64,000 nt of DNA. Origin: Bolinopsis microptera. Lineage: Eukaryota > Ctenophora > Tentaculata > Lobata > Bolinopsidae. The position numbers and the translations under genes were made by a program. Position 1 is the stretch's first letter. The number at the start of each line of letters is the position of its first letter. Shown piece by piece: positions 1 through 64,000 of this stretch. The DNA is taken from NCBI RefSeq assembly GCF_026151205.1, contig NC_087076.1:20329919-20393918 (forward strand), in the 5' to 3' direction. The notes under the pieces are model-generated. The model ran no database searches. It saw only the letters and a list, made by a program, of their open reading frames with translations, and was not told the DNA's origin.

Positions 1-1400
1 CTATATTCTGCAGAATATTACTGCAGAATTATAGCACAGACACTCTAGTTAAGGCACATAGTCATTAGTCAGTACCGACCTCTCTTATTGTTGTAAACAG
101 TCAAATGCAAATTAGCTGAATGTAAGTTGTCAAATTTCCCAATGAATTACCAATCGGTATGGATTTGCAACAATAAGTAAGACAAGGACAATTTTTGTTT
201 CAAAAATAAAAATTTAACAAAATAGTAAGTTACAAAAATCGTAAACACTCCCCTTAATCAAATCGTAATGCTTACGGTTGATTAAGGGGGGGGGGGGGGG
301 GGGTTGGATATTGATTCTTGATTATGGTTGATTACGGAGGGGGAGGGGGTAAAAATTGCTAAAATATTGATTACGTGAACGACCCCTTGCTACTAAAAAA
401 CTGATTTTGAACCATTTGACTAACTTATAACCAATGAGATTTAAGATATTCCGCCACGTGAACAAGGCTTATTATGATCATGTTATCTAGTAGCTCCGCT
501 CTGGCATAAGACGGAGAGTGAACAGATCATACTACTCAGCCACTACATTCTTGCAATGTGAAAAACAGGTCGACTCATTGTGTTCACTGTTAGTGATACA
601 TTTTATTGTTCAAATCAGCTGAAATCAGAGCTAAAATCGGTTCCCGAGTAGAACCTAGTGAAAATGAAACCGCACCAGTGTGAGCACAGGAAGAGTGTGG
701 AGAGTTACCACTGTAGGTGGCTGCTGACCTGTGAGACAATATTTGAATTGTATTGCTATTAACGGGGATTATAGCAGTAGATGATGTTTACAAGTCAATT
801 TCGGGATCACCTGAACCTTTGTTTTGGGACGATTATAGCAGTTATTGGTCATGTTGTCATGGTTATGCAGTTGCGAGAAAAATGGCTGCTGGACAACTTT
901 GTCTCCTGCTAATTTATATAATATGTAGTTAGAAAGTTAACAAGCAAGCTAAGATTTGGATTAAAGCCTGGTTGCTAAATTCTCCTATCCGGTGAACTTC
1001 TAGTATTTATGGTTACAGTCCAATTTGTGGTACTTTTACGAGTCAAAAGACTGTTTGTTTGAAGGAGAAGCTACTTAAAATGACACATTTTTATAAACAT
1101 AATAGATATAATTATATATTAATATTACTGAATACTGAATACTAAATTATGAATATTGAATAATGAATATTACTGAATAACGAATAATGAATACTGAATA
1201 CTAAATTTATTTACCACTGCAGGGAATACTGGTTGTAACTAGAAAACATAAGTTGTTAAAAGTGAGTTTACTAGGGAACCGGTAGTTAAAACAAAATATA
1301 TGTTGTTTCTGTCACTTTCGATGTATCAGTCACAAACTAAACGAAAGGCCGTGGGACATCAATCATATCCTATCTCTCGTGAAAGTACCATCTATGATTT
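1..1400. other. Non-coding, AT-rich stretch with an 18-G homopolymer
   Basis: No gene is supported here. Positions 286-303 are an uninterrupted run of 18 G, followed by further G-rich sequence to about 350. Positions 1120-1205 hold short degenerate repeats of the type TGAATACTGAATACTAAA. The small frames over this stretch lack coding character. If the uridine phosphorylase tail further on has upstream exons beyond the window, this stretch could be intron, but nothing in it shows that. Confidence 0.6.
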
Positions 1401-1408
1401 ATTATGCA

Positions 1409-2764
1409 TTATTCTGAATCTGAATCTGAACTCCAAGAAATCTCCATCTTGGGTAAAGACACAATTTCGGGTGGCGATGTGGTTGAAGGCACAGCAACAC
1501 CAAGTCTGGTTAAAGTTAACCCCCTACTGGGACCTACTGAAGGCTGTACTACTGACGACTGTACTGCCGAAACCGAAGTGCTCCTTCTTGTCCGGCTCCG
1601 AGAGAGCCGAGAGTCAACATATTCCCGTGTTTTAGGATGCGTTGCCAGGTATATCAGAGGGTTAACAATACCATTGATGTAGTACACAGTTACAGTCAGT
1701 ATTTGTGATACTTCATAGCTGTGCGGTATGTCCCACATTGCAGTGACCACAGTTGGAGAGTAAGCAACCAGACCCGTTATTATAATACCGGATGCAGTTA
1801 TCAGGAACCGTCCAATGCGTATTTTCCTTTTGAAGATAATGAACATGATGGTGGCATACAAGGTCAGGACAAGGAGAAAGGGAATGATGACGAAGCAGAA
1901 CTTTTCGATGTTTCCAACTATAAGACCTGTAACCATAAGACATCTGTAATATCTATCGTTGTATTCTATCTGAATGGTTCCTGTAACCCACGCTATCAAT
2001 TCATAAAGCATTAAAGCTAGATTTGGTAGCCAATTTGCTAAAAACATGATAACACAAGTCTTCTTGGTGATGATGGAGCTGTGTCGAAGTGGCAGGGTTA
2101 TAGCCACAGCTCTGTCTACAGTCAGGGGGAGGAGCACGGAGATGCCGGAGCACGCAAAGGTCGTCAGAAATATTTTGTATATTGCGCAGAATGGGGTGGT
2201 GGTGTTATTCGGTGCTCCCACAAACTTGCTGTTTATTATTCCTAGTCCCCTGAAGACTCCCAAGAGAGAAACCAAGACATCACTGACTGCTACGTTGATG
2301 ATGAAATAGCTCTGACATCTGGCGAGTCTGATTCGGCGGAGGGCCAGGAAGTAAATCACGGAGCCGCTGAGGAGTATACCGAGGAGTCCTATAACTGCCA
2401 GCACCGAGCCCTGGGAATATTGGTGAGGATAAGAATGCACAATCTTTCGGCAATGACTGGAGAAAATGATTTAAATCACCGTTATTAATTATAATAAAAT
2501 TGCCGCAATGGTTGTTTTTATTTTTAAATTCCACAAAACTAAGTTGATGGCCCAAGATCTTGTTTTCAGAAATCGCTCAAAATGATAGTTTTAATTTAAT
2601 GTATACAATTGTGTCGAACTTATCTTCTTTGCATCAATTATCCACAATTGTACAGATCTTTATAACAACTGAGCGATTTAAAGAACACTTACGTTGACTA
2701 TCCTGAAGGAACATACAGTGTCTTTCTGTGTTATACACGTGTGGTTATCTATGTTGTAGCCCAT
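1409..2764 (-). CDS. Class A (rhodopsin-like) G protein-coupled receptor, paralog A
   Basis: A seven-transmembrane receptor of the plasma membrane; the ligand is unknown. I assemble two exons. Exon 1 (2764-2693) encodes 24 residues starting MGYNIDNHTC, with an NHT N-glycosylation sequon, and ends at a GTAAGT donor. Exon 2 (2410-1409) follows a CAG acceptor in phase 0. The 282-bp intron holds an in-frame ATG at 2440, but the neighbouring paralog conserves the spliced structure, so I prefer the spliced start. The product is about 357 residues. Visible hallmarks are TM1 (VLAVIGLLGILL), the TM2 NVAVSD segment with its conserved Asp, a Cys before TM3, VDRA in place of the DRY motif at the end of TM3, and NPLIYLA (NPxxY) in TM7. 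The cytoplasmic tail is Ser/Thr/Arg-rich, with phosphorylation-type clusters. The fold is certain; the subfamily is not resolved. Confidence 0.9.
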
Positions 2765-4172
2765 AATTCAGCTCAATTCACTTGCAAAACAAGATGTTTT
2801 AGATGTTGGTTTTAGAAAAGTTTCCCTTTTCACAAAGCAGAAGACACGTATTTCGGATGGAAATTGTAATTCAAGCAAATATTGAATTACTCCAAAACTC
2901 GGGAGGATAAATTCTATTCCCCGTACTACCAAGTTGAGCCATTTGGAGTTTAGACAACAAGAAAATAAAGTTGGAAACTCGATTCAATGGGGCGCAAACT
3001 ACAATATATGTACAATCACAATGGACATATTCATGAAAGCATATTCTGCACTGAAAATCACTCAAAAATACAGATGTGCGAGATTTCTGGTTTTAAAGGA
3101 AGTTCTTGAAGACATTCGGCAAAATGGTCACAATAGCTATGTTTATGTGCAACTTATGAAGCCGTCGATTATGTAGCAACATGCCGTCGAAACTTATTGT
3201 TCATTTTTTCGCGAAGGTGATGAGGTTCATTAAACAATGGGAAGGTGGTTCGACGGAATTATATCTGTTAATTTCTTTATAGTTATACTTAACTATTAAT
3301 TATATTATACTTAAAACTATATTATACTATAACATTATGTCTGATAAATGTAATATACTAGTCGGTCGTGACGAACTACTAGTTACTAAGGCTTGTTACT
3401 CAACCGTAGTGATTGTCTCCTGAGCCTTAACTTTCATGAGTGAATGGTTTGTTGCCAGTACTTCAAGATGAGGCAAACAAAGCAACAAACTGTTTCAAGG
3501 GAAAATTTATTTATAGTACTTACAGAGTTGTAAATCGCGATAAACATTTCATAGTCTGTACGGTTCAAATGATTGCAGCGAGATAATCATCATATCACAC
3601 TGCCGTTTACAATAGAAATTGTTCGCAACTGAGGAATGAGCTTTAAACCTAATTAAAAAACCATTTACATAAACATTTTTCTTATCCTCCAAAATAGTAA
3701 CATTACAACTTCAAATGAACATTTCTATTTCAGCTTCGTACTCAAAATCCAGTTTTTAACAATTACTCAAAAAATAAGCCTCTAATGCCTTAAATATGTC
3801 CAAAGTGCTAAGAATTAAAAATGTATTTGTTTCCGCACATTTTGGTTTGTGTCGGAGCTCTGTATCTCAATCAGAAACTGAGATACTCGCAAATTGGACG
3901 AGGTTCCGAGAAACGTAGCACTAGTTAGAAAGTGTACTCGATTCAATTTTGTTACTCAGGGTCTAATAAGTCGAATTAAGTTTAGAAATCTCTGGCAGCC
4001 GACTATTTGTGGGCGGGATTGTTTCCAGTTAGAGGATTATCTCGGCTGAGTAGAGGTTAGACGCTCCGAAACAAAAGGGCTGCTTTTACCTGTCCTGAGT
4101 TCAAATTCACTCCTTTTTTATCGAAGATTGTTCTAGACTATAGACCGAACTACTGGTTCTTTCTGAACGAAT
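2765..4172. other. Spacer between the two GPCR genes
   Basis: About 1.4 kb separate the two paralogous receptors. I see no exon with coding character. The small frames at 2871-3176 overlap on opposite strands and have no recognisable domain. Positions 3280-3330 are very AT-rich. The promoter of paralog A should lie just beyond 2764, but I see no distinct core element there. Confidence 0.55.
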
Positions 4173-5282
4173 TTATGACAGCCGAGTCTGGAAATATTCC
4201 CGTGTTTTAGGATGCGTTGCAAGGTATATCAGGGGGTTAATAATACCATTGGTGTAGTATACTGTTACAGTCAGTATTTGTGATACTTCATAGCTGTGCG
4301 GTATGTCCCAAATAACTGTTATCACAGTTGGCGAGTACGTTAGCAGACCCGTTATTATAATCCCAGACGCTGTCACCAGGAACCGACCACATTTCCGTCC
4401 CGTACTGATAATGATGGACATCATGGTCCCGTACAAGAGAAGGATAAGGAAGAAGGGAACAACGAAGAAGCATATTTCTTCAGCATGTTCAATTTTACTT
4501 GATCCTGAAATAAGACATCTGTGAAATCTATCGCTGTATTCGATAATCCATATCCCTGTAGTATAAACTATTATTTCATAGATCAGTAGAGCAAGAATTG
4601 GTAGCCAGTTTGCTACAAACATAATGACACAAGTCTTCTTGGTGATGATGGAGCTGTGTCGAAGTGGCAGTATAATAGCCACAGCTCTGTCTACAGTCAG
4701 AGGGAGGAGGACTATTGTACCGGAACTCGCCACAGTTGTCAGACACATTTTGTAAAGAGCACACGATAAGGTAGCAGTTTTATTTGGGGCGCCCACAAAC
4801 TTGCTGTCTATTATCCCTAGTCCTCTGAAAATGCCCAAGAGAGAGACCAAGACATCGCTGACTGCTACGTTGATGATGAAATAGCCCTGGCAGTTGGAAA
4901 GTCTGATTTTACGGAAAGCAAGGAAGTAAATCACGGAGCCACTGAAGATGATACCGAGGAGTCCTATAACTGCCAGCACCGAGCCCTGAGAATATTAGTG
5001 AGGATAAGAATGTTAATTATTTGTCAACTACTCCAGGAAAGAATGTTAATCACCAATCTATTTGTAATTTAATAATAGCGACTGTTGTGTCGGGTGGCCC
5101 CGAAATAGCTGTAAAAACGTTTAGTTTAACGTTTGATCAACTGTCTACACTGATATTTTTCTATATTAATTATCCTCACAGCTACATATTGAATAATTAG
5201 AAACACTTACGTTGACTATCCTGAAGGTACATACAGTTTCTTTCTGTGTTATACACGTGTGGTTTTCTATGTTGAAGCCCAT
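4173..5282 (-). CDS. Class A (rhodopsin-like) G protein-coupled receptor, paralog B
   Basis: This is a tandem duplicate of the receptor at 1409-2764, with the same architecture. Exon 1 (5282-5211) encodes 24 residues starting MGFNIENHTC and ends at a GTAAGT donor. A 225-bp intron follows, then exon 2 (4985-4173) after a CAG acceptor in phase 0. The predicted product is about 294 residues. The TM2 NVAVSD motif, VDRA after TM3 and NPLIYLA in TM7 are all kept. The main difference is at the C terminus: this copy stops right after the helix-8 region (ending QTRLS), whereas paralog A carries about 60 more residues of cytoplasmic tail. Loss of the tail would remove most arrestin/kinase phosphorylation sites. 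The two copies share long stretches of near-identical DNA, so the duplication is fairly recent. Confidence 0.88.
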
Positions 5283-5528
5283 AGTTCAGCTCAATTCACT
5301 TGCAAATGCAAAACAAGATGTTGGTTTTAGAAATATTTTGAGCGTTGCACCGATCCTAATTATGCTAACTTTGCCATGAATCCGTGCATCAATCATACGT
5401 AAAATTACAGAAATCTGGTAAAATTAACCTTTAAGAGGTCCTAGAGACTATTTGTCAGTCAAAATGTCCGTATTGTGTTTATATAATATAAATATAATAA
5501 TAATAATATGTAACTTATACTGCAACAT

Positions 5529-6034
5529 TAGGAACCGACCGGTCTAGGTTTTTGGCTGCCGGACCGGAAACTACCGGATATCAATCTATTTACCGGTTTG
5601 CCGCATTTTGCCAAACCGGAACCGGGTAATAAGAAGAGGAAATTTGAGGCTGCTGGCAATTTCCGGAAAAGTGAGATTAATCCTTGATTGTGGGTTTTTA
5701 TCAATTATAATATTAAAAGTCATGTGGACACAATAAGAAAGTGCTTATTCATGCCCTATCTCAAATTTCAACAAATGTTATGCTTTGCGAGTAGCAGTCA
5801 CTAGTTGATATTTTGTACGAGCAGTGCAGTGCAGAGGTCACTGATTGATCTGCTGTATGAGCAGAGATAGAAACGAGTTAGAATAAAATCAAAACGCACA
5901 TTGCAAGAATTCACAGTTGCATTTTGCGTAGCACAAATGTAGAAATTATTCTAGAAGTAAAGTTCAAATTCTTGGAAACTGGATCGGAACCGGATATTAA
6001 AGCCTGATATCCGACCGGAACCGGTCAGTTCCTT
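5529..6034. mobile_element. hAT-like non-autonomous DNA transposon (MITE)
   Basis: The ends are imperfect inverted repeats: TAGGAACCGACCGG on the left, and on the right a segment whose complement reads AAGGAACTGACCGG (12 of 14 match). The flanks carry a candidate 8-bp target duplication, TGCAACAT at 5521-5528 against TGCAAAAT at 6035-6042, with one mismatch. An 8-bp duplication is the hAT hallmark. CCGG/ACCGGAACCGG motifs recur near both ends, resembling the subterminal repeats of hAT elements. There is no transposase ORF. Confidence 0.6.
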
Positions 6035-6096
6035 TGCAAAATTAACCCCAACAACTCAACAAGATTCCTTATCGAGCTTTATTAGGAAAATATTGA

Positions 6097-7311
<1,215 letters not shown>

Positions 7312-7322
<11 letters not shown>

Positions 7323-7359
7323 TGATGTATCGCAGTGACGTCATTGTATGGTGACGTCA
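7312..7359. promoter_or_regulatory. Cluster of three perfect CRE palindromes (TGACGTCA)
   Basis: TGACGTCA, the consensus CREB/ATF binding palindrome, occurs at 7312-7319, 7336-7343 and 7352-7359. The first copy overlaps the last codons and stop of the uridine phosphorylase exon; the other two lie directly downstream. Whether they act on this gene or a neighbour cannot be told. Similar TGACGTCA cores also occur inside the X repeats near 43.0, 44.3 and 45.9 kb. Confidence 0.5.
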
Positions 7360-8893
7360 TTAAATAGAGAGGAGATCTTATTACTTTCTTTGTTTCAATA
7401 ACAACTCAAGACTTGAAGTCCAGTAAGAAAATGACTGCTTAGAAAGCGAAATTTAAACTCAAATTCTGGATTTATGTGTTATCGAGACTGTATTCTACCT
7501 TGTTCTGTGTACACACAATTTCAAGTATCAAGAGTGAGCACATGTTATATTATGTGATAGTGATAAACTTTGATGGCATCTGAATTTTGTGTATGATGCT
7601 CTAGTTGTACAAGTAGAGAAATCTTACTATTTACCTATTATGAACTGAAATATTAAGTTTTTATCAGGTTTATTCGATATTCTGTTTGTGGTTTTGGCTT
7701 GGAGTCATTAAAGAGTATTTCCATAGATAGAAATTGGGCTGGTGTAAACCTTTTTTATAGGACAAAGCGAATGAAAATCTAATCGAGAGATGATAAAAAA
7801 GGTTCCAGTTTGTTTAAATTGGCGAAGCATTTGTTAACGATCGTTGACAGATAAGTCTGTATAGCTTTTTGTATTAGCCAGCAATAAATTATCTTTACAA
7901 AGACAACTGATAATGATTGCCACCGATTTATTTTATTTGAACTGATATTTATAAATGTTGCCCGCTTGAACTTGCTGAAACTGAAAGTATCAATTCTTAT
8001 TATTTATTATGTTTAATTATCGATTTAACCGTTCTTTACGAGGGCACATGGAAACAGGTTTTCATCAGTGGATAATCCTTTGTTATCGTTTTGCAGTGTA
8101 TTTGTTCAAAAATTCAAACAATTGTTTCAGTTTTGCAACTCTTTGAAATTAATAAAATTGAATACAGCACCAATAATAATTGTCGTGAAAACTTCAGAGG
8201 CTGAAGATTGAAAATTTAACATGTTATTCTTATATTTCATCGAAAACATCAACCGAACTTGTACATTGTAAGAAATAGACGGTACAAACAACAAAGCGTC
8301 TTAGTCGAAAATGTTTGTATCGTTTGTGTAATATGTAGGATTAGTTGATTATGTTCATTACCTAAAGACTTTTGAGTCTTGAAAAAGTAAAAATTGTAAT
8401 ATTATGATGATTCATAGTCAAGGAATGAGTCGAAAACATTTCCACACGTTAATAATACAACAAATTGTCGTCGAGAATTCATCCAGAACATCAAAGAGCC
8501 AACTACGTAATACATAAAAATACCAGATCTTCTTGAACAAGAATAAACCGCAATCTTGGGAATGTAATCTGTTGTAATCTAGTCAATAAAATAAGAATCG
8601 TCTGGGCCAGCCTAGTCAAATCTATATATCAACTTACAACTGATCTTTTAAACACTGCTTTAAAATAATTCTGCTAAGTTTAAATAGATATTATCAATTT
8701 ATCATCTGCAAAAACTTGAAAATTTAATAAAACATCACATTTATGCAGATTGAATGACTCAAATAGTTTTATTACAAATATTTATCTATACTAAGAAGTA
8801 TTAACATGAATAGCATGAGCGCATTGTTCAAATAGTTTCAATATAAATTAATCAGTAATCACAATGTCTGTGGTAAAAGTTCCAGCAACCCTC
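7360..8893. other. Intergenic, AT-rich; no gene seen
   Basis: This is the convergent spacer between the uridine phosphorylase 3' end (plus strand) and the tetraspanin 3' end (minus strand). Both 3' untranslated regions should lie here. I see no coding exon, RNA gene or clear repeat. Confidence 0.6.
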
Positions 8894-11800
8894 TTATTCT
8901 CTTGTGAAACCTCCGTGTCCAGGGAAGCTGTAAGCTCTGGATGGATCCTTGGTGTTTCTGTACTGTATCGCCAAGATAATGCCAATCAACTGAAACAGTT
9001 AGAGCTACAAGATAAATACAAAATAGCTAATTAATTGAAGTGAGCTTCCGGTTTAAAGGTTGCCATAAAATTTCATTCCATAACAAAACTCTCGGGGACA
9101 TTGCACGCGTGTGTGATTTGTAACAATTTAAAACTCTCTCTCTGATATTCATAATGCACTGCTAATTCTCTAGTGTTCTGACGAGTACAAACGAAATTTC
9201 GTAGCCATTATCCCAATTTAGGGCAATGACTGGTCATTTCAGATCAGGCGCGGCACCGTTTATCCTATTTATGGTTTAAACGACTAGTACGTTATTTCTA
9301 GCATGGTAAACGTTGAAAAGAGTATGTTGCGCCATAAAAGAACAGTTTGGCGCCCGCGCGCTACGTCAAATCGAGATTTTCCGTTTCGCTTACTTATTCG
9401 AACATTTTAAAATAAGAGGTAAGGGGGCTGGGGGCCGGGGGTGATATGCGCCTATCCATTGTTAAAAACGGCTTCAACACTTACTGTTTAATGCTTAGTA
9501 TAGGGTAGTAAGCCTTTGTTATATTTTATATTTGTAATTTTAGTTACATTTTCCGAGACTTGGTCTCAGCCAAGATACGGACCAAATTACAAAAAGCAAA
9601 ACTCAAAACCCCCTCTTTTGCAATCTAACACCACATTTACACATCCTATTGTGTCGCCCCACACACACTGCTCCATAATCAGACAGTACCCACACACTCA
9701 GCTTATAACGCGTACCTCTGTGAAGGAGAAGAAGAGCCCCACAGCACCGGACACTTTCACTGCGTAAGAGAACTGGTCTGATACCTCGTCAGTACAGGCG
9801 TGACAACCTGTGTCTGTAACAGTCTTGTTGGGTTCTGGTCCAATTGTCTCGTTTAGGTAGCACTGTGTCTCGTCTGTCTTGTACAGGCTTTACGTGGGTA
9901 GTTGATGGTTAATTGGGGTAATTGATGGTTAATTAATTGGGGTAATTGATGGTTAATTGGGGACTATTACTGCAGTTTTAAGTGAACAAGGTGCATCGTC
10001 ATAGACTGAAAATGTCAAGCGCCATTGCTCTAGCTGAGTAGCTGTAATACTACAAATAGTAAAATATGGAAGCAGATAAAATGTAATTAAAATAATTTGT
10101 CCTACTTTGCGCAACAGGTAAGAACCGAGCAATTCTGAGGAGGGAGGATAGAATCAGTGACATTCTGATCAAATCCACAGCAGTTAAACTTTCTCTGTAT
10201 CTCATCTCGGCTGCGTTGATTTGAGTGTGAAAGTTAGAAAATAAGTATCTGATGTTTCATCAAATCATCGCGATTATAATTATATCAAGTCCAACAGTTT
10301 AAACATTTAGTGAAACGTATTCAAGAGCAATTCCATCACTTCAAATTGCTCTATCTAGATGACATCAATACATTTAGATTCGTTACGGTGATCAGGTACT
10401 CTAAACTAATAAGAACAGTATTAAAGTAAGTACTTTAGTAGTATTAAAGTGAATGACTCAATTTGTAAATAACCAGTCTCCAACCTGTGGTTAGTAGCGG
10501 TTACCCAGGATTTGTTGAGAATCTCGGCTTGTTGCTCAGTGTTAATAGCCACCAGGGTGATGGAGGATGCGAACTGCACGATACACAGCAACCCTAATAC
10601 TACCATGTACTGTGGATCTTGTTAAGGAACTTTTAACTGTTACTTTTTAAATATGTTAGACGATTATTAGATGGTTGTGAATCGTGTTGAATGTGAGGCG
10701 TGAGCACATTATCGTGAAATTTGGGCGAATGATTATAGTAGAGTCAGAGCCCAAAGGTCGGTAGGTGTAGAAAAGCCACTGCTGCGATGTTATCCACGTC
10801 ATTGCTTATTCCGGCTAAAAGCAAAGCTTATTCCGGCAAAACATTGATCAATTTAATGGACTTTCCACACAATGTTGTCTATATAACCACACAGCTCTAT
10901 AATCACACAGCTTGTAACTTGATATCAGGTAATGGGTCCTAAACACAACTTGCCTTTTGTTACGATTCATACTCACAACAGTACACTATATTATACCTAA
11001 ATATACTGAGGACAGGCTAAACGACACGAGCTATATTAGCTATGTTCAACTCTCTGATCCATGCTGACTTAATAAGTAAAACATTAATATGTAAAACTTA
11101 ACGTGAATAACTAAGAGTACAGATGTAGACATGGAGTAATGTATGACGTGGATTCAGCTCTCTCCCTCTCACGACAGCTATGAATACCACGTGATATTGT
11201 CACGTGATAATACCACGTGATAATACCACGTGGGTATGTGTGTGTGTTTGTGTGTGTGTGTTTGACAATGTTGAGGTACCTCCCTGATCCCTATTGTGTA
11301 AAGCTCAATATCCTGGACTCAGCCAGAGGTATGTGTGGTGTGTACAGTGTAGCTGTGTAACTGTACACAATGTGAACTAGTAGGTGGTTATTGTGTGAGG
11401 GAACGAGTGTAAGAGCGAGTGTAAGAGCGAGTGTAAGAGCGAGTGTAAGAGCGAGTGTAAGAGCGAGTGTAAGAGCGAGTGTAAGAGCGAGTGTAAGAGC
11501 GAGTGTAAGAACGAGTGTAAGAGCGAGTGTAAGAGCGAGTGTAAGAGCGAGTGTAAGAGCGAGTGTAAGAGCGAGTGTAAGTACGTAACTTAGTCAATAA
11601 GAGTGAGTGTAAGTAGCCATATTTAGTGTGTTATGTACTAATATTATGCAGTAATTATGAACTTATTAGTGTTCCTAATTATCCTCATTCTAGGAGTGTA
11701 TTTAAGGAGTGGTAGGAAATACAATAACATTGATTAGTTAATATATAAGTAGCAAGGTAATGAGATATTAAATACTACCTACTATAACTTAACTATGAGA

Positions 11801-13792
11801 ACTGAGAAGCTTTCTCAACTATCTAAGTTGGCGTGCATCTACATTCTATAATCTACATTCTATATTCTATAGAATAAAATATCTCGCCTTCTTCTAGTCT
11901 CAAAAGATAGCTAGCTACCTCAGTTAGTCAGTTATATGGATCAAATAAAGGTAAGTTAGCTCTGCAATCTATTACACCATATTTGGTAAGAGGTAAGATC
12001 GTGTTCTGTTTGTACTAGAGTGCTGGAGGAGTTTTTGAAACATATTATAAATGATAGATTTGTACTGCTAGCAGGAGCTTTCAATAGTACATAACCAATT
12101 TACCAGCGGTTACTACACACACACACCCAGATCCAGTGATCACTAGAGTAACCACATTGAAATCAATTCTAACTCGGTTTACTCTTAACTAACACACAAA
12201 CTCGTGATCCTATGTCACACACACCTGGTGTTCAGCTCACAAAGCAATCTACACACTCCTCTATATATATATATATACAGTATACACTCCTCTACACAGC
12301 TAATTATCTTGATTATCTTTGACACGTGTCAACTTCCGAGTTACTCAATACATCTTCTAAATAATGAGGTCTTAAACACGTTATTAACGACGTCATTAAT
12401 AGTCAGCATTTATTCGATTAATGGCAGAATTGTTTGGCTAATTGTGTGATGTGATACTGGAAAGAAAGTGTAGAAAAAACAGTAGTATAGGGTAATCCAA
12501 AAGTTTGGAAATGACTTGCTTTTGAGAAATTCCAAAACTGTGAATGATTTTTTTTCATTTCAGTAAACAGTTCCTTGAAGTAGAAAGTGTTAATTTGATC
12601 GATTCTGAGTTTTGGAGGTTGTCATAACTACCAAAGTAATCTTTTACACCACCTCTAATTTACTCTAAACACTGTGTTTTGAGGGAATTAGAGGTGGTGT
12701 AAAAGATTTAGTAAACACACCCGAAATATTAAACACTGGATCCCTCAATTCTCGTCCCCACATTAACTCAGACACAAAAGAGCTCTCTACACAGGAATCA
12801 GATTACACCACGTGATACCACGTGACACTCAGAACAATACAACACACTCTAAGTTGTACACGTTGTGGCAGGATTACGAGAGGTGGAAGAGCTGGAGGCT
12901 AGGTGGTAAACATATTATTATAATATTGAACTTGAATATTCGCACTTGAACATTGAGGGGGAGCTGATAAATGTAACATTAGGATGAATAATGAATATTC
13001 GCATACCTCTCTCACAATGTGGTTATCACATGCTAGTAGTATCATGTGACACAGTGCAGGACACCTGTTTTAACTACTTATTCCAGATCAGTCTACTGTA
13101 ACCTACACTAGAATGGTTGATATTAAATGGAGATTCGGGTGTCTTTCTTCTACATATCACAGAGACCTTTGAATTATACTATTGGATTGGTACATGCACA
13201 CTTGAACCGCAGTTATTATTTCATCAGTTAGTCTCATCGTTTCAATAAATTATAGGATCAGTAATGACAAATTTCAAATTTGCACATGTCTTGTATGCAG
13301 TTTTAATTAATAACGCTTGATGTGCTTACAGCACAAGTTATATAGAAGTACAGTTGCAGTGTACACTGAACACTCCAACTTAGACGTAAACTGTATGGCA
13401 GGCTTTCTATAAATAGAAATATGGTGCAAGCAACCCATCTTCATTCTATACATGGTGGAGCAAAAACCTTGATATGATAACTAAAATGAGGATTCTTAGT
13501 CACTATAGTTCAGTGTATTAAATGGAGCTATATAATCTGATAGTTGAATATGGGGTAGGGTTAAGTGATCTAGTGAAAGTTGAATGTGCAAGTAAACTAA
13601 TCTAAATAAGCAGGGAAAGGATACGAAGAAGAGCATGACTTGGTGGTGGTGTAGAGCTCCGCACAGTCCCAAGAATGAGAAGAGGAAGAGGAAAACTCCG
13701 GCAGCAATCAGAAACCCTATCAGACTGTAGCTTGTGAAGTAGTTCATTTTGTACGCAAAGGCTGGCACTGCTATCATTATCAGTGCAATCAA
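8894..13792 (-). CDS. Tetraspanin of the TSPAN13/TSPAN31 type (first exon not found)
   Basis: A four-pass plasma-membrane protein that organises other membrane proteins. Four minus-strand exons join in phase: 13792-13625 (TM1-TM2, ending GALHHHQVMLFF), 10609-10485 (TM3 and start of the large loop, with CIVQFASSITLVAIN), 9887-9716 (large extracellular loop, with TGCHACTDE, ending GLFFSFTE) and 8989-8894 (TM4 and tail, IQYRNTKDPSRAYSFPG, stop TAA at 8896-8894). The HHQV-LFF segment, the NxEQQ motif, GLFFSFTE and RNxKDP are diagnostic of the TSPAN13/31 subfamily. The visible part is about 186 residues. The usual N-terminal segment of about 16 residues is not visible upstream; an ATG at 13807-13805 could be an alternative start, but a CAG acceptor at 13793 fits better. 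The loop has two N-linked sequons. Confidence 0.88.
9901..9962. repeat. Minisatellite, about three copies of GGGTAATTGATGGTTAATT
   Basis: Three imperfect copies of a unit of about 20 bp lie in the tetraspanin intron, 14 bp upstream (on the minus strand) of the loop exon. No function is apparent. Confidence 0.75.
11188..11232. promoter_or_regulatory. Cluster of four CACGTG E-boxes
   Basis: CACGTG occurs at 11188-11193, 11201-11206, 11214-11219 and 11227-11232, a strict 13-bp spacing with the repeated context ATACCACGTGATA. Two more occur near 12808-12822. CACGTG is the canonical site for bHLH-zip factors (USF, MITF, Myc/Max types). The cluster sits inside the large first visible intron of the tetraspanin gene. 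It may be an enhancer, or simply a short tandem repeat that happens to contain the site. Confidence 0.45.
11399..11582. repeat. Minisatellite, 12-bp unit GAGTGTAAGAGC, about 15 copies
   Basis: Nearly perfect tandem copies of GAGTGTAAGAGC, with one variant copy (AAGAACGAG) near 11510. The unit is a multiple of three, so open frames of 65-69 codons appear on both strands (RASV and YTRS repeats). They are by-products of the repeat, not genes. Confidence 0.95.
12639..12707. repeat. Perfect 22-bp inverted repeat with a 25-bp loop
   Basis: ATCTTTTACACCACCTCTAATT at 12639-12660 is exactly complementary to 12686-12707. The loop is 12661-12685. Transcribed in either direction it would form a perfect 22-bp hairpin. 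It lies in the tetraspanin intron. It could be a small MITE remnant or a small-RNA-type hairpin. Confidence 0.7.
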
Positions 13793-13849
13793 CTGAGGTA
13801 GTTGCATGTTAATTTTTCTTACAAACTCTTGTCCATGGAAAGGAGCTTA

Positions 13850-15400
13850 CTTGATCTTTAAGTTTAAATATAAATCACAGTCCTATCACTGGATATAAAC
13901 AATCAACTTGATATCAAAGCTGTCATTTAATGGCGGTAAGCTATGCCAGTAAGCTAAGCCAGTTAAGTATCCAGTGTCTCACAATAAATATTGTTTACAA
14001 ATCCTTCTCACCATGTAGAGAATGTTGAGAAGCACCAAGCCACTTTTAAGCTTTGCATACGAACAGCAACCCATGGTCAATTCTATCTAAAAGTTAAGTT
14101 TCAATATAAAAAGTTGATGTGTGTATTTAAAAGGTTAGTGGCAAACAAGATGAGAGTTATGAACATCGAAAATTCATAGATTTGTTTAAATTTGAAACAG
14201 TATCATGTTGAGATTAACTTAAACTGAGGATTATTAAAAGATGCATCCAATGTGGAAAGTTATTAAGATTAGAGAAAGTGGGCACAGTATGTACAAAACT
14301 TCTGGCAATTTGAAGTGAGAGCAATGAGAATTGGTAATGAGACGCTCTAAATACTTCGGTTAGTATGCAAATTTGACACAACTAGAAATTTGACACAACG
14401 AGAAATTTGACACAATACAAGAACAATTGAATAATGAGTATGTTATACGCGAATTAGAGGCTAATTGGGAAGCCAATGGTATTCTCCGATGAATTATGGT
14501 GCTTAACTATCTTGAAACGATGTAACCGTTTAACTAGGATAGAGATCAAAATTGGGCTTTGAGGTTAACATCATGCTGTTACTATCTTGCCTGTCAGGTT
14601 TCTTGTGAAAACTCAAAATGGAGATGGTCGGTTGAGTTGTTATGTGTTAAAATTTTCACAATTGGAAATTGCTAAAACACTTTTTAACATCAATCGCCTC
14701 GGTAGGCATTTATATTTTTGATGATCCATGAGCATTTGGAAGGGATGACTCTCTCTTTAAAAATAATGGAATCGTTTTCCTCGATCTACCACCATGTTCC
14801 CTACCTTGAAGGGACATGAAGCAAAATTGCTTGAAGTGACTGTCGATGAGGACTTAAGTTCTACTTCTTGACGCAAAATGATGTCAGTTACATAAGACTA
14901 AAAAGAGTTTTTAGCATGAAGGTCATGCCCGTAATTTGTAATTATGATTATAAGATATAAAAATTCCAAACTCTGAAACTCAGGACAACTCGGATTTAGC
15001 AGGTGGCAGTCAATATATGCCCTCTTTCAATCAAAAGAGTTTGTGAAATGTGACCACACGATGTGTCAAATGATTGTATTGAAAACAGATTCACGTTCGA
15101 TTGAAATGTAATCGAACATACTTGCAGTTGGAATAAACAATTGTAAATTCATCTATAGCGCTCGATTTTGATCTGATAATTCATTAATGCGCGGTGCCTC
15201 TCTGTAGATTCAAAATTGATAAACAATGATTTTGATTTTTACTGTAACAGTTCAAAACATTTATATCATGCATTGCCCAGTTTTTCCGAGTTATAATAAA
15301 TTAACAAATAAAACAATAATAATTGTTTCACGGCGCCAACAGCTTAGCTTGTCATTCGGCCGAATCTTTATTCGGGCTGATTGACAATTGAAGTACGACT
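13850..15400. other. Non-coding stretch with a 17-bp triple repeat
   Basis: The first tetraspanin exon and promoter are expected somewhere beyond 13807, but I could not recognise them. Positions 14369-14418 hold three copies of a 17-bp unit, AAATTTGACACAACTAG. No other coding or RNA feature is supported. Confidence 0.5.
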
Positions 15401-15419
15401 TTCAACTTTACCATATTAG

Positions 15420-16890
15420 AAGTTAGTTTGATTGACGATGTCAACCTTTCCAGATCGTTTGCGTTGCTTTGTTGTAGCGTGATGCGTTACTGTGCCGCGC
15501 CGCGCACTTTGCTCTAACCAGAGCACTCTCGCTTGCAGTAACAAGCGCGTCACGCAGTACGCGTAGACACATGGCTATGTGAACCGCGCACTCAATGAGG
15601 CTTCTCACAGCGACATCGGCGCTAGATCAGAAAAATGCGCTACTGTGCCGCGCCGAGCTGCGATGAATTGACATAGTCAATTAAATTGCTTTGTACATGT
15701 AAAGAGAGAATGCTAGTTTGCGCGTTGGAGGGGCAACGATCTTAATGGGTTGACATCGTCAATCAAGTTTGCGAAACGGCGAAGTCCTCCAAGAAGTTAG
15801 TTTTTTCATTGTTAATGGACTAACCTGGCGTAACTTGTAGCGCGATGCGTTACTGTGCCGCGCCGCGCACTCAATGAGGCTTCTCGCAGCGACAGATCGG
15901 CTTGTAGCGCGATGCACTACTGGGTCGCGCGCGCATCAAATAATGCTTCTCGCAACCACAACCACAACCACTTAAGCAGATCGGCGAGATGCGAAGGATT
16001 GACATCGTCAATCAACAGATCGGCAAAATGCGCTACTGTGCCACGCCGAGCTGCCATGAATTGACATCGTCAATTAAGTCGTAACTCCCATTTTCGTTTC
16101 ACTATGATGGAGTTTCTACTATACGATACAGGAAAGTCGCGCACTCGTGCGCGACGGGTCATACAGTACAACGTATGACAAAACATTTCGAGAGGAAAGC
16201 GGTGCACGCACTACTTCAAAGAAATTCAGACGAGCTGTATCATATAAATTACAAACATCCGTCAATAAGTTAATGTGTGCATGACCTTCACCTAACCATG
16301 TGCTTTCGCACCGCTGCAGCCGGTGCTCACGTGTGCCTGATACAAAATAGTTATTTGTTCATAACTCGTCAAGAAATGATTTTCATGCTATAAGTATAAG
16401 TAGGTCTTATTCGAATTCAATGTAAAAAATATATTGATATAGCATAGCTTGATTCACGATGTCCGCGCTGTTCATGTTTAGCCTGTCAGATGTAGCGCGC
16501 GATGATATGCACTATATACGGCCCCACTGCGCATTAAATAATGTTTATTGCAACCTCAGATCGGCAAGATGCAGTAGGAACATTTTTATTTTTGTTCAAG
16601 ATACCGCATAACATATTAGAATAGTGTTATTTTCTCTCTTCAGCAAATTTATTTGCAAATGCAGGTTCCTGTGACATACAAAACCATTTTATCAAAATTT
16701 ACAAACTGCAGAGTAAACCATTTTTACGCAATTGCTTTCTCTACTACATGAATTCTTGTAGCGCTATGCACTACTGGGTCGCGCCGCGCATCAAATAATT
16801 CTTCTCGCAACCACCACGTAGATCGGCGAGATGCACCACTGTGCCTCACCGAGCTGCGAAGGATTGACATCGTGAATCAACATGAATTCC
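15420..16890. repeat. GC-rich interspersed repeat cluster (Z repeat)
   Basis: Blocks containing GTAGCGCGATGC, GTTACTGTGCCGCGCCG and GCTTCTCGCA recur at about 15475-15560, 15600-15690, 15838-16080, 16490-16580 and 16755-16880. Between them sit repeated hyphenated palindromes of the form TTGACATCGTCAA (for example near 15752, 16002 and 16060). The copies are in mixed states of decay, and one of about 120 bp recurs in the opposite orientation at 40090-40240. The blocks contrast sharply with the AT-rich surroundings. They look like remnants of a dispersed GC-rich non-autonomous element. The 69-codon frame at 15855 is a by-product. Confidence 0.7.
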
Positions 16891-17387
16891 TTTTTGTAGG
16901 AAGCCTTTTTATTTCTTTCTTTATAATATTTAAAAAAATATCTTTGTTTAAATTATCTTTGGTGTGATCATGCTTGTGCATTTGGGTGGATTGATTTTGA
17001 TTGATTTTTGATTGATTGAGGAGCACTACCCGAAGGCATTACTCGGCACTAACGCCTTAAAATCTTTAATTACTAATTAATTAATAAATATATGCACACA
17101 ATGTATAAAGTATTAATAATGTATAAAATATGATTATGCTATTAGCAAATTTAAATAGTACTATTAAGAATTTTAAATAACTCTTATCTCTTGACATAAA
17201 TTTAGAACAGCGACACAGGGTCTGAAGAATGCGCGGTGATATTTTTATCTTTTAAAAGTTGTAAATGACAGTGAAATTTCGCGGTGTCGATAGCATTGTA
17301 AAAAATGCTCTAAGATAGTCATATTTTGTTATGAGGTTAAAGTTTTGTTGCTCGTTATTATGATCAACGTATGTTGTACCAAATTAT

Positions 17388-17668
17388 TTAAATTTCTAAA
17401 AGTACGAAATTTGAGTTGTCCCAGTCCTTGTCATCCGGTTTATGTGCTTGTGCAGTAAGCACATGCTTGTTGACTGTAGACTTGAATGAATTTAGGAATT
17501 TGTCTTGTAGGCAAGTGGTGACATATTTTATGTCCTTGTTAATAATGTTGACTGTTTGGTTATATAACTTAGGCCCAATGTAAGAAATGCTCTTGTCTGA
17601 ATTACATAAGCGGTTAAATGGTACTGCAAAGAACTCAGGTTCTCTTCTAGGTGCGTTTAAGTTTGAAT
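17388..17668 (-). pseudogene. C-terminal remainder of the RT2 ORF
   Basis: An open frame of about 93 codons ends at TAA 17390-17388. It reads SNLNAPRREPEFFAVPFNRL, then SDKSISYIGPKLYN and LQDKFLNSFKSTV, the usual C-terminal ending of CR1/Jockey-type ORF2 proteins (tyrosine-rich TR..., then SI.Y.GP..WN, then K..L...). It completes the RT2 reading frame that breaks off at EYQY near 20930. It is shorter than 100 codons and lacks an ATG because it is the tail of a split gene. Confidence 0.8.
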
Positions 17669-17669
17669 A

Positions 17670-20600
17670 ATAATAATAATAATAATTCTATACAGTTACA
17701 TAATTGAAACAATTATGGCCCCTTATTGTGGGCAGAGTATGTGTCTTTATTGAATTGTCCTGATATAAACTTATCTGAGTGACTGCATTAAAATAATTTA
17801 AGGTGAGTTAAAACTTTAAGACAATAGGAATAAATACTAGGACCTAATAAAATGAAAACAAAATGCAGCCATCTAATTTGTTGTTGAGCTTTCTCTTTTC
17901 CTACGGTTGACTAGAGGAACCATCTTTGGCGAGTATTAGGAACTTAGACCATTACAAATACCGTGCTGTAAGTTTGCAAGGCATGTGGACTAAGTGGGTC
18001 GAGAGTACTCAACTTGAAAGTGGGTGTTGAGAATCCTCAACTATACTAAAGATAATGATGTTCAGAAAATGAGGCAGTAGAGTGAGTAGTAGAGGCTGAA
18101 GAAGAATAAATGTCACAAGAGATGAGCACTATAATAATCATCTTTATGATAGTTCACCAATGGCAATTTGTGCTAGAGAGCGGAAGGCAGTGATGCTGCT
18201 ATCACTATCATCTCTTAAGATAGACCATGATGGTTGGTCATTAAAGGAATGGTCCTGCAGGGTTTCCCTGTAAGAGCAGCTGCACAGTGGACAGTAGAAG
18301 AGTCTGTGATAATTGGTGTCTAATACCTTACAATTTGGACACTGAGGGTCGCAGTTGTTGGCTACCCTTGCCTGGAAGGCTGCAAAGGTGATGTCATGGC
18401 CGTGTAGGAGAGACATAACCTTAGTATCCGTGTTTCTGCTTGAGTAGCGAGGAAATAATCGTTTGCTCCTTTCATCAATGTTATCCAGTATCTGACCCTC
18501 ACTCTGATTTATTCTTGGGTTCAGCAGGAGATGTTTATTCCAAGTAAACTCCATGAAGCGGATTATTTCTTCTTTTGAGTAGCTGACAACATCGTTCTGG
18601 ACACTAGTCAGAAGGTCTATTTTGCTTCTGTTTAGTTCTTTGGACCCAGTTTTCCACGTTAGAAACTTACGTATCTCGTCAATATGGTGCTGGTATCGGT
18701 GTGCCTTTGCCTCCTCTAGCTGCAAGATGAGCCCTTGCATAAATGGGTCACTTGTAAGTGCTTTTATTATAAATTTTATAGTGACCATCTTGTAGGATAT
18801 CTCAAGGGGTGGAATCCCAAGCGCAACAGAGGTCAAATCTTTGGGAGGATGGTGAGTGGCCCCGCTTATCTTCAAGAGGACCCTGGCATAAAAGTCTTTG
18901 AAAGTGTCGAGGTTATCTTTTAGCCATATAGGAGCAGCATATAGAAGTTTTGTGAGTACCACTGTTCTGAAGAGCATTCTGAGTGAGCTTGTATTCAGAC
19001 CTCTGTGGCGGGTGGAGTTTTGGGTGATCCTGTGCCAGGCAAACCAGCATTGCTTGAGTTTGAATTTTGCGTGACCCTTGAATGTGAGCTTGTTGTCGAT
19101 TGTTAATCCGAGAACAGTTGATTGATACGTATAGGTTATGGGTCTGCTGCCAATAATTAACGGACTTAAGGTTGTGACATCAGGTGCAGTTGAGGATGCT
19201 GGTGCGATCATTATGCACTCGGTTTTGTTTTTATCACAGTTCGGGATTAGTTTCCATTTACTGCACCAGACATGAAGGTATTTGCACATCAGCTGCATTA
19301 TCCGGTGAGCACGTATAGGATCCATGTGGGATACTGCTATGCTTCCATCGTCCGCATATTTGAATAGACTTGAGTTAGAGCTGCATTCCAGTGGAAGCTG
19401 GTCCTTACATAACATATCCGAGATGTAGAGGATAAATAGCAGAGGTGCAAGGACAGAGCCTTGGGGAAGCCCAAACCATCCACATGAGCGTTGGAATCCG
19501 AGACTGTTGTCAACCCTCAGCCGTACTTTGCGAGATAACAGGAAGTTATTGATTATACGCAAGATTTTTCCTTGTATTTGGTATTTGTTGAGCTTGAAAA
19601 CCAGGCCTTTCACCCATACACTATCAAATGCTTTACTAAAGTCGATACATAGTAGGAAAGTAGTGAGTTTTTTCCTCTTGCATGCATCTAGAGTAGCAAC
19701 TAATTTATAAAGATACCTTGCAGTATTTCTTTGAGGTCTAAAGCCTTCTTGTTCTTCGTCGAGTAAGCCCTCTAGTTCACAATGGAGCTTTATTCTTCGT
19801 TCCAAGATCTTTTCTAGAAGCTTTCCAACATATGATGATATCGATATTGGTCTGTAAGCAGAGGGGTTCATGTAATTATCCTTCCCATCCTTTTTGATGA
19901 AAGTGACATTGGATACGTCCCAGACCCATATACCAGTGTCAAGGACAAGATCAAAAAGTTTTGTTAGGATATGAAGAGCTGACACAGGCAGATGTTTAAG
20001 GATTCTTGGATGAAGATCGTCAGTGTCAAAACTTTTAGCACTGCTATTGTGAGCCTTCAGTGCCGAGGTAACTTCCTCTAGGCCTATTTTTCCATTCAAG
20101 TGATCATTAATTACTGGGTCTAGTTGGTCAGAAGAGAACTGGGTGGATATAATGTTGTCATAGCAGCTATCGATATCCTGTTCGAAAATACGATCAAAAC
20201 TGCCTCCATTCATGTGTTCACCAGAGAAGAATGATTTGTACAGGATGTTTTCTTTCTGAGTTCTGTCAGAGTGGAGAATGCCACCATCCATGAGGTTTCC
20301 CATGTACTCGTTAGACTTATTGGTCAATGTCTTCTTATAATTTTTCCAGAATGTTTGAGATTGTGCAACATTGAGATTTTCCAGTTTTTGATGAATCCAT
20401 TTGTTTTTTTCGGATATCAAGGTATTAGAGAACTCCTCCTTTGCTTGTTTGTGGAGGGAGACGTTATGCGGTGTGTAGCTGGTTTTCATCGTTTCCTGCG
20501 CAGCTTGAAGAGTTCGTGAGAGGTCTGTAAGGAGAGAGTTCCAAAAAGGTTTTGAGTGGATGCTGGCTTTCTTGAGAGGGATCCACTGATTACCAATTGC

Positions 20601-20932
20601 AGATAAAGTGTTTTTGAAGTCTTGCCACAGCTTTAGAGGGTCTATGTAAGAGTTGATCCTACCAGTTATTCCAAGGAGAAGGGACCTGTTTAGTGATTCA
20701 CGCCAAGCATTCCAGTCTGTTTTTTCAAGGTCCCAGTAAAGAAGAGGAGATGCAATTTGAGCAGTTTGTGCATGACAGAATTGGTGGATGATTGGTAAGT
20801 GACCTCTATTAGGAGCACCTGTGAAAAGTTCACTTTCACTGTCAATACTGGACGATTGGTATCTAGCCTACATACTTTGCCCTTCAACAAAGCAAGGTCA
20901 ATGATACTCCCACCATTATGGGAGACAAATGT
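17670..20932 (-). mobile_element. LINE RT1 (5'-truncated) inserted into RT2
   Basis: The element starts near 20930 in the last part of an EEP endonuclease domain (FVSHNGGSIIDLALLKG on the minus strand), continues through a reverse transcriptase and ends in an ATT trinucleotide repeat (17666-17687 read on the minus strand). A simple-repeat 3' tail and a C-terminal CCHC-like motif suit the I/Jockey/R1 group. It sits inside the C-terminal coding part of RT2. I could not identify a clear target-site duplication. Confidence 0.8.
18144..20867 (-). pseudogene. RT1 ORF2 remnant: end of endonuclease, reverse transcriptase, CCHC
   Basis: The reverse transcriptase that would copy the element's RNA at the target site. 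The frame is open from just after a TAG near 20868 to the stop at 18144. The first ATG is at 20489, giving 781 residues, but the upstream part is also coding (GAPNRGHLPII resembles the endonuclease SDHxPI block). A one-base frameshift near 20870 separates it from the FVSHNGGSIIDL segment. Reverse transcriptase motifs seen: SAYRPISISSYVGKLLEKIL, CIDFSKAFDSVW, GLPQGSVLAPLLF and the catalytic YADD. Near the C terminus CPNC...H...C is a probable zinc knuckle. It is 5'-truncated, so inactive as an element. Confidence 0.85.
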
Positions 20933-22574
20933 ATTGGTATTCGGAAACAGTGAACATTCTTATAATATTTGGTGGTGCAGTGTTAGAATAAACTTTGTGC
21001 ATTAAGCATAATATACATTTAGCTATCACGTTCGGTAAAGCTAATACTTCTAGTTTATTGAAAATTTCCTTTGTGTGTGAAGGTGTGCTATTCAGATCTT
21101 TGTCATAAAAATAGCGGTGGTATTGGTTATCTGCAGCGCGAATGCCCTTTTTCTGGGCCGAGAAGACTCTTTTAACGGAGTTTAGCGATCTTGTTCCCCA
21201 AACTGTGCAGCAGTAGTACAAGTGAGACTGAACAAAGCTGTTGTATATCAACTTGAGTGCTTTGTTAGGTACTGAGCCTTTGAGTTTGTAGAGAATACCC
21301 GCATTTCTAGATACTTTAGTGGCTAAATGTCTAATGTGGGGGGCCCAATTTAGCTTAGTATCAATGATCACGCCAAGAAACTTTTCGTGATAACTTTGCT
21401 TTAGTCGCTCACCTCCCATGTAGATTTCTATATCCTTAGTTTTTTTATTTGTAAAGATCATATATTTAGTTTTGCTAGCATTTAATTTAAGCCCGTTATT
21501 AGTAGCCCAATCAATTATCAAAGTCAGAATCTCATTCACCAATGCATTAAGTTGTTCAAATGTATCTGTACTTATTATTAGGTTTGCGTCGTCAGCGAAA
21601 TAAATATGTTTAGCTAAATTAATAATCTGAGGAAGGTCGTTGATGTAGATTATGAACAGAATTGGTCCGAGAATGGAGCCCTGTGGTACTCCGTAGTTAA
21701 GTTTGAGGTGAGAGGACTTGCAGTTGTTGACGCTCACGTATTGCTCTCTATCGGTTAGATATGAGTGAAACCAAGATAAAGCCAACCCCCGAACTCCATA
21801 GTGCTCAAGTTTTCTCAGAAGAATACTGCTGTCAACCATGTCAAAGGCCTTGCTGTAGTCCAATAGAAGCAGTGCTGTGACCTGCTTTTTTTCTAGTGCC
21901 CTGTGAATATGGTTTTGGGCTTCTAGTAAAGCATGTTCGCAGCTGTGCCCAGCCCGAAATCCGTATTGAGAGTCAAATAGGATTTTCTCTGTCTTTAAGT
22001 GATCTAATAGTCGCGCTTGCATAATTTTTTCAAAGATTTTTGAGAAACAAGAGAGTAGTGAGATAGGTCGATAGTTTGAAACTTCAGCACGTGACCCACC
22101 TTTGTGAAGTGGAACTACTTTCGCGATTTTCAATTTATGCGGAAACTTCCCCTGATGTAGAGACGCAGAGACTAGGCAGCTAAGCACTGGTGCAAGTATA
22201 TTGCTCACTTTTTTCAGGGGAAGTATACTCATATCAGAAGTCGACTTAATCTTCAAACCCTTAACTATTTCAATTATTTCTGATGCGGACGAATCTTCTA
22301 GATTCATGCTCCGCTGGCATTTGCTATCTTGAGTTTCTGTTACGATAGTCCTGCCCTCAGAGCATACGAGACCATTTTCTCTCTTAAGAGTCTCAGCTAT
22401 ATTGCAGAAATAGTCATTGAAGCTATTCGCAATTTGCTGAGAATCTGTTATCTCGCTCCCATTATAGTTAATTTTGTTTATCTTAATTTTGCCTTTTTTC
22501 TTTCTGTTTAACAAGTTATTAACCATTTGCCATGGAAGACTCAACTCTAAAGATGCACTTATGATGATTAGCAT
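20916..22574 (-). pseudogene. RT2 ORF2 remnant: reverse transcriptase, N-terminal and catalytic part
   Basis: A 552-codon frame. Visible motifs are the pre-RT segment (NGSEITDSQQIANSFNDYF), NYRPISLLSCFSKIFEKIM, LLDYSKAFDMVDSSIL, YGVPQGSILGPILF and FADD, a CR1/Jockey-like reverse transcriptase. The endonuclease domain that should precede it is missing. The C terminus breaks off at EYQY, where RT1 has inserted; the last residues before the stop come from the inserted DNA. The missing end lies at 17668-17388. Confidence 0.88.
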
Positions 22575-22600
22575 TTAATTGCAACAAGGGGATCTTATTC

Positions 22601-23303
22601 TACACTTTTCGAACTCAGCCGATATGGCGCCAAAGTTTGATTTGGTACTTTTGGCCTTTTCCCCGAAATAAATTCCAAAAGATGACCTTCATGTTGGTTC
22701 ATTTGGTCCGCAAAGTCTAAGTTAGACAATTTTGTTCAAGAATCAAGTATTAATAACAACGATAATTTGGAAAGATTTAACAAAGTTAAAAAGCTAAAAG
22801 GGCAGTTTTAATTATCGAATCTTTGTTTACGTGAACGAATTACTTTTGATGCGACGATTGTTGAAATTGCTAATAATAACATTACTTTCTTCAAAAAGCC
22901 TGTAAAGTTATGAATGGTTTGGTTGTGTATGGAATAGACAGATTTAAATTAAGTAAATCTAGCGATAACATTTTCAGGATCTAATCTCAAAATATTGATG
23001 GAAGCATTATCTTCTTAGACAAAGAAAAATATTCTAGTAGAGTGTAGACAAAGGCAATTTCTGGGGACATCAATGCTTTAATAAAACGTAGATCTTTAAA
23101 AAATAATTAAGTGACTAAAAATTCCTATCATTTTTGTAGTTAAGTTTTGGTCTATGTAGTTCTGGGAAATCAAACATCGTTACCCACCTCTGTGTGGATC
23201 ATTAAAAAAGCACTGTCGATCTCTCACAAATTTTCTGATGACCTGGCCAAATGTTCAGCTTGAAACACCTAAAAATATAATTTAAATTAGTTTGAGAATA
23301 GAA
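22601..23303. other. Spacer between LINE RT2 and the AlkB-LINE
   Basis: About 700 bp of AT-rich DNA with no ORF of note, lying between the truncated 5' end of RT2 and the 3' tail of the next LINE. I see nothing recognisable in it. Confidence 0.55.
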
Positions 23304-23763
23304 GAATTAGAATTAGAATTAGAATCAAATTTACACAGCAATACAATAAGAATAAAAAATAATTTAAGAAGCTTCAATCTGCTGTGCAGGACATTCAAGT
23401 CAGTCAAAAACTGTTAGCAGAACACCCTTCTAGGGACATAAGGATATAGCATGTAAATTGTAAAACAAAATAAGTAATAAATTAATGAGTGGTAAAATAA
23501 GATATGATTTAACAGTGAACTGTGGGCATGAAGGTAACAATTAATGTTGAAAATTACATAGATGCCCACTTTGGAATTTCGTAAGTAATATTATTTACAG
23601 TTATACACAGAGAAGTATAGAACAACATTAGAATGGCAATGATAACAAATGGGAACGAATAAAGGAGATGTTTAAAGTTCTATACTTCTGAAAATAGGTC
23701 ATATAACGCAGGGGGCCTTTCCACCCGACAAAAACTCCAGCACCTTAAAAATTGTTTCAGTTG

Positions 23764-26700
23764 TCACATAGCTAGAGTGTAGAAATAGTCGAAACTATTG
23801 TTTATTTCATAGGATGAGACTCCTTGAATTACATCTGACATAAATTTAGATTTCATACATTGTGAGAAATTTACACTACATTCTATAGTCCTTATGTTCT
23901 CTGGAATTGTATTCCAACATTTTGCACCTAAATATGTAAAGGTTTTGTGTGTTCTGGATTTGTGAATATAAAGGTTGCACCTCTCAGCATCACGTGATCC
24001 TCCGGATACATAAGAAAATTTACCGGTGAATGATGATGGTGCAGCCTCATTAAGAATTTTATACATATACGTTGATAGATGGAGTTGTCGTCTTAAGTGT
24101 AAGGGTAACCACTTCATATTTCGATATACATTTACTGATGGTTCCTGCCAATGAACATCCAGTGCAATTTTTGCTACTTTCTTGTATAATATATCAAGAG
24201 AATTAAGTCTGGTTTTGGCAGCCCTAGACCATATTATATCCAGGTAGTCAAATTGGGGGAGCATAAGAGCATTTACAAACATTTTTCTATATTTCAGTGG
24301 AAGAAGATTTTTCGACCTATATAATGCCCCTATTCTTTTAGCAATTTTTGATTTCACATAATCAATATGGTCTTGAAAGTTCAATAAATTGTCTATCATG
24401 AGACCTAAATATTTTTGAGATTTAGTTTCTTCTATAAAAAGGCATTCTTTTTCCAAATCCAGAGGGATTGACAACGTGTCCAGATTAGGATATCTATCAA
24501 ATACAATGAATGAAGATTTTGCAGCATTTAGTCTCAGCTTGTTGATTCTAAGCCATTCATACACAATTTTCATATCCTTAATTACATTTTCATATATGCT
24601 TCGGGAAATGTTATCAAAATATAGTGCACTGTCATCTGCAAATAAGTAAACAGTAGATTGTGTGCAATTTCTACTGAGATCATTTATGAATAAACTAAAT
24701 AGAATTGGTCCTAATATGCTACCCTGTGGCACACCTGTTTTAACAGGGAGTGATGTGCTTACATTACCACGTATTTTGGTGTGCTGCTTTCTGTCCCCAA
24801 GGTAGCTTTTGAACCACTTTATGACAAAGCCATCAACTCCATAATACTTAAGTTTTTTCAATAAAATATTATGGCTTACTGTGTCAAAGGCCTTTTTAAT
24901 ATCTAAGAATACAATTGCAGGTTTCTTCTGTGATTCCTTAGACGTAAATATTTTATCAAATAGATTAAGCATTAGAAAAGTGGTGGAATGATCTTTTCTA
25001 AATCCATACTGATTGTTGGTAAGCAGTTTATTTGTTTCAACATACTCTGTGAGCTGTTGGTTAACAAAATATTCTATGCATTTTCCAAGTAGGGGGAGTA
25101 TGGATATTGGCCGGTAGTTATTTGGATCATTAGGGTCACCAGTTTTAAGAATTGGAGTGACTGATGCAATTTTACATGCCAACGGCATTGTTCCACTTTT
25201 CATACTAAGGTTTATAATATGAGCTACTGGATCGATGATTTGGGGAATAATATACTTATATACTTTAATAGGCATGATATCGTTAATAGATTTATCTGAT
25301 GGTATACTGAGTATATATTCTTTTACTTGTTCAACAGTCACCTCTTCGAATACAGAGAGTTTACACTCTGGTGGAGGCGGCATATATTCTAGAAAGTCGT
25401 CTGAATCCTTTTCCTTAATTGATTCTTGTAATATTGTACCAACTGTGGCAAAATGCAGGTTAACTCCGTTAACATTTAAGTTGCTTGGGGAAGAGCTACT
25501 TATTTTTCCAGGTAAGTTTGAAGCATGTTTGATAGTTTTCCAAATACCTTTCAAATCGTTTTTTGCACTTTTCACAGTAAGGTCCTGAACAATATTTGTA
25601 CGTCTGTTTTCTTTGGATAATTTTGTCACATAGTTTCTTTGGGGACGATAGTTATCCCACGAAGTAGAGCATTTCTTATGTAGTTCACTTTTTCTGCAGT
25701 TACATATTCCATTAATACACTTACACTTGAATTTGTTTAATTGTCCTAAACACTTTTTATACTTTCTGAAAAGCATCTTCTTCTTCCGTATTTCTGCCAG
25801 CAGTATTTTAGAGGGATTACAAAGAAAGTTACTATTACATTTAATCTGTTTAGGTGGACAGTAATTATCATACGATTCCTGGATGTGATGATTAAGTCCA
25901 TCTAGCGCATGGTCTACATTAGTACAGCTTAGAATATTACTGTAATTACTGCAGGATCCCAGAAAATAGCTTAAGGCTTTTAGATTGTTTAAGGAGTGGT
26001 CTCTGATAAGGACCTTCTGGAATTTACTAGCTTTATTTACTTTAAAGTCGAGAACACATTTGAGAGCTTGGTGATCTCCTATTCTATCATCAAGTACTTT
26101 ACACTCTATGAAATTAGAGTAACAGTTAGTCATTACAACATCTATTGTGCTCTGCGTTATTCTACCATCTAAGTTTGCAACTCTAGTAATTCCTGTAACA
26201 GTCTGTATCATTCCAAAGAGCTTCATTGTTATATCTAACTTTTTATAATCTAGATCAGATAAAGAGTTTTGGTTAACATTAACATCGCCAATCCATATTA
26301 CTTTCTTACCTTGAAGTTTCATCATACATTCAGTCATATAATCAAGGAAAGTATCTAGATGACAAAAGTTTTGTGATCTGTAGAAGCAGCAAATGTAAAG
26401 ATTGGCGTCCTTGAGTTGTATCCATATAGCTTCGATTTTAGAAATATCAGAGTAGGTTATATCTAAATTGAGTAATTTGTGGTTAACATTTTGGTTGATC
26501 AATATACCACACCCTCCTCTTCCTCTATCGTTAGGTCTATCACACCTTATAAAATCAAAGTTTAAGGGGAAGTTAAGTGTACTAGTGTCTATATCAGATT
26601 TAAGGTTTGTCTCATTAATTCCAATTATGTCAAGCTTTTCGCGAAATATTAGCTCCTGTAGTTCGAGAGTTTTTGCCAGATTAGTCAGGCCACCCTGTAT

Positions 26701-26782
26701 ATTACATAGACCAAGAGAGAGATTATCGTTTATTGAGGTACGAATAAGGTTAAACCAAAGCTAATGGGGAACAAATCCACAT
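23764..26782 (-). CDS. LINE ORF2: EEP (APE-like) endonuclease and reverse transcriptase
   Basis: The enzyme that nicks target DNA and primes reverse transcription. The frame is open from 26761 to the stop at 23764, about 999 codons. The N terminus reads LSLGLCNIQGGL, LDIIGINETNLKSDI and GRGGCGILI; then come VIWIGDVNVN, STIDVVMTN and RIGDHQALKC. These are the ordered EEP endonuclease blocks (N, E, G..., D-N, D, DH). The reverse transcriptase follows: NNYRPISILPLLGKCIE, FLDIKKAFDTVSHNILL, TGVPQGSILGPILFSLFIND and FADD. No ATG lies near the start in this frame. An ATG at 26782-26780 in the adjacent frame would need one base change near GTTTAACC. So the start is either a one-base error, reinitiation or a non-AUG codon. 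Confidence 0.88.
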
Positions 26783-27051
26783 GCAGTCTCCTCAAGTAGA
26801 CTAAGTTTCAAATCGTGTCATACATATGATTTAAATTGGATTTCGGATCAGCAATCATACTGCAGTTTAAATCATAAAATTTAACAGCATAAAATAGTAA
26901 CTCACTTCTGTTTGTGATAAATATAGCTTGAGAGATATAAAAACGTTAAGTTATTAGAAATTTGTGCTGATCTAACATTTTAAACCAGATAAAACAGTAA
27001 TCCTGTTATTATTCATGTTGATACCCTTGGATTATAGAATTTTAATGAAGT

Positions 27052-28332
27052 TTAACACAAGTGAGTTACATATTTGAGATGCTTACCAAGCCTGGCAATT
27101 CCTAACTTATTAAGGTGCACATTGTCATGGCCCCTGCCAAAATACTTGTCCTTTCTATTATAATTTAAAGTAAAGAGATTATTTTCATGTTCTGTGTTAA
27201 TGTATATGAGCCCATGCTTATAACACATATTCTCTAAGTATCGATTAAGTCCCTGCACTATAATGTTCTTACTAGTGACAGCTCTAGGCAGAATATTTAA
27301 GATATATATTTTTGCACTATTAAATTCTGCCCACAATTTTTGAACAAATTCTTCCATGTCATTGGTGGCACTGTTGAAGTTCATTGTGTTGAGGTCAATT
27401 GGATCAACACAGTTAGTACCAGTTAGTAAAACAACCTTTTTAACCTTTTCTTTGTTGAGAACTTTGAACTGACTGTCGCTAAAGAGTCTTTGGGACATTT
27501 GGATTGAGTTGGCCCCTGGGTAGAAAAATACTTTGGCCTTCTGAGATGAAGAGCTCAACAGTTTTTCATTCAGATGCCTGAAGATGCTGCTGCTGATATA
27601 AACTGTGCTCACATCGTTGGGTGTCTCCTTTTCGAACAATTGTTGTCTGTTAACATGCCGCCCTGATTGATGCAGATGGGGTGGTGGAGATGTATAGGGT
27701 GGGGTTAGAGGTCGGTGCTGATAAGCACCATTCGTTTTCCTTGATGGATGAACTATAAACTCGTCTTCTTGATAAGGTACATAGCCGCTGGAGTTGGAGA
27801 TGTTTTCATATGGGTCATGGTAATTGTCATTGCACATGTTGGTTGGTGTACTTGTTAATCTTTGGACAACAGCTACAGGTTTGATCAGTCTGAATGTGAT
27901 ACTGATCCTTTTGTTTGTACAAGATGGTTGAGTACAGATTTCATGTCTGTAATGAAGCTGGGATTTTTTAGACATGATACAAACATCCCCATGCTTTAGA
28001 TCTAGGGCAGACACCACTTTTCCTGTTTGAATTTCTGTGAACTGCATCGTCCTAGAGGCACCCAGAGAAACTGTAACAATATAAGAGTTTTCATCGATGC
28101 ATTCTTCATTATCACTATGGATAGGCATGCATTCTGTCCCAGTACTGTAGTAGTTTACGAGAGCACTGTTGTAAACATAATCCGGGAGTAACACTTCAAG
28201 ATATGAACAGATAGCAGCCAGATAGGACTGATGTGGTATCTCCTTCGCCTCGTGACTTCCCCCATTATACACATATGGGAAGTCCCCAAAGTAAGCTGTT
28301 TTCCTATTTTGAAACTGGTGGCTAAAATCCAA
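27052..28332 (-). CDS. LINE ORF1b: AlkB-type 2OG/Fe(II) dioxygenase joined to SGNH esterase
   Basis: A 426-residue protein with two domains. Residues about 12-150 match the AlkB fold. The HxD iron ligands are H72 and D74 (IHSDNE), the distal histidine is H130 (YRHEI), and 2-oxoglutarate is bound by R142 and R148 (R-x5-R in KRISITFR). VSLG and the LKHGDVCIM turn are also in place. AlkB enzymes oxidatively remove methyl groups from nucleic acid bases. Residues 150-240 are a Pro/Ser-rich linker. Residues about 241-426 match an SGNH/GDSL esterase: block I is degenerate (ISSSI, Ser249 at the nucleophile position), block III is TGTN (N307), block V is DNVH (D403, H406). SGNH domains are known from CR1 ORF1 proteins; the AlkB fusion is the unusual part. 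All key AlkB residues are present. Confidence 0.88.
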   Translation of the reverse strand: MDFSHQFQNRKTAYFGDFPYVYNGGSHEAKEIPHQSYLAAICSYLEVLLPDYVYNSALVNYYSTGTECMPIHSDNEECIDENSYIVTVSLGASRTMQFTEIQTGKVVSALDLKHGDVCIMSKKSQLHYRHEICTQPSCTNKRISITFRLIKPVAVVQRLTSTPTNMCNDNYHDPYENISNSSGYVPYQEDEFIVHPSRKTNGAYQHRPLTPPYTSPPPHLHQSGRHVNRQQLFEKETPNDVSTVYISSSIFRHLNEKLLSSSSQKAKVFFYPGANSIQMSQRLFSDSQFKVLNKEKVKKVVLLTGTNCVDPIDLNTMNFNSATNDMEEFVQKLWAEFNSAKIYILNILPRAVTSKNIIVQGLNRYLENMCYKHGLIYINTEHENNLFTLNYNRKDKYFGRGHDNVHLNKLGIARLGKHLKYVTHLC

Positions 28333-28349
28333 TTCTCTCAGGAAGATGT

Positions 28350-28970
28350 CTAAGGAGAATTTTTGAAACGGTGCTGATCAATGAGTTCAACAGGTGGTAT
28401 GATAATGTCAGGGCTTTCGTCATTTACACTTAAGGCCACACTAGATATGGGTGTTACATCTATTTCAGCATAATACTTGCCACTCCATGGATTGACAGAT
28501 CCTGTACTCCCACTGATTTGATTTTCTGTGTTGTTGGAAATGATAGAATCTGGTGCTTCAATGATGCCATCACTATTGATTAGCATGAAAGATTCAGGCA
28601 CCTCGCATTCACTGTCATATTCAATCTGATCGTTTTCAAATTCTGTCTGAACTGCAACATCTGAACACCTATCCAGGACAGCCCGATAATCTATTGACTG
28701 ATTGGTACTTTGATGTAACAACGTACCATTAATCTCTGCTATAGTCTGAGAAGTTTGAACAATGTCTTCTAGGATGATCACTTTCCGCTCGAGAAACTTG
28801 ACATGAGATTTGAGTGCAGTACAGTTTTTGCATTTTTGATCACATTCCGACAATAGTTTTCCAAAAAATGTTTCCATTGAATCGTCCATGATATTGAGTT
28901 GATGATTTGAATTAAGTTGTTGATTTGAATTGAAGCAAATTGAAGAGTTCACATGTGAGATTTGTTCCAT
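28350..28970 (-). CDS. LINE ORF1a: small coiled-coil protein with a CxxC-type cluster
   Basis: A 206-residue ORF immediately upstream of the AlkB-SGNH ORF (17-bp gap) and presumably on the same LINE transcript. Residues about 39-75 hold a cysteine cluster (CDQKCKNC) followed by a heptad-like stretch (LKSHVKFLERKVIILEDIV) that could form a coiled coil, the usual trimerisation feature of LINE ORF1 proteins. The rest is acidic, Ser/Asn-rich and probably disordered. I recognise no named domain. Its likely role, by position only, is RNA binding or particle formation. Confidence 0.7.
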   Translation of the reverse strand: MEQISHVNSSICFNSNQQLNSNHQLNIMDDSMETFFGKLLSECDQKCKNCTALKSHVKFLERKVIILEDIVQTSQTIAEINGTLLHQSTNQSIDYRAVLDRCSDVAVQTEFENDQIEYDSECEVPESFMLINSDGIIEAPDSIISNNTENQISGSTGSVNPWSGKYYAEIDVTPISSVALSVNDESPDIIIPPVELIDQHRFKNSP

Positions 28971-29066
28971 TCCATTAACGTTACATTCGTATTACATTCG
29001 TATTACTTTGGTCATACCTCAATAAATGTAATAGATTTGTAGTGTTGTAATTAGTTTAAAAGAGTA

Positions 29067-29080
29067 TTTGATTGTTAAGA
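29067..29080. repeat. Left 14-bp direct repeat (target-site duplication) of LINE RT4
   Basis: TTTGATTGTTAAGA here recurs exactly at 30823-30836, on the other side of the LINE fragment. A 13-bp version also occurs inside the element's 3' end, beginning near 30722. Confidence 0.7.
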
Positions 29081-30719
29081 GGTTAGTGAAGAAGGGACCA
29101 CACAAGGTGATCCACCTGCCATGGGATTTTATGCCTGTGGTACAATACCATTGATTGATGCAGGAAACATTGAGAGAAAGGTGACTCAGATCTGGTATGC
29201 TGATGACTCTGCTGCTGGGGGAAAACTGGAGGAAATAAGGAAGTGGTGGGATAACCTCTGTATTAAAGGACCACTCTTTGGATACAACCCTAAATCTTCT
29301 AAAACATGGGTGATAGTCAAGCCTGAGCACGAAGAGAAGGCAAGAACCCTATTCCCAGATGTCAATGTGACAAGCATTGGTCGACGATATCTGGGCAGCT
29401 TCATTGGAACAGACCAAGGAAAAGAGGCTTTCATTGAGGAAAAAGTTCAAGAATGGTGTCGTGATCTTAAACAGTTAAGCGATATAGCATCAAGAGAACC
29501 TCAAATAGCATACAGTGCATACATGTATGGGCTTAGTAAAAGATGGAACTATGTGTGCAGAACTACCCCAGGAGTTGCAGATAGGTTCACTCCTCTAGAA
29601 CAAGTAACACGTGATGAGTTTATCCCAGCTATCATTAACAGGCTGTTTAGCTGCACTGATGAACTAAGGAACATAATGGCTCTACCACCAAAATATGGAG
29701 GATTGGGTATACCAGTTATGATGGAAATGGCAGACCGAGAGTACAATTTCTCATGTAAAGCCACAAAACCCCTTAAAGAAGCTATTCTCAAGCAGATAGA
29801 CAACTACACAGAGGACTGGAGACACAGTAAAGAAGTGAAAACTGAGATAACGACTGAACGAAATCTCTTCTATCAACAAAAACAAGCAGAAATATGCCAG
29901 GAGCTTGAGTCAACACCACTGGCAAAGTTGATGTTCCAACTAGCGGCTGAGAAAGGGGCAAGTGCTTGGTTAACAGCACTACCTTTAAAAGAGTATGGAT
30001 ATCTGATGAATAAACAACAGTTCTCAGATGCAATAGCTCTCAGATACAACCTGAACTTAAAGGACTGCCCTAAGACATGTACGTGTGGCCAGAAATACTC
30101 AGCAAACCATGCGCTCATCTGCAAGCTTGGTGGATATGTGTCACTGCGGCACAACTCGCTGAGAGACACCTTTGCAGAACTAATGAGAACTGTGAAATGC
30201 AAGGATGTGCAGACTGAGCCAGTTCTTCTACCAGTTGATGGTCTAGAATTACCAAAGGGAACAGTCCTAGGAGACCAAGCCAGGCTGGACATTTCTGCAA
30301 GATCGATTTGGAATGCTTCAGAGAGGGCATTTTTTGATGTAAGGGTATTTCATGCCCCAGCCCCCTCCAATGCAAGCAAATCGATACCAGCAATGTACCT
30401 GTCCCATGAAAATGAGAAAAAGCGATGTTACAATGCAAGGGTTCTTGAAGTGGAGAAAGGAAGCTTCACACCTTTAGTGTTCTCGACTTCTGGTGGAATG
30501 GGTGGTGAAGCTGAGAGACTGGTCAAGAAACTGGCCAGTAAGATGGAGTGCCACACTGGCCAGAGGTACTCAGACGCTGTAGGATACATCAGAAAGCGCC
30601 TTCGCTTTGAAATCCTTAGAACAACAGTGATATCTCTCCGTGGAGACAGAGGTGCGAGAAAAAACATTGTTGATATAAACAGTCTAGATCTTAACTTGGA
30701 GCCACAAGGCCAAGGGTAA
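29079..30719 (+). pseudogene. RT4 ORF fragment: reverse transcriptase C-half and probable restriction-like endonuclease
   Basis: The open frame starts just after an in-frame TAA at 29076. It begins with EEGTTQGDPPAMGFY, a reverse transcriptase block, followed by IWYADDSAAGG, the catalytic YADD. Then comes a thumb-like region. A cluster CTCGQKYSANHALIC (C-x-C...H...C) precedes a segment with GDQARLDISAR and FFDVRVFHAP, then EKKRCYNARVLEVE, which resembles the PD-(D/E)XK restriction-like endonuclease placed C-terminally in R2/NeSL/Utopia-type LINEs. The N-terminal half is missing. The 532-codon ATG frame starts at 29121. The endonuclease assignment is inference from motif order. Confidence 0.75.
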
Positions 30720-30822
30720 TTTTTGATTGTTAAGGGAATTTTTTGAATTCTTAAAGGGTTGATTTTATATAGGGTCATTGCTATATTATGTGTATATTGT
30801 TTGAATAATTTTATATTACTTC
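29081..30822 (+). mobile_element. LINE RT4, 5'-truncated, flanked by a 14-bp duplication
   Basis: The insertion begins inside the reverse transcriptase, just before the GTTQGDP motif. It runs through the rest of the ORF and a roughly 100-bp 3' untranslated region and is bounded by TTTGATTGTTAAGA on both sides. It is on the opposite strand to the neighbouring LINEs. The endonuclease is apparently C-terminal rather than N-terminal, so this is a different LINE lineage from its neighbours. Confidence 0.8.
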
Positions 30823-30836
30823 TTTGATTGTTAAGA

Positions 30837-31577
30837 TATATGTGTAGCTCTAAATAATGATTTTTACAAAATAATTTAACCTCAATCAGGGCTCCTAATC
30901 TGCAGTGGAAGGTCTGATGAATTTCCTGTTGAAATATATTCCTCTCTTCCTTCTAGGATCATATTATAGTAAAAGGAATTTGTGTCTTATGCCCTAGAAA
31001 TGGTATCTGTCAAATGATCTTCAATTAAAATCTGCTTATAAATATTTGTAGGGTCATTGGGCCTGCATGCACACATGATGCAATATTCAAAATATTACTA
31101 ATAGTGACAGTATCTAAAACTTTATTTTCATTAACTAATGTCCAATATAATATGTTTATAAGTAGAATTAAATTGAGGATCATTTGACATCTAAAAATTG
31201 TCGAGGATAAAGTACAGCTTTGTCAAAAATCGTCAAGTACTTATTTCATTTTAAGCATTTTGTTACATCAAAGTTTTCTCAATAAATCCCTTTGCATTTG
31301 TGTATGTTATTTCACCTTTTTAATCTAAAGGTGTACTATCAATTTCAGTATTCCATGTGTGGAGTAAATTTGATACAAGAATTTAGATTAAATAATAAAA
31401 ATATACAATTATTATCATTTGCAAGGACATATTTGCCCCCCTTGTAATCAATCTTACACAAAAATGTACTGTTTAAATTACAAGGGCATTTATTTAGAAA
31501 CCCTCTTCCTCTACTTTCTGTTATATAACAATTTAAATATTGTCAAGGTTGGCTACTCCATGATCAGTTAAGTTGTT
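30837..31577. other. AT-rich spacer; no gene seen
   Basis: Between the right flank of LINE RT4 and the putative first exon at 31578 I find no coding exon, RNA gene or structured repeat. The promoter of the downstream gene should lie here if the first-exon assignment is right. Confidence 0.5.
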
Positions 31578-34500
31578 ATGCCAAGAAATGATTTTCTTAC
31601 TCGACCAGCTCCTGAAAGTGAAGATGACCTGGAGGTTTGTGTTCAACTTTTATAATGAATTCTGTAATAATTTTTTGTTGAGGTAATATCGATTACCAAA
31701 CAAATGTTTTGCTTAAAAGTTAAAATAATTTTTGAGTGAAGGATTCAGATTTAATCTGAATTTGTTGTTCTATATTTGTGAGGTAGCAGTAATTATTTAA
31801 CCATTTTTATGAATTGTTGCCAAAGTTTTTCACCAATTTCACTATTTTCAAATTCAGAAGAGCAATTTGGATGTAATCCATCGTCTGTCATTTTTCGTCA
31901 TTTCAATGAAAAAAGCAATTCAGTGAACACATTATCTTCCTCTTCATAATGATCACGTTAATATTAAGACGCAATGAAACTACCAAACCACGATGTATGG
32001 GATTGGGGACTTGCCATCCCATGGCTACATTCAAATATATCGACTCTGTTACATCGTTTCAATAACTCTCAATAAATATCTCAATAGGTATAATTATCAT
32101 ATGGATTTCTATCACATCTGGAATGATAACGTACAAAGTATTAACTCTAAAAACGGACATTCTAGAATTGCAATTGTCTGGTATTTAATAATGATCATTT
32201 TGATAAAACGTCCACATTGAGTTACCTGCTCTTTGCAGCAGTTATATTACTTGTTTCCACTTATGAAGGTGTTTGTTTTAGCTCATCAAAGAATTGTTAT
32301 ATTATGCACTTTAATTGCTTTACGGAGTACTGTTATGTTTTCTATTTTTGATTTTATAGAATAATATAACAAAAAGAAGTATTATAATGACTTCATGGGA
32401 CATCAAAGATGCAAGCTCCTCTTAGCCACTGCGTGCTGAATCAATGTTAATCAGTGAACAGTCTTAATACTGATCGTTTTATATTTCAGACATGCTGTCT
32501 ATTTTATATTTTCAAAAAATTTCAATTTATTTTCAATGCGTGGTTCATTGATAAGTGCAGACTACAGCTGTTAGCATTTAACAACTAGCTAGCCTCACCT
32601 CCACTGCTAGCCTCACCTCCTCTTGCTTTAGAAAATGCACCAAATCGTATCTGACATAAGTCCACATTGGATCACGCCTCACTTTTAAGCACATCACATT
32701 GTTGGTTCACATCGCCTGTATGTATGTCCTCTGCCCATAACTTTTAGTTATAAGGATCACATCATATCTGACCTTACGGGCTTACGGATCACATCCCTAA
32801 TCACCCCATAAGGAAAGGTATGTTGATGTCAACGTCTCAACATGATGCTCACATAACATGCTTGTTATCTTTACTCCTATAAAAACCCCTCCTGAGTTTA
32901 AAAATTATCACTTTTCATCATGAAACGTTCCAGTTCTACCTCCAGCGAATCCGTGACCCCCTCCAAGAAGAGCCGTGCTCGACTGAACTCCTCCCAGAAA
33001 CGTGAAGTAGTCCTGATGTTAAACAGCGGAGTGAGCGTTCGTAGGACTGCTGAAGAGTGGAGTATTAGTGACACTACAGTTCGGAATATCAAGAGGAGAG
33101 CGTCGGAATACCTCCAAACAGATGATAACTTGACACCTGCCATTATGCATATCTCTGATGTTATAGTTTCAGAACCTACTAACACTCCAGTCCAACTAAT
33201 GGAGGATCTTGTGTCAGTACCTGAGTCACCAGAAGATGCCCAGCAAACTACTTCAGCCGCCGAAAAGAACCTAACGGCTCCCACACAGACCGCAACTGCC
33301 TCCCAAGAGAACCTAACGGCTCCCACACAGACCGCAACTGCCTCCCAAGAGAACCTAACGGCTCCCACACAGACCGCAACTGCCTCCCAAGAGAACCTAA
33401 CGGCTCCCACGCAGACCGCAACTGCCTCCCAAGAGGTGCCAACTGCACCCACCCCTCAATCTATCAAACAGGAACCAGTGGATCCAGCACCTCTTTACTC
33501 CATCCCCGACACTCTGAGAGCAGCAGAAGAACTTTTCCAACAGCTGACCCTCAGGTACAGCCTTGCTTACTCAGATCGTGCGCAGGTTTCATCTCTCCTC
33601 AGTGATCTGAGGATGCAACCTGGTGCTCCTCGCTCCAGACAGACATCTTTACAGACCTTCTTTAAGAGAACTTAATTTACATTACAAAACTTTTAATCAT
33701 CTGCGCACTGTTATACAGTTACTTTGTTATTCATTGATATTCAATATTTTTATTGTTATACATTTTACCATTGTTTATAATTAATATTGCATTGTTGTAT
33801 AATTACCGTTTTTATCGTATCTGATTCCTGACACAAATTAATAACTCGAATCTGTAAATTGCTACATATGAGTAATTTTACATAGAAGAAAGTAAGGAAT
33901 ATAGTTATATATAGAACATCATAGTTCAACATCTAACAACCCTATACATAATTCAGGTGCAATACTGCTTCCACAATATTTCAGGGTGCAATACCATTTT
34001 TAGTAAATTCTACACATATAATTGCTTATTTAATACTATAACACTAACACTTAACAGCCTGTATACAACCATTATAGTATAATCCTCCATCCTCAGCTGG
34101 ATTTCTACTTTCTCAATATAACGAACTAATATATAACGAAACCCAATAACATGTTATCTTAAAAGAATACTCTACAATATTATTTTGGTGGATATCTTAT
34201 TTAATTTACAGTTGTAAAATTGTGAAATTCAGCTGACTCATGCACTTTGAATGCTTTTTACCATAATCCGTAAGTTTTATATTATATAACTTTATTCAAA
34301 TCAAAAATAGAACATAAATGAACATCTTAAAGATCTGATAAGTAGCCAGAAAAAAAGAAAAACTGATACACAAGCTATAACAACTTCTTCCATCCCGCTC
34401 TATCAGAGGCTAAAAGTCTTAAATTGTACAAATCGTCTGTATTTACAAATGGAATGTTCCTGCTACCTAAATCAAATTTAATAGTCTTAAGCAAGTTCGA

Positions 34501-37500
34501 CTGGTGTCTACCTACTCTACCCTTTTTAGTACTCTGACTCTCTACTGCAAAGTGTAATGCAAGCTGTGCAGGTGAGTTGTTATCACTGCGAAGGACATGT
34601 CCGAGCATCCTCCATCGTGCACATGCAACACGCTCACTGAGTGGAACCACTTCACATCTCTTGTTAAGGGTGTCGTTTTTGATTATATTAGGGTAAGTCA
34701 TTCTGATGATTTGCCTCAGATGCTTTCTGTGGCAAATATCCAGTTTACTCAGTAGCTGCTTTGAAGCTGCCCAGCAGCTACAATTATACATCAAGACGGA
34801 GACCACCTGGGCTTCGTAGATCTTAAGTCTGGTCTTAAGAGGTATGCGTTTACCTTGTTCCCAAACTTTCTTGTAGGTTTGGAAAGCAAGATTTGCCAGA
34901 ATACATCGTCTTTTTATGTCCTCGTTGCTGCACAATTTGGAACCAAGTGAGATAGATGATCTCCAGGGCTCTCTTCCTCGAAGTGGCTCTCCTTTGTCAT
35001 CAACTTCGTTCTTCTCGGCCAGATAGATATGTGTGAACTCTGTTTTTGATTCGTTGACAAAAAGATTCCACTCCTCCAATATCTCCTTGCATATTGGTAA
35101 CATGGACTCCAAATTCTTTTTATCCTCGTCTGTGAAGTCTGCGTCGTCTGCGTACTCCCACTCAAGAGGTAGCAGGTTTTCAGCAAACGGAGGGTTGGGT
35201 CTTAGATAAGACATAAGTTGTCTTAGATAAGACGTAAGTTTTATAACTAAGATTTATAACTATGATTTCAATACTATATCCATTAAGTAAGCTGTAATTA
35301 ATTTCAGGTGCCAGGCCAGCCATTTCTAGGTCTACTAGGGATCTTGTCAGAGTATTACAAGTACAGGGAACCACACAATAAGCAAGGAAGAGCTCTCGGG
35401 AATGCTCTCAAATACCTCTACAGAGTCAAGAAGGTAATATCTGATAATTATTGTAACTACTAACTACACAGCATATTTAATTTTGCTCATGTTCATCCAA
35501 GATCAAAATTGTAACTGATTAATGTTAAACAATAATTTCTGAGTTGTAATTTGGGAATATTTTTCTTCAGAGAGAGGTGAACGGTACTGTAGATGAGAAC
35601 TTCGGTCTGGAGATCTTAGACGCTGTTTCAAAGGTATGTATGGAATGTTTGAACCTTAAATACACCTTCATAATCCTGTCGTTTGCCCTTACCCGGAGCG
35701 GCACTAACGCCTTTCAAATGTATAACAATAAATGTATTATATTACAATCAATAAAGTATTCTAAATTCTAGTTATTCGAATATTTGTCGGAAGAATGATA
35801 TGATATTTGTCTATTTAGTCAGTTATCAGATTCTAACCTTTAACCTCTTTAGGTGGTGGTCAACAAACATCCACCAAAATCAGCTCCTGTCCCGACACCA
35901 ACCCAGGGGGAATCCTCCACCGCCGACCAGACTTCCTCCAAGGAACCAACCCGTGCACCAGTTGCCGAGCCTCCCCCTGATAGCGACACTTTCAGCGACT
36001 TCGGCTTCAGCTCTTCTGGCACTTCTAGCGACGAACTGGGCTCCAAGATCAACGATCTCGTGGCCATGGTCAAGAGCAAGGTGAAGAAGAAGAAAAAGAA
36101 GAAACGTAAGCAGTCGGAACAGGAGTCAATGGATGATGATACCATGACATCAGAACCAATACCTAAACTAAAGATAAGGTTTGGTAAGCAAAGGTCAGGA
36201 AGTGAGGAGGTATCGTCCTGCGAGGAGACTAAACCATCTACTGACTCCCCTATGAAACTGACAATAAAGTTAGGTAATGTAGGATCCAGTCCTCTTCTAC
36301 CACCCCCTCCTCTACTGACCCTTCACAAACCCTCTCCCCCTGTCATGTCCCCTCAACCATCATCTCCTAAGTACGAGCCAGCCCCCCAGGATGAGAACTC
36401 AACAGTCCTCAAGTTCAAACTGTCTGATGTTGAAGAACTGGAGGAAAAGCCACCAATAAAACTAACGTTACGAGTAGCTCAGCCCATGAGAAATGCCAAA
36501 GGTTGGATATCACCTCGTACCGAACAACTGGTCAACTACATCGACAACGTTACCACGTTTATCGACGAGAGTGTGGAGTTTTCTGGAAAATCTGAAAACG
36601 CTCCAGAATGTTCTTCTCCCGAGCATGCTCCTTTAGTCACACCTCCTACACAAACACCTGCCTTTCCAGAACCTCCCAAACTAAAACTAGCTCCAACCTC
36701 CCCCTCAAAACGTGTTGTTAACTGTAAACCAGCACCCCTCACCACCAAGATAATGTTTCCGGCAGCAGCAGTTGGGGTGTGTAGGAAGCGGAAGAGGGAG
36801 AGTTCACCCAAACACCACGCAGCCGCTCTCACTCCAAAGGAAGTAATCGAGGAAGTCACTAAACCGGCCGTCCCACCTCTCAAATTCCGGAAATCCTGTT
36901 TATCCAATAAAGTTGTGGAGCAGCCGCCAGCTCCAGATATCGTCCCCATTAAAAAGTCCCGAGCACCTTCAGCTTCATCAAGTGATACGCCAATAACTAA
37001 AGGTCCTAAGATGAAAAAGAGAAAAAACATTGGTTCTGTTGTTGAAAATAAAGAGTTCTGGAATTGTGGGATATTTAGCAATACATTGAAACAAGATTCT
37101 AGGAAATTGGTGCATGATGAACTGGATTTTAGATCGAACATTCTCCCTATTTATTGCGGTAAGATGCTCCAATCAGCTGTTTGCATTCTTTTGTCATCAC
37201 AAAGATCCAACATTGAAGAAATTTTATTCATTTCAAAATTCCGATATTTTCGTTAAAATCTAATTTTGTATATTTTAGGAATCAACTATTTGCGGAAGCA
37301 GACAATGTTTACATTGCCACATGATCTTTACTGGATGAAAGAGAACAAATTAATGCCTAAAAAGGAAGCTCCCCCAAAAGCATCTATAGAGGTAGGTGAA
37401 AGTCATCTCTGAAATTCGATTAAGCCTGATTGGGGTTCAGAGGAATTGGCGCTTTTTTTAATGCACCAGAGCCTGCGAAATGGAACGCGCAGAGCGTTTA

Positions 37501-39099
37501 TCCGGATACAAATTCAGAGTATCGGCGCTATGACATGATTTAAAATTTTCGCGCGCAAAGCTGGCGAATTTTCGACAGTTTTCGTATGGTTTCTCAGGTT
37601 ATATTCGCAATTGAGAATGTAAACAAAAGTCGGCAAAAATATAAATAATCACATTCCACAGGAACTGGAAAAGAAGTTGATAGCTCGAAATTGTCCTCTT
37701 CCGAAGCTGTCAGAGTGTGAATACGTTTTCGACGAGCATATCGATAAACCTAAAAGTAAGTTAAATGTTTTTAAAGGTGCAATTTGTCTTACTGGTACTC
37801 AGTGTGCTATAACTCATAGTAATAATTCTTCTCACATCGGTTAATGGATGAGGATAACGACGCGTTCTCATGTAAGCAACGTTTTGATTATTTGGAACCT
37901 TTCCCCTCCTTCGTGAGAATTGGAAATCATCGAAAAGACCTGAATTTTTTTGGTGCATAGGAACTTTTTTATAGGGGCGCTTAAGAATTTTCGAGGGGTG
38001 GGGCGTCGAATGGTAACTGACCTCCTCATTGTACAATGTAGATATCATTGGTTACTAAGATAACAACTTTTCAGAAAGAGGCAGGCGAGGAAGAAGAAAA
38101 GCTGCCGTCAAGAAGAAAACCAAAGACGTGGAGGCTGAGGCTTCACCAAGGTCGCCGGGTCCAGTGGAGAGTTTGTCCTCTCCCTGCGAATCACCAGGTC
38201 TAGTCATCCAGTCTGACTGCGAGTCTCCACTACCCCTGGACTCAGACCCGTTAACTCTCAGTCAATTTAGCGCTCAGACTTCGTCCGATAAAACTTCTGA
38301 TGAAATAGAAAGTCCCATTGAACAAAGTGGAAACTCTGAGAAAGGTTCGGAACGTGGATTAAGAGGAGCTTCTCCGCAAGCTGAAGACCGTTTAGATCGT
38401 AATAGAACGCCTTCCGAGGGTAATTCAGTCGATCTAGTTTCAGATAATCTCCAGATTGCTAGTGACGCTACACCACCCCGGGATGAAACGCCACCGCGTG
38501 TCATCACGCCGTCACGTGAGATAACGCCGTCACGTGAGATAACTCCGCCACGTGAGATAACTCCGCCACGTGAGATAACTCCGCCACGAGAGATAACTCC
38601 GCCACGTGAGATAACTCCGCCACGAGAGATAACTCCGCCACGTGAGATAACGCCGCCTCAAGAAGCTACACTGCCACAAGAAGGTACACCTCCACAAGCC
38701 GAAAACACAGTGACGGCGAGTGATTTTGCTTCGAAAGAAACTGATATTTCCAGTACAAATGTGGGTTCAAACTCGTTGCATACTGATTCAGACAATCTGC
38801 CTCAAAACACACATCTGCCCTGTGAGCTCGTTCAGGCTGACACCGTGCAAGAAAACAGTGCAGATTGTGAATCCGAGGCAGCGGTTATCAAAGCAACAGA
38901 AACCAGTCCTTCCTCTAATCTGGAATCTGCCACCGTTACCCTCACCTCTCGGACTCCAAAATGTATTGAGAAAATTCCAAGGAGAACTTTACCAGCAGGT
39001 AATGATGAGGAGGAACTGGAATCCGACTCTGATATTTCGTTTAATCAGGATCAGGACACCGTAATAGAACATCAGTCAAAGCGAGCAATCCAATTGTAG
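31578..39099 (+). CDS. Multi-exon gene for a large low-complexity, basic nuclear-type protein
   Basis: I do not recognise the family. Exons: possible first 31578-31634 (MPRNDFLTRPAPESEDDLE, GTTTGT donor), then 35308-35433, 35571-35633, 35853-37158, 37279-37391, 37662-37755 and 38075-39099. The six from 35308 on have good AG/GT sites and join in frame; with the first the protein is about 927 residues. Ordered-looking parts are the 35308 and 35571 exons (GLLGILSEYYKYREPHNKQG, LEILDAVSK) and about 70 residues across 37040-37390 (EFWNCGIFSN, LPHDLYWMKENKLM). The rest is Pro/Ser/Lys-rich with nuclear-localisation-type clusters (KKKKKKRK; RGRRGRRK). The last exon has nine or ten tandem TPPREI hexapeptides (38505-38660). 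A chromatin or transcription role is guesswork. The first exon is uncertain: its intron is 3.7 kb and holds another gene and a LINE. Confidence 0.7.
32878..32885 (+). promoter_or_regulatory. TATA box of the HTH-PIP gene
   Basis: CTATAAAA lies 35 bp upstream of the ATG at 32920. A start site about 25-30 bp downstream of the box would leave a leader of only about 10 bases. No other core promoter in the window is this clear. Confidence 0.5.
32920..33675 (+). CDS. Pogo/CENP-B-type HTH protein with PIP box, no transposase domain
   Basis: An intronless 251-residue protein. Residues about 20-66 (LNSSQKREVVLMLNSGVSVR, then WSISDTTVRNIKRRA) are a psq/CENP-B-N type helix-turn-helix, the DNA-binding N terminus of pogo/Tigger transposases. 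Residues about 116-172 are four copies of a 14-residue unit, NLTAPTQTATASQE (42 bp each). A sumoylation-type IKQEP follows. Residues about 194-228 are a helical segment. The last residues, RQTSLQTFFKRT, contain a perfect PCNA-interacting PIP box (QxxLxxFF), a feature described at the C terminus of pogo-type transposases. The catalytic DDE domain that normally lies between is absent. It could be a domesticated gene or an internally deleted transposase. The frame is intact. It lies within the putative first intron of the large gene, same strand. Confidence 0.8.
   Translation: MKRSSSTSSESVTPSKKSRARLNSSQKREVVLMLNSGVSVRRTAEEWSISDTTVRNIKRRASEYLQTDDNLTPAIMHISDVIVSEPTNTPVQLMEDLVSVPESPEDAQQTTSAAEKNLTAPTQTATASQENLTAPTQTATASQENLTAPTQTATASQENLTAPTQTATASQEVPTAPTPQSIKQEPVDPAPLYSIPDTLRAAEELFQQLTLRYSLAYSDRAQVSSLLSDLRMQPGAPRSRQTSLQTFFKRT
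33267..33434 (+). repeat. 42-bp coding minisatellite, four copies
   Basis: Four nearly identical 42-bp units encode NLTAPTQTATASQE in the HTH-PIP gene. The copies are almost identical at the DNA level, which points to recent expansion or homogenisation. The antisense frames over this stretch (RSVWEPLGSLGRQL repeats) are by-products. Confidence 0.95.
33676..34339. other. AT-rich non-coding stretch
   Basis: This is the 3' flank of the HTH-PIP gene, rich in short AT repeats. I see no further coding or structured feature, and no inverted repeat that would mark the right end of a pogo element. Confidence 0.5.
34340..35214 (-). pseudogene. LINE RT5 fragment: C-terminal part of a reverse transcriptase
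   Basis: A 279-codon frame begins right at the catalytic motif (LEWEYADDADF) and runs to a stop at 34375. It continues with LFVNESKTEFTHIYL, LGSKLCSNEDIKRRC, VLMYNCSCWAASK, HLRQIIRMTYPNI and RWRMLGHVLRSD, the thumb and C-terminal region typical of RTE/L1-like or Jockey-like LINE proteins in invertebrates. The finger and palm regions and the endonuclease are missing: 5' truncation. An A-rich 3' end lies near 34350. At the 5' junction the motif GTCTTAGATAAGAC(A/G)TAAGTT is duplicated (35197-35240). It lies antisense in the putative first intron of the large gene. Confidence 0.8.
38505..38660 (+). repeat. 18-bp coding repeat, hexapeptide TPPREI
   Basis: Nine or so tandem 18-bp units (ACTCCGCCACGTGAGATA and close variants) encode TPSREI/TPPREI. 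Each unit carries CCACGTGAG or CCACGAGAG. The repeat is in frame and sits in a disordered region of the large nuclear-type protein. Confidence 0.95.
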
Positions 39100-39920
39100 A
39101 ACCCTAGAAACCCTAGCTTAACTTCACTTCATTTTAGTTCGTGTACATGATAAATTATCAAGCTCTTTGGTTGCTTTTAAATTGTTTTCATTTTTAAATT
39201 TTATAGCCCTTTTATTTAAAACGTATAATATATTGATGTGTTTCTTTGATTTGTTTTGTGCCGAAAACGATCAAATGATTGATTTAGATTTGAAGGGTCA
39301 TTTGATTGATGTTTCCTTTGATCATAGTAGAATCAGTTTATTATGTTTTAATTTAATCTCTAAATACCTCGCTGGTGCAGAGCGTAGTATGAACAGATGC
39401 TTTGTATTAATACACAAAATATATTTCAAATGGTGAGAACGCTGGCTTTTTTTGTTCAAAACATCTTCTACCGAATTATTTTATTTAAATCTTTCAAATC
39501 AATCAATTACATTTAATCAATTTAAATTGCACAATTGATTAAATGACAAAATGTGTCCTGAGAGTAAATGTAAATTTGCGAACGAGCTTAATATGATTAA
39601 TATGCTTAATATTTTAATTGTCATCAAACCAACGAGAATCCCTTGAATCTAGCTAAACTATTAACATGCCCTGTCCACTCAAAACTTCAAGAGACAAAAT
39701 TTGGAGACAAACAGGTGAGCTGGGGGAAAGGTAGCTTTGGAAATGTACTATGTGAAGACTGATTGGAAAATAATTGCTACACGTTGTATACCTCTCTCGT
39801 GCACTCCGTCCGCCCGCCGGATGGAGTGCGGCCGGCTAATTTGTAAGTGTGTTAAAATTTAATTTTAATTAAAAATGATAAATAGTGTAAAAAAAGTATA
39901 GCAGACCCCCCTTCGGTGAG
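39100..39920. other. 3' flank of the large gene; no further gene seen
   Basis: AT-rich sequence that should hold the 3' untranslated region. The 89-codon frame at 39167 has no recognisable domain and biased AT composition, and I do not call it. Confidence 0.5.
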
Positions 39921-39989
39921 CTCTTAAATCTAAATATTGTGAACTTAAAGATAAAGGGCGCCCGGCCGGAGAGAAAAGGGTTTGCAACG

Positions 39990-40245
39990 TATGTCAAATA
40001 TTTGCTCTATCCAGAGCCCTCTCGCTTGCAGTATGCAGTAGCGCGCAACCGCCGCGCCGAAGGCGCGTCACGCATAGCACTAGCAGTACGTCACGCATTG
40101 ATTCACGATGTCAATCCTTCGCAGCTCGGTGAGGCACAGTGGTGCATCTCGCCGATCTACCGGTGGTTGCGAGAAGAATTATTTGGTGCGCGGCGCGACC
40201 CAGTAGGCCAGTAGTGCATCGCGCTACAAGTCACGCATAGCTAGC
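39990..40245 (-). repeat. Z repeat copy in inverted orientation
   Basis: Positions about 40090-40240 are the reverse complement of about 16755-16880 (shared blocks GGTTGCGAGAAGAATTATTT and GTGCATCTCGCCGATCTAC), with CCAGAGCCCTCTCGCTTGCA just upstream, as near 15520. The 91-codon frame here arises from the repeat and is not a gene. Confidence 0.75.
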
Positions 40246-40623
40246 AGTAGTAGTACTAGTACGTACGCGTAGACTCATGGCTGATGGCTAGGTGTTGACC
40301 ATTGTTAATGTTCTGGCCCGGCGCGCGCTATTTCGTAGCACAGAAGTTATACTTGAGACCAGAATTGCCGGATTTTTGCCGGATAATCGCGCTGCAAATT
40401 TCCCAAACTTTTTCAAAATATTACTTGAAATCATGTGTCATGGCCAACTGTCCACAAAACTTGGCAAATATTAACAGGACAATACCAACTTCCACATATA
40501 CCACTGTGCATGAAGTAATATAGTCATAGCGATCACTAGGTAATACCTGAAACACAAGGATAAGTTGTGTAGGTTTACAACCTACCAGGACGCGCGCCGA
40601 GTTGGACTCGTCGACGGTCCTGT

Positions 40624-40982
40624 AATGAATAACCGAAACACAGCTGGAAACTGGTTTAAAACAAAAGGTATCCTGATGAGTAGCAAAGTGTTTGAACAAA
40701 GAACAGTGGCAATTCTTATAGCTGGATCAGTTTTCGTTATTTTAGCTTTAGCTTTGATTGATTTTATATTTAAATTGAAGAAGAAGTCGAAAATTATGGT
40801 AAAATTGGTGAAATGTTTTTTTCCTGTCATGAACAGAAAATAAATCTCAAGCAGTGTCTTCTAACGAGTTCGATGGAGATAAGCTTTGACTTGGGGATAC
40901 TTTGCTACCTTTTCTGGCATAGAATACAGGATAAAGGTGCTTAAATATTCGGTTCCTTACTTGATATAGTGATTTCTGATTG
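40624..40982 (+). pseudogene. Decayed copy of the membrane-protein locus at 49.3-50.1 kb
   Basis: Positions 40624-40836 match 49293-49501, and 40837-40982 match about 49966-50115; roughly 465 bp between them are missing here. The first part still reads MNNRNTAGNWFKTKGI and the transmembrane stretch TVAILIAGSVFVILAL, then FKLKKKSKIM. The second part has in-frame stops. The breakpoint is not at splice sites, so this is a deleted genomic duplicate rather than a retrocopy. In this copy the frame runs through the point where the 49-kb copy has an extra T. Confidence 0.75.
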
Positions 40983-41083
40983 CTCCATAAAATTGTGGGC
41001 TCTTACTAAATCGCTCGCCAAAAAAATTTCACGTCATGACTTTGGTTTTTTTGGTTTTGCAGCCGTACAAAACGGTTTTACAT

Positions 41084-41174
41084 AAACCCTAATCCCAACC
41101 CTAACCCTAATCATAACCCCGAAGCTATCCATAATCTTAACCACAACCCTAACCCTAACCCGAGCCCTAAATAA
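41084..41174. repeat. Degenerate interstitial telomeric repeats (CCCTAA)n
   Basis: CCCTAA and close variants (ACCCTAATCCCAACCCTAAC; later AACCCTAACCCTAACCCGAG) fill this stretch, interrupted near 41117-41137. TTAGGG/CCCTAA is the ancestral animal telomere repeat. Non-telomeric DNA continues on both sides, so the tract is internal. A (G)18-type run follows at about 41261-41277. Confidence 0.75.
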
Positions 41175-41783
41175 TCGAATTCACGTTTTACTAGCCTGTC
41201 ACGTGACCAAAACGGTTTTTTGCCCATAACTCTCCAGGGAAGCATTTTAACCCTACGTTATGGGGGGGGGGGGGGGTGATTCGGAATCAGCGTCCAAAAT
41301 TACACCGATCTAGATCACTTTCATGCCTAAAGGGCCTTTACACAAGAATTTTCTTAAAATTTGGGCGAGCGATTTAGTAGGAGCGAAAATTGTGACTGTT
41401 GATTTTGTTTCATGAATTTGACCTTTTAAGGATTTACAACGAAGTGAAATGATTTCGACTGTTCCGCATATTTTAAAACCACAATGGACCAATTGTCCAA
41501 CTACAGGCTGGGAGAATGAATTGGCGTGCACACGGGACACCGGTGCGCGATACATTGTGACGTGCGAGCAGCGTATTTGGTATTACTAATACTATTAGTC
41601 GACCTTGGTCGAGATATATTATGGCAATTGCGTTCTTCTAATTCTTGCAAATCTCTTATTTTTATATACTCCACTAGTAGTAGTACTACTGGTGGGAAGG
41701 TAGGTTAAATTTATTTGTAAACTTCAGCGATCATTAACATCACTTCCGCATAAGGGCTCAGTTAACTACTATTAGTATTACAA

Positions 41784-42143
41784 ATTTTACCAAAACCCAT
41801 AATCATGGGTAGAGTGGAGCGCTGCCAGTGTCTCTCTTTCCCAAACAAAAGGCAATGATATCAATTTGAATGACCGTTATCAAATGCAAAATGATACCGA
41901 GAATGAAATCGGTCGCTCGCTTTTCCCACTCATTCATGGCTTACGAATTGTAATAAGTTTCGATTTATAACATGTAATCTATTTCAATTGTAAATGAATG
42001 GGAAAAGCGAGCGACCGATTTCATTCTCGGTATCATTTTGCATTTGATAACGGTCATTCAAATTGATATCATTGCCTTTTGTTTGGGAAAGAGAGACACT
42101 GGCAGCGCTCCACTCTACCCATAATTATGGGTTTTGGTAAAAT
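41784..42143. repeat. Foldback element FB1 (arms about 155 bp, spacer about 55 bp)
   Basis: The left arm (41784-41938) is nearly perfectly complementary to the right arm (41994-42143). It starts ATTTTACCAAAACCCATAAT and includes GGTCGCTCGCTTTTCCCA. Two further copies with longer spacers lie at 45178-45704 and 46756-47280. There is no ORF in it. Confidence 0.9.
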
Positions 42144-43185
42144 ATCATCTCTTTTTTATTATAATGTCAGGGTACTTTACAAAGCCGAAATGTAAACTCA
42201 TAACTTCATTAATATTAATAAGGAGGTTATTTAAACGATTTCGAAATTTTTCCTTTGAAAACATTTCCTTGTGTTTAGGTAAGCATATCGGTCGATCACT
42301 GACTGAATATGCCACTTTATACTCATTGAAGTTGGCATTAAATTCATATATAATGACATTGAACTGTCGTGGCAAAGCAGAATTTGTTCAAAATCACGAA
42401 TGAGCAAAATTTTAACCTTTCGCACGTGCAAACCTTGAGCGGAAGTTGCGTGCGCATCCAATATTGAATCACCGTAAATTTTTGCATGATGGTGTTTTAT
42501 ATATAGTTTGATAAGCATGCAAAGTTTCAAAGTATTTCAAGAAGAACTGTAATCACAACGGCACTCCAAAGTTGACGGAAATTGGTGAAAACAGCAATTT
42601 TCAGTGATTTTAGCAATTTTTAATCAATTTGGGCGTGTCCCCACGTGTGCAACTTTTCGATTTTCAACTTTAAAACTAGCCTATGACACAATTTAGAGCT
42701 TTAGGAAGCAAAATTGAGCTCCACAACCCAAGGGATGGTGCAACACCAGAGAATACTAGAACGTAAAATTAGCGTTTTTATAAAATTATTCTTTAAAAAA
42801 GCACTAACTTCAATAGCGAATATCTTAATGAAGGAGCAAGCTAGAAAAACTTTCCGGTAGATTTTCAGAATGCTTAAACAATTATCTAACTTCAATATGC
42901 CCTCAAATTTTGAATAAAATTACTCCTTAATGGCGTAAAATCGATTTGAAAAATGATTACTTTGTGAAAAATCAAGTTTTAAAAATGGTTAACTTGATGA
43001 CGTCATCAAGTGGTGATGATGACGTTGAATAACTTTTTAACATAATGTTAACTAAAGTCTAAACAATTATCTTCAAGACCTGTGGTCCGAAATGGCTGTA
43101 TCTTTTATACTTTAGAATCTACGGACACTTAAATACAGGCTATAATTCACTGGCAAAGTGTCTATCCCTGAATATATATCACAAT
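42144..43185 (-). repeat. X repeat, inverted copy
   Basis: About 1.04 kb that reads, as reverse complement, as the copies at 44146-45177 and 45705-46755. Shared landmarks include the TATATTCAGGGATAGAC end, a GATGACGTCATCAAG palindrome and the GGGACACGCCCAAATTGAT segment. It has no convincing gene; the short frames that recur in all three copies (MKLCMLIKLYIK...) are repeat by-products. Confidence 0.88.
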
Positions 43186-44145
43186 GGCAAGCATGACCGT
43201 GCCTCTTATATTCACAATACTATTTAACCCCTTTACTATTTACCCCCTTTACTATTTACCCCCTTGACTTTTATACCCCCTTTACTATTACACCCCTTTA
43301 TTGTTTTTCAGGCATTAAGACTCATCGAAAGTAGTTCAGCAGGTATATTTATGTTCAAAACATTCTAATTTAATGTTAAATATGACAGGAATAAAAAATA
43401 GTTATGTAAAGGTTTTTAAGAAATTTGCGCAAAATACGCGCCAGCATGTTATACGAAATTCGGTAAAAAACCCAAAATCGCCATATTCAGGTGCCTTAAA
43501 AACCATGTTAAAATTGTGTTAGAGATCTGAAAATTTGCAGGGCGTCTAGACGTTGACCAAATCGACTGCAAAAAAAGTTTCAAGTTTCAGGAGCATCGGG
43601 AAATGGGTTTTCTAGAACCCCTGTTTTACGACAGATTGTCGGGACATATACAGATCACAGTGCTGGCAAGCACGACCGTTGCATTTATTGTGGGTATACT
43701 ATGTACCCCTTTACTATTATACCCCCTTTACTATTATACCCCCTTTACTATTATACCCCCTTTGGTACACGCTACAAGCCTCTTTCCGGCAGGAGTTTTT
43801 CAGGCATTACGACTCATCGGAAGTCGTTCAGCAGATTTATTTTTAGTTCAAAACATTCTAATTTGATGTCAAAGATGACAGGAATAAAAAATAGTTATGT
43901 TGAGATTTTTAAGAAATTTGCATAAAATACTCGCCAGCACTGTTATACGAAATTCGGTAAAAAACCCAAAATCGCCATATTCAGGTGCCTTAAAAACCAT
44001 GTTAAAATTGAGTTGAAGATCTGAAACTTTGCAGGGCATCTAGACGTTGACCAAATCGACTACAAAAAAAGTTTCAAGTTTCAGGAGTATCGGGAAGTGG
44101 GTTTTCTGGAACCCCTGTTTTACGACAGATTGTCGTGATATATAC
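43186..44145 (+). repeat. Two tandem Y repeats with a TTTACTATTATACCCCC minisatellite
   Basis: Units at about 43186-43656 and 43657-44145 share GGCATTA(A/C)GACTCATCG, TACGAAATTCGGTAAAAAAC and CCCCTGTTTTACGACAGATT. Each starts with three to five copies of a roughly 17-bp CCCCTTTACTATTATAC unit (for example 43708-43758). A third, inverted copy lies at 47281-47853. Confidence 0.88.
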
Positions 44146-45177
44146 ATACATATATATTCAGGGATAGACGCTTTGCCAGTCAATTGTAGCCTGTATTTAA
44201 GTGTCCATAAATTCAAAAGTATAAAAGATACAGCCATTTCCGACCACAGGTCTTGCAAATAATTGTTTACACTTTAGTTTACACTGTATAAAAAAATTAT
44301 TTGACGTCATCAACACCCCTTGATGACGTCATCAAGTTAACCGTTTTAAAAACTTGATTTTTGACAAAGTAATAACTTTTAAAATTAATTTTAAACCATT
44401 AAGGAGTAATTTTATTCAAAATCTGAGGAAATTTTTACCTTAGATAATTGTTCAAGCATTCTGAAAATCTACCGGAAAGTTTTTCTAGCTTGCTCCTTCA
44501 TAAAGATATTCGTCATTGAAGTTTGTGCTTTTTTGAAGAATTATTTTATAAAAACGTCAATTTTGCGATTTAGTATTCTCTGGTGTTGGGCCATGCCTTG
44601 GGTTGTGGAGCTCAGTTCTGCTTCCTATAGGTATAAATTGTGCATTAGGCTAGTTTTAAAGTTGAAAATCGAAAAGTTGCACACGTGGGGACACGCCCAA
44701 ATTGATAAAAAATTGCTAAAATCACTGAAAATTGCTGTTTTCGTCATTTTCTGTCAACTTTAGAGTGCCGTTGTGATTACAGTTCTTCTTGAAAAACTTT
44801 GAAACTTTGCATGCTTATCAAGCTATATATAAAACAATTACATGCAAAAAGTTACGGCGATTCAATATTGGATGCGCACGCAACGTCCGCTAAAAGTTTG
44901 CACGTGCGAAAGGTGAGAATTTTGTTCATTCGTGATTTCCAACAAATTCTGCTTTGCCACGACAGTTTAATGTCATTATATATGAATTTAATGCCAACTT
45001 GAATGAGTATTAAGTGGCATATTCAGTCAGTGATCGACCGATATGCTTACCTAAACACAAGGAAATGTTTTTAAAGGAAAAGTTTCGAAATCGTTGAAAC
45101 TTCCTCCTTATTAATGAAGATATCAGTTTATATTTCGACTTTATAAAGTACCCTGACATTATAATCAAAAAGAGATG
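44146..45177 (+). repeat. X repeat, direct copy 1
   Basis: Homologous to 45705-46755 in the same orientation and to 42144-43185 in inverted orientation. It begins with TATATTCAGGGATAGACGC and ends with AGTACCCTGACATTATAATC, abutting foldback FB2. Confidence 0.88.
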
Positions 45178-45704
45178 ATATTTTGCCAAAACCCATAATC
45201 ATGGGTAGAGTGGACCGCTGCCAGTGTCTCTCTTTCCCAAACAAAAGGAAATGATATTAATTTGATTGACCGTTCTCAAATGCAAAATGATACCGAGAAT
45301 GAAATATCGGTCGCTCGCTTTTCCCATTTATTTACAATTGTAATACATTAAGAAGAACTACCCAAAGGCAGCTGTACTCGGCAATGAAGATTCAATAAAC
45401 TACAGCTTGTTCAATAAGTAATAACTACCACCCTTGTCCCTTACCCCGAAATACTAGGTATCGACCCGAACGCAACCCAAAGAGATTTTTACAGCATCAG
45501 ATTGATGTAATTGTAATCAATCGAAACTTATTTATACAATTCGTAAGCCGTGAATGAATGGGAAAAGCGAGCGACCGATTTCATTCTCGGTATCATTTTG
45601 CATTTGAGAACGGTCAATCAAATTAATATCATTTCCTTTTGTTTGGGAAAGAGAGACACTGGCAGCGGTCCACTCTACCCATGATTATGGGTTTTGGCAA
45701 AATA
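45178..45704. repeat. Foldback element FB2
   Basis: Arms of about 155 bp (ATATTTTGCCAAAACCCATA ... complement at 45688-45704) enclose a spacer of about 210 bp. The spacer carries AAGAAGAACTACCCAAAGGC and TACTCGGCAATGAAGATTCA, also found in FB3 but missing from FB1. Confidence 0.88.
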
Positions 45705-46755
45705 TACAGATATACATATATATTCAGGGATAGACGCTTTGCCAGTCAATTATAGGCTATATTCAGGTGTCCGTATATTCAGAAGCTTTAAAGATACAGC
45801 CATCTCGGACCACAGGTCTTGAAGATGATTGTTTAGACTTTAGTTTACATTATATTAAAAAGTAATTTAACGTCATCATTACCACTTGATGACGTCATCA
45901 AGTTAACCATTTAAAAAACCTGTTTTTTTACAAAGTAATCACTTTTAAAATCGATTTTACGCCATTAAAGAGTAATTTTATTCAAAATTTGAGGGCATAT
46001 TGAAGTTAGATAATTGTTTAAGCATTCTGAAAATCTACCGGAAAGTTCCCCTACCTTGCTCCTTCATAAAGATATTTGCCGTTGAAGTTAGTGCTTTTTT
46101 GAAGAATTATTTTATAAAAACTTCAATTTTGCGATTTAGTATTCTCTGGTGTTGGGCTATCCCTTGGGTTGTGGAGCTCAGTTCTGCTTCTTATAGGTAT
46201 AAATTGTGCATTAGGCTAGTTTTAAAGTTAAAAATCGAAAAGATGCACACGTGGGGACACGCCCAAATTGATTAAAAATTGCTAAAATCACTGAAAATTG
46301 CTGTTTTTACCATTTTCTGTAAACTTTGGTGTGCCGTGGTGATTACAGTTCTACTTGAAATACTTTGAAACTTTGCATGCTTATCAAACTATATATAAAA
46401 CACCAACACGCAAAAATTTACGGCGATTCAATATTGGATGCGCACGCAACGTCCGCTCATAGTTTGCACGTGCGAAAGGTGATAATTTTGCTCATTCGTG
46501 ATTTCAAACAAATTCTGCTTTACCACGACAGTTCAATGTCATTATATATAAATTTAATGCCAACTTGAATGAGTATAAAGTGGCAAATTCAGTCAGTGTT
46601 CGACCGATATGCTTACCCAAACACAAGGAAATGTTTTCAAAGGAAAAATTTCGAAATCGTTGAAACTTCCTCCTTGCTCCTTATTAATGAAGATATCAGT
46701 TTATACATTATATTTCGACTTTACAAAGTACCCTGACATTAATCAAAAAGAGATG
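45705..46755 (+). repeat. X repeat, direct copy 2
   Basis: Same orientation as 44146-45177, with scattered substitutions and small indels. It abuts FB2 on the left and FB3 on the right. Confidence 0.88.
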
Positions 46756-47280
46756 ATATTTGACCAAAACCCATAATCATGGCTAGAGTGGACCGCTGCC
46801 AGTATCTCTCTTTCCCAAACAAAAGGAAATGATATTAATTTGATTGACCGTTTTCAAATGCAAAATGATACCGAGAATGAAATCGGTCGCTCGCTTTTCC
46901 CATTCATTTACAATTACAAATGTAATAGATTAAGAAGAACTACCATACCTGAAGATAGCTGTACTCTGCAATAAAGATTCAATTAACTTCAGCTAATTCA
47001 CTAACTACCACCCTTATCCCGAAATACTAGGTAACGACCCGAACGCAACCCAAATAGATTATTACAGCATACAGTGATCGATGTAATTTATCGAAACCTA
47101 TTACAATTCGTATAACTATAAGCCGTGAATGAATGGGAAAAGCGAGCGACCGATTTCATTCTCGGTATCATTTTGCATTTGAAAACGGTCAATCAAATTA
47201 ATATCATTTCCTTTTGTTTGGGAAAGAGAGATACTGGCAGCGGTCCACTCTACCCATGATTATGGGTTTTGGTCAAATAT
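46756..47280. repeat. Foldback element FB3
   Basis: Left arm starts ATATTTGACCAAAACCCATA; the right arm ends with its complement at 47280. The spacer resembles that of FB2. FB2 and FB3 are more like each other than either is like FB1. Confidence 0.88.
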
Positions 47281-47853
47281 GTATATATGTATATATATAT
47301 ATGTATATATCACGACAATCTGTCGTAAAACAGGGGTTCTAGAAAACCAATTTCCCGATGCTCCTGAAACTTGAAACTTTTTTACAGTCGATTAGGTCAA
47401 CGTCTAGACGCCCTGCAAAGTTTCAGATCTCTAACTCAATTTTAACATGGTTTTTAAGGCACCTGAATATGGCGATTTCGGGTTTTTTACCGAATTTCGT
47501 ATAACAGTGCTGGCGAGTATTTTATGCAAATTTTTTAAAAATCTCAACATAACTATTTCTTATTTCTGACATCTTTGACATCAAATTAGAATATTTTGAA
47601 CTAAAAATAAATCTGCTGAACGACTTCCGATGAGTCTTAATGCCTGAAAAACTCCTGCCGGAGGCGTCGGCCTTCGGCCGCCGCCTCCGGCCGGAGTGCA
47701 CGCTTTGCGTGCACGAAAGAGGCTTCCGACGTGTACCAAAGGGGGTGTAAAGGGCCAGGGGGTATAATAGTAAAGGGGATAGAATAGTAAAGGGGGTTCA
47801 TAGTATACCCCCAATAAAGACACCGCTCGTGCTTGCCAGCACTGTGATATATA
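47281..47853 (-). repeat. Inverted Y repeat with a GC-rich hairpin insertion
   Basis: The reverse complement of the Y units at 43186-44145, including the minisatellite (GGGGGTATAATAGTAAAG near 47758). It carries about 60 bp of GC-rich hairpin-forming sequence at 47659-47722 (GCGTCGGCCTTCGGCCGCCG; GTGCACGCTTTGCGTGCAC) that the other Y units lack. Confidence 0.85.
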
Positions 47854-48970
47854 TTTTTTTTAATTATATATTATATATTAATATTACATTATTTTAAGAG
47901 GTACGCGCGGAAGACAAAACTTGATCAAGTTTCGGCACTCATTTTACTCATTTCAATCTCTGCATCGAACCAGAAATCGAGATAAGTAATCTTGAATCTA
48001 GGGAAATCATTTATATTCTATTTATTGACATTAATCTAATGATTGACTCAATGAAACAAATATTATTTTCCAAAAAATGCAATGCATTCTAACAAGGAAA
48101 TGCTCGATCACAGAAATGAGTGTCAAACAAATGTTTGGTGTAGAAATGATGCGAAAGATAGTAAATTAACTTCTTTTGAAGTCATTTGGACTGGACAAAT
48201 GTTGTGTATGCCCCCTTTAAGTTTATAATCTTATATAATCATAATAACTTAATAAGGCAGGGTGAGGGCAGATTTACATCATGTAATAGTCCGCCAAAAA
48301 TAATTTACAAACACACATTGAATTTGAGGATCGCGCGCGTTATGTCTTGCAATCGTCATCCAATACATAATTCATCACTCCTATTATAATCTGTTGTCTA
48401 TACTATTACAAACTGAATTACTATTCTGTAAGTCGGGACACGGGCACGTGGGATCACGTGACAGCGAGACGAGTAGTTTGTTGGGTGACATGTAATTAGT
48501 GTTCCTCAGAAAATAAATAAATATAAATCTGCGTCCACCGCCACATGAATATAAACTCGATGAGAAACAAGCTCTCTTTCTCTCTCCGCCGAATTGTCGA
48601 TCAGAGCTTCAATTCGGCGGAGACACAAGTCTGGAGTACTCATTACTTATGTAAGACTCTCCTGGTTTTGATATATTCTAATTGAAATGGAAAATAGTTT
48701 GTTTCCTTTCATGTTATTATAATTAATTTCATTTTTATAAATATAACCTTAACTTAATTAGTCGAAGGTAATTAGTAGTTCTAGCAATATTATTTTGGAT
48801 TTATTTAGTAATTTATCATCATTTTCTCCATTTTCGCCATAAATCATAATCAATAAAGCAGCAACGCTTTCTTGGGCTTTCTGACAATCAATGTATTCTA
48901 TGCGACATAAGAAATAATTAATTTACCTAATTGCTTTATATTGCTTAAACGACATTAAAAAAAAACAATT
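47854..48970. other. Promoter-side flank with a 5' hairpin
   Basis: AT-rich DNA without a supported gene. At 48584-48622 a perfect 13-bp stem (CTCCGCCGAATTG against CAATTCGGCGGAG, loop 13 bases) stands out. It could lie in the leader or promoter of the gene starting at 48978. Confidence 0.5.
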
Positions 48971-48977
48971 ACAAAAT

Positions 48978-49548
48978 ATGCTTATTATAGGTCGAGGCAG
49001 AAATAATCGTCCGATCATAATGAAGCCTGGTGACAGCGATTGGTTTCAAACTGTGCTAGAAAAATTAAAAGAAAAGGGGCAGCAAACTCTCACAAATATT
49101 GCGGACATTTTTAAGGTTGATTTGGAGTTGGATGGAAAAGTGATTAAAACCTGGGACTTGACTAACGAGTTGAAGGAAAATGGCGTAGCTCATTTAGAGA
49201 TCAAAAATGAGACCCTTAACGTCGATGTTGCTATCAGTTTCATACACAAATCTTTAGATGAGACATTAAATGATCTGCCCGGCTATCAAGAGGTGATGAA
49301 TAACCGAAACGCAGCTGGAATTTGGTATAAAACGAGAGCTACCCTGATGAGTAGCGAAGCGTTTGAGCCAAGAACAGTAGCAATTCTTATAGCTGGATCA
49401 GTTTTCGTTATCTTAGCGTTGATTGATTTTTATATTTAAATTGAAGGAGAAGTCGAAAATTATGGTTAAAATTGGTGAGATGTATTTTTCCTGTCATGAA
49501 CATGATAATGGGAATGTTCATTCTGAGGCGAGGAAATTGCTGCAAATC
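48978..49548 (+). CDS. Single-pass (tail-anchored-type) membrane protein of unknown family
   Basis: The ORF from ATG 48978 to stop 49439 gives 153 residues. The first 120 or so look soluble and charged (FQTVLEKLKEKGQQTL, KVDLELDGKVIKTWDL, FIHKSLDETLNDL). They are followed by a hydrophobic segment, TVAILIAGSVFVILALIDF, near the C terminus, so the protein would be anchored by one C-terminal helix. The stop follows a T5 run near 49425. The decayed copy at 40.6 kb has T4 there and stays open. With T4 this copy would continue (FKLKEKSKIMVKIGEMYF...) to a stop near 49548. Either the extra T is a sequencing error or the protein really ends earlier. I do not recognise the family. Confidence 0.6.
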
Positions 49549-49710
49549 TAATACTAAGCGGTGTTGTGTCTAGTTTTTATAATCTTTTTCTTGCTTTTTA
49601 CAGCTTTTCAGGTCGTTTGCACCAGACAAACGATGACTTTCCTGAAGTTTTATCAATAAAACAGTTTACTCATTTCAATGCTTCATAATATACAAGCCAT
49701 TCGTTTTCAG

Positions 49711-50267
49711 GGAACACAAAAAAAGGATGGAAAAAATCTTAGGTTTTGCTGTTTTCCTTCAGCTGGTTATGATTTATGTACCCTTAACAATTTGGCAGTT
49801 TGAAGCAGTTTGGGCGCTGTGACGACTTCGGATGGCACCTCAACATTATGTCCGTGATAGAAACAACACTGCTCCTTCTGGGATATGCCGGGTCAGCAAT
49901 ACTCTGCACCATCTACATAGTGGGCTATTACCACAACTCTACAAAAGACGTGGGCAGCAATCAGAGAAAGAATCTCAAGCAGTGTCTTCTTACGAGTTCG
50001 GTGGAGATATGCTTCGACTTGGGGATACTTTGCTACCTTTTCTGGCATAGAATCCAGGATAAGGGTGCACTGATGTTAGGTTCCTTACTTGATGGAGTGG
50101 CTTCTGATTGCCAAATTAGCGCTACCTTACTCTTGGGAGATACTTATAAAATTCCTACTAGTGCGCTGAAGATTCTCTCCATACAGATGTTTCTGCAACC
50201 ATTGTTAGAGTCGCACTGCCAATTCGGAATCGATACACGTGTAGAAAGGTTTAGGTTACAGAGCTGA
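49711..50267 (+). CDS. Multi-pass membrane protein of unknown family (frameshifted)
   Basis: A splice acceptor (TTCGTTTTCAG) ends at 49710. After it an ATG at 49727 opens MEKILGFAVFLQLVMIYVPL, one hydrophobic helix, then hits TGA after EAVWAL near 49820. The adjacent frame carries on from there (CDDFGWHLNI, then MSVIETTLLLLGYAGSAILC, ICFDLGILCYLFW and GALMLGSLLDG), adding two to three more helices, and ends at 50267. One base change near GTTTGGGCGC would join the two. It may be a separate gene or later exons of the locus starting at 48978; the decayed copy at 40.6 kb contains parts of both, which favours one locus. Family unknown. Confidence 0.5.
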
Positions 50268-50635
50268 CAATAATACCTGGATATTGAACAACAGATGCCA
50301 ATTTTTCGTGACTCTGGTGCCCAACTTCGACCTTGGTCCCCGACCCCGAACCTAAAAGCCCCGAACTTGAACATTTGCTATATGTTCCATCGTCATAATT
50401 TTTTCGTTTTGTTGTTCCTACTGCTGATGCCTGATATGAGCTTTTGTTGCAATTGTTTAATAATAATAGTTTTTCATTTCAAGATGTAATATTGCTTTTT
50501 CGCTTCAATAAATTTCAAGTAAAAATCTGTTATTCTTTGCATAATTCACAATTCGAATTACTCATAGCACCTTACATAACGTGTTCATCCATAAATTAAA
50601 ACGAATTATGGGCAGTTTCTAAGAAGCCGGACCAC

Positions 50636-50725
50636 TGAGGTTAGACTTTAGGGTACTGGTAGATTTTATGGTAGATTTTAGGTTAGATTTTATGGTAGAC
50701 TTTAGGGTGGACTTTAGAACAGTGT
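50636..50725. repeat. Degenerate repeat of (GG)TAGATTTTA/GACTTTAGGGT
   Basis: About six imperfect units of 12-15 bp such as GGTAGATTTTATGGTAGATT. No coding potential. Confidence 0.7.
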
Positions 50726-50982
50726 TGAATATGCCTCATCAGAAAAGGCTGTATGATCATTAGAAACAACAATGTTAAGTACGCCGAAAAACCCGCTGTT
50801 TGTCAAAATTCTAAGAAATACTTGAAATCGGCCCATTTTGCAGTTTCGGAAAAAAAATGTTGATGTTAAGTTTTTCCGAATATACGCACGTTACGTATTT
50901 TTTATGCGATAAACGTTTTCCGCCAAAGTACGCAAGTACTTAAAATATCAGCTGCCACGCTCCGCACACCTGACAATCATAA

Positions 50983-51352
50983 TCTGGTGTGGTGTGGTGT
51001 GGTGTGGTGTGGTGTGGTGTGGTGTGGTGTGGCGTGGTGTGGTGTGGTGTGGTGTGGTGTGGTGCGGTGTGTGTGGTGTGGTGTGGGTGTGGTTGTGGTG
51101 TGGTGTGGGTGGTGTGGTGTGGTGTGGTGTGGTGTGGTGTGGTGTGGTGTGGTGTGGTGTGGTGTGGTGTGGTGTGGTGTGGTGTGGTGTGGTGTGGTGT
51201 GGTGTGGTGTGGTGTGGTGTGGTGTGGTGTGGTGTGGTGTGGTGTGGTGTGGTGTGGTGTGGTGTGGTGTGGTGTGGTGTGGCGTGGTGTGGTGTGGTGT
51301 GGTGTGGTGTGGTGTTTTGTGGTGTGGTGTGGTGTGGTGTGGTGTGGTGTGG
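50983..51352. repeat. Pentanucleotide satellite (GGTGT)n, about 370 bp
   Basis: Almost pure GGTGT repeats with a few variants (GGCGT, GGTGC, TTTGT). Long open frames on both strands (VVWCG, HHTTP repeats) are artefacts of the repeat. The strand asymmetry (G/T against A/C) makes it prone to polymerase slippage and to G-rich structures. Confidence 0.97.
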
Positions 51353-51533
51353 CTGATTACGTAACAATAATATGTAGGTCTGTAAAAGCATTAGAATCGG
51401 GCCGTTGCCTGCCACAGGCTATCCCGAATTAAGAAGCTTGCTTTATTAATTCAGCTGTTCAACGACAACGCTGGTAAAACTAAAAGGGTCGTTGAACTTT
51501 GAATCTTCTGAGTTTAGAGATCTTGAATTCCAC

Positions 51534-52349
51534 ATGGCGTCATGGCTCCGTGATACAGCTGCTATAATCCGTTTGTGATAATAATTCTTACCTCAGCTGT
51601 ATGTATGAAAGCATATCATAAATCTTACATAACGATCAAGCCAGGGACGTAGCCAGATTTTTCTTTGAGGGGGGCTGTCGGCGAGCGAAGCGAGCCGACG
51701 CGTCCAATCAAGCTGTGGCAGGGGTCTGGGGGCGCAGCCCCCAGCGGGGTCAGGGGCGGAGCCCTTGGCGGGGGCTAGGGGGCGCAGCCCCCCGGAAATT
51801 TTTTGCGAAACAGGGTGTTTTTAGACGACATTTTGGCATTAAAGAAATTTGTAGGACAGCAATAAACTGGGATTGAAAAGAATCAAGTACTCACGTAAAT
51901 TTGGTAACTTCACAACAGCAATTTGCATTCTCCAATCAGAATGCAGATGGCGTCCGTGATACCAGCTGCTATAAATCCGTTTGTGATAATAATTCTTACC
52001 CTCAGCTGTATATATGAAAGCATATCATAAATATTACATAACGATCAAGCCAGGGACGTAGCCAGGATTTTTCTTTGAGGGGGCTGTCGGCGAGCGAAGC
52101 GAGCTGACGCGTCCAATCAAGCTGTGGCAGGGGTTGGGGGCGCAGCCCCCAGCGGGGTCCAGGGGCGGAGCCCCTTGGCGGGGGCTAGGGGGGCGCAGCC
52201 CCCTTGGAAATTTTTTGCGAAACAGGGTGTTTTAGACGACATTTGGCATTAAAGAAATTTGTAGGACAGCAATAAACTGGGATTGAAAAGATCAAGTACT
52301 CACGTAATTTGGTAACTTCACAACAGCATCTGCATTCTCCAATCAGAAT
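51534..52349. repeat. Tandem duplication of about 410 bp (flank plus 5' part of a MITE)
   Basis: Copies at 51534-51945 and 51946-52349 are nearly identical. Most differences are single-base length changes in short homopolymers (for example CGTAAATTTGG against CGTAATTTGG; AAAAGAATC against AAAAGATC). Both copies include the GATCAAGC target site and the start of the element. Confidence 0.9.
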
Positions 52350-52610
52350 TTACGACTTACTCAGGCCTCATCGTCTAAGATTTGTACATTTCCTACGGTC
52401 TAGGGGACACTATTGACCTATAATTATAGAAGTCTTCTAGAATGTTTGCTTGGATTTAATGACATATATTTACAATCCACAGTTCAAATCTTTGACTGAC
52501 TGCAGTCATACAGCCCAGTTACCAGGCGGACCATGGGGACTAGGGGGCTTATCTTTTTTCTGGGGTTCGATTTTTTCCGCCCCCTAGCCCCCCCCCTGGC
52601 TACGTGCCTG
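52051..52610. mobile_element. hAT-like MITE with 8-bp target duplication GATCAAGC
   Basis: The element begins CAGGGACGTAGCCAG and ends CTGGCTACGTGCCTG, a 15-bp inverted repeat with one mismatch. It is flanked by GATCAAGC at 52043-52050 and 52611-52618, an exact 8-bp duplication as expected for hAT transposition. It is about 560 bp and has no ORF. The interior is GC-rich with repeated GGGGGCGCAGCCCCC-type hairpins. The same start plus flank also occurs at 51634-51945 because of the tandem duplication. Confidence 0.85.
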
Positions 52611-52980
52611 GATCAAGCATTCATTGGTCTCCTATGTAGTGTCCACACTTAATTGTGCCCTTTACACGAAAATCGCACAATGCAATCAAATGTTTACAAA
52701 ATTTCAATTTGCAGAATACAACAAACTATCAGTATCATGTCACCTCTATCTCTCAAGAACTTCCTTCCATTTCAAACATGCAGTAAGACTAATAGTATTA
52801 GTAATGGTGCAGAAACAAAATAAAATTTAGTATGGTTGCTGAATAACGTCTACTGTTTGTACATATATGTACTTTTAATAAACTTCCCCACAGTGCACAG
52901 AGTCACATCCAAAATAATCAATGAACTTCAATCATTTTGACATTGCTCAAGAAAGGCTAAAATAAAGAAAGCTATATAAC

Positions 52981-53135
52981 TACCTTAGTTCGTTTAATTA
53001 TGGCGGGTTAAATTTTGGCGAGTTCTGACAGGGTATATATGGCATAATAATTTTGGGAAAATCCGCCATAATTTTGACCCGCCATTATTTTGACCCACCA
53101 CAATATTACCCGCCATAAATATACGAACTAAGGTA
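52981..53135. mobile_element. Short MITE with TACCTTAGTTCG ends
   Basis: The left end TACCTTAGTTCG is exactly complementary to the right end CGAACTAAGGTA. Inside, TTATGGCGGG and ACCCGCCATAA extend the inverted symmetry, and GACCCGCCATT-type units repeat. The outer TA on each side could be the TA target duplication of Tc1/mariner-like elements. No ORF; 155 bp. Confidence 0.75.
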
Positions 53136-53190
53136 TATGAGAATTGAGATTGTTATCAACTTTGAATGGATAGGCTGTAATATAATCATG

Positions 53191-54172
53191 TTAATATGTT
53201 ATTGTTAATATAATATAGAATTTAAACTTTATCTGAGTTAAATTTATGTTAAACCAGTGATAAATCTGTGTCCTCGTCCACCTTGTCTGCGACTTATTTT
53301 TCATCATGTCCAGACCTCCTTCATCTGTTCCGCCATCATCTGTGACAACATAGTCAGCGGTGTTGTAAAATTTCAGTGCTAATGGAAATGAAATCATAGC
53401 TTCGACACAAACAACAAATGCAAGACAGTTTCGTACTCTTAGACCAGCGGGCCATATGTCGTTGTATTTGATTGTTCATCTTTTACAACACCATGGTGAA
53501 CTAGAGTGCCGAAGAGCACGTCCTGGAATTTTGCCAGAAGTGTGAAGATCTTGTAAACCAGGAACTTTTCAACGATACCTTTGTGCTGCAGCGACTCCTC
53601 TGCACTGTGGTAGATTCCTGACAGACCATATATAGCAAAGAAGAGCAGCACAACCAAGGTCACGTGGTAGACCGTTCCAAAGGTCCCGTCAGTACACTGG
53701 CACCTTGATCTGCGTTTGGATACCCTTCTTCAGCATCAAGCATTATTATCAACTCTGCAAACCAACTCCAAGGCAGTAACTGCATAGAGGCCGACCAGAA
53801 AAATTCGCAGAAGATGAAGAACGTTTTTAGTGAATTTAACAGAGGGTAAGCATACCAAACAGCACAGAGGAGGGACATTGAGATGCATATGAGCACCTTT
53901 CAGAGTAGACTTAGTAGCTTTTTCTTCCCTCCCATGTACGTGAAGGGAAAAGTCGCAGGAAGAAGAGAAAAACGTCAGGGCCTCTAATCCTTCAGACAAG
54001 GAAAAACCGTTACCTCATAGATTTTAGGCACTATCATCCCCACTAGCTGCATGAAGCTGAAGAAGGGGTAAAACTTGGAGAATCCCGGACTGTGCACAAA
54101 AAACTGGATGGGAAACTTGGTGCAGTACTTTTTGTGTTTTTTATGACCGCCCGGATGTCCATAAACCAACAT
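53191..54172 (-). pseudogene. OST-alpha/TMEM184-like (Solute_trans_a) membrane protein, several frameshifts
   Basis: Minus-strand coding pieces in order. First is 54172-54015 (LVYGHPGGHKKHKKYCTKFP ... QLVGMIVPKIYE, GTAACG donor). Next is about 53970-53740 (LHVHGREEKATKS, VPPLCCLVCLPS, LLRIFLVGLYAVTALELV). Then 53690-53450 (GTFGTVYHVTLVVLLFFAIY, FLVYKIFTLLAKFQDVLFG) and about 53430-53191 (LRVRNCLAFVVCVEAMISFP, ALKFYNTADYVV). The order of helices, the CC..C segment and the KF-LVYK...FQ block fit SLC51A/TMEM184-type seven-helix transporters. The frame shifts near 53725, near 53690 and near 53450 without splice signals, and two TGA codons lie between. N-terminal exons are not seen. It is either a pseudogene or error-rich sequence; the contig degrades about 1 kb further on. 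Confidence 0.65.
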
Positions 54173-54185
54173 AGCAAGGAGTCAT

Positions 54186-55200
54186 GGCAGTGGCGAGGGC
54201 GATGAGGGGTTACCCATTCTGGAGGGTATTCCTTTCTCTAGAAATTTCGCTGAACGAGGGGGGCTGGGCTCAACCCATCCCTAGAGATTATTGGGAAGTT
54301 ATCAATAAACACATGCTTCGACATTCATCATGACCAAAATAAATAGTTAACTAAACAGTTAATATGAAGTACATTATCCTAGTAAACCCATTAAACTACC
54401 TTAAACCTAAAGCATAAAAGTCTTCCAACAGACCTTTGTGCTTTTGTACCGCCTAAATTGTTTCTTTGCTAATGTAATTGTAACATGGTACGTGGGTTGT
54501 TTTTGGGTATGAGCCGCTGTACTTCATTCAGGGGCGTTCACATATTACGTAAACATTTTGGTATTACTATTTATGAATACCAATTTTAAAAAACTTTTTA
54601 TGAATACGAAATATTGTTCTTCTTGCGCGAAAAGAGGTATACAGCGTTGTTGTCAAAGTGATTACATAATATTATGTGAAAAGTGAATGACCCCTTGCCT
54701 TATCAAAGCAAAGGAAAACTCATAAAATTAACTACGAGCTACGACGCTATTGCGCGAGAGCACTGTTGATGCAGCAGGGTTACCCCCACTACTCAGCTCT
54801 CACAAATATTATTCCTGCTTAAATTGTAACAAGTGAAACTAACAAGTGAAACAATTAGGCAGCAAGTACGAAATGTCCAGGAGGATATAGCAAGGTGGGA
54901 TACAGATCGGTAATATGCCCCAGAAGTAGGCCAATTTAGGTGTTTAGGGCCTAGGGCAAGGTTTTAGCGCTTGCCAAGCACTACAAGTACAAGTTGCCCA
55001 GCCATGCTTGGTGCGCTTACACTTTCCTGTTACACTCCTAATATAAGGGATAGAGTTTCACATACTACGTAATCACTCACGGCAAAGGATTTTCTAAATC
55101 AAAATGATTGGGGCTAGTGTTTATTTTTAACTCAATAGCTATGTGTTAAAAACTGATTACAGAGGGGGTTTAGTGATTCCGTAGTAATATGTGAACAAAC
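54186..55200. other. Last normal-looking non-coding sequence
   Basis: Ordinary AT-rich DNA without a supported gene. Any N-terminal exons of the OST-alpha-like gene should lie here or beyond, but I could not identify them. Confidence 0.5.
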
Positions 55201-58200
55201 TAGCCCCCATTTAAAAGCAGGGGAACGTTTTTTTGTACGTTGGGGCGAGCTTTTGGGGGGAAAGGGGGGGCGCTGAAATATCCCGGTTCGGGTTAGAAAT
55301 GGAAATAAAACCAACTTGGGGTTACTTGCTGGGCCCCCCTTAAAAGGGGGAAAAGAAAAAATTTTTGCCCCAAAAAAATAAAATTTTGGGAAAAAAACCC
55401 CCCCAGGAAAAATCCCCCCCCTTTTTCAAAAGCCTTTTAGATTTTTTGCAAGGTTTAGGGTTGTTCCTTTTGAAAAACAGTTTTAAATCCTTAAATTTTT
55501 TTTTTTAAAGGGGAAGCGAAAAATTTTTTTAATTAATTTTTTATCTTTGGACATAAACAAATTTTTAATATTTGATTGTAAAACAAATAATTTTTATTTT
55601 TTTTAAAAACCTTTTCTCCCCCTGTAAAAAAAAAAATATGTTGGAGAAACCAATTTAAAAACCACTTAAAAAGGTCAAAGGGGGCCCCACAGAAAATTTG
55701 GTCAAAGCCCAAAAACCCCACATTTTTTTAAAATTAAAAACTTTTTTAATATCCGGGGGGGGGTCACGTCTTTTCTCAATTTTTCCCTGCAAATTTTTGA
55801 GATTTTTTTGATTCTGAAACTGCCCAAAAAACCTTTTCCCCCCCCAAAAAAAATGATTTACTTTCCGGGGGGTTTTTTTTTGGAAAAAAAGCTTGGGACA
55901 GCTTTCCCCCTCTTGGTTTTTTTTAAAACAAGAAGAAAGGAAAAAGGGGGTTTTTAAAACATCTCCCAGGGGGTTTTTTATGAAATTTTTTTTTAAAGGG
56001 GGACAGTTTTTTGCCCCCGATCAAACGGGGGGGGCAAAGGGGAAAGGGGAAAAAAAAAAAATTTTCAGCCTAAGGGGGCCCCCCGGGGTTTAAAAAAAGG
56101 GGTCCCCCTGATTTTAAAACCAAGGCAAGGAAAAAAATCTCTTAAAAAACTTTCCAATAAAAACAAAAAAAAGGGTTTAAAAAGCTTTAAAAAAAAAATT
56201 TTGGGAACACTTTATCTTTTGATCCCAAAATAATTCCCCGGGAAAATTGTTTTTCCCAACGTTTTTTTTTCCCTTTTCTTTTTTCAACATTTTCCCCCAA
56301 ATACCTTCAGAAAACAAAATCAAAACCCCAAAAAATAAAAAAAAATTTAAAATTTTCCTTTTTTAATTGCAAATTCCTTTGTAATTTTAAAAACCTAAAA
56401 TTTTTTTCCTGATATTTTTCAGCCCCCAATTTTGATTTTTGCCCCCCCCTTTTTTTGGGGTTCAGTTTTTTTTACACCATTAAAGATTTTTTTTTATGAA
56501 AGTATAAAAACCTATGGGTTTTTTTTTTTTAATTGAAAACTATTTTCCCTTTTTTAAAAGAAACTTTTATTTTTTTGATTTTTAAATCTATTTTTAAAAT
56601 GTCCCCCCCCATGCGATTGCCATCCCCCCCTTAAAATTTTTTCCCCTCCCCATGGACGTATTTTACTGGTAATTTAAAGAAAATTGGTTTTTTGATAATG
56701 TTTGAACTTAAGGGAAGTATTTCCTATCGGTTGAAAAAAATCAGAATTCCCACATTTTAAATCTCCAGGGAAGTATATATTTCAATTTTACGACTGCCCC
56801 CCGTTAAATTTAAAAACAAAAAAGTAAAAAAAAGTACTGTCCAAAAAAAAAAAAGGTAAAAGTTTCAAGCAAATTGGAAGGGAAAAAAGTTGTTTATCAA
56901 TAGTTTTCCCAATCGTATTGAAAATTAATACAAGAAAACCCTCCTGAAACATTGAAATAAAAGAAAAACCCACCACGGGGAAAAAAATAAGTTTTAAAGA
57001 ACCCTTTTAAATTTGCTGAAAAAGTAAAATACAATTTTTGGGTTTAAGTTCGACAAAGTTTTTGGTAAATTTTGGCATTTATTTGTTAAAAAATTTTTTA
57101 TGTAAAAACTCTTGTCCAATGAAATTTGGGTTTTGATTGAATCCTAAACTCTAGAAAATGTTATGGTAAATGATACCATAATAACCCCCTGTTGGGGAAA
57201 GGACGAGACTCATTTTTTCAATAAAAAATATCTGGGGGCCAAAGAGGGGGATTTAAATGTACAATTTTTGAAGATAAAAACTTGGGCCGGACTAAGCACC
57301 GCATTTTTTTGGGAAAAACCCAAAAGCTTTTCAAATAACAACCCCTTTAAACCCAAGGGAGGTTCCATTGCGGGGGTGCCCGTTTTTTCCCGTAAACGAA
57401 AAAAACTGAAACGTCCCCCAATAGTTTAAACTTTTGTACCCCCGAAACTTTTTTGAGGAAATCTTTCAAAAAATAACGGGCGAAGGCAAATCTACAACAA
57501 ACAAGCGGTATAAAAAATGTTTTTGGAAAGTAAGTTCCTCAAGTGAAATTTCCCTTGAAAGGCTATCAAAAATAGCGATTGTTTTTTAAATAAAAATACA
57601 AGTTTTTTGTTTTTTTAAATACTCTTTATACCAAATTTAAGACGGGATTGAAGAAAGGAACATGATTAAATGAAGGTTTTTTTTGGATTTAAATATTTTT
57701 CCCAGACCCTTTAAAATTATTTTGAAATTTTCCCCTAAAAAGGATACAGTATACATGTTTCTATTTTCCAATAAAAACCAAATGATTTCTTTTCCCGGCC
57801 TGTTTTAAGGTCAAGATGACAACCTAAAAAAAGGCTGTTAAAATTTTATATTTTAAAACACTTTATGTTTTCCCTCGGCGGATTTTTGAAAATTCATCCC
57901 AAAAACCCCAAGGGTAAAAATTCCTATGGGTGGAAAATTCCAAGGGTTCCCCTATACCTTACTTCATAAATTGATTTTAAGGAATTATTACCTAATTTCA
58001 TTGGGAATGGAGCGACCTGGTTTTTTTCCCAATAATAAAATAAATTAATACCATTGATTTTAAATTTTTAATATCCACAAGAAGGACTGAAAATAATCAG
58101 TTTTGATAACAAAACTGTTTGAATTTTAATTTTTCATGTTGTACCCCTTAACATTCCCCCAAAAACAATCCCCAACCGAGGTTTTTGGGCTTAACAACGT

Positions 58201-61200
58201 TTTTTTCAGTTCCAAAGTTTCTAGATATGGTAATTTTTTGGCACTAAAATTGGAAAAACCCTTTTAACTCCCATCTTCAACAAATATTCAAATTTCTAAT
58301 TGATAGGGGAAATATAGCCGTAAAAAACCTGATTAAGGCATTTAAACGTTTTGTACTGAAGGAGTTTATTGATAACGTTTTTCCAGGAAAAAGTTTCGGT
58401 ATTTCTAGTTTTGAAACCTAACCATTATTAAAAAAAACCCCCCGGGTATCTTTTGATTTTATTTGAAAAAACGGGTACTAAACTCTGTTTAAAACTGAAA
58501 AAATTTTTCCCTGAAACTTAGGTGAAAAATAAGTGAAAAACAACGTCTAAAAACCAAAGTTGTTTCGACGGGGAACCATTTAAAAAAATGGGCGAAGCGA
58601 AAAACCCCAAAGTGCCCATTTTTTAATTTAAAGAAGTTTTTTAGGTCAGTGAATTTATTATTGAAGCTTGTAATTCAAATAATTAAAAGCTCCTATTAAA
58701 AATTACTTTAATTAAATTTTTTTTTGGGGTTCCCGTTATTCCTTTTTCTTCCTCTTTCCTTCATCCCCTTTAGTTTTTAAATTTCTTGGCATAAAGGGGT
58801 TTTAACCCTAACACCTATTAAAATTCTTAAGTAAACCCAAAACAAACAAGTGGGGGTGGATCGTTGGTTAATAACCCATTAAATCCGATTTTTAAAACAC
58901 CCGGCAATTGCCAGTCGCAAAGCCTGTGGAACCCACTAACTTAGGCATAGGTCCCAAAAAACATCTACAAAGCGGCCATAATAAGCCCCCCTGACTGGAC
59001 AATTTTTCTCGAAATGATAAACATTTTTTTCCTTTTCCCATTTAGAAAACAAAAATTATAAACTTTTTAGCTTTTTGATTAATTATTAAATTTTTTTACC
59101 TATAGTTTACCTAGGATTTAATAAATGTTAAAATTGTGAATGAACCCGCGGGTGACACTAAATTGCTATTTTGCTATTTTTTTGGGGGCCATTATTCGAA
59201 TAAATTTGAAGTGAAAACCCAAAAACCCTTTTTTTTCATATTAAATTAATTTAACCCCCCTTTGTTAATTTTGCAACCTTTCTACGTTTGTTTTAACAAC
59301 AAAAAATATTTGACAAAAAAAAATGAGGATATAAATTAAAAGGGGGGAAAAGGGGAAGTTAAAATGGAGAAAATTTTTTTCCAAAATCCCACGCCGCTTT
59401 CCTCCATTAAATTAAAATATTTCTCCCCTTTTTTTCCCCATTCCATTCCCCATTGGTCCCCTGTTTTGGAGCAGGGATTATTCAACGGGAAAAATTTTTT
59501 TTTCTTTTTAATCTAAAAAGAAGGGGTTTACGGGCCGAATTTTTCTGTATAATTTAAAAAGCAATTTTAACAAACCCCCGGGGGGGGACACCGAAAATGG
59601 AAACGAAAAGGAAGTATATAAAATTGGGAAAAACCTTTTTCGTTAATCGAAGATTTTAAATTTTCCGATTTCCGGAATAATTTATTTGTTAATTTTATTA
59701 TTAATTGAATTTTTTATCACAAAATTTGGGGGGGGACCTAGGTAATAAGGTTTTCCCGGGGCTCAACCTTTCCTAATTCATTTTAAAAAACAGAAGATAA
59801 ATGGATCCGAAAATTCAGCAAAACACCGTTCCGAAAGGCATTTGGTCCAATTTTACGATGTTTCCCGGTTTTGTTTAATTTGAGAATGCCCTGTTCGAAA
59901 GCATCACAACCAAGAGTATTTTCGGGGGCCCCTTTGGGATGTGGAAAAGGAATAAGGCCCAGGTTTTCTGTTCACTAGGGGGTATGTCATAATGAATTTT
60001 TATTATCATTGGGTAAAGCAATTAAAACTCAAATTGACTTCTTTCCCACTCATTCAGGAGGACCATCAAAGGGCCCTGGGGTTTTGGCTTCCATTAGTTT
60101 GGGCCCTTCCCAGAGCTTAAGCCCACAATGCAATTAAATTCCCCTGAGTCCCTGCCCATAACCTCATTGATTTTACATTTAAAATAACCGCCCCTTCTGG
60201 GGAAAATTCCCTGGGCCTTTTTTTTTTTTTTTTTAATTGTTTGTTTGGGTTGAAAGCTCCCCCCAAAAGGCCCATGGGGGGAACCGGGGTTTTGGGGGGG
60301 TTTTTAAAAGGGACACTTTTCCCTTTGGATTTTTTTTTTAAAAAAAAATTTATTTTTGGGAAAATTGTTTTTTCTTTTAAAATGTAAAGAAAACCCAGAT
60401 TTTAAGTGGGGTTTTCCCTTTGGGGTTTTTTAAAGGAAAACCCCCCAAATTAAACCCGTTTTCCCTCCCCCCGTGAATTTTTTTTCCAAAAAGGGGCCCC
60501 CCACCCAACCCAAAGATTTTAACCCCTTCCCCCCTTTTTTGGGGGGGGAATTTAAGGGTGTTTTTTTTTTCCTTTCCCCCCTCGGGGGCCTTTAAAATGT
60601 TTTTTTGGGGAAAAAAACCCAAAATTTTTTTCCCCTTTTTTTCCTGTAAAAAACCCTTTTTAAAAGGGACGGGTTTTGCCCTTTCCCGGGTTTTTTTAAA
60701 TTACAAAATTTAACTGCCCCCCCCAAACGGGGGGTTTTTTTTAGAAAAAAACCTGGGTTTTAAAATTTGATGTTTTTTTTTTTTAAAATTCCCCCTTTTT
60801 AAATTTTTCATTCCCTAAATAAAATTAAAATTTTTTGGGGGATTAAATGAAAAACAAAAAAATTTTTTAAACCCTAGATTTTTTGGGGAAGGGGGTTTAA
60901 AAGGGGAAAGGGGTTTTAAAAACGGTTTTTTTAAAAGGAAAAAAAAAAAAAGGAGAAAAAAAACCCCTTTTTAAATTTTTCCTCACCCCGGGGAAAAACG
61001 GGTTTTTCCTCCCTTTCCCTTTCCAAAAAAAATTTCAACCAAAAAAAGGGGGGAACAAAGGGGGGAAATTTTTTAAAATTTTTGGGGGGGGAAGGGTTTT
61101 TAAAACCCAAAAAAGGGTAAAATTTTTTGGGAAAAACCCAAACCCCCCCCCCCTTTTAAAAAAATTAAAGGGAAAAAAAACCTCCCCGGGGGAAAAAAAT

Positions 61201-64000
61201 TAAAAACCGAAAAAAAAAGGGGAAGGTGCCCCCGGGAAAAGTTTTTGGGGGGTTTTTTTCCCGGGCCCCCATTTTTTAAGGGGGGGGTTAACCAAAAAAA
61301 TTTTGTTTTAAAAGTGGGGACTTAAAAACCCCAAAAAAATTTGAAAACTTTTTGGGGGGAAAAATTGCTCTTTTAAATTTTGGGGGGAAAAATTTAACCG
61401 GGACGTTTAAAAAGGGGGGGGAACCCCTCCCCTTTTTTTTCCCCCTAAAGGGAAACTTTTTTTTTCCCCCCTTCATTAACCCCCCGGGGGGCGGGGAAAA
61501 ACCCCTTCCCGGTTCCCCGGGGGAAATTGGGGAGGGGGCCCCCCCAAACCCCCTTTTTTTTCCCCCCTTTTTTTCGGAAGGCCCCCGGGGAAAAACCCCC
61601 CCGAAAAAAAAAAAAAAACTGGGGGGGACTTTTAAACCCACAAACCCCAAAGAGAAAAAAAAGATTTTCCCAAAACCCCTTTTCCCCCCCCCCTTTTGGG
61701 TTTTCAGTGGGGGTTTTTAAAAAAAATAAAAAAAACCCCAAGTGGGGTTAATTTTTTTTCCCCCCGGGGTTTTTTTGAAAACCCCCTTTAGGGGGGTTAG
61801 GGGGAAAATTTCCTCCCCAAGGTTTTTTAAAAATTTTTAAAGGGAAAAGGCCAAAAATTTGCCGCATTTTTCCCCAAATTTTTGGGGGGCCCCCCCCCAA
61901 AGGGGAGGGGGAAAAAAAAGGTTTTTAAGGGAGTAAAAAAAAAATTTTTTTGGCCCCCAAAACAAAAAGGGAAAAAAAAAATTTTGGGGAAAACTTTAAA
62001 AAAAAGGGGGGGGAAAAAAAGGCCCCCGACCCCCCTTTTTCAAAAATTTAACAAAAGGGAAATTTTATAAAAAAGGGGGGCCTTTTCGGGGAATAAAAAT
62101 TGGAAGGGGCCCAAAAAAGGGCCTTTTTTTCCCTTGGGGAAAATTGGAAAATTGGGAAAATTTTTTCCCCAAATATTCCCGCCCCAGGTTGGGGGGGGTT
62201 TTTCCGGAAAGGGGAAAAGTTTGGGCTGTGGGGCCCCCCCCCCAATTTCCCCCTTTTTGGAAAACACCCAAAAAGGGGGAAAACACCCCCCCTGGGGGGG
62301 AACGCGGGGGCAAATGGAGGAACATTTTCCCCAAAAAACCACGAAATTGGGGGAAAAAAAAAATTCCCTTGGGGCCGGGGGCCCGGTTTGTTTGGGGGAA
62401 AGGGGAAACCCCCCCATTTTTTTTTTGAGGTTTGGGGTTTTTTCAAAGGGGTTTTTAAATTTTTTGGAAACCCCTTCCATGGGGGGGGGGGGGGAAATTT
62501 CCCAGCAAAAAGGCAAAAACCGGAAAACCCCCAAAAACTTGGTTTGGGGTTTGTCCCCCCCGTTTGGGGGCCCCTTTCCCCTTGGTTTTAAAAGGGGGAA
62601 AAAAGATTGAGGGGGAAAAATTTTTGGGTTTCCCCCGGGTTTCTTTTTTTTTCGATTAAAAAAAAACCCCAGGGGGGGAAGGGGGGGCCCCCCGGGGAAA
62701 AAATTGGGGGGGGGTTTCCCCCCTTTCCCGGGGTTCCCCCCAAAATTAAAAAAAGGGAAATTTTTGGAAAAAGGGGCCCCCCCGGAAAAACATCAAAAAC
62801 CCGGGGCCCCTAAAAACCCCCAAAAATGGGGGGTTTTTGGGTTTTTTTTTGGCTGAAAAAAAGGGGTTTTTTTACCCCCGGGTGGGGGGAAACCCCACAA
62901 ACCCCCTTTAGGGGTTTTCACGCCCCCCCAAAACAAAAATTTTTTCCCAAGTAGCAAAAAATTTACCAAAACCCAAAAAACCCCAAATTTTCCCCCCCAT
63001 CCCCCATTTTGGTTTTTACGGGGGCCCAAGCCCACTTTTCGGGGGAAAGGGAAAATTTCCCCCGGGGCCCCCCCATTTTTTTCCCAAGGGCAAGACCCTT
63101 TTTTGGGGGCGGGAAAAAATTCCCCGGGTTTCCCCCAGAAAATTTTTCCCCCCCCCTTTTTCCCCCCTTTATTCCTCCCGGGGGCCGGGTGATAGTTTTT
63201 GAAGTACTTCTTACAAAAAACCTTACAAACCCAAAAACCCCTTTGTTTTTTCGCCAAAACCCTGAAAAAAAAAGAAAAAAAATTTTTTGGGAAAAAAAAC
63301 CGTGGGGGGTTTTGAAAAAATTCCCCGGGAAGAAATTTTTTAAAAACAGAAAAAACCCCCCAACCCCTTTTTTTAAACGGGGGGAAAAAAACATCGGGAA
63401 AAATTTTTCCCCTTGGTTTGGAAAAAATTTGGGGGGACCTTTTACCCCCCCCCGGGAAAAAAGGAAAGGCCCGTAAAAGGAATTTTGGGGGTTTTCAAAA
63501 AAAAAAACGGCCCTTAAAAAAGGGGGGGGGGGTTTGGGTTGGGGGCTTTTTCCCAGGGCCCAAAACAAAAAAACGTTTTTTTGGGGTTTTTTCCCCCTTT
63601 TAAAAGGGGGCCCCAAAAAGGGGGAAACATTTTTCCTTTTGGGAAGTATTTTTAAAAAAAAAGGCCGTAATTTTTTTAAAAAAATTTTTCGGTTTTTTTT
63701 CCCAATTACCGGGGGGCCCCAAAATTTTTCCAAAAAAACTTTTCCCCAAATTTTACCCCCCTTTCCCCCCCCGGGAAATTTTCCCCCCTTCGGGGCCGGG
63801 GGCCCCTTTCCCTCCCCCCCAAAAAAACCAAAAATTAAAAAAAAGGGTCCCAAAGGGAAGGGAAAATTGGGGGGCCCCGGGCCCCCTTTTCCCGGTTGGA
63901 TTTTCCAAATTTTTTTTGGGCCCCTTTGGGAAAAACCCAAAAATTTTTAAAAAAAAAACCCCCGGGGGGGCCCAGAAAATTTTTTTCCCCCCAAAATTGG
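55200..64000. other. Homopolymer-dominated sequence, probably base-calling or assembly failure
   Basis: From about 55200 the text is built largely from runs of three to nine identical bases (GGGG, AAAA, TTTT, CCCC blocks in succession), and the effect worsens toward the end, most of all after about 60200. Open frames there encode only F/P/G/K-rich text. A few patches (for example 57500-58700 and 59840-60150) look closer to normal DNA. No gene, repeat family or RNA can be supported. Confidence 0.85.

Follow-up and report, generated by a model that had tools for sequence, protein, structure and literature searches.

The window analyzed here, a 64,000-nucleotide stretch of Bolinopsis microptera contig NC_087076.1, contains a LINE whose ORF1 joins an AlkB-type Fe(II)/2OG dioxygenase domain to an SGNH esterase. 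Both domains have complete active sites and are predicted to fold accordingly, they are conserved in two groups of relatives, and an endonuclease-reverse transcriptase (RT) ORF2 adjoins them in the window. Profile, fold, and relatives bear out the AlkB-SGNH fusion inside a LINE that an initial annotation of this DNA had proposed. From the sequence and by analogy with other systems, we give a probability of roughly 0.55 to the reading that the AlkB domain of this ORF1 repairs the element's own template by removing RT-blocking methyl groups. The LINE-like block lies on the minus strand and comprises, 5' to 3', the ORF1 N-terminal ORF, the AlkB-SGNH frame, ORF2, and (AATTCT)n, with the following features:

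29049..29057, minus strand: candidate 5' target-site duplication AAACTAATT (only 9 nt, weak), with a possible element 5' end near 29048
28350..28970, minus strand: N-terminal part of ORF1 ("ORF1a"), 206 aa, from the ORF listing, with a probable heptad helix (VKFLERKVIILEDIV...) and an acidic stretch
28350..28377, minus strand: frame break of the window copy, a 28-nt overlap of the stop-to-stop ORFs 28991-28350 and 28377-27052
28377-27052, minus strand: AlkB-SGNH open frame, 441 aa, stop to stop
27877..28377, minus strand: AlkB-type Fe(II)/2OG dioxygenase domain, ALKBH2/3-like
28111..28119, minus strand: Fe(II) ligands HSD (H87-x-D89; H in 86/86 and D in 86/86 ungapped rows)
27943..27945, minus strand: Fe(II) ligand H145 (86/86 ungapped rows)
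27889..27909, minus strand: 2OG-binding R157-x5-R163 (RISITFR; 86/86 and 87/87 ungapped rows)
27628..27876, minus strand: predicted disordered linker from AlkB to SGNH (pLDDT <50 at residues 171-219 and 234-248)
27055..27630, minus strand: SGNH (GDSL-like) esterase domain, with Ser264, Gly288, Asn322, Asp418, and His421
23764..26760, minus strand: ORF2, a 998-aa open frame for an apurinic-type endonuclease and a reverse transcriptase, assigned from Pfam and PDB matches
23303..23325, minus strand: (AATTCT)n, probable 3' tail of the element (3.8 copies, 100% matches)
23285..23293, minus strand: candidate 3' target-site duplication AAACTAATT (only 9 nt, weak)

The weak candidate duplication is the longest word common to the two flanks examined, and lies just beyond both element ends. 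ORF2 begins about 290 nt downstream of the AlkB-SGNH frame on the same strand, matches RVT_1 (1.2e-39) and Exo_endo_phos (6.6e-6) in Pfam and the RTs of R2 and LINE-1 ORF2p in the PDB, and thereby supplies the endonuclease and RT expected downstream of a LINE ORF1. The element is an endonuclease-RT type non-LTR retrotransposon, CR1/L2-like, its clade being placed by architecture. The window copy is not intact as an autonomous element, with ORF1 frame-broken at 28350-28377 and ORF2 lacking an ATG at the usual start. All 998 ORF2 codons are open, and no ATG is found at the usual N-terminal position (26700-26760, minus strand); 9 of 11 relatives inspected have Met at or near that position, while in P0090 and P0091 (97-98% identical) the ORF2 call opens only at a later ATG. 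Translation might begin at a non-AUG codon. We also note a 30-nt inverted repeat (26729-26758 and 28997-29026, 77% complementary) that pairs the element start with the ORF2 start, and which could reflect RNA structure or chance.

The initial annotation had described the AlkB-SGNH frame as an ORF between ORF1a and the endonuclease/RT ORF; its AlkB-SGNH content stands, but it is the C-terminal two-thirds of a single ORF1 and not a third ORF. At least 60 residues precede the AlkB frame's start point in 77 of 89 relatives, and a similar N-terminal helix lies in the same frame as AlkB in several first-group relatives inspected (the similar N-terminal segment is joined in frame to AlkB in P0003, P0011, and P0004), so that the N-terminal ORF and the AlkB frame are one ORF1, and the window copy is frame-broken between 28377 and 28350. 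A separate AlkB-SGNH ORF is ruled out by the relatives, in which a single reading frame runs from the N-terminus through AlkB to SGNH. No standard slippery site for a programmed frameshift was seen by eye at 28350-28377, and the relatives inspected need none. In the N-terminal helix of the window copy, 7 of 8 heptad a/d positions are hydrophobic (best-scoring heptad stretch, with no shuffled control). From the sequence and the structural model, the ORF1 protein order is N-terminal helix, ALKBH2/3-type AlkB domain, predicted flexible linker, and SGNH esterase.

A protein search returned 89 relatives that are 29-60% identical (the first group), with 68 of the 89 being 540-660 aa in length; nine carry Mnemiopsis leidyi names, and annotated Mnemiopsis proteins of this type lie on contigs of 11-21 Mb. 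In the precomputed domain column, PF13532 is present in 85/89 and PF13472 in 22/89. The AlkB profile match that the initial annotation asked for is therefore present, and among protein relatives the domain is not mostly missing or broken, an outcome that it had named as adverse. A second AlkB-SGNH group consists, among the matches listed, of P0089 (which is counted in both groups) and P0210-P0328, the best 120 of 133 matches being used. In this group the N-terminus is PHD-like (profile against MLL1 PHD3, 3lqh, 8.7e-4) and residues 226-279 form a long helix. Metagenome records give several of these proteins no other name than "alkylated DNA repair dioxygenase AlkB"; P0264, which is filed under a Moritella MAG, is perhaps eukaryotic contamination, as perhaps is the RT relative P0116, filed under a Tenacibaculum MAG. 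Scans of IMG/VR with the window ORF, the first-group alignment, and the second-group alignment found no relatives, and among GTDB genome contigs only a bacterial SGNH hydrolase (L001) matched.

The H-x-D...H iron triad and the R-x5-R for 2OG are all present in the window copy, in agreement with the complete AlkB active site originally claimed. All five residues are kept in 84/84 first-group rows, the window copy included (the rows ungapped at all five columns, 84 of 90), and in 120/120 second-group rows (best 120 of 133). This constancy stands out against a mean column identity of 16% in each full alignment; over the 149 AlkB columns of the first group the mean majority fraction is 0.57, with 19 columns constant. 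The SGNH residues are almost as constant in ungapped first-group rows (Ser 90/90, Asn 88/88, Asp 86/87, and His 85/87), and the Ser, Gly, Asn, and Asp-x-x-His blocks are accompanied by a predicted SGNH fold. ORF1 proteins are generally known to be chiefly RNA-binding scaffolds in many cases, and the AlkB domain could likewise be a nucleic-acid-binding or structural part whose chemistry no longer matters; given Fe(II)/2OG ligands that are unchanged in both groups (best 120 of 133 in the second) despite such low identity, we consider this very unlikely.

The structure prediction that had been suggested as a check gives the double-stranded beta-helix AlkB fold, with matches to ALKBH3 and ALKBH2. 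The first-group profile, ranked against solved structures with no viral AlkB among them, matches ALKBH3 (8.3e-26), ALKBH2 (2.1e-24), E. coli AlkB (3.1e-7), and ALKBH8 (1.1e-5); the second-group profile (best 120 of 133 matches) again places ALKBH3 and ALKBH2 on top, with ALKBH8 third (1.3e-14). By sequence, the domain is thus nearest to ALKBH2/3 among solved AlkB proteins. Neither ALKBH5 nor FTO was matched in sequence by the first-group profile at thresholds up to E 0.1, or by the second-group profile (best 120 of 133 matches) up to 0.01. Residue-level features were counted in a pooled alignment of 211 sequences (89 and 119 relatives, the window ORF, and two human fragments), from which P0085 and P0086, lacking an AlkB match, and four pieces of <90 residues were left out to give 205 (84 + 119 + 2). 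At Asp+2, two positions past the Asp that binds Fe, Glu is kept in 83/84 of the first group and 118/119 of the second (best 120 of 133 matches). An upstream R.....G...Y.Y segment is common to ALKBH3 and the AlkB domains of both groups and invariant where aligned: Arg, Gly, Tyr, and Tyr are each 84/84 in the first group, and in the second (119 sequences; best 120 of 133 matches) Arg is 86/86 and Gly/Tyr/Tyr 98/98. ALKBH2/3 enzymes act on m1A and m3C, and we take the acidic residue at Asp+2 in these enzymes to touch the methylated base and to be tied to m1A/m3C recognition. The kept Glu and the ALKBH3-type upstream segment therefore favor m1A/m3C over m6A.

These features bear directly on the chief rival to template repair, in which the AlkB domain removes a mark that the host uses for silencing (m6A on the element's RNA, or 6mA or other DNA methyl marks) and the element escapes control. 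Such a role is the proposal made in the available part of PMC9289625 for an orchid Ty3/gypsy AlkB, an m6A demethylase in vitro. The proximity to ALKBH3/ALKBH2 among solved structures, the lack of ALKBH5 or FTO matches at the thresholds given for each profile, and the near-invariant acidic residue in both groups (the best 120 of 133 matches in the second) argue against it, and we judge it unlikely. A further alternative is that the enzyme works on DNA: at the integration site it would clear single-stranded target DNA or cDNA of alkylation, much as the repair enzyme ALKBH2 does for host DNA. DNA is the substrate of ALKBH2, and ALKBH3 takes both DNA and RNA, so the likeness to the two is compatible with either; we regard this alternative as slightly less likely than mark erasure.

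Linkage of such ORF1s to RTs beyond the window was assessed from contig sizes. The ORF2 search scored only the 7,984 candidates sharing most words and found 2,626 RT relatives, the top one among the matches listed (best 120) covering 86% of the query at 97% identity. Using the best 120 of the 2,626 RTs, 7 of the 89 ORF1 relatives match an RT contig's exact size, with 0.88 expected; two of the seven pairs are on contigs of >500 kb, where they indicate co-residence and not adjacency. A pair of 4,006 nt was dropped, being too short to hold both ORFs side by side. Four element-size contigs (5.4-5.9 kb), matched by identical size, carry ORF1 and RT relatives and accommodate both ORFs; offset controls average 0.59 such matches against the 4 observed, and 1 of 200 offsets reaches 4, such that one of the four at most may be due to chance. 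Together with the window, these contigs indicate, indirectly, that more than one family has an AlkB-SGNH ORF1 adjoining an endonuclease-RT ORF2. A lone same-size ORF1/RT match of the second group among the matches listed (6,842 nt, without an offset control) was left out of the linkage count, and an RT link in that group is at most a candidate; 29 of its 120 proteins (best 120 of 133) lie on contigs as large as a full LINE (6.0-7.5 kb).

ORF1 and RT identities are uncorrelated over seven linked elements (rho -0.07, Mantel p 0.61), as are those of the AlkB part and RT (rho -0.20, p 0.86; rho -0.16 in an earlier set of eight elements), so co-inheritance of ORF1 and RT is unproven. Post hoc omission of P0007/P0205 gives an ORF1-RT rho of 0.54 with a Mantel p of 0.063, from which we make no claim. 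The indirectness of the RT linkage outside the window, and poor-quality sequence in the window's last 2.5 kb, might be taken to suggest a chimeric assembly, or a host AlkB gene that happens to lie next to a LINE. With PF13532 in 85/89 relatives together with the SGNH serine in 90/90 aligned rows, annotated Mnemiopsis proteins on multimegabase contigs, and element-size contigs with both ORFs, this explanation has almost no likelihood.

Template repair, the reading we prefer, goes beyond the domain assignment, and we infer each of its further steps by analogy. LINE ORF1 proteins package the element's RNA, and the Bolinopsis protein would likewise coat its own. The AlkB domain would then strip Watson-Crick-face methyl groups (m1A and m3C) off that RNA, and possibly off nascent cDNA, which would otherwise halt the element's RT during target-primed reverse transcription. 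Because a LINE RT must copy its own RNA for a long insertion, a protein that both coats the RNA and clears lesions from it would pay. The available part of PMC12140624 reports that RTs in common use are hindered by m1G, m1A, m3C, and m22G, that m1A remains an obstacle to cDNA synthesis for the R2-type non-LTR enzyme employed in OTTR, and that m1A and m3C are removed by AlkB treatment, with a modest gain of up to about threefold for intact tRNAs. A review, as far as its accessible text goes, names repair of methylated viral RNA as a possible role of the AlkB domains in plant viruses (PMC10649972). The esterase might tether the particle to membranes or free it there, as proposed for ZfL2-1, for whose esterase membrane targeting is argued in the accessible part of PMC3905857. 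More broadly, we see even odds that these proteins make up a so far undescribed class of LINE ORF1 that is both large and old, that combines AlkB and SGNH with a helix or coiled coil and in some members also a PHD-like finger, and whose ALKBH2/3-type enzyme repairs RT-blocking methylations in cis on the RNA of the element encoding it.

Elsewhere in the window, two more RT-bearing frames (18144-20867 and 20916-22574, both minus strand; RVT_1 2.7e-31 and 7.8e-40) lie right downstream of the AlkB LINE, which suggests clustered or nested insertions. A 546-aa frame (29079-30719, plus strand), opposite in strand to the AlkB LINE and abutting it at its 5' end, shows a YADD motif by eye and has no Pfam match up to E 0.01. 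Two consecutive rhodopsin-family GPCR open frames lie at 1409-2470 and 4173-4994, both on the minus strand (7tm_1, 8.5e-17 and 9e-16). The region 61500-64000 is probably assembly junk; it has long homopolymer runs of all four bases (read at 61500-62500) like those of low-quality read ends, and translations up to 63950 resemble those of the 61500-62500 stretch.

LINE ORF1 proteins are poorly understood, and the AlkB-SGNH ORF1 couples two enzymes of testable chemistry. If the AlkB domain repairs the template, then RNA methylation damage truly limits retrotransposition and mobile elements have met that limit, as plant RNA viruses may have; the element would also offer a natural RT-partnered demethylase, an enzyme that is currently supplied by hand when modified RNA is prepared for sequencing. 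Should the domain erase a host mark instead, it would hint at methyl-based defence in hosts, ctenophores included. Among the open-licence papers listed, none reports a LINE ORF1 with AlkB in its title or abstract opening, and a comparative-genomics review or Repbase entry may hold one. The word AlkB is absent from PMC4120745 and PMC6431247, and dioxygenase from PMC3905857; PMC9246332, where among the papers listed the words Mnemiopsis, AlkB, and retrotransposon are most frequent, treats the three separately in its available part.

The closest known relatives in architecture are the esterase-type LINE ORF1 proteins (CR1/L2 type IV), exemplified in the accessible part of PMC3905857 by zebrafish ZfL2-1 (PDB 4c1a/4c1b), which share an N-terminal helix and SGNH esterase followed by an endonuclease-RT ORF2; the profile match of the AlkB-SGNH ORF1 to 4c1b is 3.9e-7, and the Bolinopsis element differs in having AlkB between helix and esterase. 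Esterase and PHD types of ORF1 are both described for CR1/L2 in the available text of PMC4120745, where 3lqh is also the top match of L2_5 (Table 1), in parallel with the PHD-like N-terminus of our second group; the second group's combination of PHD-like finger, helix, AlkB, and SGNH is not among the ORF1 types given in that text. Human ALKBH3 and ALKBH2, the best PDB matches in both sequence and structure, share the fold, the Fe/2OG ligands, and the Glu at Asp+2, whereas identity is 22-27% in fold alignments and the LINE domain belongs to a retrotransposon protein.

Plant RNA viruses (Flexiviridae, Potyviridae) are likewise RNA-based replicons with an embedded AlkB of similar fold. Viral polyproteins, some of plant viruses, give fold scores of up to 2.2e-15 (Pinela virus) and cellular AlkBs in the PDB 2.8e-13, the two libraries being different; several plant and giant viruses score near 1e-14 to 1e-13, including Blackberry vein banding-associated virus (3.6e-14) and Grapevine virus T (3.8e-14). 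The initial annotation had likened the domain more to plant-virus than to generic cellular AlkBs; the viral and cellular fold scores are of similar size. Unlike the LINE domain, the viral AlkB sits in replicase or other polyproteins, with no reverse transcription. The Phalaenopsis Ty3/gypsy element is also a retrotransposon with its own AlkB-type domain, and in the accessible part of PMC9289625 it is an LTR element of one orchid lineage with an m6A (ALKBH5-like) enzyme in an additional ORF, whereas the AlkB described here is ALKBH2/3-like, lies inside a LINE ORF1 protein, and is found in many divergent families. So far as the available open-licence literature shows, AlkB is already known in orchid LTR retrotransposons, and its presence in a LINE ORF1 together with an esterase appears to be new.
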